From a virus, in the IMG/VR virus record IMGVR_UViG_3300032245_000136, positions 1 to 33,370 of that record: a stretch of DNA of 33,370 nt. One strand, given 5' to 3'. The notes beneath the pieces are model-generated. The model ran no database searches, was not told where the DNA came from, and saw only the letters and a list, made by a program, of their open reading frames with translations. Within the stretch, counting starts at the first letter, position 1; each line of letters begins with the position of its first letter. Positions 1 to 33,370 of the stretch are shown piece after piece. The translations under genes and the position numbers were made by a program.

Positions 1-123
1 AAGCAATGTGGATACATGATTTATTGTGCTAGATGTTGTATTTTTGCACATTAGGGAAAGTCCTAATGCACAATGCTAAATCTAGTGATACAGTACATTC
101 ATTCCCCAGCACAACGCATAGGG
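1..123. repeat. Terminal direct repeat, left copy
   Basis: Bases 1-123 are identical, base for base, to 33248-33370. This means the molecule is either circular or circularly permuted and was assembled with an overlap at its ends, or it has a genuine short direct terminal repeat. The repeat contains the start of the leftward leader gene (ATG on the minus strand at 15-17) and most of the divergent control region, so the leader gene is intact only if the ends are joined or truly duplicated. The unique length is about 33,247 bp. Confidence 0.97.
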
Positions 124-138
124 TCTTTTAGGAAGCAA
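18..138. promoter_or_regulatory. Divergent control region between the two operons
   Basis: On a joined molecule this 121-base stretch lies between the start of the leftward operon (minus-strand ATG at 15-17) and the first rightward gene (ATG at 139), so promoters for both units are expected here. Rightward, an extended -10-like sequence TGATACAGT (86-94) lies 16 bases after TGCACA (67-72), which matches the -35 consensus at four of six positions. Leftward, a near-mirror arrangement (TGTGCA, 16 bases, CACAAT) would place the transcript start almost at the leader ATG. An inverted repeat at 44-73 overlaps both putative -35 positions. The need for promoters here is a strong inference from layout; the exact hexamers are weak. 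Confidence 0.5.
44..73. promoter_or_regulatory. Inverted repeat, candidate operator
   Basis: Two 12-base arms (44-55 and 62-73) are inverted copies with two mismatches, separated by six bases (GAAAGT). The innermost seven bases, CATTAGG and CCTAATG, match perfectly. The site sits midway between the divergent operons and overlaps both candidate -35 regions, where a dimeric regulator could control both directions. The phage's own winged-helix protein (2418-2765) is a possible ligand, by inference only. It could instead form a 5' leader hairpin. Confidence 0.45.
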
Positions 139-396
139 ATGAAAAATCTAACCTACTCCACCGAAGTCCACAGCATCGACTACGGGTATCTCACGGTCGA
201 GTTTGACTACTTTGAAGCCGATGAGTCTGTCGGTCTCTCCGAAGTCTACGATTGGTTCGCTTACACCACCGAAGATTTTGAAGATGAACCCGCCGGAACT
301 GAGGTCACTTATGAACTCACAGCAGCAGATCAAGCACTGATCTACTCGCAGATCAAGAAACATCACATCGCCATGATTGAGGACTTCCATGCTTAA
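139..396 (+). CDS. Hypothetical acidic protein, first gene of rightward operon
   Basis: This 85-residue protein is rich in Asp, Glu, Tyr and Phe, with no membrane segment and no motif I recognise. I chose the ATG at 139 because AGGAAG lies just upstream at 130-135. An in-frame ATG at 73 would add 22 residues but lies inside the inverted repeat of the control region and has no ribosome-binding site. It is the first gene of the early operon and overlaps the next gene by eight bases (ATGCTTAA). Early phage genes in this position often encode small host-takeover proteins, but nothing here shows such an activity. Confidence 0.7.
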   Translation: MKNLTYSTEVHSIDYGYLTVEFDYFEADESVGLSEVYDWFAYTTEDFEDEPAGTEVTYELTAADQALIYSQIKKHHIAMIEDFHA

Positions 397-568
397 CAGA
401 ACCAAATTCCCACGCACATTCACCGAAGCATTCCCCAACAGTTTGGAGAACGGTGCTTGCATTGAGATTCATGTAGCCCGTCTGACACTTGCCGACAAGG
501 TAGTGCGTGTGGTGAGCCTTGTAGCCCTTATCGTGATTGCCCTTGATTGTTTTATTTGGAGACCCTAA
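389..568 (+). CDS. Small single-span membrane protein
   Basis: This 59-residue protein has a polar N-terminal part and one hydrophobic segment near the C-terminus (about residues 39-57, Val/Leu/Ile-rich, ending CFIWRP), consistent with one transmembrane helix. The start at 389 follows GAGGA (379-383) and overlaps the preceding stop. The stop overlaps the next start as TAATG, so translation is probably coupled. I do not recognise the family. A role at the inner membrane, such as superinfection exclusion, is possible but not shown. Confidence 0.65.
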   Translation: MLNRTKFPRTFTEAFPNSLENGACIEIHVARLTLADKVVRVVSLVALIVIALDCFIWRP

Positions 569-771
569 TGGACGCTAATTACATCATCAATTCTGTCAAA
601 CAAACATCAGAGACTTTATACCGTGAGCATGATGCCGATCAACTTGAAAGACTGCTTTACCGCATTCAAATGTTGGAAGGCCACATTCGTATGTTGGTCA
701 ACCACATCGACAATGCCCGTGAAGAAATCAAAACACTCCAAACCGAACTTATTGCAAAGGATTCAAAATGA
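568..771 (+). CDS. Small coiled-coil protein
   Basis: This 67-residue, charged, helical protein has regular Leu/Ile spacing through its second half (about residues 25-62), so a coiled coil is likely. The start at 568 is chosen because it overlaps the upstream stop (TAATG) and has GGAG at 558-561. An upstream in-frame ATG at 547 would intrude on the membrane-protein gene. It ends in an ATGA overlap with the ERF recombinase gene, and co-translation suggests an accessory role to the recombination genes. I recognise no family. Confidence 0.65.
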   Translation: MDANYIINSVKQTSETLYREHDADQLERLLYRIQMLEGHIRMLVNHIDNAREEIKTLQTELIAKDSK

Positions 772-1364
772 AAGTTTACAAAGCCATTAACGCTGTTCAA
801 TCAGAATTGTCATCCGTAGGCATCACAAAAGACCGTAGGAATATGCAAGGCAGCGGATATAACTTTAGGGGCATTGACGATGTGTATAACGCCATTGCGC
901 CCCTATTGGCAAAGCACAGCCTTTGTATTCTGCCCCGTGTTCTTACCCGTGAATGTGTTGAACGGGCAAGCAAATCGGGTGGCGCATTGTTTTATGTGAC
1001 TGTTGAGGTTGAGTTTGATTTTGTCTCAGCAGAGGACGGTTCTAAGCACACCGTCAAAACCTTTGGCGAAGCAATGGACAGCGGAGACAAAGCCACCAAT
1101 AAGGCTATGTCAGCAGCGTACAAGTATGCGGCCTTTCAAGCCTTTAGCATCCCCACAGAGGCCGACAACGATGCCGATGCCCATACCCATTCAGTCGCAT
1201 CAAAGCCCGTACTCATTGACCCGTTAATCGCCTCCATTGATGCAGCCACCACAGAGGAAGAATTGAAGTCTGCTTACTTTGAGGCCATCAAGATAGCCGG
1301 ACATGATGCAGCCGCTAAGAATGCCATCATTGTTGCCAAAGACTTGAAGAAAGCGAGTCTGTAA
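768..1364 (+). CDS. erf: ERF-family single-strand annealing protein
   Basis: This 198-residue protein carries the signatures of the ERF superfamily of phage recombinases: FRGIDDVYN at 33-41 and a GEAMDSGDKAT core at 100-110 followed by KAMSAAYKYA at 112-121. In P22 and relatives these ring-forming proteins anneal complementary single strands during recombination and genome circularisation. The C-terminal third is Ala-rich and variable, as is usual. It overlaps the coiled-coil gene (ATGA) and is immediately followed (TAATG) by a lambda-exonuclease-type nuclease, giving a Red-like nuclease and annealer pair. The identification is firm at family level. Confidence 0.93.
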   Translation: MKVYKAINAVQSELSSVGITKDRRNMQGSGYNFRGIDDVYNAIAPLLAKHSLCILPRVLTRECVERASKSGGALFYVTVEVEFDFVSAEDGSKHTVKTFGEAMDSGDKATNKAMSAAYKYAAFQAFSIPTEADNDADAHTHSVASKPVLIDPLIASIDAATTEEELKSAYFEAIKIAGHDAAAKNAIIVAKDLKKASL

Positions 1365-1981
1365 TGGAACAAGGTACACCGGAATGGTTCGCCGCCCGAT
1401 TAGGTAAAGTAACTGCCTCTCGCGTCTCCGATGTGATGGCAAAACTCAAAACGGGTGGTTATGGTGCGTCACGGGACGATTACATGGCCCAATTGATTTG
1501 TGAGCGTTTGACGGGTGAAGTAGCCGAGTCGTTCACCAATGCAGCAATGGCATGGGGGACAGAGACCGAGCCAATGGCCCGAGCGCATTACGAAATGGTC
1601 AATTCGGTGTTGGTCGATCAAATGGGGTTCATTGCTCATCCGGACATTGAAATGGCTGGAGCCTCTCCCGATGGGATTGTGGGCAATGGAATCATTGAGA
1701 TTAAGTGTCCCAATACTTCCACCCACATCGACACACTGCTAAACAAAAAGGTTCCCGCAAAGTACATCAAGCAAATTCAGTTTCAGCTTAGATGTACCGG
1801 AAAAGAATGGTGTGATTTCGTTTCCTTTGACCCGAGATTAAAGGGGTTGGAAATGTTCACCAAAAGAGTTGAGCGAGACGAGAAGCTAATCAGCGAAATG
1901 GATACCGAAGTGGTGAAATTTCTCTCCGACCTTGACGAAAAACTTGAACTTTTAATGAAAGAAAAAAATGGCACTGCTTAA
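1364..1981 (+). CDS. YqaJ/lambda-exonuclease-type recombination nuclease
   Basis: This 205-residue protein matches the YqaJ/lambda exonuclease family. It has an N-terminal GTPEWFAARLGKVTASR (4-20), AMAWGTETEP (61-70), and the PD-(D/E)XK core with D103 in SPDG, then E112 and K114 in IEIKC, followed by a QIQFQL helix near 137-142. Such enzymes degrade one strand of duplex DNA from the 5' end and hand the exposed strand to an annealing protein. Here that partner is the ERF protein directly upstream (TAATG overlap). The C-terminal 30 residues are a charged helix. The downstream SSB-like gene begins inside its last codons. All expected catalytic residues are present. Confidence 0.92.
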   Translation: MEQGTPEWFAARLGKVTASRVSDVMAKLKTGGYGASRDDYMAQLICERLTGEVAESFTNAAMAWGTETEPMARAHYEMVNSVLVDQMGFIAHPDIEMAGASPDGIVGNGIIEIKCPNTSTHIDTLLNKKVPAKYIKQIQFQLRCTGKEWCDFVSFDPRLKGLEMFTKRVERDEKLISEMDTEVVKFLSDLDEKLELLMKEKNGTA

Positions 1982-2204
1982 AGAAGTTACCGTAGTTGCG
2001 GGTACATACACCAACGCAAAAGGCGAAGAAAAGAAACGATACATCCGTATTGGGTCTGTCATCGACACAAAGAACGGCCCCATGCTGAAACTCGATGTGA
2101 TGCCCATCTATGCGGGGTGGGACGGTTGGGCATACATGAACGACCCAAAGCCCAAAGAGCCGAAGTATGAAGGCTTACCCGCAGATGATGACATTGGATT
2201 TTGA
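1968..2204 (+). CDS. Putative small single-stranded-DNA-binding protein
   Basis: This 78-residue protein has an alternating beta-like pattern in its first 45 residues, a Lys/Pro linker, and the C-terminal tail DDDIGF. Bacterial SSB proteins end in an acidic DDDIPF-type tip that recruits replication and repair partners, and the resemblance is close. Together with its place directly after the annealing protein and exonuclease, this suggests an OB-fold SSB. It is much shorter than E. coli SSB (178 residues), so it would be a minimal version. It overlaps the exonuclease gene by 14 bases. The tail is seen; the fold is inferred. Confidence 0.6.
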   Translation: MALLKEVTVVAGTYTNAKGEEKKRYIRIGSVIDTKNGPMLKLDVMPIYAGWDGWAYMNDPKPKEPKYEGLPADDDIGF

Positions 2205-2434
2205 TGAATCCGGAAGATGAAGCGTTTGAAGAACTCAGTCGCAGACAAGGCGATTGGGGTCTTCAAGGTTCACGCAAGCACCAAATAATCCGATACGCTG
2301 AAAACAATGCGCGAAATGAAGTGATTGAAGAAGTCGCCCAACACATTGAGAAATGCACTCTAGCGTTTGGCAAAGACACAATTCAATCGTTTACTGTGTA
2401 CATCAGAAACATGAAGCATGAAACCACCAAATAA
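2204..2434 (+). CDS. Hypothetical acidic helical protein
   Basis: This 76-residue protein begins with an acidic stretch (NPEDEAFEELSRRQGDW) and continues as predicted helix, with no cysteines or membrane segment. The ATG at 2204 overlaps the preceding TGA (TGATG); a TTG one codon earlier is less likely. Similar openings are common in small phage proteins encoded near recombination genes, but I know no function for them. It overlaps the winged-helix regulator gene by 17 bases. Confidence 0.65.
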   Translation: MNPEDEAFEELSRRQGDWGLQGSRKHQIIRYAENNARNEVIEEVAQHIEKCTLAFGKDTIQSFTVYIRNMKHETTK

Positions 2435-2765
2435 CAAAGGTCGCAAGATCGTCAAGATCAATGCTATCTCACAAGCGAATCTGATTAAGCTAATGCTTTA
2501 TGGGACGATGACTTGTAAAGAGTTAGCAGAGGAAACGGGTTTGCATTATGTGACTGTTCTTCAATACACGCGAGAACTTCATGCCTTTGGTGCTGCACAC
2601 ATCTGCTTATGGGAGAAAGACAATCGCGGTCGTGATTCCATTAAGGTCTACAAGATTGGTGAAGGCAAAGACGCAAAGCGGCAGAAGATGACGGGTGCAG
2701 AAAGGCAAGCACGAAGCAGATCAAAGCGGTACAACATTGAAATGAATCAGAGGATGGCAGCATGA
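2418..2765 (+). CDS. Winged-helix DNA-binding protein, candidate regulator
   Basis: This 115-residue basic protein has a helix-turn-helix at about 20-57: a helix at QANLIKLMLYG, then MTCKELAEETG, a turn, and LHYVTVLQYTRELHAFG as recognition helix. It is followed by a beta wing (HICLWEKDN through IKVYKIGEG). The C-terminal 35 residues are Lys/Arg/Gln-rich and may add DNA contacts. The layout fits small phage regulators that resemble MarR or ArsR-type winged helices. It is the only clear DNA-binding regulator in the rightward operon, so it may act on the divergent control region, which is inference. The gene overlaps both neighbours. Confidence 0.75.
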   Translation: MKPPNNKGRKIVKINAISQANLIKLMLYGTMTCKELAEETGLHYVTVLQYTRELHAFGAAHICLWEKDNRGRDSIKVYKIGEGKDAKRQKMTGAERQARSRSKRYNIEMNQRMAA

Positions 2766-3019
2766 CTGACAAAGAAGCATTGATTAAACGATTGAAAACT
2801 ACTTGCCTTGGCCTTGATGCTGTTGACCCATTGCGCTTGCTTGTGAACGATGTGGTTGCGGCATTGAGGGAGCCAGAGCAAGAGCCTGTGGCGACATTAG
2901 AAGACCTTGAGCAAGAAATCTATCAAAACACACGGAATTTTGTATCTCGTGATGTGATGGAGTGGATGCTCAAGCGTTACTACACCCACCCACCACAGCG
3001 CACAGAGGAGAACACATGA
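2762..3019 (+). CDS. Hypothetical phage protein
   Basis: This 85-residue protein is joined to its neighbours by ATGA overlaps at both ends. A helical, acidic body is followed by a C-terminal segment ending YYTHPPQRTEENT. C-terminal PPQR-type tails of this style recur in modular early phage proteins (Ea22/DUF551-like groups), which often share swappable segments. Beyond that resemblance I see no functional motif. Confidence 0.65.
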   Translation: MTDKEALIKRLKTTCLGLDAVDPLRLLVNDVVAALREPEQEPVATLEDLEQEIYQNTRNFVSRDVMEWMLKRYYTHPPQRTEENT

Positions 3020-3168
3020 AAGCACGAAAAGTCTTTGCAGCGTTGATGGCCTCTAAGGGCTATACAGATGCCGATTTATCCATGATTGACGGTAAATATG
3101 TCTACCCTGCTATGCAAAACCGATGGAATTATTTTTTAGCCGGATGGGAAATGAGGGGGGTTATGTGA
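3016..3168 (+). CDS. Small hypothetical protein
   Basis: This 50-residue protein starts at 3016 in an ATGA overlap, with a strong GAGGAG at 3005-3010. A longer in-frame reading from 2962 would overlap the previous gene by 58 bases and has no ribosome-binding site, so I rejected it. It contains aromatic-rich YVYPAMQNRWNYFLAGWEMRG; Trp-x-x-Trp-type tails like this occur in many short modular phage proteins. Function unknown. Confidence 0.65.
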   Translation: MKARKVFAALMASKGYTDADLSMIDGKYVYPAMQNRWNYFLAGWEMRGVM

Positions 3169-3269
3169 TCGAGACAGTTCTAATCATCTTTGGTTTGGGA
3201 TTCGTAGGAATCGCACTAGCCATTTCTGTCATCTGTTTTATGGTTTGGCTTGCCCTCAATGAATCCTAA
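3165..3269 (+). CDS. 34-residue single-span membrane peptide, GTG start
   Basis: This gene was read directly from the sequence. A GTG at 3165 overlaps the preceding stop (GTGA) and has GAGGGGGG at 3153-3160 as a well-placed ribosome-binding site. The product is a short IETV segment, a hydrophobic helix of about 24 residues (LIIFGLGFVGIALAISVICF and beyond), then WLALNES. It is almost entirely one transmembrane helix. It fits the coupled architecture of the operon and overlaps the next ATG (3259). The function is unknown; small phage membrane peptides can affect exclusion or lysis timing. Confidence 0.6.
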   Translation: MIETVLIIFGLGFVGIALAISVICFMVWLALNES

Positions 3270-3450
3270 GAGTACCAACAATAGCGGTATGAAATGCCCC
3301 GAGTGCGGAGCAATCTCATTCGTTCAACACACTAAGACTGTTGAGAATATGCTTGTCAGACGAAGGGAGTGCTATAACGGGCATCGCTTTATTTCACATG
3401 AGACAGTACTTAGAATGGTCAACCGATACAAGACCAAAAAGAATTCTTAG
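3259..3450 (+). CDS. Zinc-ribbon protein resembling NrdR N-domain or Ogr/Delta
   Basis: This 63-residue basic protein has a CPEC knuckle (C13, C16) and a second pair C38 and H42 in a REC-YNGH-RF context. The spacing and the RRREC...RF pattern resemble the zinc ribbon of NrdR and the Ogr/Delta late activators of P2-like phages, both DNA- or polymerase-interacting proteins. The start is uncertain: ATG 3259 overlaps the membrane-peptide gene, while ATG 3289 (MKCPEC) would give 53 residues and keep the ribbon. A transcriptional role, perhaps turning on late genes, is inference. Confidence 0.65.
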   Translation: MNPKSTNNSGMKCPECGAISFVQHTKTVENMLVRRRECYNGHRFISHETVLRMVNRYKTKKNS

Positions 3451-3530
3451 CAATAGTAATTTTCCAAATAATTGTGTCATGTGCTGACCATAATATGCTT
3501 TGGCTGCAATCCGCAGTTTAAGGAGAAATC

Positions 3531-3740
3531 ATGTACAAGATTGAAATTGAAATGGGTTGGCTTGGTGATAGCAAGTTGACCATTGAAACCAACGACTTTG
3601 AAATCATTGAGGTCATCAAAGAATTTGTCGAATTCCAAGAGTCAGAGGGTTGGATTGGAGTTTGGAATCCAATCGTTTTTGAAGATGGCGAAGATGATGC
3701 GGAAGATGACGCGGAAGATAGCGCGGAAGAAGTTAAGTAA
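3531..3740 (+). CDS. Acidic hypothetical protein with repeat tail
   Basis: This 69-residue, very acidic protein has the clearest ribosome-binding site of the operon (AAGGAG at 3519-3524). It follows the only sizeable gap of the rightward unit, 80 bases (3451-3530). That gap holds a CATAAT at 3489-3494 but no convincing -35 partner. The first 50 residues look like a small alpha/beta domain, and the tail is built from four-residue repeats EDDA-EDDA-EDSA. Acidic phage proteins of this kind can mimic DNA, but no such activity can be shown here. Its stop overlaps the end of the convergent metallophosphoesterase gene by eight bases. Confidence 0.7.
   Translation: MYKIEIEMGWLGDSKLTIETNDFEIIEVIKEFVEFQESEGWIGVWNPIVFEDGEDDAEDDAEDSAEEVK
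3690..3731 (+). repeat. 12-base tandem repeat encoding an acidic tail
   Basis: Three consecutive 12-base units (3690-3701, 3702-3713 and 3714-3725, consensus GAAGATGAYGCG) are followed by a partial fourth. Units differ by one to three bases. They encode Glu-Asp-Asp-Ala steps at the end of the acidic protein and keep the frame whatever the copy number, so repeat number could vary without breaking the gene. Confidence 0.85.
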
Positions 3741-4713
3741 GCGGAATCACGCGGCCTCTAAATTCAATGGAATCGGGGCCGTGTGTTGTCACCAGTTCGG
3801 GAAGCAGTAACTTGCCATCATGGAAATTTAGCACCGCAAAGCCCGATCTCCAGTTGAGTGGGCCTTTTTCTGTGTAGTCCTCAAACTGAGGGCCATAAGG
3901 TTCTGCAAGCGTTCCAGTATCGATTCCGTATCTCACTCCGTTGTAATCAGAGAATGGGGTTACTTTTAAGCTGTGCAGATGCCCAGTAACAATGTTAGTA
4001 CCTGCCCACATCGTATTGTTATGTGTTGCGTGGATACCACCTTTGAAACGATGTTTAACAACAGTGGATTCATTTAGCCATACTGACCAACATGGTTCCC
4101 AACTTAGGAAATGGTCTTTCAAGCTAAAGCCTTTGACTTGCTCATACTGGGGCGCATTAGCCGCTAGGAACGTCTCAAACCTTGCATCGTGGTTGCCTAA
4201 AGGCCATATCAATTTGACATTGTGACGGGCCTTTTTAGCCGTTTCTTCGATCTCTCCCATCGCCAAAGTACACGCCTTTAGTTCTTCAATGACTGTGGGC
4301 GCTTTACTCCATCCGATTCGTGGGTGTCTAGAGATTCCAGCCCCATCAAAAATGTCGCCATTGGCAATCACAGCATTGGGTTTCAGTTCTTTGATGGCCC
4401 ACAAAAGACCTCTGTAGGCAGTAGAGTGAATGCCGGGCCAAAAGTGTGCATCAGAGAAAACAATGACTGTCCCGTTTAGGATACCCAAACTATTGCTATG
4501 CGGATGCGTCAATGAAACTTGCAAATGTGCGTGTCTACTTTGTTTTTCTGCTTGAGGTGCTTCAATCTTTTTTTTAGTTTTATGTTCAATTCGTCTGCGC
4601 CGTTTATAAAGGGCAGAAACATCAATATCTAGCAATCTACTTGCTTTGCTCATTGACTCGCTACTTTGAATAGCTTGAATGACTTGATCGTCAGAAAAAT
4701 TAGTAATAGCCAT
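3733..4713 (-). CDS. HTH plus calcineurin-like metallophosphoesterase
   Basis: This 326-residue protein joins an N-terminal helix-turn-helix (about 5-41, ending in a KRRRRIEHKTKKK basic run) to a metallophosphoesterase domain. The five metal-binding blocks are all visible: SDAH (87-90), NGDIFDG (118-124), GNHD (173-176), HATH (228-231) and GHLH (244-247). The family hydrolyses phosphodiesters using two metal ions; members act on nucleic acids, nucleotides or phosphoproteins, and the substrate here is unknown. The start at 4713 overlaps the GNAT stop as TAATG; an upstream in-frame start would run into the GNAT gene. It is the last gene of the leftward unit and overlaps the rightward operon end by eight bases. 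Confidence 0.85.
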   Translation of the reverse strand: MAITNFSDDQVIQAIQSSESMSKASRLLDIDVSALYKRRRRIEHKTKKKIEAPQAEKQSRHAHLQVSLTHPHSNSLGILNGTVIVFSDAHFWPGIHSTAYRGLLWAIKELKPNAVIANGDIFDGAGISRHPRIGWSKAPTVIEELKACTLAMGEIEETAKKARHNVKLIWPLGNHDARFETFLAANAPQYEQVKGFSLKDHFLSWEPCWSVWLNESTVVKHRFKGGIHATHNNTMWAGTNIVTGHLHSLKVTPFSDYNGVRYGIDTGTLAEPYGPQFEDYTEKGPLNWRSGFAVLNFHDGKLLLPELVTTHGPDSIEFRGRVIPLT

Positions 4714-5129
4714 TACAGTTTCTTTCGCCAATAAAGGGTGTCTTTGCAACCCCAAGGTTTAGAAGGTTCAAACATTTTGAAACCGCAAGCTATCAAACTA
4801 TTGGCAGAGGCAGGGTTGAATCTTGTGTCAGAAACTAACCATTTCCACCCAATAGCTTTCGCTTGTCTAATTCGGACACGAATAAACTTTTTCTGTAGTC
4901 CCTGTCCACGATGAGAAGGAATAACACCAGCACGACAAAGATACCCACAATCAGTCCACCGCACAGAGCGAACAAGACCCGCGAAACCAATATCCACACC
5001 ATTTTTAGTAGCAATCCACCAAGTCCCAAAATTTGTATCATCGGGCTTGTCATATGGTAAACAGATTTTTTGTAGTGCAGAAAGTCTGTTTTGTACTGAA
5101 TCTTTGCGGGTGTCTGCGCGAATAATCAT
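4713..5129 (-). CDS. GNAT-family N-acetyltransferase
   Basis: This 138-residue protein has the GNAT acetyl-CoA-binding motif A: a beta strand ending CRAGVIPSHRGQGLQKK, with the R-G-Q-G-L loop, then a helix. The C-terminal part has SDTRFNPASANSLIACGF, the usual motif B, where a neighbour-Asn helix and GF signature occur. GNATs transfer acetyl from acetyl-CoA to amines on proteins or small molecules. The target is not evident. I start it at ATG 5129 because the longer reading begins with TTG and overlaps the endolysin gene by 50 bases. No strong ribosome-binding site is seen. It is coupled to the phosphoesterase gene. Confidence 0.8.
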   Translation of the reverse strand: MIIRADTRKDSVQNRLSALQKICLPYDKPDDTNFGTWWIATKNGVDIGFAGLVRSVRWTDCGYLCRAGVIPSHRGQGLQKKFIRVRIRQAKAIGWKWLVSDTRFNPASANSLIACGFKMFEPSKPWGCKDTLYWRKKL

Positions 5130-5160
5130 TAGCGCATTGGATTGTTTTTTTGTTAAGTTG

Positions 5161-5757
5161 TTATGACAAAACTGATAAGGCTTGATTGGTGTGGTTAATC
5201 CTATCGTCAAGCCCTATCGTCCCACCGTTGATTTTCTTTGTGAGAGCAGTCCAATTCGCTTCTTCCGCGAGACGGTTACAGTCATGCGTTGACCAAAACC
5301 AACCCGCTGTTAAAGCCGCATATTTGGGTGTGGCGACTAAATCGGGTTCCATCACGAAATCTACCCCTAATGCTTGTCCCGCATGGAAGTAATTAGCGTG
5401 TCCGGTAAGCTGAATACATCCGCGACCGCGAAACCGATACCCGTCCCCACTAGCTTCATCACGGTTTCCCATACGACCGCTGTAGACCATGTTGGCGATC
5501 TTCTTAGGGTTTCGTGCGTACTGATTAGCAAAGTCCAAAGTGGGAAACCTTTTAGGCCACAGCTTCATGAGCGTTTCAGCGCGGTAATTTAGATTCTCCT
5601 CTAATGTCTTGAAGTGTCCGCATTCATGTCCACATTGCCCGATAAAGGCAGCTTGTTGGCGTTTGGTAGAGATATTGAATCTGCCAAAGGTCTCATTTAA
5701 GGCATCGACCCATTCAGCCCCAATGTGGAGTTTTTTCAGTTGTTCAGCGTTGACCAT
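5161..5757 (-). CDS. Endolysin, glycoside hydrolase family 19 type
   Basis: This 198-residue protein is a single-domain GH19 chitinase-like lysozyme. Diagnostic stretches are QAAFIGQCGHECGHF (35-49, with E45 the probable general acid), ENLNYRAETLMKLWPKRF (54-71), ANMVYSGRMGNRDE (88-101) and GYRFRGRGCIQLTGHANY (106-123). In phages this family cleaves peptidoglycan glycan strands at the end of infection. No signal peptide is present, so it depends on a holin for export. It lies directly after the spanin pair, overlapping the Rz gene by 14 bases, completing a lysis cassette with the holin candidate. Confidence 0.92.
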   Translation of the reverse strand: MVNAEQLKKLHIGAEWVDALNETFGRFNISTKRQQAAFIGQCGHECGHFKTLEENLNYRAETLMKLWPKRFPTLDFANQYARNPKKIANMVYSGRMGNRDEASGDGYRFRGRGCIQLTGHANYFHAGQALGVDFVMEPDLVATPKYAALTAGWFWSTHDCNRLAEEANWTALTKKINGGTIGLDDRINHTNQALSVLS

Positions 5758-6235
5758 TCATCACCCCCATTACTTTGTTGTACGAGTCAATACACGCATT
5801 CAGTTGCGCGGTGTTTCTGTCGCCTTGGGCGATGATTTCGGCAATGGCTGCGAGGGTTGCTCTGTCGGAGTCAGTAGTTTCATAAACCGTTCGGTTAGGT
5901 TCACTTCTTTCTTTTGAGCTATCTCCGGTGGGAGTGGGGGCATTTGTGGGGGCTTGTACGCAACTTGTGGTTTGGAGCCGCAGCCGACCATCACGAATAG
6001 CACGATCAAGAGAAGACTGTTTTTGATTGATGACATTGTTGGCCTCCGATAGTTTGGTTGATTGGTCATTCAATTGTTGGGAAAGTTCGCGTTCTTTCTC
6101 TCGCGCTTCATCGTTCTTTTTGGCAATCTCGACTTGCATTTCAGCGTCACGATCACCCCATCCAACATGATGCCCGTAGCCATAAGCACCGCCCACAGCA
6201 ATCATCGCCCCAATGATGAGATATGGGTTAACCAT
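5744..6235 (-). CDS. Rz: Rz-like inner-membrane spanin subunit
   Basis: This 163-residue protein has an N-terminal transmembrane helix (about 5-22), then a long charged coiled coil (about 30-85) that would sit in the periplasm, and a C-terminal segment. This is the usual plan of the i-spanin that joins inner to outer membrane in the final step of lysis. The strongest support is that an Rz1-type lipoprotein gene (5800-6036) lies entirely within it in another frame, as in lambda. It overlaps the holin candidate upstream by eight bases and the endolysin downstream by 14. Confidence 0.85.
   Translation of the reverse strand: MVNPYLIIGAMIAVGGAYGYGHHVGWGDRDAEMQVEIAKKNDEAREKERELSQQLNDQSTKLSEANNVINQKQSSLDRAIRDGRLRLQTTSCVQAPTNAPTPTGDSSKERSEPNRTVYETTDSDRATLAAIAEIIAQGDRNTAQLNACIDSYNKVMGVMNGQR
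5800..6036 (-). CDS. Rz1: Rz1-like outer-membrane spanin lipoprotein, nested in Rz
   Basis: This 78-residue product has a lipoprotein signal peptide: a Lys-containing start, then LLLIVLFVMVGC with lipobox M-V-G-C and the lipidated Cys at about residue 19. A Pro-rich linker follows (PPQMPPLPPE). The ATG at 6036 has GGAGG seven bases upstream, so I prefer it to the in-frame start at 6069. It is wholly embedded in the Rz gene in a different frame, the classic nested spanin arrangement. Mature o-spanin would bind the Rz coiled coil and fuse the two membranes. Confidence 0.88.
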   Translation of the reverse strand: MSSIKNSLLLIVLFVMVGCGSKPQVAYKPPQMPPLPPEIAQKKEVNLTERFMKLLTPTEQPSQPLPKSSPKATETPRN

Positions 6236-6707
6236 TCTTCACCTCATGCCGAGCAGCAGCGATTTCTTCTCGCACTGAATCAGACTCTAAATGTTGGGGT
6301 GGGGTATTGGGGGGAGGTGGGGGAACCCAACTTTCATCTAAGGGTGGATTGACCCACACGGGCAAAGCGTTTGAAGCTACGGTAGTAGGGCTAGAAGCTA
6401 CGGTAGTAACAGCGGGTGGGGTAGGTGTTGAAATCCTATCTGTAATCGCTTGAACACCTTTTCTGCTCATCACGCCACCAATGCCGCCAACAATGAGCAA
6501 GACAATATCGTTCATCATCTTCAAATATGCTTGATCGATGGGGGCCATGCTTTTGATCGGTTGAGTGACAAATGTCACCGAGTACAGCATCGCCATCACA
6601 ATACCCGCAAGAATGACGGTCACAATCAAAACGACACTTGCCCAAACATAAGTCTCGACCAATTGAATTTTGTCGTTCATAGATTGCTTTGTGTCAGTTG
6701 GTTGCAT
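6228..6707 (-). CDS. Two-span membrane protein, holin candidate
   Basis: This 159-residue protein has two predicted transmembrane helices (about 19-45 and 67-83), separated by a short polar loop, and a long Pro/Thr/Ser-rich tail ending in charged residues. The start at 6707 has GAAGG six bases upstream. Its position just ahead of the spanins and endolysin, with an overlap into Rz, makes it the best holin candidate. It is longer than most two-span holins and the Pro-rich tail is unusual. Other small membrane proteins upstream could instead be the holin, so the function is inference from context. Confidence 0.6.
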   Translation of the reverse strand: MQPTDTKQSMNDKIQLVETYVWASVVLIVTVILAGIVMAMLYSVTFVTQPIKSMAPIDQAYLKMMNDIVLLIVGGIGGVMSRKGVQAITDRISTPTPPAVTTVASSPTTVASNALPVWVNPPLDESWVPPPPPNTPPQHLESDSVREEIAAARHEVKNG

Positions 6708-6939
6708 TTTCTACCTTCTTTTCTTCCTTTGGGGGTTCAATCTTGTTTGTCAGAATTGGGGCCACAAGATACTCGGGGCAAGTTTGGGTAAATAAACACT
6801 TTGGCTTTTGGCATTCCGGTAGATCGAACTTGTCGGGGTTCTGACAAACATATCTGTATCTGTCCTCACACCCACCCAAAAGCAGAATCACTGCAATGGA
6901 TATGACGATTACACACCACAAGAATTTATTTTGAGTCAT
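6694..6939 (-). CDS. Cys-rich putative lipoprotein (CEDRYRY family)
   Basis: This 81-residue protein has an N-terminal hydrophobic segment ending LLLGGC, an acceptable lipobox, then EDRYRYVCQNPDKFDLPEC and further Cys pairs. The CEDRYRY-x-CQ-x-P signature is one I recall from many T4-like and other aquatic phage genomes, always as a small conserved lipoprotein of unknown function. The six cysteines after the lipidated one suggest disulfides in the periplasm. It lies in the membrane-protein cluster ahead of the lysis genes and overlaps both neighbours by 14 bases. Confidence 0.7.
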   Translation of the reverse strand: MTQNKFLWCVIVISIAVILLLGGCEDRYRYVCQNPDKFDLPECQKPKCLFTQTCPEYLVAPILTNKIEPPKEEKKVENATN

Positions 6940-7120
6940 TTTTCATTCTGTCCAAATCTTTACGGTCTTGCTCTAGCTGTTGGCGAAGTCTCTCCATGCG
7001 TTCAATTTGCATTTTGCTTTCTTTCTGTGTGGCAAGCGTGTCATAGTAAATGCTGCCGATCAAAGGAAGCATCAAGGCAAACACAATCACCATTGCAATG
7101 AGAGCGACTAGAAACCCCAT
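6926..7120 (-). CDS. Small membrane-anchored coiled-coil protein
   Basis: This 64-residue protein has an N-terminal transmembrane helix (MGFLVALIAMVIVFALML and onward, about 1-25) followed by a charged heptad-like helix (about 33-60). The start at 7120 is chosen because the protein then begins with the membrane helix and overlaps the upstream gene by 13 bases. The longer reading from 7243 would overlap by 136 bases and adds no recognisable sequence. The function is unknown; the form resembles many small inner-membrane phage proteins near lysis genes. Confidence 0.6.
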   Translation of the reverse strand: MGFLVALIAMVIVFALMLPLIGSIYYDTLATQKESKMQIERMERLRQQLEQDRKDLDRMKNDSK

Positions 7121-7791
7121 CTGACTTTTCTGTCCATTACGAGTAAACTGAAAAACAGAGCGAGATACAGCATGAAGATTAGGCAAACTACCCCGTAGAT
7201 GGCCTTGTCTTGAATTGCTGAAATCACTTTGCGCCGTTGCCATTCTGCTTCACGAATCCTTTTTTCTTGTGCCAATCTTGCTTGCTCTTGTTCTTCAATG
7301 ATCTGCACCCTCATTTGATTTACACGGGTGTACAAGTTCCCTAACTCTTTGGGGGACTGATACACCATGATCTCTCTAATTTCCTTAGATAGCTTTTCAA
7401 ACTGAGTTTTTGCCAATTCTCGGTTAAGAGCAGATTCCATGATGTTCTGATTTGGGTCATAAACATTCTTAGATTTTTCTTCTTCTTCTCGAATGTGGTC
7501 TGCAAGCTGTTGCTGAATCTTGAAGAACTGTCCGAGATTAGCCGCCAAATCAGCAATGACTTTACCTTCGTCCCAAACTTCGGGTTCTGCCTTCTTCGGT
7601 TTTGGCGCGGCAACGGGAGTGGCTGTAGGCTTAGGTTTCTTCTTGAAGAACCCAAAGAACCCACCGACTTCCTCTGCAATGGCTGTAACCTCTTTGGCAG
7701 TCTTTTGCGCCGCAGAAATCGTGCCCTTAACATCTTTGTAGAGTTCACACCCTTTTCGGATGGCAGCAACGCATCCGTTTGCCATTGCCAA
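7108..7791 (-). CDS. Conserved phage protein with C-terminal membrane helix
   Basis: This 227-residue protein opens with a helix containing NGCVAAIRKGCELYKDVKG, has a Lys/Pro/Ala linker (about 50-70), then a long helical region with DPNQNIMESALNRELAK (112-128) and IREIMVYQSPKELG (137-150). It ends with a transmembrane helix (about 197-219). I recall close relatives in many aquatic podo- and myoviruses, adjacent to the CEDRYRY-type lipoprotein, always unnamed. The conserved pairing suggests a joint role, perhaps in the virion or at the membrane. The start may be ATG 7791 or the ATG two codons later. Confidence 0.65.
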   Translation of the reverse strand: MAMANGCVAAIRKGCELYKDVKGTISAAQKTAKEVTAIAEEVGGFFGFFKKKPKPTATPVAAPKPKKAEPEVWDEGKVIADLAANLGQFFKIQQQLADHIREEEEKSKNVYDPNQNIMESALNRELAKTQFEKLSKEIREIMVYQSPKELGNLYTRVNQMRVQIIEEQEQARLAQEKRIREAEWQRRKVISAIQDKAIYGVVCLIFMLYLALFFSLLVMDRKVRWGF

Positions 7792-7810
7792 AAGCGTAAG
7801 AGGGTCAATT

Positions 7811-8008
7811 TCACAACCCCACTAGTTTTTTCACAAAGTCAGCCGCTACGCCGGGGCCAAGCAACACAGCAAGAATCACAGCGTAGAGCAGATATTCGAT
7901 CTTGTTCATACGCTTAGAACCGTCTGATAGCTGATCTACGATCTTGATGTAGCGTTCAGCGCATATCGCCTCATGCACAGCTAGTCTTTTGTCCACATCT
8001 TCACTCAC
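7811..8008 (-). CDS. Small coiled-coil/TM protein, XhlA-like layout
   Basis: This 65-residue protein starts with GTG at 8008, with GAAAGAG a few bases upstream, and overlaps the preceding gene as GTGAGTGA. A charged coiled-coil region (about 1-36) is followed by a C-terminal membrane helix (about 38-57). The order resembles haemolysin XhlA-type proteins, which sit at membranes near lysis genes in other phages, but the resemblance is architectural only. It belongs to the block of small membrane proteins between the fibre and lysis genes. Confidence 0.6.
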   Translation of the reverse strand: MSEDVDKRLAVHEAICAERYIKIVDQLSDGSKRMNKIEYLLYAVILAVLLGPGVAADFVKKLVGL

Positions 8009-8150
8009 TTTGCTCTTTCGGTAATTGAGCCTCCGCTTGCTCTTTGATCTTCATCAAGAGAGGATAGGCATTCATGCGGGTGGGAAGCTCGCCCAATACA
8101 TGAAGAAGGCTATTCACTTCTTCAACGGTCAATGTGAGATTTAGTTCCAA
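8001..8150 (-). CDS. 49-residue conserved small protein, TTG start
   Basis: This gene was read directly from the sequence. The product runs from a TTG at 8150 to TGA at 8001-8003. It starts MELNLTLTVEEVNSLLHVLG and continues GELPTRMNAYPLLMKIKEQA. The start has AAGGGG upstream (minus strand of 8157-8162) at good spacing and overlaps the previous stop by ten bases. Short proteins with the same NLTVEEVN...LG..P......L..KI plan recur in phage genomes near tail-fibre genes, as I recall, without known function. It fills what would otherwise be a 132-base gap. Confidence 0.65.
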   Translation of the reverse strand: MELNLTLTVEEVNSLLHVLGELPTRMNAYPLLMKIKEQAEAQLPKEQSE

Positions 8151-8431
8151 GGCAGACCCCTTGCGATCTTTGGTGCTTTCTGTTCGGCAATCTGAGCCTC
8201 TAAAGAAGCCTCTACAGCCTCTTTATCAACACCATTAGCCCATACCCATCCTAAGACAGTTTCTTTCGTTAAATCAGCATATGGAATGGTTGCAGTGCCA
8301 TCACTCCATGAGCAAGTGCTATACACAGATGCAGAGTAATCCCCATCTGTTGCATTTGCTTGCCAATGTGCGGTAGTGACAAAACCATCTGAGGTTTGTC
8401 GGTCAAGTTGGGATATGTTCCAAGTAATCAT
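8141..8431 (-). CDS. Conserved fibre-associated phage protein
   Basis: This 96-residue protein begins MITWNISQLDRQTSDGFVTT, continues with AHWQANATDGDYSASVYSTC, and ends in a helical half. The family is common directly downstream of phage tail-fibre genes; I believe it is grouped as DUF7936, unchecked. It is probably a tail-associated or fibre-assembly protein. Here it is coupled to the fibre gene by an ATGA overlap at 8428-8431, which supports a shared role. No enzymatic motif is visible. Confidence 0.7.
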   Translation of the reverse strand: MITWNISQLDRQTSDGFVTTAHWQANATDGDYSASVYSTCSWSDGTATIPYADLTKETVLGWVWANGVDKEAVEASLEAQIAEQKAPKIARGLPWN

Positions 8432-9714
8432 GCTGACTCCAGTGCCGCAAGGCGTTTACGAAGGGATTGAATTTCAGCAACAAGGTCTGCAATAACCTCA
8501 GAGCTTCCTGCTTGCATAGCTTGGTATTTTGGGTTTCCATCTGCATCTATAGCGTCTTTTGTTCCTGTAACGCTACTTGCATAAACCTCTTGGAATTCGT
8601 GAGCCAAAAAACCACGGGCTTGCTGACCGCCTTCTTTCCATTGATAGTCAATTGGTTTAAGAGCATCAATGCGTTCTCCGTGGCCTGTTACAGCACCGAC
8701 AACAGTTTTTAGGCGGTAATCTGATGTAGTGGAATAAACAACTGCTGATGTTGTACCAACACGCGAAATAAATCCACAAATGTTTGTACTTTGTTGAAAG
8801 TACGCAAACACTGCACCAGATGCGTCAGTGGTAGTCCTAAATATCGACCCGTTTTCACTATTGCCGTTAAAAGCAACCGCTAATTTTGTGCTGGTAATAG
8901 TTGTAGTCCCCACCAGCAAGTTACCGCTTGCATCAAGGGTCATTCTCAGCGAAGGAGTGAATACCCCAGAAGCCCCAGCGGCATCTCCATAAAAAAGATG
9001 ACCCCCATTAAACTGCTCGTATCTACCCGCACCATACGCCGCACCAATTCTTGTCCATCCTCCAGAAGCATCGTAGCAATTATTGGTCACTTGTGACTCA
9101 TAGTCCCCACCAGACAAGCCCAATCCATTTGCGCTAAACAAATTCATTGCCCTTTTGGTGGTTTTCCAAGCACTAGGCGTAACACCCAATCCCAAGTTAC
9201 CGCTGGAGTCGATGGTTAATTTAGTTCCAGAAGATGAGCCGCCATAAAGCAAAAGGTCAGAATTTGCTCCATTATCCTGTGCAATAAACGACCATGTTTG
9301 GGCCGTAATAGTATTAGACCTAATGTTTATGCCACCATATCCCGATGGATTGGATGACAAAATTCCATAGTTAGTTGTATCTCCAACAACCGCCAATTTA
9401 TTTGTAAGTGGAGTTGTTCCAATGCCAAAAGAAGACGCATTCCAAGTCAACGCACTACCCGTGGTCAGCACCTTGGAGCCGTTCAAATAAGCAACGCCAT
9501 TGGCTGTGCCGTAGGACAGTGTTAGAGAGCCGCTAGAGCCAACGGTAAACGGGTCGTTTGATGTACCACTCTGAAAGTCTTTCAGATGGCCCATGATGGC
9601 ACGAATGGCGTTATTGATTCCACTCGGAGCGCAGCCCTCATCAATGTTGATTGACGCTACATCTGTGTTTGAGTTAGCGGTTGCGCTGTACTCGCTGATT
9701 TTTGTCTTTGGCAT
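8428..9714 (-). CDS. Tail fibre with S74 self-cleaving chaperone domain
   Basis: This 428-residue protein starts with a virion-attachment-like segment (MPKTKISEYS, through GINNAIRAIMGHLKDFQSG to residue 50). It continues as a Ser/Gly/Thr-rich beta region with recurring L.IDSSGNLGLGVTP and LDASGNLLVGTT motifs typical of trimeric beta-helical fibres (about 165-275). It ends in a peptidase S74 intramolecular chaperone domain. The S-D-x-R-x-K signature is at 331-336, so autocleavage before Ser331 is predicted; a coiled-coil tail follows (about 405-425). The domain trimerises the fibre and is then released. The central region is probably the host-recognition determinant. Confidence 0.88.
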   Translation of the reverse strand: MPKTKISEYSATANSNTDVASINIDEGCAPSGINNAIRAIMGHLKDFQSGTSNDPFTVGSSGSLTLSYGTANGVAYLNGSKVLTTGSALTWNASSFGIGTTPLTNKLAVVGDTTNYGILSSNPSGYGGINIRSNTITAQTWSFIAQDNGANSDLLLYGGSSSGTKLTIDSSGNLGLGVTPSAWKTTKRAMNLFSANGLGLSGGDYESQVTNNCYDASGGWTRIGAAYGAGRYEQFNGGHLFYGDAAGASGVFTPSLRMTLDASGNLLVGTTTITSTKLAVAFNGNSENGSIFRTTTDASGAVFAYFQQSTNICGFISRVGTTSAVVYSTTSDYRLKTVVGAVTGHGERIDALKPIDYQWKEGGQQARGFLAHEFQEVYASSVTGTKDAIDADGNPKYQAMQAGSSEVIADLVAEIQSLRKRLAALESA

Positions 9715-9724
9715 GATTTAGTCC

Positions 9725-11926
9725 TTAGTCCGGTTGAGCCATTCCGCGCAGTTCAAAATATGGAACTTGCGGTGCAGAATACAAAAGATTAGGCGATGCA
9801 GCATATTCCAACATCGGATTGATTGGTGCTCTCATGTAGTTAAGCAATGGGTCTACTACATTCATTCTCTCATAGAGACTTTGAACGGTTGGTGACAAAT
9901 ATGCCTTTGTTGCCAATGCTGGAGTACCAAGAGCCAATGCAGTGCCTAAGATTGGTTCACCAGTCAAAGCAGTACCACCCGCCATAGCCGCACCGACTTT
10001 CGCGGGCATTGATGTAAGCAAGTTGCTCATTGTCAATCGTTCTTGCGTTCCGGATGAAGGAATCTTTGCCTTCAATGAAGTCTGTGCAACATCTGCCAAA
10101 CCGATCATCGTGCTTGCATCTTCCATTCCAAAGATGTTTGGCAATGTAGAGGGGGAGCGTTCGTTTCGTTTAATCACGGTCTTACCGAATTTGGTAATGT
10201 CCAAATCACCCGCCGGACTCAATGACTCTAATTTAATGTCAGCCAATACGCCTTGAGCGAGTTTTAACTTTCCTTCATTGTCCAACAGAGGAATCACATT
10301 GTTTGCCGCTTGACTCTCGTTTGTGGAGATCGAGCGAACAACAGTAGCATCCTTTGCCGTTGCAAATCGTTGCTTGAGATCAAGTGCGTCACCATACGAA
10401 GCACGAAGGGAGCGCAGTTCTTTGAGGTCATCATCCATACCCGCATTCTTGAATGTGACTTCTCGCGCATTGTCCAATTCTTTTTGCAGTTGTCGGAATG
10501 CTTGACCCACCTTTGTGCCTTTTTGGGCCTCTGCAAGTTGACCAAACAAAACCCGTTGATCTTGATAATCCGAGCCGGGGATAAACCCTCTTTGTGCATA
10601 GCCCTCAAACTCAAACTCGGGGATACCGCTGTCAACTAACTGTTTACGCACTTGTGCAGCAGTCTGAGCGTATTTGGGGCTTGTGCGATCAATTCCGGCT
10701 TGAGTCATAAACGATTCGACATTAGCCGCCAATTCGCCATTGGGCTTGCCAAAATAGAATTCTTCAAACCCTTGAAACAATGGGTCGCGTCTGAGAGCCG
10801 GAGGGATTGACTGTAGACCCGCACGAATCTTCATGATCTGATCTTGGAAGTTCGGCACTTCACTCAGAGGAATATCAGCCTTTGATGCCACTTCACGAAT
10901 GCTTGAGCCAATATTATCGACATTCTTGCTCACAGCATTACGCACAGCCATAGCCGCCACAGCCATTGCCGTATCCGGTGCGTCCGGCATACCGCCAAAC
11001 TTAGCAGCCAATGAGTTAAGGATTTGCTCGGCCTTATCCGCTTGAGTCGTGTAGCGTCTAGTCATCTGTCCGGCACTGCCGGGGATATTCGACACTACGC
11101 CCTCAAAGATTTGTGCCGTTCGGTTGGTTCCCCGTTGGGCCGGTGTTAATGCTGATTCACCCTCAAACCCGAGATCAACCGCAGTCTGTGCCACTTTTGC
11201 TGCCCGTTGCTCTGCCATGCTTGGTGCGGGTTTGAAACGATTTGCCACAGCCATTCCAGCACCACCAACCGCAGTACCACCCAACATACCCGCCAACATT
11301 GCACCAATGTCACCAACATACGGTTGAGCAGCTTGAGCAGTCAATTGAGCCGCAGCACCCGCCGGAGGCGCAGTCACCATCTGAGCAACCGGACGCTGTG
11401 CCATCTGTTGGGCAATCTTTTGCGTGATGGACGGTGCAGCTTGTGCAAGTTGTTGCATCGAGCGCAGTTGAGAAGCAGTGCCGCCCAATGCACCCATTCC
11501 GGCCTCTACCAATTGTGGGCCAGTTTCAGTAGGTTTAGCGACTCCGGCCCGTGTCATCAAATCTTGAACGACTTGAGAAGGCATTTGCAGTCTCGGCATT
11601 TGCTGACCGCTGACCTTTTCACCACCCGCCAATATGAGGTTAATTAGACCGTTTAGGAAATCCCCGCCAGCAGTCGCAGAAGCCCCTACAAGAGCCGGAA
11701 TTGGCCCGAGTGGGGATAGGGCTGCACCGCCAACAACAGATGGCGCAAGACCCCGTGTAGCCGCGCCCATATATTGCTCAAAGGTTCCGGCCTTTTCTTC
11801 TTTTCTTTGGGGTTTGGCTTGAGCAAGAATCTTTGCCGCAGCACCTTCACCATAGACCTTATCAAACTTGTCGGCAAGTTCCGGACGCTGAGTCAGCAAA
11901 GAAATGTCTTTTGTAGTGGGGGTCAT
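9725..11926 (-). CDS. Large internal virion protein, probable ejection protein
   Basis: This 733-residue protein has an N-terminal charged segment, Gly/Ala-rich hydrophobic stretches (about 55-100 and 203-227) that could enter membranes, a long helical middle rich in Ala/Gln, and another Gly/Ala-rich stretch near 640-675. Such proteins, encoded after the tail genes of podoviruses, are usually carried inside the head and form a channel for DNA entry. No lysozyme motif is visible. With the two preceding genes it forms a likely set of three internal proteins. The role is inferred from position and composition. Confidence 0.6.
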   Translation of the reverse strand: MTPTTKDISLLTQRPELADKFDKVYGEGAAAKILAQAKPQRKEEKAGTFEQYMGAATRGLAPSVVGGAALSPLGPIPALVGASATAGGDFLNGLINLILAGGEKVSGQQMPRLQMPSQVVQDLMTRAGVAKPTETGPQLVEAGMGALGGTASQLRSMQQLAQAAPSITQKIAQQMAQRPVAQMVTAPPAGAAAQLTAQAAQPYVGDIGAMLAGMLGGTAVGGAGMAVANRFKPAPSMAEQRAAKVAQTAVDLGFEGESALTPAQRGTNRTAQIFEGVVSNIPGSAGQMTRRYTTQADKAEQILNSLAAKFGGMPDAPDTAMAVAAMAVRNAVSKNVDNIGSSIREVASKADIPLSEVPNFQDQIMKIRAGLQSIPPALRRDPLFQGFEEFYFGKPNGELAANVESFMTQAGIDRTSPKYAQTAAQVRKQLVDSGIPEFEFEGYAQRGFIPGSDYQDQRVLFGQLAEAQKGTKVGQAFRQLQKELDNAREVTFKNAGMDDDLKELRSLRASYGDALDLKQRFATAKDATVVRSISTNESQAANNVIPLLDNEGKLKLAQGVLADIKLESLSPAGDLDITKFGKTVIKRNERSPSTLPNIFGMEDASTMIGLADVAQTSLKAKIPSSGTQERLTMSNLLTSMPAKVGAAMAGGTALTGEPILGTALALGTPALATKAYLSPTVQSLYERMNVVDPLLNYMRAPINPMLEYAASPNLLYSAPQVPYFELRGMAQPD

Positions 11927-11928
11927 AT

Positions 11929-13335
11929 TTACCGTCCAAATGGATTTTCTTCGTACCTAAACCCGCGCAGCGATTTGTTATTTTGATAGAAGTAGTTTTC
12001 TTGCTGTGCAGCGTAATCCTTAGCTTTTTGCGCCAATTCTTTGATGCTTTTCAATGCCTCTTGTTTTGATGTCAATGAAACACTCGGATTAGCCAAATCA
12101 CCAACCGCCTTATCGTAGCGTTTTGCATCTGCATCAGATGTGGGGCCACTAAACTTAGGCGTTTTCAATGCAAGTTGTTGAGACAATTGCACCAATTGAT
12201 CGTTTGCCTCTTTCGCTTGCGTTGTACCAATTGGGCCAAGCGCACCCGCCATTCCTTTGATGGTTGCTTCAATCTTGCCGCCATAGGCTTGTGGCAACAA
12301 TGGTGCAGCACGATCTGCAATAGCCGCACTTGATTCAGCACTTGCCGCTTCTTCGTTGGCTTTCCTAACAACATCAAATTCCTTTTTCTGAGAATAAGAG
12401 AATGTTTCCGGCTTGTTGGCCTCTGTTGCTCGTCTGAGGTCAAGCATCGCAGCGGTGTTTTGCGCTGTAAGTTGCTTGAAGTAATTGGAATCTTGCATCC
12501 CTCGCTCTTTCAAGTCCTTCAATTCTTGCTGCATTTGTTGCGTGAATTCTCTTTGTGATTGAATTCCAGCTTGGTTCTGTGCGAATTGTTGAGCAGACTG
12601 CACCCGTTGACCAAGTTCAGCCAACCGTTTATCAGCAGTATCTTGATCGATCTGACCCGTTGCATAGCTTCTCTCATACTGAGCAGCCACAGCGCGTAAT
12701 GGTGCGGGAATACTCTCGTCTTTGGTGAATGCAGTAAATGGGTTTTCTTGCTGCATACCGCCGACAAATCCGGCTTTACGCAAATCGGGCACAAGTTTGG
12801 CAATCTGCGAATATGCCGCCAATGGGTCGTTGGACAACATCGCCAATGCTTGCAGCTTATTGGGGTCAACAGAGATTTGACGCTGTGCAGGGGTAATCTG
12901 TGCCCCCGGCATCAAGTTGCCTTCATCATCACGAACCACCCGAGCCGCTTCACCGTACATCGTTTGCTGTTCGGGCGTGACAGTCTGCGTAAAGATTTGC
13001 GGGAACATTTCACGCATTTGCTGTTGCCGCTGTTTCTGTGCTTTAGCCTCTTGCTGTTTCTGCATGAAGTCTTGAATCTGCATTTCGGACATTTTGCCGC
13101 GCAAAGCATCTTCCATTGACTGTTTGTAGGCTTGCTGACCACCCGCTAGACCTTGAGCAATGGCGAGTGCTTCGCCTCCCGGCGTTCTGCTTGGTGCGCC
13201 AGCTTGCAAAAGAGCCAATGCAGTGTTTTGCAGTGCTTGATTTTGGGCTTGTTGCCGGACGCGATTTAACTCGTCCTCACCCAATAGCCCACCGTAATAC
13301 GATGGAGTCGAGCCGAAAATGTCAAGTAGTGCCAT
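11929..13335 (-). CDS. Gln-rich virion protein, probable DNA-ejection protein
   Basis: This 468-residue protein starts MALLDIFGSTPSYYGG and has an Ala/Gly segment with GGEALAIAQGLAGGQQ near 53-68. Long Gln/Glu/Lys-rich coiled-coil regions follow (about 80-115 and 245-330), and the C-terminal block contains GPTSDADAKRYDKAVGDL (about 398-415). The last block resembles one seen in P22-group DNA-transfer proteins. AAGGA precedes the ATG. It lies between two other large Ala/Gln-rich proteins and probably travels in the head with them. The functional call is inference. Confidence 0.6.
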   Translation of the reverse strand: MALLDIFGSTPSYYGGLLGEDELNRVRQQAQNQALQNTALALLQAGAPSRTPGGEALAIAQGLAGGQQAYKQSMEDALRGKMSEMQIQDFMQKQQEAKAQKQRQQQMREMFPQIFTQTVTPEQQTMYGEAARVVRDDEGNLMPGAQITPAQRQISVDPNKLQALAMLSNDPLAAYSQIAKLVPDLRKAGFVGGMQQENPFTAFTKDESIPAPLRAVAAQYERSYATGQIDQDTADKRLAELGQRVQSAQQFAQNQAGIQSQREFTQQMQQELKDLKERGMQDSNYFKQLTAQNTAAMLDLRRATEANKPETFSYSQKKEFDVVRKANEEAASAESSAAIADRAAPLLPQAYGGKIEATIKGMAGALGPIGTTQAKEANDQLVQLSQQLALKTPKFSGPTSDADAKRYDKAVGDLANPSVSLTSKQEALKSIKELAQKAKDYAAQQENYFYQNNKSLRGFRYEENPFGR

Positions 13336-13343
13336 GATTTTCC

Positions 13344-14273
13344 TTAGAAGTTTGTATCAACTTCATTGCGTCTTGAGTAGTCATCATATAGACCCGTGTT
13401 GACGGGAGAGCCGCCACCAAAACCGCTTGTTAGGTAATTCCATCCGCTTCTTAATCCACTAGACAAACTGCCTCCGGTTGCTTGATTTGCTTGATTAAAC
13501 ACATTCAGTCCGAGTAAGCCCGTACCCAATGCAGTAGCGGTGGGGTTCGTGTAGTACGGTGTTTGTGTGGTGGTGGTTTTGCCAGCAGGGAAGCCATAAA
13601 CCATATTCAAGTAATTTTGCAATTGCTGTTGGGGTAAGCGTTGCTCATACTGTTGTCGGGCAATGTCCGCTTGAAGTGCGGTCTGCTGATAACCCTCACC
13701 GAGTTGACCCGCGCCCAATAACTTGTTTATGTCTCCATAGTCTGCCTCTGCGAGTCCCGGAGCCATGCCGAGTGCCCGCATTTGGTTTTGGCGTTCTTGA
13801 GCGTAGTTCTCATAAGAGAGCCGACCCGCTGTGTCTGCCAGCTTTTGGGCAAAGGTTCCAGCCGCTTGACTCTCAAGATTGCCCATCGCACCGGAGCCAT
13901 ATCGTCCGGCCTTTGAAGCAGCGGAAGAAATGTCGCCGATGGTCTTTTGGAAGGCAGTCTGTGCAGCAGTCGCAGCGGGTTGAAATGCGCCTTGAAAGAA
14001 TGGATTGCCGCCGAGATAGTCACCCGCCAGCATCCCACTCACATTGCCTTGTGCTTGACCCAACAGAGGATTGCCAGCCATTGCCCTTGCTTGCAGGGCT
14101 TGTAGGGCCGTTTGTGTGGGCGCAGATGGGCCTACATAGGTTTGTCCGGGGTAGTACTGAGGGCCACCACCTAAGTATTGTGCTTTTGCTTGTTCAAGGC
14201 CATAAGTCAAATATGGCTGTATCGCGGGGTCAATCTGCGTTGTCTGCGATGTGGTTGCAATTTCCGTTGCCAT
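13344..14273 (-). CDS. Virion protein, probable internal or ejection protein
   Basis: This 309-residue Gly/Ala/Gln-rich protein contains QIDPAIQPYLTYGLEQAK (12-29), NPFFQGAFQP (about 94-103) and a helical centre with ASKAGRYGSGAMGNLESQ. The C-terminal third is Gly-rich. Similar proteins appear in many podovirus genomes between the tail and ejection genes. AAGGA lies seven bases before the ATG. A hairpin followed by a T-run lies just upstream (14291-14323), so this gene may begin a separately tuned block with the next two internal-protein genes. Confidence 0.6.
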   Translation of the reverse strand: MATEIATTSQTTQIDPAIQPYLTYGLEQAKAQYLGGGPQYYPGQTYVGPSAPTQTALQALQARAMAGNPLLGQAQGNVSGMLAGDYLGGNPFFQGAFQPAATAAQTAFQKTIGDISSAASKAGRYGSGAMGNLESQAAGTFAQKLADTAGRLSYENYAQERQNQMRALGMAPGLAEADYGDINKLLGAGQLGEGYQQTALQADIARQQYEQRLPQQQLQNYLNMVYGFPAGKTTTTQTPYYTNPTATALGTGLLGLNVFNQANQATGGSLSSGLRSGWNYLTSGFGGGSPVNTGLYDDYSRRNEVDTNF

Positions 14274-14290
14274 GAAATAATCCTTTCATT

Positions 14291-14323
14291 AAAAGGACTC
14301 CAGCAGGGTCATCCACTAGAGTC
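14291..14323 (-). terminator. Hairpin with T-run upstream of internal-protein genes
   Basis: Read on the minus strand, an 11-base-pair stem (arms 14313-14323 and 14296-14306, including three G-T pairs) with a six-base loop is followed by CCTTTT. This resembles a weak intrinsic terminator in the 56-base gap between the 263-residue structural gene and the internal-protein genes. Because genes continue in the same direction, it would act as a partial terminator or an RNA-processing and stability element. Confidence 0.5.
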
Positions 14324-14329
14324 ATTGTA

Positions 14330-15121
14330 TCAGCCAACTATTACATACCCAAATGTTTTGTCAGCGGTTGAGTTTGCAAAATGTGTCAGCGTTGCGGTTC
14401 CCTTGCCCCTTGCACTCACATACACATTGAACGATGATGAGGTGTTGACATAGCTTAATGTAGCAATTACAGACGCTGTTGATGGTCTTGTTGGGGATGT
14501 TCTAGTAGGCAAATGCTCTAAAGATATTGCCGTGTTTGTTGCCGACCACATGAGTTCAATGTAGTCATTTGCTGCCATATCTACAAAGTAATTCCACCCC
14601 ACAAGCAAATGCCCATCCACACCGCCATGCCGATTTGGTACAGAAATCTCGCCCGTTGAACCCGCTATGTCGGTTCCATTCTTTCTAATCCATACCGATG
14701 CGTCATGAATTTGACTATCAGTATTGTTGAATTGCCCCGACCATTGAAGGTTATACATCCCCGCATTCGCCACAGTCAAGCGTGATGCCTTACCGCCACT
14801 CGTTACAACAGTTACCCCGTTGGTGTAATCTGTCGTGTCAAAGGTCATCTGATATGCAGTAGTCGTGCTTGCAATGGTCTGATCTGTATTGTCTTGAAAA
14901 GCCCCATAAGGCACAGCATCCGAATTAGCTGCCGCTGTGAGTGGAGTCAATAAAAGAATACTGTCTGCCCCAATGCGTCTATCTGTGATGGTTGTAGTGG
15001 TGGCCCCTCCGGTGGCAAGCGTGACAATCCCGACATTGTTGGTCTTGCCGTTCATGATGCCGTTAACGACTTCCGCAACAGATCGCGGGTCGCCACCAAA
15101 GAACGGGAGAATCCTAAACAT
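14330..15121 (-). CDS. Tail or virion structural protein, beta-sandwich type
   Basis: This 263-residue protein begins with a short helix-forming segment (FFGGDPRSVAEVVNGIMNGK, 8-27), then a Thr-rich beta region with DRRIGADSILLLTPLT. A C1q/TNF-like pattern follows (YNLQWSGQFNN, SVWIRKNGTDI, YIELMWSATN, about 122-195), and it ends with GKGTATLTHFA...TFGYVIVG. This combination is familiar in tail knob or fibre proteins of aquatic phages. It is coupled to the tail-hub gene by TGATG and probably forms an accessory tail protein. The exact location in the particle is unknown. Confidence 0.65.
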   Translation of the reverse strand: MFRILPFFGGDPRSVAEVVNGIMNGKTNNVGIVTLATGGATTTTITDRRIGADSILLLTPLTAAANSDAVPYGAFQDNTDQTIASTTTAYQMTFDTTDYTNGVTVVTSGGKASRLTVANAGMYNLQWSGQFNNTDSQIHDASVWIRKNGTDIAGSTGEISVPNRHGGVDGHLLVGWNYFVDMAANDYIELMWSATNTAISLEHLPTRTSPTRPSTASVIATLSYVNTSSSFNVYVSARGKGTATLTHFANSTADKTFGYVIVG

Positions 15122-16770
15122 CAGCGGATTCCTTGTTGGACAACATCAATGTCCAACCCCATCGCGGTTTTCCAATTGTCTCCAGTTGGTTGCATCCGCA
15201 GTCTGTGATACTTTCCCGAACTTCTCAGAGATACACGGTTATCAGTGTCAGCCGCAGCCGCATTGCTAAACGACAGACTTTGAGTTAGAAGCGTCCGAGA
15301 GGCCACAGAAACACTCGCAGAGCCGTTATCCACCAAAGGACGCGCCAGCATCACAATCGAGCGTCCCGCATCAATGTCGCCCGTTTCAAGAACTGCTGAT
15401 TTGTTTGCACCCGTGAATGTAATAACCCGCGCCCCATCAGTGCCGCCGAGAAAATACTTTCCACCGGCATAAAGCCCCGAGTCCATGCTTACCGCCAAAG
15501 CATCAATTGAGGCATTCACAGAATCCAATTGCTCAAGCGTGACAGATGCGGTCGAAGCGTCTGAAATGTAGTCCGCTGTAGTCTCCATGTACGACCATTT
15601 ACCAATCGTGAAGTTGTACACAATCATCTTTCTTGTGCCATCAGTCGAGAGGTAGTTCCACATAATCATCTTGCGGATGGGGTCTGCCGCCGCTGACATT
15701 GTGGTGAAGTCCAAATTCGCATCATTGAAGAAGAAACGGTCTACCTTCTCTGCCCCAATGGGCGTGACTTTCTGTCCATCACAGACATAGAAACCATCGT
15801 CCGACAAAAAGAAAGTCAGCCCTTGATACTGACAAACCGACCCCGCAGCAATACAGCCCTTGCCCCGTGAGATGTTGTCGAATTGGAAGATGAACGGTGT
15901 TCCGGCGTAACTCATGCGGGAGATTGATTTCTCCATCAGAATAATCCCGAACTCGCCACCGCGAATGCCCGTGATGTGTCCACCATCGGGAATGTCTTGA
16001 TAATCAGATTGAGTGGTTACACTTTCAACCCAATTGGTCTCGTCATTGATCGCTGACCACCGCACTCGATATGGGCGAGTTGTGCCACTCTCGTCTGTAT
16101 GGGCACAAACCACGAAATCTCGCACCACAGTGATGAACTTAGCGATAGGCGCACTGTCTGACAGATTCTTGAACGATGAACTTCCATCCGCTGAATAGAC
16201 TTGAAGTCTCTCAGTGAAGTTTGTCCCAATGATCTGATTACCAAAAAGGGTAAAGCGAAACCGTTGGCCCTCTTGTGTGTCGTACCCGTCTGCCACCCGT
16301 GAAATGGTCACATTGCCCGAAGTTGTTGCGGAGGTTGTCGTTACAGTAAATGTGTCCGCAGTCAGCTTAGTCACCGTGAATTGACCGTCTGTCGCTGTGC
16401 CGCTTGTGAAGTTCAGATAGTACGAGTCACCCGTTTTCAGCTTGTGAGCAATGGAAGTCACCGTTAGCGTAGTCGTGCCGCTTTGGGAATAAGTACCCGT
16501 AAAGCTAAAAACACCCGTTAAAGCCCCAACAGAGTCCACCGTGTAGATTTTGTGTAGGCCAGCAGCAAAGAGTTTTGTCGTGCCGCTTTGGTCTTTGGCA
16601 GAAATGATTGAGGTCAAATCCTCCGCAGCCGCAGCCGAGAAATTGGCCTCAGATGGAAATGCCCCGTATCCCGCAGTTACCGGATAGCAGTTCTTTGCAA
16701 CCGTCAATGCCCCCGTTAGCCCCGGTTGATCGGGGAGCCATTCACCTAATGCGATTCTTTGAGTAGGCAT
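15121..16770 (-). CDS. P22 gp10-like tail hub / DNA-stabilisation protein
   Basis: This 549-residue protein starts at MPTQRIALGEWLPDQPG, chosen because AAGGA lies seven bases upstream and the ATG overlaps the previous stop; an ATG one codon earlier is possible. The beta-rich body has propeller-like motifs (GITGIRGGEFG-type blade near 265-275, FFLSDDGFYVCDGQ near 320-335). The plan matches gp10-type hubs that plug the portal-adaptor channel and hold DNA in podoviruses. Residues about 85-160 form a Thr/Ser-rich insertion with TSIAHKLKTGD, resembling an extra Ig-like or HYR-like beta domain. A TLEQLD...IDALAVSMDS stretch (411-431) is echoed at the start of the next protein. Confidence 0.75.
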   Translation of the reverse strand: MPTQRIALGEWLPDQPGLTGALTVAKNCYPVTAGYGAFPSEANFSAAAAEDLTSIISAKDQSGTTKLFAAGLHKIYTVDSVGALTGVFSFTGTYSQSGTTTLTVTSIAHKLKTGDSYYLNFTSGTATDGQFTVTKLTADTFTVTTTSATTSGNVTISRVADGYDTQEGQRFRFTLFGNQIIGTNFTERLQVYSADGSSSFKNLSDSAPIAKFITVVRDFVVCAHTDESGTTRPYRVRWSAINDETNWVESVTTQSDYQDIPDGGHITGIRGGEFGIILMEKSISRMSYAGTPFIFQFDNISRGKGCIAAGSVCQYQGLTFFLSDDGFYVCDGQKVTPIGAEKVDRFFFNDANLDFTTMSAAADPIRKMIMWNYLSTDGTRKMIVYNFTIGKWSYMETTADYISDASTASVTLEQLDSVNASIDALAVSMDSGLYAGGKYFLGGTDGARVITFTGANKSAVLETGDIDAGRSIVMLARPLVDNGSASVSVASRTLLTQSLSFSNAAAADTDNRVSLRSSGKYHRLRMQPTGDNWKTAMGLDIDVVQQGIR

Positions 16771-17660
16771 CATCCATTCCTTAACCATTCATTTGAATTC
16801 GTTGCGGTGTCTGTCCATGTATTTCCCGATGTTCCCACATCTGTCCATGTATTCGCGTCAGCGGTTACGGTTGTCCATGTGTTCCCACCAGCACTCACAT
16901 CAGTCCATGTGTTTGAGTCTGCCGCGACATTTGACCAATTGTCACCCAATCGGATGCCAATGCAAGAAATCGTTACCGTCCCGCTGATCGACATTTGCGC
17001 TTGAAATGTCACCGATGGCACAGCCGAAACTGTCGCTATTCCATTCAGAATACCCGCAGCACTTGAGACCAACCCACCGAGAGCCGAGACCGCCGCAGTC
17101 CCATTGATCGACCCGCTTGAGGTTCGGATTCTGATTGCCGCAGCCGATACCGTAGCAGCACCGGACAGACTAGCCGTGCCTTGCCTTACTCGATAACCGT
17201 CACCAATGATCGAAGCAGTGCCGGAGACCGATGCGCCGCTTGAGTAGATGCCGTTTCCAACCGCTAAAACGGTCGCTACGCCACTGATTGAGGCAGAGCC
17301 TAACCTTACCCTTACTCCACTTGCGGAGACCGTTCCAAGCCCCGTAATCGAAGCACTAGAAACATAGGTTACTTGTGAGCCGGAAGAAGATGAAGCGTTA
17401 CCGCTGACAGATGCGCTTGAGTTCCTTACACGAATGTAAGTAATCTGCGTTGTTGCTGTGCTACTTACAGACGATGTCCCCGCCAATACTGCTACGGGGC
17501 TTGCGTTGACCGACCCTGCACCCGATGCGGATGCCGCCGCTTCAATGATGCAGACATTCGCATCAGTCCAAACGGTTGAATCAAGCGAGAAGGCTAGACT
17601 ATCAATATCCCCGAATAGGTCTAGCTGTTCAAGCGTGAATGGGCCACAAACATCTGCCAT
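16770..17660 (-). CDS. Repeat-built tail protein, probable fibre or needle
   Basis: This 296-residue protein is nearly all repeats. After an N-terminal TLEQLDLFGDIDSLAFSLDS (9-28, echoing a motif in the hub protein), residues about 42-236 consist of roughly 20-residue beta repeats of the form GxASxSGxATVxAxGxRxR. Residues 241-290 are five exact ten-residue steps of the form NTWTDVxxxx. Such regular Ser/Gly/Thr ladders suggest a trimeric beta-helical or beta-solenoid shaft. It lies between the hub gene and another tail gene, overlapping both. The shaft role is inferred from the repeat pattern; I recognise no named family. Confidence 0.65.
   Translation of the reverse strand: MADVCGPFTLEQLDLFGDIDSLAFSLDSTVWTDANVCIIEAAASASGAGSVNASPVAVLAGTSSVSSTATTQITYIRVRNSSASVSGNASSSSGSQVTYVSSASITGLGTVSASGVRVRLGSASISGVATVLAVGNGIYSSGASVSGTASIIGDGYRVRQGTASLSGAATVSAAAIRIRTSSGSINGTAAVSALGGLVSSAAGILNGIATVSAVPSVTFQAQMSISGTVTISCIGIRLGDNWSNVAADSNTWTDVSAGGNTWTTVTADANTWTDVGTSGNTWTDTATNSNEWLRNG
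16791..16940 (-). repeat. Five 30-base tandem repeats (NTWTDV decapeptides)
   Basis: The 3' end of the repeat-built tail gene contains five in-frame 30-base units (residues 241-290), each encoding N-x-W plus seven residues and sharing the CCATGT-type core that encodes the Thr-Trp step. Units are similar but not identical. The repeats keep frame, so copy number could change by slippage or recombination without disrupting the gene. Confidence 0.85.
17037..17360 (-). repeat. Degenerate 60-base repeats encoding 20-residue beta units
   Basis: Residues about 101-208 of the repeat-built tail protein fall into consecutive units near 20 residues (SSASITGLGTVSASGVRVRL, GSASISGVATVLAVGNGIYS, and so on). 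Each has a Ser-rich strand, a Gly turn and an alternating Arg or Ser strand. The units are divergent at DNA level but the period is clear in the protein. Weaker units extend on both sides. Confidence 0.75.
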
Positions 17661-18046
17661 TACGCAAAGGTGACAGTCAGAGAGCCACTAGCGATTTTGA
17701 ATACATCGCCCGTGTCGATTGTTTTGGAAGTGGTCAAAGCACCATGTACCAACAGATTCCCGCTAGTGAGAGCGTCAAAAATACCGAAGTGGGTGATGGT
17801 TCCCCATGAACCTCCAGCTTGCGGGAAATTAATATCTGCACTAGTGCTAGAAGCACCATTAGAGGGAGCAGCAAAAGTAGCAGACTGACGAGCGTAAGAT
17901 GTACCACTGCACTCAGTACCACTACCAGCATCTGTAGGGTCACTCGTAAACAGTGCAACATAGACAGTTGTAGGTGCTGTGTAGCCAGTTGCGCGGAGTA
18001 CTTCATTGATTAAAGCATTCTCAAGATAGTTAGACATTGCAGCCAT
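17660..18046 (-). CDS. Conserved phage tail protein
   Basis: This 128-residue protein contains SNYLENALINEVLRATGYT, then TVYVALFTSDPTDAGSGTE, a central SYARQSATFAAPSNG and GTITHFGIFDALTSGNLL, ending in a beta-rich half. This is a widespread phage family usually placed near tail-fibre or tail-hub genes and thought to be a tail component. AGAGGT precedes the start at 18046; the ATG three codons later is an alternative. It overlaps the repeat-protein gene (TAATG), which suggests they are built into the same part of the tail. Confidence 0.75.
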   Translation of the reverse strand: MAAMSNYLENALINEVLRATGYTAPTTVYVALFTSDPTDAGSGTECSGTSYARQSATFAAPSNGASSTSADINFPQAGGSWGTITHFGIFDALTSGNLLVHGALTTSKTIDTGDVFKIASGSLTVTFA

Positions 18047-18049
18047 TTT

Positions 18050-18670
18050 TTACCTCTTTGATAAAGTCATTGCGAGTGGAACACCCGAGTATTGAGCAGA
18101 TTCATCCGATCTAACCAATGTGTCGATTGCCCTTTGATACATGGTCGCCCATGTCTGAATTCGTGCATCGTTCATGATGTATGGTTCTGCCTCCAACAAT
18201 GCCGCATAAAGCAAAGCATCGGGAGAGTTAGCCATAAACGCATTACTTGAATTTCCGCTTGATAGGAATGTCGGAGCAGAGTAATACAGCAGTTGAACCG
18301 TATATGTGTTGTCCGGCATTGGGGCTAACTGAAACTCAGTTGCCAAAATTGTGTAATTCAACGGTTTGCCGCGAACATGAGAATCTGTGTTTCTGATAAA
18401 CACCGATGGAGACAGATATGTCAATGGTTGCGGAGGGTTCCCCGTTACATAGAAGTCTCTAGCCTCAAGAAAGTCTGACGGTATCTCTACCGTTCCGTCC
18501 CCACTAGTCGTAGTGGTGGTAACTGATTTGAGCATTTGCCGAATGCGGAGTTCTCTGCGAAGCCTCAGTTCTGCAAACCGAATGAAGTCGGGAATCTGAT
18601 CGGTCAAGTCACTACGGGCCAAATAGTTGGCAACCGCTGTACTGAGTTCAGAGAATGTCGCAATGCTCAT
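18050..18670 (-). CDS. Head-to-tail adaptor protein (gp4/gp6-like)
   Basis: This 206-residue protein has a helical N-terminal half (FSELSTAVANYLARSDL, then IPDFIRFAELRLRREL, 5-41), a beta insertion with PSDFLEARDFYV (65-76), and a helical C-terminal half with SPDALLYAALLEAEPYI. This pattern is typical of the connector proteins that bind below the portal in podoviruses such as P22 and SU10. Its place between the capsid genes and the gp10-like hub supports that role. It starts in an ATGA overlap at 18667-18670. Confidence 0.78.
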   Translation of the reverse strand: MSIATFSELSTAVANYLARSDLTDQIPDFIRFAELRLRRELRIRQMLKSVTTTTTSGDGTVEIPSDFLEARDFYVTGNPPQPLTYLSPSVFIRNTDSHVRGKPLNYTILATEFQLAPMPDNTYTVQLLYYSAPTFLSSGNSSNAFMANSPDALLYAALLEAEPYIMNDARIQTWATMYQRAIDTLVRSDESAQYSGVPLAMTLSKR

Positions 18671-18972
18671 ACTCGCCCCGGTCTAGTTCTGAAAAAACGA
18701 TTGTCCGGACTGTTTAGGAATTCTTTGAATTTCTTTTCATCCACTACCGCAAAGCCTCTCATGATGCCTTTTGCGTTTAGATCGTCAATCACTGTTAAAG
18801 GAATTGAAGCGACCTTATTGCCAAACATATCATCCGACCATCTTGCGCGTTCATCATAGGAATTGAATTCCTTTAGATTTTGCTCGATGTTTGCCGTTAT
18901 GTCTTGGCGTGTCTCAACGATGATGCCGCCTTCGCCATCGGCGTGGGCAACAGATTGACGAAACTGTGTCAT
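18667..18972 (-). CDS. Conserved hypothetical protein between capsid and adaptor
   Basis: This 101-residue protein contains FNSYDERARWSDDMFGNKVA (35-54), SIPLTVIDDLNAKGIMRGFA (56-75) and DNRFFRTRPGRV at the end. Close relatives in other podoviruses, as I recall, sit in the same position without a known role. A capsid-related or connector-accessory job is likely from its place between major capsid and adaptor genes. The start codon lies only two bases after the T-run of the upstream hairpin, and no separate ribosome-binding site is visible unless the GGGGG of that hairpin serves. Confidence 0.68.
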   Translation of the reverse strand: MTQFRQSVAHADGEGGIIVETRQDITANIEQNLKEFNSYDERARWSDDMFGNKVASIPLTVIDDLNAKGIMRGFAVVDEKKFKEFLNSPDNRFFRTRPGRV

Positions 18973-18974
18973 AG

Positions 18975-19004
18975 AAAAACCCCCATGCGGTTAAACATGG
19001 GGGT
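18975..19004 (-). terminator. Strong hairpin with T5 after the major capsid gene
   Basis: On the minus strand a perfect nine-base-pair stem (ACCCCCATG against CATGGGGGT; arms 18996-19004 and 18979-18987, eight-base loop) is followed directly by TTTTT. This is a canonical intrinsic terminator immediately after the major capsid gene. Since the operon continues, it would act as a partial terminator that lets capsid be made in excess over connector proteins. Its GGGGG arm lies about eight bases before the next ATG and may hide or provide the ribosome-binding site. Confidence 0.8.
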
Positions 19005-19012
19005 ATTCACTC

Positions 19013-19963
19013 TTAGGGAGTCAAGTCAGCGATGATGCCGTGTGCAGCTTCGTTATTCACTTGCAAGGTGTATTCCACCAGCAACTGAGTGACTTCCGCA
19101 TCACCCGTCTTTGCCAACTCGTTGGTTTGGAAGGGGCGCAGATAGGCCACAGATGCCATGTCGGTATCCAACACAAATGCGGTTTCATCGCAGCTATTGG
19201 TGGATGACATGAAGCGGTTGGGCACAACAGAAATCGTGCCGAAGTCGCTCAGATACACATCAGCAGCACCGATGATGGTGGTGGGTGCATCAGCAGGAGC
19301 CATGAAACGCTGTGCAGCGATACCGGTGAAGGCAGAGACCAACTGCTTGTGAGCAGGGTTCACCATCAACACTTTGGGATTGCCACCGGAGGCATACACC
19401 TCTTTGACCACAGTTTTCAGAGTGGCTTCGTCAAAGGTGCGATTAGTGCCGTTGGTACGAGTGGTCGTGCCGCTTGCGCCAGCAACACCGTTCGTGCCGA
19501 AGTCACCGTTAGTCGCCAACCATGTTTGCAAACCACCCAATTTACGAGCAGTGCTTGAGTTACCGTTCGTGCTTGCTTGGTTCGACAACAGAGTGGTCTC
19601 CATGTCTCGCTTAATTTCTGCACTTGCTTTCGCTAATTGATAACTTTTCTCAGATTTGCGCCCTGCTTTATCAACAGCTTCCAAAGTGCCGGAGATTTTC
19701 ACGGTCTTTTGGCTGATCTGACACTTGTTGCCCACGCGAGTGGTAACGCCGATGGTTGCATCAGATGCGGTATCGCCTTCAACTGCATAGTTAGTCAAAA
19801 CAGCAGATGCAAGAGCATCAGTCTGCCATTCGTGATTGGTAGCGGTTGCTTTGGCTTTACCGATGGACGACATGAAAGGCGTGTCGGTGGGGGAGATCGA
19901 GTAGATCACATCGGACAAGTCTTCGCGTTGACCGATAGAGGTGTAGGTTTGATAAGTTGCCAT
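19013..19963 (-). CDS. Major capsid protein, DUF5309/SU10 type
   Basis: This 316-residue protein matches the SU10-like major capsid family (DUF5309). It has the opening YTSIGQREDLSDVIYSISPTDTPFMSSIG (in parts across residues 6-35), a NHEWQTDAL strand (43-51), the long spine-helix region with KSYQLAKASAEIKRDME (105-121), a P-domain part VLMVNPAHKQLVSAF and a C-terminal LQVNNEAAHGIIADL. It forms the HK97-fold shell. AAGGA lies upstream of the ATG, the scaffold gene lies directly before it, and a strong hairpin-terminator follows. Confidence 0.9.
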   Translation of the reverse strand: MATYQTYTSIGQREDLSDVIYSISPTDTPFMSSIGKAKATATNHEWQTDALASAVLTNYAVEGDTASDATIGVTTRVGNKCQISQKTVKISGTLEAVDKAGRKSEKSYQLAKASAEIKRDMETTLLSNQASTNGNSSTARKLGGLQTWLATNGDFGTNGVAGASGTTTRTNGTNRTFDEATLKTVVKEVYASGGNPKVLMVNPAHKQLVSAFTGIAAQRFMAPADAPTTIIGAADVYLSDFGTISVVPNRFMSSTNSCDETAFVLDTDMASVAYLRPFQTNELAKTGDAEVTQLLVEYTLQVNNEAAHGIIADLTP

Positions 19964-19978
19964 GATTAAATCCTTGAA

Positions 19979-20917
19979 TTAAACGAACCGTTCAAACGCA
20001 CTTGCAGCGTCTCGGACTTTGCCGGTTTTCCGCAACTGCGCTACTGCTTTTTTGTGCTGTTCTTGATTGTCTCTCGGTTGAGATACACCGCTTTTCATCA
20101 TTCGGGGTGCTTCTGTTACTCTTTTAGATAACTCCGGCTTTCCCTTTTGCAAAGCAGAATACTTCATACCATGAAATAAACTCAAAACAGCACGAGAATC
20201 ATAGACATTGGCAAGCTCTTGGTCTGTCCACCCTATCGACTTGGCGTAGTCCCGAATATCCTTTCGGATTTGGTCGCCAGTCTTTGGGTCTGCGTAGCCC
20301 GGTATAGAAGAAGAAAGTTTTTGGCTTTCTTGAGCAATGTGGCTTTGGAGTTTCTCAGAATGTTCCGCTTGTTGCTGTTGGGCAATGCGTTGCTGTTCTG
20401 CCTTCAAAACCGCAAGTTGTTCCTTGCGTTGTTGCTGTTCTGCTACCTTGACTGCGTACCCAATAGGGTCACTTTCCTTTAGAGCCTCCAAGTTCTCGCC
20501 CTTCGTTTGCTGACTTAGGAATTGTTCCATCATCTGCAAGCGTTGAGCATACTGATCTCTTAACTTGTTTGCTTCGTCAATTTTCGACCGTTCTGCTTCC
20601 ACAGCGCGGCGTTGTTCACTAAGCGTTTGGGTCTTCTTTGTGTAGTCGGCCCCAAGTTGATAGCCCTCAATAAGTTGATCTAAAGTAACTTCGCGTTCTT
20701 CTCCCGCCGCTTTGACGCGAAAAGTGCTAGTTTGCTCTGTCTCACCTTTTTCAGAATCCACCAACTCGGAAACAACGCCATCATCATTTTCTGAATCTGC
20801 ACTCTGTTCGACTTGGCCTTCGGCGTTCGGTTCAGAATCCATTAATCCAAAAAATGCGGATGCAGCTTGTTCCACATTCAGCGATTCACTTCCTTGCGGA
20901 GCCGTGTTATCACTCAT
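19979..20917 (-). CDS. Capsid scaffolding protein
   Basis: This 312-residue protein has an acidic N-terminal third (rich in Asp/Glu/Ser), a central FRVKAAGEEREVTLDQLIEGYQLGADYTKKT segment (across 66-96) and then a long Gln/Glu/Lys coiled coil (about 97-215). The C-terminal helix-turn region is basic. That pattern (acidic start, GYQLGADYTKK-like motif, coiled coil, basic end) is typical of scaffolds just upstream of DUF5309-type capsid genes. The basic C-terminal end would bind the capsid protein and be removed or recycled during maturation. Confidence 0.8.
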   Translation of the reverse strand: MSDNTAPQGSESLNVEQAASAFFGLMDSEPNAEGQVEQSADSENDDGVVSELVDSEKGETEQTSTFRVKAAGEEREVTLDQLIEGYQLGADYTKKTQTLSEQRRAVEAERSKIDEANKLRDQYAQRLQMMEQFLSQQTKGENLEALKESDPIGYAVKVAEQQQRKEQLAVLKAEQQRIAQQQQAEHSEKLQSHIAQESQKLSSSIPGYADPKTGDQIRKDIRDYAKSIGWTDQELANVYDSRAVLSLFHGMKYSALQKGKPELSKRVTEAPRMMKSGVSQPRDNQEQHKKAVAQLRKTGKVRDAASAFERFV

Positions 20918-20955
20918 TTCTAACCCAAGTTGTCAGCACTTACCGAGTGCCACGG

Positions 20956-20973
20956 TGTAATCTTATGATTACA
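20956..20973 (-). other. Perfect seven-base-pair hairpin before scaffold gene
   Basis: TGTAATC and GATTACA pair perfectly around a four-base loop, overlapping the stop codon of the 76-residue gene and beginning the 51-base gap upstream of the scaffold gene. A second small stem (GCACT/AGTGC) follows in the same gap. No T-run follows, so it is not a terminator. It may influence translation or RNA processing at the start of the scaffold-capsid pair; that is inference. Confidence 0.45.
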
Positions 20974-21199
20974 AAATCTTCCACCGCTTTGAAATAATTT
21001 TGCCCGTGGCAGCGATTGATTCAAAGTGGCTTTTAATCGATTGTAAAGCATGAATTTTTAAATATGCAAGTTCTCGCGCTTCAATATCATCGGGCGCAGA
21101 GTTAACTATATTCAGCAATTCAGATTGCTTTAATGCTTCCATTTCTTCCAAAAAGAAATCATCGGAGAGCAGATTCTTGGCAAGTTCAAACTTTTCCAT
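20969..21199 (-). CDS. Conserved small head-region protein
   Basis: This 76-residue helical protein begins MEKFELAKNLLSDDFFLEEM, has SAPDDIEARELAYLKIHAL in the middle and ends KRWKIL. Short proteins with this DIEARE and KRWKIL pattern occur between portal and scaffold genes in related podoviruses, as I recall; their role is not known to me. The start at 21199 is chosen over 21286, which would overlap the upstream gene by 101 bases. The stop lies in a small hairpin (20956-20973). Confidence 0.65.
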   Translation of the reverse strand: MEKFELAKNLLSDDFFLEEMEALKQSELLNIVNSAPDDIEARELAYLKIHALQSIKSHFESIAATGKIISKRWKIL

Positions 21200-22868
21200 T
21201 TTGGATACTCGATATGAAGTCAGACATTGACACTTGCGGGATATTGGCAAATTGGTTGCCTTGCAGCCCTGCCCATTGAGTGCCACCCAATAAATTGTCG
21301 GTGGTAAACAGTGAATTTATGTCGATTGGGCCTTGAAAGGTTTGCGTGTATTCCGGTTGACCCCAGCCAGTTATATCTGACGGTGTGAATTGAAAACCGC
21401 TTGTTTGCGCTCCACCACCGCTAGATATTGCGTTTTGAATTGCCTTGCTTGCTTCGCTTGCACCAGCAACAGTTAGACCGAGTTTAATCATGCCCTCAAT
21501 CTGCGATTTAGTGAGTGGGCTTGACGGTGTTTCTACTGGCCCCTTATATGGTGTTTCGGTTGCATCTGTATAACCTACTACACCACCACTTTTATCAACC
21601 GTGAGGGTGCTTCCATCCTCATAGGTATATGTCTGTGTGGATGGCGCAGCATTTGATAGGTCTAGCAGTGTTGTATCAATAGCTGTTGGTGGGCCAACAA
21701 AGTTTGATGGTGTTGTTAGATCAAGAGGCGTTGTATCAATGGATGTTGGTGGGCCAACGAAGTTAGCCGGATTGGTCTCCGGAAATGCCGCCATTGTGTC
21801 CGCACTTGTTGGGGCAGGGCCAGCATCTAAGTAATCCGGAATGGGAAGATTCTCGATGTACTTAGCGGCTTGATTTTCTGCAATGGTTCCAGCAGCGCCA
21901 CTCATTGCGCCTTGTACTGCTCCAGTAGTTGCCGCTTGTTCTAGATTTTGACCAGCAAGCAAACCTCCGGCAGTTCCGGCAGCAGCAGTACCCAATGCAG
22001 CCGAACCCGTTGCACCCGCAACATTTTGAGCAACGCCGCTTTGCCCAACAATCTCACCAATGACCAATGCTTTTGCTGCGCCTTCAATATCTCCAACACC
22101 AATTGCTCGGCCTACACTTATTCCAGTTCCAAGCCCCGGCACGACAAGATCAAGAGCAAATGTTGCAACGGGGGGCAAGTCCATGATTGCCCGACCAAAA
22201 TCAGCCAATACGCCGGATGGTTTTTCGTAGTAACTTACTCGACTAGCCTTTACGATTGGGGCTTGAATGTTGCCGCCACCCGTTGCCGCATAACCTAATT
22301 CACCCGTATCGGGGTCTCTCGCTAATCCCCTAATCGCACCAAATTTAGGGTCAACTTGTGAAGTATTTGGGAAGTAGTTACCCAATTGTTCAGCAGGGAC
22401 TAAAAATCCTTTTGGCGATGCGCCAACCTCTGTTTTGCTTAAATAGTCACCATAGGTCTTTATCGTTGACCCATCTGCAAATTGCGCTCCCGTTATTGGG
22501 GCTTTTGACAAGTCAATGTATTCGCCATTAGTTGCAAGGCTTTTAATCGTGTCTTCGTTTAAAAACGCCGGAGAATATGTATATCTTCCGGAATCTACCC
22601 AACCTTTTTGAATACGGTCTTCCGGAATAAAAGAATAATTCTTTCCACCAAAATTGAAAGTAATGGCAAATGTTTGGCCCCGTTCTGTACCGGAGCCACT
22701 TCGACTAGCATATTGCCACGGGTCATTCGAAAAATCTAACTGCCCAAACTTTGGGCTGTAGATGATGTTTGTATCAACTAAATTTGACGGGGTGCTTTCC
22801 GCAACAGGCGCGGGTGGCTGTGCTTGCTGTGCCTTAAGCCACTCTATTGTTTGTGAAAATGCACCCAT
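21186..22868 (-). CDS. Large Gly/Ala-rich unknown protein between portal and scaffold
   Basis: This 560-residue protein starts at ATG 22868 with GGGG about seven bases upstream; a TTG four codons earlier is possible. Its first 180 residues look globular (FTFNFGGKNYSFIPEDRI-like beta region). Residues about 215-320 are Gly/Ala-rich and hydrophobic and could insert into membranes. A Pro/Thr section carries a repeated FVGPPTxIDTTxLDL motif twice (near 365-400), and the C-terminus is Ser/Gln-rich. I recognise no family. Composition resembles podovirus ejection proteins, yet the location among head genes is unusual. Confidence 0.6.
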   Translation of the reverse strand: MGAFSQTIEWLKAQQAQPPAPVAESTPSNLVDTNIIYSPKFGQLDFSNDPWQYASRSGSGTERGQTFAITFNFGGKNYSFIPEDRIQKGWVDSGRYTYSPAFLNEDTIKSLATNGEYIDLSKAPITGAQFADGSTIKTYGDYLSKTEVGASPKGFLVPAEQLGNYFPNTSQVDPKFGAIRGLARDPDTGELGYAATGGGNIQAPIVKASRVSYYEKPSGVLADFGRAIMDLPPVATFALDLVVPGLGTGISVGRAIGVGDIEGAAKALVIGEIVGQSGVAQNVAGATGSAALGTAAAGTAGGLLAGQNLEQAATTGAVQGAMSGAAGTIAENQAAKYIENLPIPDYLDAGPAPTSADTMAAFPETNPANFVGPPTSIDTTPLDLTTPSNFVGPPTAIDTTLLDLSNAAPSTQTYTYEDGSTLTVDKSGGVVGYTDATETPYKGPVETPSSPLTKSQIEGMIKLGLTVAGASEASKAIQNAISSGGGAQTSGFQFTPSDITGWGQPEYTQTFQGPIDINSLFTTDNLLGGTQWAGLQGNQFANIPQVSMSDFISSIQNGKV

Positions 22869-22895
22869 ATCAAGCCCCAAAAGATGTTTGCATGA

Positions 22896-24914
22896 TTAGC
22901 CCGGAATCTCAATGTTTGAGGTAATCCCTGCCCCGACCTTCATTGCTTTCAATTGGGCCTCTGCTTCAAACTCTTGCTTTCTAAACATCATTTCAGCTTG
23001 GAACTTGTCCCGCTGTAGCTGCATATCTGCCATCGCCTTTTCACGGGCCAATTGAATATCTGCTTCTGCCTTCATTTGCATACTCTGAATGTCGGCTTGA
23101 ACCTTTGCCATTGCCGCTTGTGCTTCGGGAGTCATCTGAGGGGCTTGCGGTTGTGGGTTGCTCAATTGCTGATCGAGTTCCGGAGGAATGGCCTTATAGA
23201 ACTCTGCGCTGTCCTTGAATCCCGCAGCTTCCACCATTCTCCCGAGCGTGTTGCGATACTGTCCCATGCTGACCAATGGGTTAGCTGGCCCCATCTGTCC
23301 TAACACTTGCTCTTGTTTGGCAAGAACCATTTGCAGCATTGCCATTTGTTCTTGACGGTTGCCAGCACCGAGACCCACATTAATGTCCACATCGTACTGA
23401 TTCGACCACTCTCGCGGGTCAAAAGCCACATAATCACCGCGCATCCGCACGATACGGGGCTTGTCTTGATACTTACAGAGCAGATGCAGAATCCCTTTGA
23501 AAAGCGATTTAACACCCGTCTCCGCAAAGATTCGCGCAATCAGTTCGACCTTACCCGCGCCAGCAGCTTGCATAGATGCCACAGCAGCAGCAGTCACATT
23601 CTGCAAAATAGCGGGGTCTAGCCCTTGTGATGCGTCAGTCACTCCGGTGCGCTTTTGGGCCACAGAGTCGAGATATTGCAACATCGGGAAGGCTTGTCCC
23701 GCAACGGGTTGCACTTGTAACGGTTGCACTGCGCCTTGAGACTTAATCCGCACCACACCGCCAGCAGTGGCAGTCAGCAGATCATCTAAGTTCACTTGAC
23801 CGTCAACCGCAGTCACCCGAGCATTGTTTGTCAGATAGAGGTTATCCAAAATCTGACGGGTGATAGTGGTCTTTTGAAGCTGAATGTCTGTCGTGCGGTC
23901 TGCCAATGATTGACCGAAAAACTTGTGTGGGATTGGAATCGGGCAGATCGAGTGGAATGGAACATAGTCGCATTCTTCATTTGAAAGAATCTCGTTTCCA
24001 GCAAAGAACACTTGACGAAGTTCAGCGATACCGTCCCCGTCCATATCGGCCCGTAGGTAGCACTCAAACACTTCAACACTCTGCATAGAGTCATCCATGC
24101 TTGTGGAGTCATCCGGTTGCTCACCATTGGAGAATCGAACGAGTCGTTCCGGTGTGTATGTCAGTGAATCACTCGCGGGAAGTCCGTCCACAATGTCAGC
24201 ATCAAAGCCCATAGCGATCAAGTCGCTTCGGGTCATCAGCTTACGGTGGGCAACGAAAGGCGAACCCTCAATCCTTCGGGCCTTCTTAGAGATTAAAAAT
24301 TCTTCGGGTGGGACATTCTCCACCACCACTCGACCCGTCTTTTGCTTCTTAGAGACCGTCACTGCATGAATCTTGACCTTCATTGGCCCCATTGGGGTCA
24401 TCTGATCGAATTCTTGCGTATCTTGATTAACGATCTCCATCGTGCCATCGCTCATCAGCATGGCGAGTTCGTCATCAGTTAGATCACGGTACTTTTCTTT
24501 GATTACATCTTCTTTGTCTTCCCAATAGGCTTTTACCACTCCAACCTTTTGAAGCAGTGCATCCTTAAACCAATCGTGAAGAATAATCACGCCTTCGTTA
24601 TCGCGGTTGAATACCCAATTGACATATTCAGTGGCTTGCTTTGCTCCGGCCTCATCATTTGGGCCACGGGGTTCAAACCTCACGACCTCATCGCTTGCCG
24701 AGAAGATACGCACCAATGATGGGAGAGACCCGTCTACGGCCTCTGCAACCTCACCCGTGACGATCTGAGACTTGCCTTCGACCTCATTGCCGTATGGTTG
24801 CCGCAAATAGCTTTGCAGTGCTTCTCTGCGCTGTTCGGTGGTCTCAGTCTCCAAATAACCGAGACTGTTGGAAATCTCAGCGTCAATGATTGATTTGAGT
24901 TTAAGTTCGTCCAT
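22896..24914 (-). CDS. Portal protein
   Basis: This 672-residue protein is a podovirus-type portal. It has an N-terminal NSLGYLETETTEQRREAL segment (about 16-33) with LPSLVRIFSASDEVVRFEP (64-82), VFNRDNEGVIILHDWFKDAL (about 102-121) with VGVVKAYWED, the wing/stem region FFGQSLADRTTDIQLQKTTI (near 338-357), and a C-terminal barrel-like Gln/Ala/Met-rich helix from about 590 on. It forms the dodecameric DNA channel and sits between terminase and the head genes. I chose the ATG that overlaps the TerL stop (TGATG); an ATG four codons upstream is also possible. Confidence 0.9.
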   Translation of the reverse strand: MDELKLKSIIDAEISNSLGYLETETTEQRREALQSYLRQPYGNEVEGKSQIVTGEVAEAVDGSLPSLVRIFSASDEVVRFEPRGPNDEAGAKQATEYVNWVFNRDNEGVIILHDWFKDALLQKVGVVKAYWEDKEDVIKEKYRDLTDDELAMLMSDGTMEIVNQDTQEFDQMTPMGPMKVKIHAVTVSKKQKTGRVVVENVPPEEFLISKKARRIEGSPFVAHRKLMTRSDLIAMGFDADIVDGLPASDSLTYTPERLVRFSNGEQPDDSTSMDDSMQSVEVFECYLRADMDGDGIAELRQVFFAGNEILSNEECDYVPFHSICPIPIPHKFFGQSLADRTTDIQLQKTTITRQILDNLYLTNNARVTAVDGQVNLDDLLTATAGGVVRIKSQGAVQPLQVQPVAGQAFPMLQYLDSVAQKRTGVTDASQGLDPAILQNVTAAAVASMQAAGAGKVELIARIFAETGVKSLFKGILHLLCKYQDKPRIVRMRGDYVAFDPREWSNQYDVDINVGLGAGNRQEQMAMLQMVLAKQEQVLGQMGPANPLVSMGQYRNTLGRMVEAAGFKDSAEFYKAIPPELDQQLSNPQPQAPQMTPEAQAAMAKVQADIQSMQMKAEADIQLAREKAMADMQLQRDKFQAEMMFRKQEFEAEAQLKAMKVGAGITSNIEIPG

Positions 24915-26182
24915 CACACAATCCATTTCACATTTTGAGTAGGCATCTTTGACCAGCCCGAAGTTTCGTTTAGACCGATTGCCAAATAGCGGAAAGCATC
25001 AGAAGCATGGCTACTCCAATCATGAAGTGGTCGCTCATAGAAGATTTTGCGTTTTTCATCGTAATCCCTTCGGTAGTTTCTGAGTGCGTCTAAGCCTTGT
25101 TTGACCTTTGGCACATTGAACCAGCATCGTGGGAGCAGCCTTCGCACCGCTTGGATGCCATCATCGACCCCCATGCGCGGGGCTACCCGAATGTTTAATC
25201 CAGCATCGGTTAAAACCTCTAGTCGGCTTTTCCCCGTCCCGAGTTCCCGCACTTGTACATCGTGAGGTAGGATTTGCTCGGCTTTGTCCCACCCATTATG
25301 CCTTAACCAATTTACATAATTGTCAAGTCCAACCCCGTTATTCTCATGAAAGTCCATCAATCGGATTTCTGAGCCAGCTATCTGAGCCACCCAAATCGCG
25401 GTTGAATCGCCCATTCCTAAGTCCCATGCACACACTGTTCTACAGAGGTCATCACGGGGAATTGTCTGAATGTGGTTCTGTTCGTCCAAATCGTTCAATA
25501 GCTGACCGTAGTACGACCCTTCCACCGCAGCGGTAAACGAGCATTCAAACTCTTGAAGGTACTTATCGTCCCCCATTTCCACCCGAGCCGCCTTTAGTTC
25601 GGTCTCGCTCAAGACCTCTGTTTGTGAGGCTTTGAACTCCAACAGTCCCCACCCGTCCTCAGTTTCTGCCCGATCTCTAAGGTCTTTAAAGTGATTATGG
25701 CCCTTCGGAGTCCCGATAAAGCAGCACCATCCGAGTCTGTCAGCCAATGACGGGCGAATAATGTCAGTCCAAATCTTTGGGTTTTGGTCGCCAATCTCGT
25801 CAAGAATCACCCCATCAAAGTACTGTCCGCGCAGTGAGTCTGGATTGTCTGAGCCATATAGCTGAATCCGGCGGTTCCAAAAGTCCACCCGTAACTCAGA
25901 AATGTTCTCAGTTCCCCCGAGAGGTCTTGCATACTTCGTGAGGTAGTCCCATGCCACCCGCTTTGCTTGCCCGTATGTTGGGGCAATGTAAGCGTATCTC
26001 GGTGCTTCCTTTTGGTTGCTCACCGCGTCTTTAATCAGATGGTTGATTGCTGAGACAGTCTTTCCCATGCGCCGATGGGCCACCACCACCCCGAACCGTT
26101 TAGCGTCCAGCAGAGTGTGAATCTGCAATTGCTCTTTTCTCGGGGAGTAGGGGATTACGATGGAACGCTCGGGGGTGCCCAT
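24914..26182 (-). CDS. terL: Terminase large subunit
   Basis: This 422-residue protein is the packaging motor. The ATPase domain has Walker A HRRMGKT (36-42), Walker B VILDE (125-129) and the coupling motif IGTPKG (156-161). The nuclease domain has the RNase-H-like acidic residues D254 (in WDLGMGDST), D308 (HDV) and D395 (ASDAF). All expected catalytic residues are present. It cuts and pumps the genome through the portal encoded next. It overlaps the TerS gene by 28 bases. The short total length is within the range of podovirus TerL proteins. Confidence 0.95.
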   Translation of the reverse strand: MGTPERSIVIPYSPRKEQLQIHTLLDAKRFGVVVAHRRMGKTVSAINHLIKDAVSNQKEAPRYAYIAPTYGQAKRVAWDYLTKYARPLGGTENISELRVDFWNRRIQLYGSDNPDSLRGQYFDGVILDEIGDQNPKIWTDIIRPSLADRLGWCCFIGTPKGHNHFKDLRDRAETEDGWGLLEFKASQTEVLSETELKAARVEMGDDKYLQEFECSFTAAVEGSYYGQLLNDLDEQNHIQTIPRDDLCRTVCAWDLGMGDSTAIWVAQIAGSEIRLMDFHENNGVGLDNYVNWLRHNGWDKAEQILPHDVQVRELGTGKSRLEVLTDAGLNIRVAPRMGVDDGIQAVRRLLPRCWFNVPKVKQGLDALRNYRRDYDEKRKIFYERPLHDWSSHASDAFRYLAIGLNETSGWSKMPTQNVKWIV

Positions 26183-26493
26183 CTTACGACCAGTTCTGCG
26201 CCATCTGCGCCGGTTATTTCATTTACTGAGGTTTCTTTCCAGCCAGCCCGTGTTTTCAGCCAAAAGATTGCTGCGGTAGTGTTCCCGTTCTTTGCTTGCT
26301 CATACAGCGTTTTGCCAATACTCGCGTTGGCATCGATACGCCCATCGGCTAAGTCTTTGCTGTAATACTTTTGCAGAGTATCCGTGTTGATCTCCAGCTT
26401 GCCAGCAATGTCCTCAAAGCGTATGCCCACCGCACTCAATGTCCGCGCTAGTTTCCGAGTTTCCTCAGTTGGAATGTGTTGTTTTCCCTGCAT
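26155..26493 (-). CDS. terS: Terminase small subunit, HTH type
   Basis: This 112-residue protein has a helix-turn-helix at about 10-45 (RKLARTLSAVG, IRFEDIAGKLEIN, TDTLQKYYSKDL), then DANASIGKTLYEQAKNGNTTAAIFWLKTRAGW (in parts across 53-84). This HTH followed by an A-A-I-F-W-L-K helix is a hallmark of one small-terminase class. It recognises the phage packaging site and hands DNA to TerL, whose gene begins inside this one. The call is firm from motif and context. Confidence 0.85.
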   Translation of the reverse strand: MQGKQHIPTEETRKLARTLSAVGIRFEDIAGKLEINTDTLQKYYSKDLADGRIDANASIGKTLYEQAKNGNTTAAIFWLKTRAGWKETSVNEITGADGAELVVRWAPPSVPS

Positions 26494-26495
26494 GA

Positions 26496-27716
26496 TTACA
26501 CCGTTTCTAATTCCGAAGGTTCGGTGTGAGCATTTACTAACTTAGCCTTTTTGCCCGTGAAGTCTTCCCATCGCTTTACGATCACATCGCAATACTTGGG
26601 GTCTAGCTCCATCAGCCGCGCATAACGACCGTTCTTTTCAGCTGCCAATAAAGTCGTCCCGCTTCCACCAAAGGAATCCAGCACAATGTCGCCGCCTTTG
26701 GTGTTATTGAGCATTTGGTATTCAAATAAAGCAACGGGCTTCATGGTTGGATGTTCCCCATTACGGCTAGGCTTATCAAACTCCAAAATGGTAGTTTGTT
26801 TTCGGTCTGTCGCCCAAAGGTGTCCTGCGCCTTCCTTCCACCCATAACGGCAAGGTTCATGCTTCCAATGGTAATCTTGTCGACCCATGACCATAGTGGA
26901 CTTTTTCCAAATTAAGCATTGGCGCACCTTCCAGCCAGCATCATGTGCCGCACCGCGGACGTTATAACCTTCTGAGTCGGCATGCCAGATATAGAAAACT
27001 GCACCAGCCTTCATTACTAGATCAGCCGTTACATACGCATCCCGTAAGAACTGACGGAATTGGTCATCACCCATGCTGTCATTTTGAATTTTGAGTGCTT
27101 CTTTGGTCTTGCCTTCATAGGCGACATTGTATGGAGGGTCTGTTAGCCACATATCTACAGGCTGACCATCGCACAGTTTTTCCATGTCGGTAAGACTGCA
27201 CGAATCGCCACACATCAATCGATGGTTTCCCAATTGGTAAATATCTCCCAGTTTGGTCTTTGGTTCTTCCGGCACCTCGGGGACAGCATCTTCATCTGTC
27301 AACCCTTTCACTTCTTCAGTTAAAAAGTCTGCCAGTTCCTTGTCACTGAATCCGGTCAATTCAAGATCAAAATTTAGGTCTTTGAGTTCTTTCAACTCTT
27401 CTGCCAGCAGATCAATATCCCATCCGGCGTTTAGGGCCAGCTTGTTGTCTGCCAATATGTAGGCCCGTTTCTGCGCCTCAGAAAGCCCCGTTAACTCAAT
27501 GACGGGTACTTCTGTGTTTCCCAACTTTCGAGCCGCTGCAAGCCTTCCATGCCCCGCAATGATGCCATTGTCACCATCCACAAGAATCGGGTTTGTCCAC
27601 CCAAACTCTTTAATGCTTGCCGCTATTTGGGCGACTTGCTCGTCAGAATGAGTCCTTGCGTTTCTAGCATAAGGAATCAAATCCGCTATTTGTCGCCATT
27701 CAAGTTTTCGCTCCAT
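26496..27716 (-). CDS. ParB-N domain fused to DPPY DNA methyltransferase
   Basis: This 406-residue protein combines an N-terminal ParB/sulfiredoxin-like domain (LIPYARNARTHSDEQV at 13-28, NPILVDGDNGIIAGHGRLAA at 42-61) with a beta-class DNA amino-methyltransferase: DPPY (193-196) and FGGSGT (349-354). Beta-class enzymes methylate N6 of adenine or N4 of cytosine; DPPY does not decide which. The ParB-type domain may add DNA binding. No cognate nuclease is next to it, so it is probably an orphan that protects or marks phage DNA. AAGGA precedes the start. It lies two bases before the TerS gene. Confidence 0.9.
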   Translation of the reverse strand: MERKLEWRQIADLIPYARNARTHSDEQVAQIAASIKEFGWTNPILVDGDNGIIAGHGRLAAARKLGNTEVPVIELTGLSEAQKRAYILADNKLALNAGWDIDLLAEELKELKDLNFDLELTGFSDKELADFLTEEVKGLTDEDAVPEVPEEPKTKLGDIYQLGNHRLMCGDSCSLTDMEKLCDGQPVDMWLTDPPYNVAYEGKTKEALKIQNDSMGDDQFRQFLRDAYVTADLVMKAGAVFYIWHADSEGYNVRGAAHDAGWKVRQCLIWKKSTMVMGRQDYHWKHEPCRYGWKEGAGHLWATDRKQTTILEFDKPSRNGEHPTMKPVALFEYQMLNNTKGGDIVLDSFGGSGTTLLAAEKNGRYARLMELDPKYCDVIVKRWEDFTGKKAKLVNAHTEPSELETV

Positions 27717-27750
27717 CACTTCCTTTTGGTTTGGTGATTGTTACAGTTTG

Positions 27751-28002
27751 TCACCACTTGACCTTATTGGCCCAATATGCCGCACTCATCTTGCCCTTTG
27801 CGATGTTCTCAGCGTGTCGGGCTTTGAATGCTTCGTTTCTCTTTGTGCCATCCGGAGAACCTTTTACTCCCTGCTGTCCAAAACGAATTAATTTCACATC
27901 TGAGCCACTCTTTGCCAGCACAGCATGACTTTTAGTAGGGTGTGAAGGGGTCTTCTTTGGAGCGTTGTACCCCGAGAAGGTCTCTTTGCCGCGCTTAATC
28001 AT
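27751..28002 (-). CDS. Conserved small basic phage protein
   Basis: This 83-residue, very basic protein opens MIKRGKETFSGYNAPKKTP, contains SHAVLAKSGSDVKLIRFGQQ (25-44) and ends GKMSAAYWANKVKW. The family is widespread in phages; I believe it is DUF6321, unchecked. The Lys/Arg-rich composition suggests nucleic-acid or capsid-interior binding. It is coupled by ATGA to another small basic protein (27999-28175) and lies between the Cys-rich protein and the methyltransferase fusion. A role in packaging is only suggested by location. Confidence 0.75.
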   Translation of the reverse strand: MIKRGKETFSGYNAPKKTPSHPTKSHAVLAKSGSDVKLIRFGQQGVKGSPDGTKRNEAFKARHAENIAKGKMSAAYWANKVKW

Positions 28003-28175
28003 TTCATGCGCTTACGCATTACCTTTGCTGCCTCACTCAGACTGATCGCAATGGCTTGTTTGGGGTTTTTCACGACCTTGCCACCCTTGCCGGAGTGCAG
28101 TTCGCCAGCTTTGTACTCCGACATTACCTTACCGACCTTCTTTTGTCCGGCAGGGGTCATCTTCATTTTCATCAT
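27999..28175 (-). CDS. 58-residue basic conserved phage protein
   Basis: This gene was read directly from the sequence; it fills the gap between its neighbours exactly. The product begins MMKMKMTPAGQKKVGKVMSE, contains YKAGELHSGKGGKVVKNPKQ and ends AKVMRKRMK. It resembles a small basic phage family I recall as DUF6496 (KVGKVM...FKAG.LHSG...PVV....QAIAIALSEA), unchecked. The start overlaps the previous stop (ATGA) and the stop overlaps the next start (ATGA). High Lys content and size suggest a histone-like or capsid-interior protein, by inference. Confidence 0.75.
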   Translation of the reverse strand: MMKMKMTPAGQKKVGKVMSEYKAGELHSGKGGKVVKNPKQAIAISLSEAAKVMRKRMK

Positions 28176-28630
28176 GATTCTTCGCCTTCCATTTCATCAG
28201 TAATGGGGCCGCCGACAATCCATGCCGAGCAAGTGCGCTTTGATGCACATTTGAAGTGAAACAACTCACAATAGCCTAAGTCGCCAGCATCAATCACATC
28301 CCATGCGTCTGCATCTTCACCCATGCCCTTGTCGATGCAGTCCAGCATCTTAGAGGTCTGAATGAATGCCGCGCAGTTACCGCAAGTTGATTTCTTTGCT
28401 TGTGAAGCCGACAAACGCCAACCCTCTGCCAGCTTGCGCCAATAGTCGTTATTGGGTTCGTTGGGGTTCATCGGGCCATACATCGCTTTGTCGATGGCCT
28501 TTTGTCGACACTTGAGGTTTTCTTCAATGTCTTGTGTGGCAACGGGACAAGAATCGCCTTCTTCGTCCATTGCTTTGCTTTGTTTGATCTCGATGCTGAT
28601 TTCAGCAGCGGGTGCGAGAAGTCCGGTCAT
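28172..28630 (-). CDS. Conserved Cys-rich phage protein, possible metal or Fe-S binder
   Basis: This 152-residue acidic protein has eight cysteines (28, 41, 83, 86, 98, 121, 128, 134). The conserved core contains MYGPMNPNEPNNDYW (50-64), STCGNCAAF (81-89) and DLGYCELFHFKCASKRTC (117-134). The C-x2-C plus later cysteines suggests a zinc or iron-sulfur site; the core recalls high-potential iron-sulfur proteins, tentatively. I recall close relatives in many phage genomes next to the two small basic proteins found here, so the trio may work together. AAAGGG precedes the ATG, just downstream of a terminator hairpin. Confidence 0.7.
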   Translation of the reverse strand: MTGLLAPAAEISIEIKQSKAMDEEGDSCPVATQDIEENLKCRQKAIDKAMYGPMNPNEPNNDYWRKLAEGWRLSASQAKKSTCGNCAAFIQTSKMLDCIDKGMGEDADAWDVIDAGDLGYCELFHFKCASKRTCSAWIVGGPITDEMEGEES

Positions 28631-28641
28631 ACAAACCCTTT

Positions 28642-28663
28642 AAAAAAGAGGGGCCGAAGCCCC
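28642..28663 (-). terminator. Intrinsic terminator with UUCG tetraloop
   Basis: On the minus strand GGGGC-TTCG-GCCCC (28650-28663) is followed by TCTTTTTT. A five-pair GC stem capped by the very stable UUCG loop and a six-T run is a textbook rho-independent terminator. It divides the early/recombination genes (28708-33264) from the packaging and structural genes. Downstream genes must then have a promoter or read-through; no convincing promoter is visible in the short space between the T-run and the next start. Confidence 0.85.
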
Positions 28664-28707
28664 GGCCTCAGACTGTTCACTTGTGGGAGGAAGACCACCA
28701 GCATCGG

Positions 28708-29040
28708 TTAATCATATTCTAACGGTAAACCAATGTCTCTAGGCCATAGGTCTAGCATCGTCATCGTGAAAACCGTCTTTTTGTGAGCCTCAATCCACAT
28801 TTGTTTTCTTTCCTCTTTGGAGAGGTGATTTCCTTGATCTAGTTCTTGATGACAGTCTTGACAGAGTGCAGCGGTATAAATGTCGCTTGCTTTGATGCCC
28901 CGACCCTTACCGTGTTCTGACCAATTGGAATGCGCCGCTTGAACCGACCCATCCCGTCCGCAGTGTTGACAAAGCAAAGATGCCACATTCTTCAAGTGGG
29001 TCTTGCTCCGGTAATAGTTGTACTTGGGGAACATCATCAT
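28708..29040 (-). CDS. HNH-like nuclease-fold protein (DUF968/DUF1364-like)
   Basis: This 110-residue protein has CQHCG (C24, C27), an AAHSN block with H37, and a second CQDCH pair (C60, C63, H64), the zinc-finger and His arrangement of treble-clef HNH-type phage proteins related to DUF1364/DUF968. These are found in the recombination clusters of lambdoid phages, and some are thought to be nucleases. The start at 29040 has AAGGA seven bases upstream; a TTG at 29085 would add 15 residues. Catalysis is not certain because a full HNH triad is not obvious. Confidence 0.65.
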   Translation of the reverse strand: MMMFPKYNYYRSKTHLKNVASLLCQHCGRDGSVQAAHSNWSEHGKGRGIKASDIYTAALCQDCHQELDQGNHLSKEERKQMWIEAHKKTVFTMTMLDLWPRDIGLPLEYD

Positions 29041-29128
29041 ATATGTGTCCTTGTTGGTGCTCCCATGTGGCAGGGTCGGTAGCAACTGAATAAAAGCACC
29101 ACGGGGCCAATCCGTTTCACCAACAAAA

Positions 29129-29533
29129 TTAGTTTACATCAATTTCCTTTTGTGCGGCCCATGCCAACAACCACTCGATGAACTCTGACCCGTCTTCAAT
29201 TGAGAACTTGTGAGACTGTAGCCCCAACTGCACGACCCGTTCGCCATCAAGTGAGGGGGCAACCTTCCCAATCTTGCGATTTGTCTCATGTGCCCATTGG
29301 TCGATTAATAATCGCTTCCAATCGTCAGCAGTCCATTTTGAACCCACAGCCTTCATCGCAATATGTATCTTGTGAATAATCCCGTGAAACATATCGTTTT
29401 GTTCAGCACTGCGCCGAGATTGTTTTACCTCAATCCTTAATTTCTGTCCCGCCATCAATGTGGCTTTGATCTGAGGCCACAAGTCTTTTAAAACTGCGTG
29501 TCCTTGTTGGGGGTTATATAAAGTGTAGTTCAT
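29129..29533 (-). CDS. ninB: NinB-like recombination protein
   Basis: This 134-residue protein has the core of the NinB (Orf) family: KLRIEVKQSRRSAEQNDMFH (31-50), WTADDWKRLLIDQW (67-80), then a helical C-terminal half with SIEDGSEFIEWLLAWA. Lambda Orf/NinB helps RecA or annealing proteins load during RecBCD-independent recombination. Here it is next to RusA and the PAPS-reductase-like gene. The 88-base gap to the next gene holds no further ORF I can support. Confidence 0.85.
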   Translation of the reverse strand: MNYTLYNPQQGHAVLKDLWPQIKATLMAGQKLRIEVKQSRRSAEQNDMFHGIIHKIHIAMKAVGSKWTADDWKRLLIDQWAHETNRKIGKVAPSLDGERVVQLGLQSHKFSIEDGSEFIEWLLAWAAQKEIDVN

Positions 29534-30361
29534 TTAGTCCCCGCAGAAACAAGCAATTGATTCATCTTCAAACAGATTTTGTTGGTTAGATGCAAAGTCT
29601 GCCATTTCCCGATAAGAGGGATGGTCAACACGAAACAAATTACCGTTGCCCGTGTGGTTTGGTGTTATTTCTTTCACAATACTTTCCATTTTTGCCCACC
29701 ATACCGTTTTTTCCGGATACATTCTTGATATGTTTGTTTTTTTATCAAGACTTTTCAAAAAGCATAGGTCACAATTCCCGAGCAAACTTTCATCTTTAAA
29801 AATACCCAAATTTAATTTGAATGGCTGATTAAGCCAAAATTCGTTAATTGTTTTTTTGGTAACCCCCGCCGTGAACAGTGGAATCTTATGCTTTGCCATC
29901 TTTGCAGCGCGGCGCGGTTCATCAGCCCTAATGCCAACAAAATCATCATTGTCCATTTCCGAGTGTTTCCACCCCAAACTGCGTAGGTATTTGTGGATTA
30001 CTCTGATTTTCAAAACTCCCGTACACCACCGCTGCGCGGGGTTGGGCAGTTTCTTGTAATGTCTGATTAATGCCTCAAATGGTTCGCCATTTCGGGACGC
30101 TGTTTCATAATTGACAATTTTGAACTTTGGTTCTTCTGCACAATACTCTAACCAAACAATTGGCACATTCCAATTTGTTTCGCAGTCATGTACAAATTTT
30201 AATGTAGCCTCATCTTCTTTACCAGTATTGGCAAAACAAACAACTGCATCATCCGGAAGTTTTCCATTATGTGCGTCAAGAACTCGCCACAGCATATAGG
30301 CACTTGTGCGCCCACCGCTAAAGCTAATGCAAGTTTGGTCAATGATTTTAAAAGGGTTCAT
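29534..30361 (-). CDS. PAPS-reductase/DndC-like PP-loop enzyme
   Basis: This 275-residue protein has the PP-loop SGGRTS (15-20) of the adenylyl-sulfate/PAPS-reductase family, IRADEPRR (144-151), and cysteines C113, C197, C200, C271 and C273. Spaced cysteines and a C-terminal ACFCGD resemble DndC-like members that carry an iron-sulfur cluster and take part in DNA phosphorothioation, but no DndA/B/D/E partner is seen. It could instead be an assimilatory sulfate-metabolism gene. Position between RusA and NinB points to DNA metabolism. It is coupled to RusA by ATGA. Confidence 0.8.
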   Translation of the reverse strand: MNPFKIIDQTCISFSGGRTSAYMLWRVLDAHNGKLPDDAVVCFANTGKEDEATLKFVHDCETNWNVPIVWLEYCAEEPKFKIVNYETASRNGEPFEALIRHYKKLPNPAQRWCTGVLKIRVIHKYLRSLGWKHSEMDNDDFVGIRADEPRRAAKMAKHKIPLFTAGVTKKTINEFWLNQPFKLNLGIFKDESLLGNCDLCFLKSLDKKTNISRMYPEKTVWWAKMESIVKEITPNHTGNGNLFRVDHPSYREMADFASNQQNLFEDESIACFCGD

Positions 30362-30774
30362 ATTTCTCTCACCATAATATCTATTCCCTCTGTTGCGGAA
30401 TAAACCTTTGTCAAATGCAAATCCACCACTTGCTTGTCATCAAGATACACGATGCCATTCATACCATCCAATATCGCTTTGACGATGTTGTCAATGTCGG
30501 GCTTTTTGGTTGGGCGTTCGGTTCCTTCAATACAAGCCTTTTGGCGCGTTTTTGAGTACGATGGCGGTACGGGTATTCTTATGTGAAGATAAGCCGCTAC
30601 AGCCCCGTTTAAAGGGCTTGTAGACCCCATCGCTTGCTTGGCATAGGTTTGGATTGACTTCTCGTAGGTCAAAGTCTTGGAATCGGTGTAAGTTTTGACG
30701 AAGGTTCCTTGTCGGGCGAAGCGGGGTCTGCCCTTTCCGGCGACTTGTGGGACAGTGAAATGGATTTGAATCAT
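30358..30774 (-). CDS. rusA: RusA-type Holliday-junction resolvase
   Basis: This 138-residue protein has the RusA signature: GKGRPRFARQG near the start (13-23), RTKKPD-type block with KPDIDNIVKAILDGMNG (91-107), and YLDDKQVVDLHL (110-121). D93, D95, K99 and D112/D113 correspond to the acidic and Lys residues of E. coli RusA's active site. It cuts Holliday junctions and would clean up branched DNA before packaging. It overlaps both neighbouring genes. Confidence 0.92.
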   Translation of the reverse strand: MIQIHFTVPQVAGKGRPRFARQGTFVKTYTDSKTLTYEKSIQTYAKQAMGSTSPLNGAVAAYLHIRIPVPPSYSKTRQKACIEGTERPTKKPDIDNIVKAILDGMNGIVYLDDKQVVDLHLTKVYSATEGIDIMVREI

Positions 30775-31241
30775 TTTAATTGTGTCGCGTTGCTCATGTC
30801 GATATATGCGTTTGATCGGATTACTTCACCACCGTTCACATTTCTTTTTGTTGTTGTTGGCAAGATGGTTATCTCCGGAACATATCCGATGTGATTTGCT
30901 ATTTGCTGAACAAGAAGAATATTAGACTGAGTTAAATATAAGAATCCGGTGAACGGGACACATAATGCTTTTGCGATTTGCTTTCCTTTTTCAAGTTTAT
31001 CGAATGTCACTAACCATTGATAGTTATATCGTCCGATAAATTCTTCAATGGTCATGTCTCTGCATTTGGTTTCGACCACCCGCATGATTTGATTTTGTTT
31101 AATCAAGATCGCGTCAATGTCTGCGGGTTTGTCTTTTGGTGTTTCGCAATACTCATAATCCGGAAAGTGTTTAGCGAATATCTCCATCGCTCGGTGTTCC
31201 GCTTTCAGCGATTCGCGTCCTCTCGGCGTGTTTATGTCCAT
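30771..31241 (-). CDS. PD-(D/E)XK-like putative nuclease
   Basis: This 156-residue protein contains MDINTPRGRESLKAEHRAME at the start, then KPADIDAILI (38-47) and VVETKC (55-60), giving a D41/D43 ... E57-x-K59 pattern of PD-(D/E)XK nucleases. A NYQWLVTFDKLEKG block and beta-rich C-terminal half follow. The fold resembles small restriction-like or Holliday-type nucleases, without a clear subfamily. The start at 31241 overlaps the upstream stop (TGATG). A 71-base overlap with another small gene (31171-31383) is unusual. Confidence 0.65.
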   Translation of the reverse strand: MDINTPRGRESLKAEHRAMEIFAKHFPDYEYCETPKDKPADIDAILIKQNQIMRVVETKCRDMTIEEFIGRYNYQWLVTFDKLEKGKQIAKALCVPFTGFLYLTQSNILLVQQIANHIGYVPEITILPTTTKRNVNGGEVIRSNAYIDMSNATQLK

Positions 31242-31383
31242 CAATGCGCTCCTTCACCATACGGGGTAATTCTTTCCACATATCGTTCGAATCGCGTAAC
31301 TCCTTCACCCGATGGCGTGTGTACTCTGTCCACCCCTTCGTCATCGCTAGTTTGGCATAGTGATCGGCTAACTCGTTGAGCAT
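31171..31383 (-). CDS. Small protein overlapping two neighbours in other frames
   Basis: This 70-residue helical, basic protein starts MLNELADHYAKLAMTKGWTE and ends in a charged region. GGGGGA lies five bases before the ATG. Proteins beginning in this way (MLNELA..YA.LA...GW..Y...RVKEL) are familiar to me from betaproteobacterial phages. It overlaps the 31241-31486 gene by 143 bases and the PD-(D/E)XK gene by 71 bases, each in another frame. Both overlaps are well beyond the usual few bases here, so one of the three may be shorter than drawn. Confidence 0.6.
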   Translation of the reverse strand: MLNELADHYAKLAMTKGWTEYTRHRVKELRDSNDMWKELPRMVKERIDGHKHAERTRIAESGTPSDGDIR

Positions 31384-31486
31384 TCAAATCCCCCGTGATG
31401 GTCAATGCTTTGTTGATTCGCCATGTGGGTATTGCAAACCCCAACTTGACGAAGTTGAGCAGTGCGTGTGCTTGTTCTTTAGTCAT
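31241..31486 (-). CDS. Small hypothetical protein, partly overlapped
   Basis: This 81-residue ORF starts MTKEQAHALLNFVKLGFAIP and contains TWRINKALTITGDLNAQ; this first half looks like a real small phage protein. The second half lies wholly opposite another open frame (31171-31383) and looks less natural. The ATG overlaps the stop of the cytosine methyltransferase by eight bases and directly follows the stop of the alternative-frame ORF, and its own stop overlaps the next start as TGATG. Those two couplings favour it being translated to the end. Confidence 0.5.
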   Translation of the reverse strand: MTKEQAHALLNFVKLGFAIPTWRINKALTITGDLNAQRVSRSLCQTSDDEGVDRVHTPSGEGVTRFERYVERITPYGEGAH

Positions 31487-32219
31487 TCAAGATTCTCCAT
31501 GCGGTTGCTGCACAAATTGGGACTTGTCCATTTCCAATGGCTTTAACTCTGTCCACCCGGTCGGCCATCCCATCATCGACTCTGATAAGACCGGATGGAA
31601 CCACCCCCATCCTCCATTCTTTGAAGGGGGATGCCCAATCTGAACCAATTTGTTCGGCAGATCGAAATTTCTTTTTAGGTGATATTCCTTGTTCTTCGTT
31701 ATTTTTTTGTAATCCGAAGTCAAAGGTGTTGGAAGCCACGAGCCAGATTCTGTTCCTTTGATGTGGTGCGCCAATGTCTCCTGCTCCCAACACTCCCCAT
31801 CTCGCATCAAACCCCATTGAGGCCAAGTCTCCGAGAACTCGTCCAAGCCCCCGAGAAGTGAGCATTGGTGAGTTCTCCACGAATGCGTATCGAGGTCGTA
31901 CTTCGTGAATGATGCGCGCCATTTGTCCCCACATTCCGCTTCGTTCCCCGTCAATTCCTGCACCTTTTCCGACTGAACTAATGTCTTGGCAGGGAAATCC
32001 TCCCGATACAACATCAACAATTCCTCTCCACGGTTTTCCATCAAAGGTTTGAACATCATCCCAAATCGGGAAAGGCGGGAGACTTCCATCATTTTGTCGG
32101 GCGAGCAGTACGCTTGCGGGGTAGGGTTCCCATTCAACGGCGCAGACTGTTCGCCATCCGAGAAGTTTTCCCCCAAGTATTCCTCCACCAGCACCCGCGA
32201 ATAAAGCCAACTCATTCAT
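31479..32219 (-). CDS. C5-cytosine DNA methyltransferase
   Basis: This 246-residue protein has the ordered motifs of C5 methyltransferases: FAGAGGG (7-13), the catalytic GGFPCQDIS with C77 (73-81), VENSP (114-118), PHQRNRIW (152-159) and GNGQVP (229-234). The target-recognition region (about 160-225) is short. It methylates cytosine in an unknown sequence and, with no nuclease partner adjacent, probably guards the phage against host restriction. AAGGTG lies just upstream of ATG 32219. A second open frame covers virtually the entire gene. Confidence 0.93.
   Translation of the reverse strand: MNELALFAGAGGGILGGKLLGWRTVCAVEWEPYPASVLLARQNDGSLPPFPIWDDVQTFDGKPWRGIVDVVSGGFPCQDISSVGKGAGIDGERSGMWGQMARIIHEVRPRYAFVENSPMLTSRGLGRVLGDLASMGFDARWGVLGAGDIGAPHQRNRIWLVASNTFDFGLQKNNEEQGISPKKKFRSAEQIGSDWASPFKEWRMGVVPSGLIRVDDGMADRVDRVKAIGNGQVPICAATAWRILND
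31487..32215 (-). CDS. Second open frame across the whole cytosine methyltransferase gene
   Basis: This 242-residue ORF starts four bases after the methyltransferase ATG (ATGAATGA) and ends eight bases before its stop, so both frames have start and stop almost together. The single AAGGTG site is at workable distance from either ATG. It starts MSWLYSRVLVEEYLGENFSD, includes LNGNPTPQAYC and RGEELLMLYREDFPAKT, then SWRTHQCSLLGGLDEFSETW, and ends in MGWPTGWTELKPLEMDK. I recall many database proteins with this opening and ending from phage methylase loci. It may be genuine dual coding or a recurrent artefact of constrained methyltransferase codons. No function is known. Confidence 0.45.
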   Translation of the reverse strand: MSWLYSRVLVEEYLGENFSDGEQSAPLNGNPTPQAYCSPDKMMEVSRLSRFGMMFKPLMENRGEELLMLYREDFPAKTLVQSEKVQELTGNEAECGDKWRASFTKYDLDTHSWRTHQCSLLGGLDEFSETWPQWGLMRDGECWEQETLAHHIKGTESGSWLPTPLTSDYKKITKNKEYHLKRNFDLPNKLVQIGHPPSKNGGWGWFHPVLSESMMGWPTGWTELKPLEMDKSQFVQQPHGES

Positions 32220-32929
32220 ATCACCTTGCCTTTCAATGCTTGCATTATTTGGGCGCGTATCTCAGCCGGAGGTGGGCCAGTTCTCTGCCTATCCTCGTCC
32301 AGCTTGACAAGTGCGGGGTCTCGCTCTGTCTTGCTCGGCACTGTGACTTTGGCAATGTCCGCAAATGTCGGCTTTGGAGCCACCCACTCAGCTTTAAAGG
32401 CTTGCCAACCGCGAACACAACATTCGGACAATGCTTGCTCCATCGACCAACCGGCTTTGTCCGCTTCGGACTTGATGCCATCAATGGCCCGTTGCGTGAT
32501 GGGAGCCTTCTTTGCTTTGCGGAGGGTTTTGAAGTCTTGCCAAACAGAATCAGAAACGCCGGTAGGCGTTGCCACGATAGTGGCTTTCTGTCTCTCCTCT
32601 TTCTCTGTCTCTCTCTCTGTCTCTAGACTATCACTTTGATATTGCTCTGATATCGCGTTGATATCATCTTGTATCATCCAATGAGACAGCTTGGAAACGC
32701 ATACTTCGGTATCCTTTTCTGCCATTCTTAGTCTAAATGCAAGTTGTTTGACGGGTGGAATCTTTCCATCCTCCTCACTTGCTATCAGCCACAGCATGAC
32801 CAGCACTTTGGCGGCTTTGGGGTCGAGTTCATGCCATTCGATATCGTCCAACAGATCACGATACAGCTTAACCCAAGGTGGCTTGCGGTCTTTGAAATGT
32901 TGGAACTTAGACCAATTTTTGATTTCCAT
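32216..32929 (-). CDS. Phage replication initiator / helicase-loader-like protein
   Basis: This 237-residue protein begins MEIKNWSKFQHFKDRKPPWV and contains KLYRDLLDDIEWHELDPKAA, a winged-helix-like N-terminal domain typical of phage replisome organisers. A charged linker (about 95-120) leads to a C-terminal DnaT-like segment with VWQDFKTLRKAKKAPITQRA and GWSMEQALSECCVRGWQAFK. It probably binds the phage origin and recruits host DnaB, since no helicase or primase is encoded. The start at 32929 is chosen because the longer reading runs through the structured RNA region. The stop overlaps the methyltransferase start. Confidence 0.75.
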   Translation of the reverse strand: MEIKNWSKFQHFKDRKPPWVKLYRDLLDDIEWHELDPKAAKVLVMLWLIASEEDGKIPPVKQLAFRLRMAEKDTEVCVSKLSHWMIQDDINAISEQYQSDSLETERETEKEERQKATIVATPTGVSDSVWQDFKTLRKAKKAPITQRAIDGIKSEADKAGWSMEQALSECCVRGWQAFKAEWVAPKPTFADIAKVTVPSKTERDPALVKLDEDRQRTGPPPAEIRAQIMQALKGKVI

Positions 32930-32938
32930 TTTTTGCCC

Positions 32939-33018
32939 AAAAAAAAGGGCTACACCTGCTGTCTCACCCTTCGGTGTTGGCGGACTGGCGCAATACCAGC
33001 AGACAGCATGTGTAACCC
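32939..33018 (-). ncRNA. Cloverleaf-like RNA with T8 tail, candidate attenuator
   Basis: Read on the minus strand, GGGTTACAC and GTGTAGCCC (33010-33018 with 32947-32955, one G-T pair) pair, then after a two-base internal loop GCTGTC and GACAGC (33002-33007 with 32958-32963) pair perfectly. Inside are two small hairpins, CTGG/CCAG (32996-32999 with 32985-32988) and CACC/GGTG (32973-32976 with 32965-32968). Eight Ts follow directly (32939-32946). This is terminator geometry with a three-way junction on top, between the leader gene and the replication gene. An upstream nine-base inverted repeat can compete with its base. It is a candidate attenuator, riboswitch-like control or put-type antitermination element; no known RNA family was recognised. 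Confidence 0.6.
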
Positions 33019-33072
33019 TATTGCGAAACGCCGCCAAGCGTCTGAGGAGAATCTTAACCCAACATTAAACAT

Positions 33073-33264
33073 CTATGCAATAGGGTCAGAAACTTTTTTT
33101 CCTATCCACCACTTCGGGGAGGGTTTGCACCGTTCCTCTAAGAGCATTTCCCTCTGAAAATCCTTTGTGCAGTCCTCACAGATATGGACGGGTTCAGCTA
33201 CGATTTTGGCGTAGTTGACCCATTCACGGTAGTGCTGTTCAGAGGGGAAGCAATGTGGATACAT
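33073..33264 (-). CDS. Cys-containing leader protein of the leftward operon
   Basis: This 63-residue protein starts MYPHCFPSEQHYREWVNYAK and contains HICEDCTKDF with C29 and C32, then C46; C5 or His residues could complete a zinc site. Similar short proteins are familiar from betaproteobacterial phages, without function. The ATG lies in the terminal repeat, and no ribosome-binding site is visible upstream; a leftward promoter-like sequence would place the transcript start near the ATG, so it may be translated from a leaderless or very short leader. Its end overlaps one arm of the attenuator candidate. Confidence 0.65.
   Translation of the reverse strand: MYPHCFPSEQHYREWVNYAKIVAEPVHICEDCTKDFQREMLLEERCKPSPKWWIGKKVSDPIA
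33077..33085 (-). promoter_or_regulatory. Competing arm of the candidate attenuator
   Basis: On the minus strand this segment reads CCCTATTGC and is perfectly complementary to GCAATAGGG at 33016-33024. The latter shares its GGG with the base of the terminator-like structure, so the two pairings exclude each other in part. The arm lies at the end of the leader gene's coding sequence, so a ribosome finishing that gene could cover it, as in classical translational attenuation. This is a structural inference. Confidence 0.45.
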
Positions 33265-33370
33265 GATTTATTGTGCTAGATGTTGTATTTTTGCACATTA
33301 GGGAAAGTCCTAATGCACAATGCTAAATCTAGTGATACAGTACATTCATTCCCCAGCACAACGCATAGGG
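33248..33370. repeat. Terminal direct repeat, right copy
   Basis: This is the second exact copy of bases 1-123. The leftward leader gene begins inside it at 33264. Bases 33265-33370 repeat the divergent control region and hold no additional gene. A length of 123 bases fits an assembler overlap as well as a biological terminal repeat, and the sequence alone cannot separate the two. Confidence 0.97.

Follow-up and report, generated by a model that had tools for sequence, protein, structure and literature searches.

A conserved second reading frame within phage cytosine methyltransferase genes as the putative recognition subunit of a split enzyme

The virus record analyzed here (33.4 kb, referred to as the window) carries a C5 cytosine methyltransferase (MTase) gene whose coding sequence is overlapped by a second open reading frame, and we propose, with a probability of roughly 0.6, that the C5 MTase is split in the manner of M.EcoHK31I and that this frame encodes its nested beta subunit, which holds motif IX and the recognition cassettes. 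Both frames are under selection, both starts are kept, and the cassettes are selected in the second frame. We infer that beta is translated, that it associates with the product of the MTase frame, and that its cassettes recognize the target.

In the proposed mechanism, the large subunit alpha, read in the MTase frame, would contribute motifs I-VIII and motif X, and beta would begin at its own ATG 4 nt downstream, sharing the ribosome-binding site of alpha. Beta would bring the missing small domain, in which a motif IX-like block comes after at least one exchangeable [WL]PTP... cassette. The cassettes would recognize the target sequence, and alpha and beta would associate into an active, sequence-specific enzyme that marks phage DNA.

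Results

Two overlapping frames in one gene

The original prediction, made from the letters of the window, described a 242-codon second frame lying over a C5 MTase gene, and the coordinates of the two ORFs agree with it (Table 1). Both start within AAGGTGATATGAATGAG, with the two ATGs 4 nt apart behind AAGGTG, and their stop codons are 8 nt apart; these features, and the position of the second stop before the next ATG, are as had been described. The recurrent ending that the prediction noted for other phage loci is real, being found as ...LNPTWVEWLMGWPLGWTDLKP... in homologues. At 31479-31489, the second-frame stop TGA directly abuts the ATG (31486) of the next gene (31241-31486), suggesting that translation of this gene is coupled to that of the second frame and not to that of the MTase. 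Further along the same strand, the stretch 28708-30774 has matches to RusA, NinB, and DUF968, as well as a weak PAPS-reductase match below the cut-off, and is a recombination/replication region of the lambdoid type.

Table 1. Features of the dual-coded MTase locus, in window coordinates
Feature	Coordinates	Strand	Remarks
C5 cytosine MTase ORF (frame 0, "alpha")	31479..32219	-	246 aa; motifs I-VIII and X, predicted to lack a folded TRD/motif IX
Second-frame ORF, +1 relative to MTase, proposed "beta" subunit	31487..32215	-	242 aa; phrog_1008 match
AAGGTG, Shine-Dalgarno (SD)-like site	32222..32227	-	Spacing fits second-frame ATG better than MTase ATG
MTase catalytic core, residues 1-165, motifs I-VIII	31725..32219	-	MTase frame dominant, second frame constrained too (AF2 and codon-position rates)
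Second-frame conserved core FTKYDLDTHSWRT..FSETWPQWGLMRDGECWE, residues 103-144	31784..31909	-	Kept across window, steno, myco, and cyano clades (alignments A1, A3, A4)
Second-frame variable cassette WLPTPLTSDYKK..., residues 160-204	31604..31738	-	Placed by alignment
Second-frame terminal block WFHPVLSESMMGWPTGWTE, residues 205-223, motif IX-like	31547..31603	-	Invariant M215, P218, W221
MTase residues 182-229, predicted disordered	31533..31676	-	Overlaps cassette end and motif IX-like block; AF2 pLDDT <50
MTase motif X (IGNGQVPICAATAWRILND)	31482..31538	-	AF2 pLDDT 89-96 from residue 230; conserved G229, N230

The MTase frame is predicted to lack a folded recognition domain

C5 MTases require a small domain, which contains motif IX and the TRD (PMC3404938). 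The MTase frame matches phrog_363 and Pfam PF00145 (4.9e-29, 102 bits, cut-off 22), the latter only over positions 4-181 of the 324-position profile, and M.HhaI is matched only over residues 4-163. The Pfam, PDB, and profile matches all end after motif VIII, and the whole frame has 246 aa versus 327 for M.HhaI. Catalytic motifs I-VIII (FAGAGGG, PCQ, ENS...) and motif X (GNGQVP) are present, with invariant columns. In the AF2 model, which has fold matches to M.HhaI and M.HaeIII, ten-residue blocks within residues 1-170 have pLDDT values of 81-98 and the helix of motif X is confident, with pLDDT below 50 for residues 182-229 between them. An in-frame TRD and motif IX are absent from the MTase frame, judging by the end of the Pfam match and by these low-confidence residues; as modeled, the frame is without a folded recognition domain.

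An open second frame is far beyond chance across homologues

The chance of about 1 in 100,000 first given for the open run overstates the case for a single gene: when the codons of the window MTase itself were shuffled among synonymous positions, the +1 frame had a mean of 4.9 stops, and 0.2% of shuffles had none. Across homologues, the evidence that the open +1 frame is far beyond chance is overwhelming. From codon 2 to motif VIII, the frame was stop-free in 84 of 85 non-redundant homologues, while codon shuffling predicted 1.4, and after motif VIII it was stop-free in 78 of the 85 versus 9.9 expected. A set less strict than that of 85 had 100 of 114 non-redundant homologues without a stop in the counted stretch, where 0.1 were expected. 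About half of the homologue loci were fetched via the MTase frame and not via the second frame. No depletion was seen in the +2 frame of the 85 homologues, which had stops as expected, or in the +1 frame of 30 canonical full-length MTases from bacterial genomes (15.2 stops observed versus 15.1 expected). In the cyanophage-type clade, stops are absent only between MTase codons about 61-280 and are at expectation on both sides.

A second frame that seems conserved only through the conserved MTase code, a mechanical shadow with no second protein, would account for part of the recurrence, such as phrog_1008 matching only over MTase genes. However, shuffling with the MTase protein and its codon usage held constant fails to give open frames at the observed rate, the effect is missing from canonical MTases and from the +2 frame, conservation is higher for second-frame residues than for the overlying residues of the MTase, and the cassettes drift at the second-frame wobble (see below). 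We consider a shadow very improbable, and as the only explanation it was rejected on the codon shuffles, the control genes, the +2 frame, and the canonical MTases.

Starts, residues, and synonymous sites of the second frame

The second-frame ATG is kept in all 125 distinct loci, while the MTase codon at -4 in the same loci is ATG in 70, TTA in 17, GTG in 16, TTG in 12, CTT in 8, and CTA and TTT in 1 each. An in-frame MTase start is present at -4 or no more than nine codons upstream in 85 of 85 non-redundant MTases, and the distance from the SD-like core to the second-frame ATG is 5-9 nt in 73 of 84 homologues. In the eight loci with CTT (L016, L038, L040, L079, L083, L106, L119, and L142), MSWLIS[KQN]AL is found upstream in the second frame (translation read in L016, L038, and L083), as if the MSWL.S.AL motif of the N-terminus had arisen anew about nine codons upstream, in a shifted register. 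Candidate second-frame ATGs of the cyanophage-type clade, near codon 47-52, are without an SD, and this was counted against the nested-subunit reading.

Reduced synonymous change, which the original prediction had named as a check, is found at conserved fourfold codons, where third-base identity is 0.67 versus 0.43 in neighboring genes, both at 70-80% protein identity. Among 83 homologues, several second-frame residues are fixed where MTase residues vary: P at MT133 in 83 of 83, M at MT216 in 82 (MTase D in only 66%), and W at MT218 in 79 (MTase V in only 51%). The idea of a recurrent out-of-frame partner of the methylase is thus borne out by selection of its own, seen in stops, fixed residues, codon positions, and cassettes. 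Judged from the alignments, the second frame is a real gene under its own selection.

The second frame takes over after motif VIII

Between sequences aligned at 60-75% nucleotide identity, positions 1, 2, and 3 of the MTase codons had mismatch rates of 0.244, 0.163, and 0.429 before motif VIII and of 0.343, 0.157, and 0.269 after it. The most variable site after motif VIII in diverged pairs is MTase codon position 1, which is the second-frame wobble; the higher mismatch at this position in the variable region therefore indicates that the second frame is the more constrained one there. By these rates, the MTase frame is dominant before motif VIII and a passenger after it.

Two kinds of element are conserved in the second frame after motif VIII, namely, [WL]PTP cassettes, which are modular, and at the end an LNP..VEWLMG.P.GWT block. 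Four of the five cassette types have within-clade identities of 68-87% in the second frame versus 32-57% in the MTase frame (0.68 versus 0.36 for the TTMD type, 0.71 versus 0.32 for the AHNAKE type, and 0.82 versus 0.55 for the NDSKN type). Picking the cassettes by second-frame patterns biases their identity at the anchor, a bias from which the codon-position mismatch rates are free. The direction is the same across clades, and cassette mismatches cluster at the second-frame wobble. The same cassettes are shared by clades with no more than about 40% identity between their MTases.

The second-frame protein and its motif IX-like end

The second frame matches phrog_1008 at 5.2e-20, a match also found in 28 of 28 members, and has no Pfam (E<=1) or NCBIfam match. 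An HNH or other known domain was considered and rejected, with no Pfam match in the window protein and no HNH in 28 relatives. A profile search of solved structures with the second frame returned a chance match only, and AF2 gave a poor model for the protein (pLDDT 58, pTM 0.28), with no fold match in Foldseek. Using hhalign against canonical MTases, only the LNP..VEWLMG.P.GWT block aligned, on motif IX (L[TS].RE.ARL.GFP), a short and weak similarity that is non-significant alone (probability 0.5, E 0.11). A motif IX HMM reached a maximum of 9.5 bits in second-frame proteins versus 1.2 in reversed or shuffled ones, and its best match was at the MGxP site in 77 of 122.

Distribution of the second frame

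Stenotrophomonas-, mycobacteriophage-, and cyanophage-type clades, which were fetched by their MTases, have the same second-frame core, cassettes, and end block. Across about 980 bacterial genomes from three phyla, every second-frame homologue with good support lies over an MTase gene, again in the +1 frame, but a shadow family would give the same confinement, and the count alone is no proof of coding. These genomes comprise 398 proteobacterial ones scanned with phrog_1008 and 586 of two other phyla scanned with profile A4; the sequences in alignment A3 diverged too far for it to serve in such a scan. Searching for the second-frame protein without the MTase, as had been suggested, gave no convincing standalone copy in the about 980 genomes or among the phage and plasmid records listed. 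L399 was rejected as such a copy because it is a fragment of the C-terminus and the C-terminal sequence of an MTase still overlaps it, and L408 was unconvincing, as the match, although free of an MTase, is short and GC-rich.

Three roles had been offered for the second frame, namely, inhibitor, specificity factor, and anti-defense protein. A specificity factor fits best, given that the MTase has no predicted folded TRD and that the cassettes and motif IX-like end lie in the second frame; no positive evidence was found for an inhibitor or anti-defense role. The coding evidence is equally compatible with an independent regulator, inhibitor, or anti-defense factor, translated and conserved, that shares the gene with the methylase and acts outside the enzyme, and the link of the second frame to methylation is sequence-based, with a poor AF2 fold. 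We regard this alternative as unlikely, since no clear copy exists apart from an MTase gene in the genomes and records searched, and the cassettes sit exactly at the missing recognition domain, with the end block at the place of motif IX, just before motif X.

Broken frames

Loci with a broken second frame and an intact MTase, which according to the original prediction would refute it, amount to one non-redundant case (L065/L067, with a second-frame stop at codon 143). The MTase frame is broken by a stop in L151 and ends early in L009/L010, with the second frame intact in both. On a Gallionella contig (L169:4001-4984, the same as L180), a small indel near a GGG run exchanges the frames in both directions; a pseudogene, an assembly error, or phase variation is possible there.

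The Gallionella locus shows that an indel can exchange the two frames, which counts in favor of programmed frameshifting that would fuse the N-terminal part of the MTase to the second-frame cassettes and end block in one long methylase, in which motifs I-VIII, cassettes, and motif IX would share one chain. Such a mechanism seems improbable to us: the second frame of the window clade is stop-free from its own conserved ATG, and that of the cyanophage-type clade is stop-free for about 100 codons before motif VIII, neither of which is needed for a late shift. To reach motif X, which is in frame 0, the ribosome would have to shift a second time, and the fully conserved beta ATG (125/125) has good SD spacing.

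Discussion

A nested beta subunit is proposed because alpha appears to have no recognition domain of its own, the end of beta is motif IX-like, and M.EcoHK31I provides a precedent; on this anatomy, the weak motif IX similarity, and the precedent, a subunit role is the most likely one for the second frame. The small ORF of M.EcoHK31I lies inside the large gene, in another frame. Its working enzyme is formed by a large polypeptide with motifs I-VIII and X and a small polypeptide with motif IX (Lee, Kam & Shaw 1995, cited in PMC3404938). The large frame of the window likewise has motifs I-VIII and X and no motif IX. In M.EcoHK31I, however, the TRD is predicted on the large subunit, whereas here the large frame is predicted to be disordered at that place and the cassettes are selected in the small frame. 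As the TRD is not on the large frame, we propose that the window locus works like M.EcoHK31I and do not file it as a member. M.EcoHK31I also belongs to a restriction-modification system, whereas the genes described here are those of phages and prophages, with a second frame that spans the whole gene.

M.AquI alpha/beta is a naturally split C5 MTase whose small subunit holds part of the variable region together with motifs IX and X (PMC3404938). Unlike in M.AquI, motif X here is in the large frame, and whole-gene frame overlap of the M.AquI genes is not reported in PMC3404938. The mycobacteriophage ShiLan has an out-of-frame HNH endonuclease in its methylase (PMC11855218). It resembles our locus in that the methylase gene of a phage encodes a further protein out of frame; however, that case is a sporadic HNH homing insertion, whereas here a whole-gene partner without HNH similarity is fixed in a clade. 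The multispecific C5 MTases of Bacillus phages hold several recognition units that can be exchanged and that lie between motifs VIII and IX, but these units are in the frame and chain of the MTase itself. Among cellular-type enzymes, it is rare for two conserved proteins to be encoded over their full length on the same strand, and we found no report in the literature of the present MTase family as dual coding.

If the nested beta subunit is real, one stretch of DNA would encode a catalytic subunit and a swappable recognition subunit, a natural modular recognition system for cytosine methylation. Tentatively, and with slightly less than even confidence, we extend this to a large class of phage C5 methylases that may have no recognition domain of their own and may obtain specificity from a nested-frame subunit of exchangeable cassettes that recombine among phages. 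The dual-coded MTase would also be a clear test case for the evolution of overlapping genes.

Annotation of one frame is usual, and a likely essential enzyme subunit is then absent from the genome annotation; the enzyme may be destroyed if the annotated MTase alone is cloned, as in a version recoded with synonymous codons. In PHROGs v4, phrog_1008 (second frame) and phrog_363 (MTase frame) are both labeled "DNA methyltransferase," with entries that are silent on being two frames of one gene. In Pseudomonas phage VB_PaD_phPA-G (L170:1501-2229), the depositors left out the MTase frame and annotated the second one, as a hypothetical protein; in several other records, it is the second frame that is omitted and the MTase frame that is annotated.

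Dual coding recurs in phages and prophages whose hosts include proteobacteria, mycobacteria, and cyanobacteria, among others; E. coli prophages are part of this range. In a prophage region of the E. coli PT62 chromosome, two dual-coded C5 MTases lie within 4 kb, one of the QLNPAHSRWLMG clade (L418:39-1025) and one of the window clade (L418:2997-3734), both annotated only as DNA cytosine methyltransferase. The former belongs, together with L386, L387, L404, L405, and L410, to a further MTase clade whose second frame ends in ...GGQLNPAHSRWLMG.PPEWDACA... and is open over the matched stretch.
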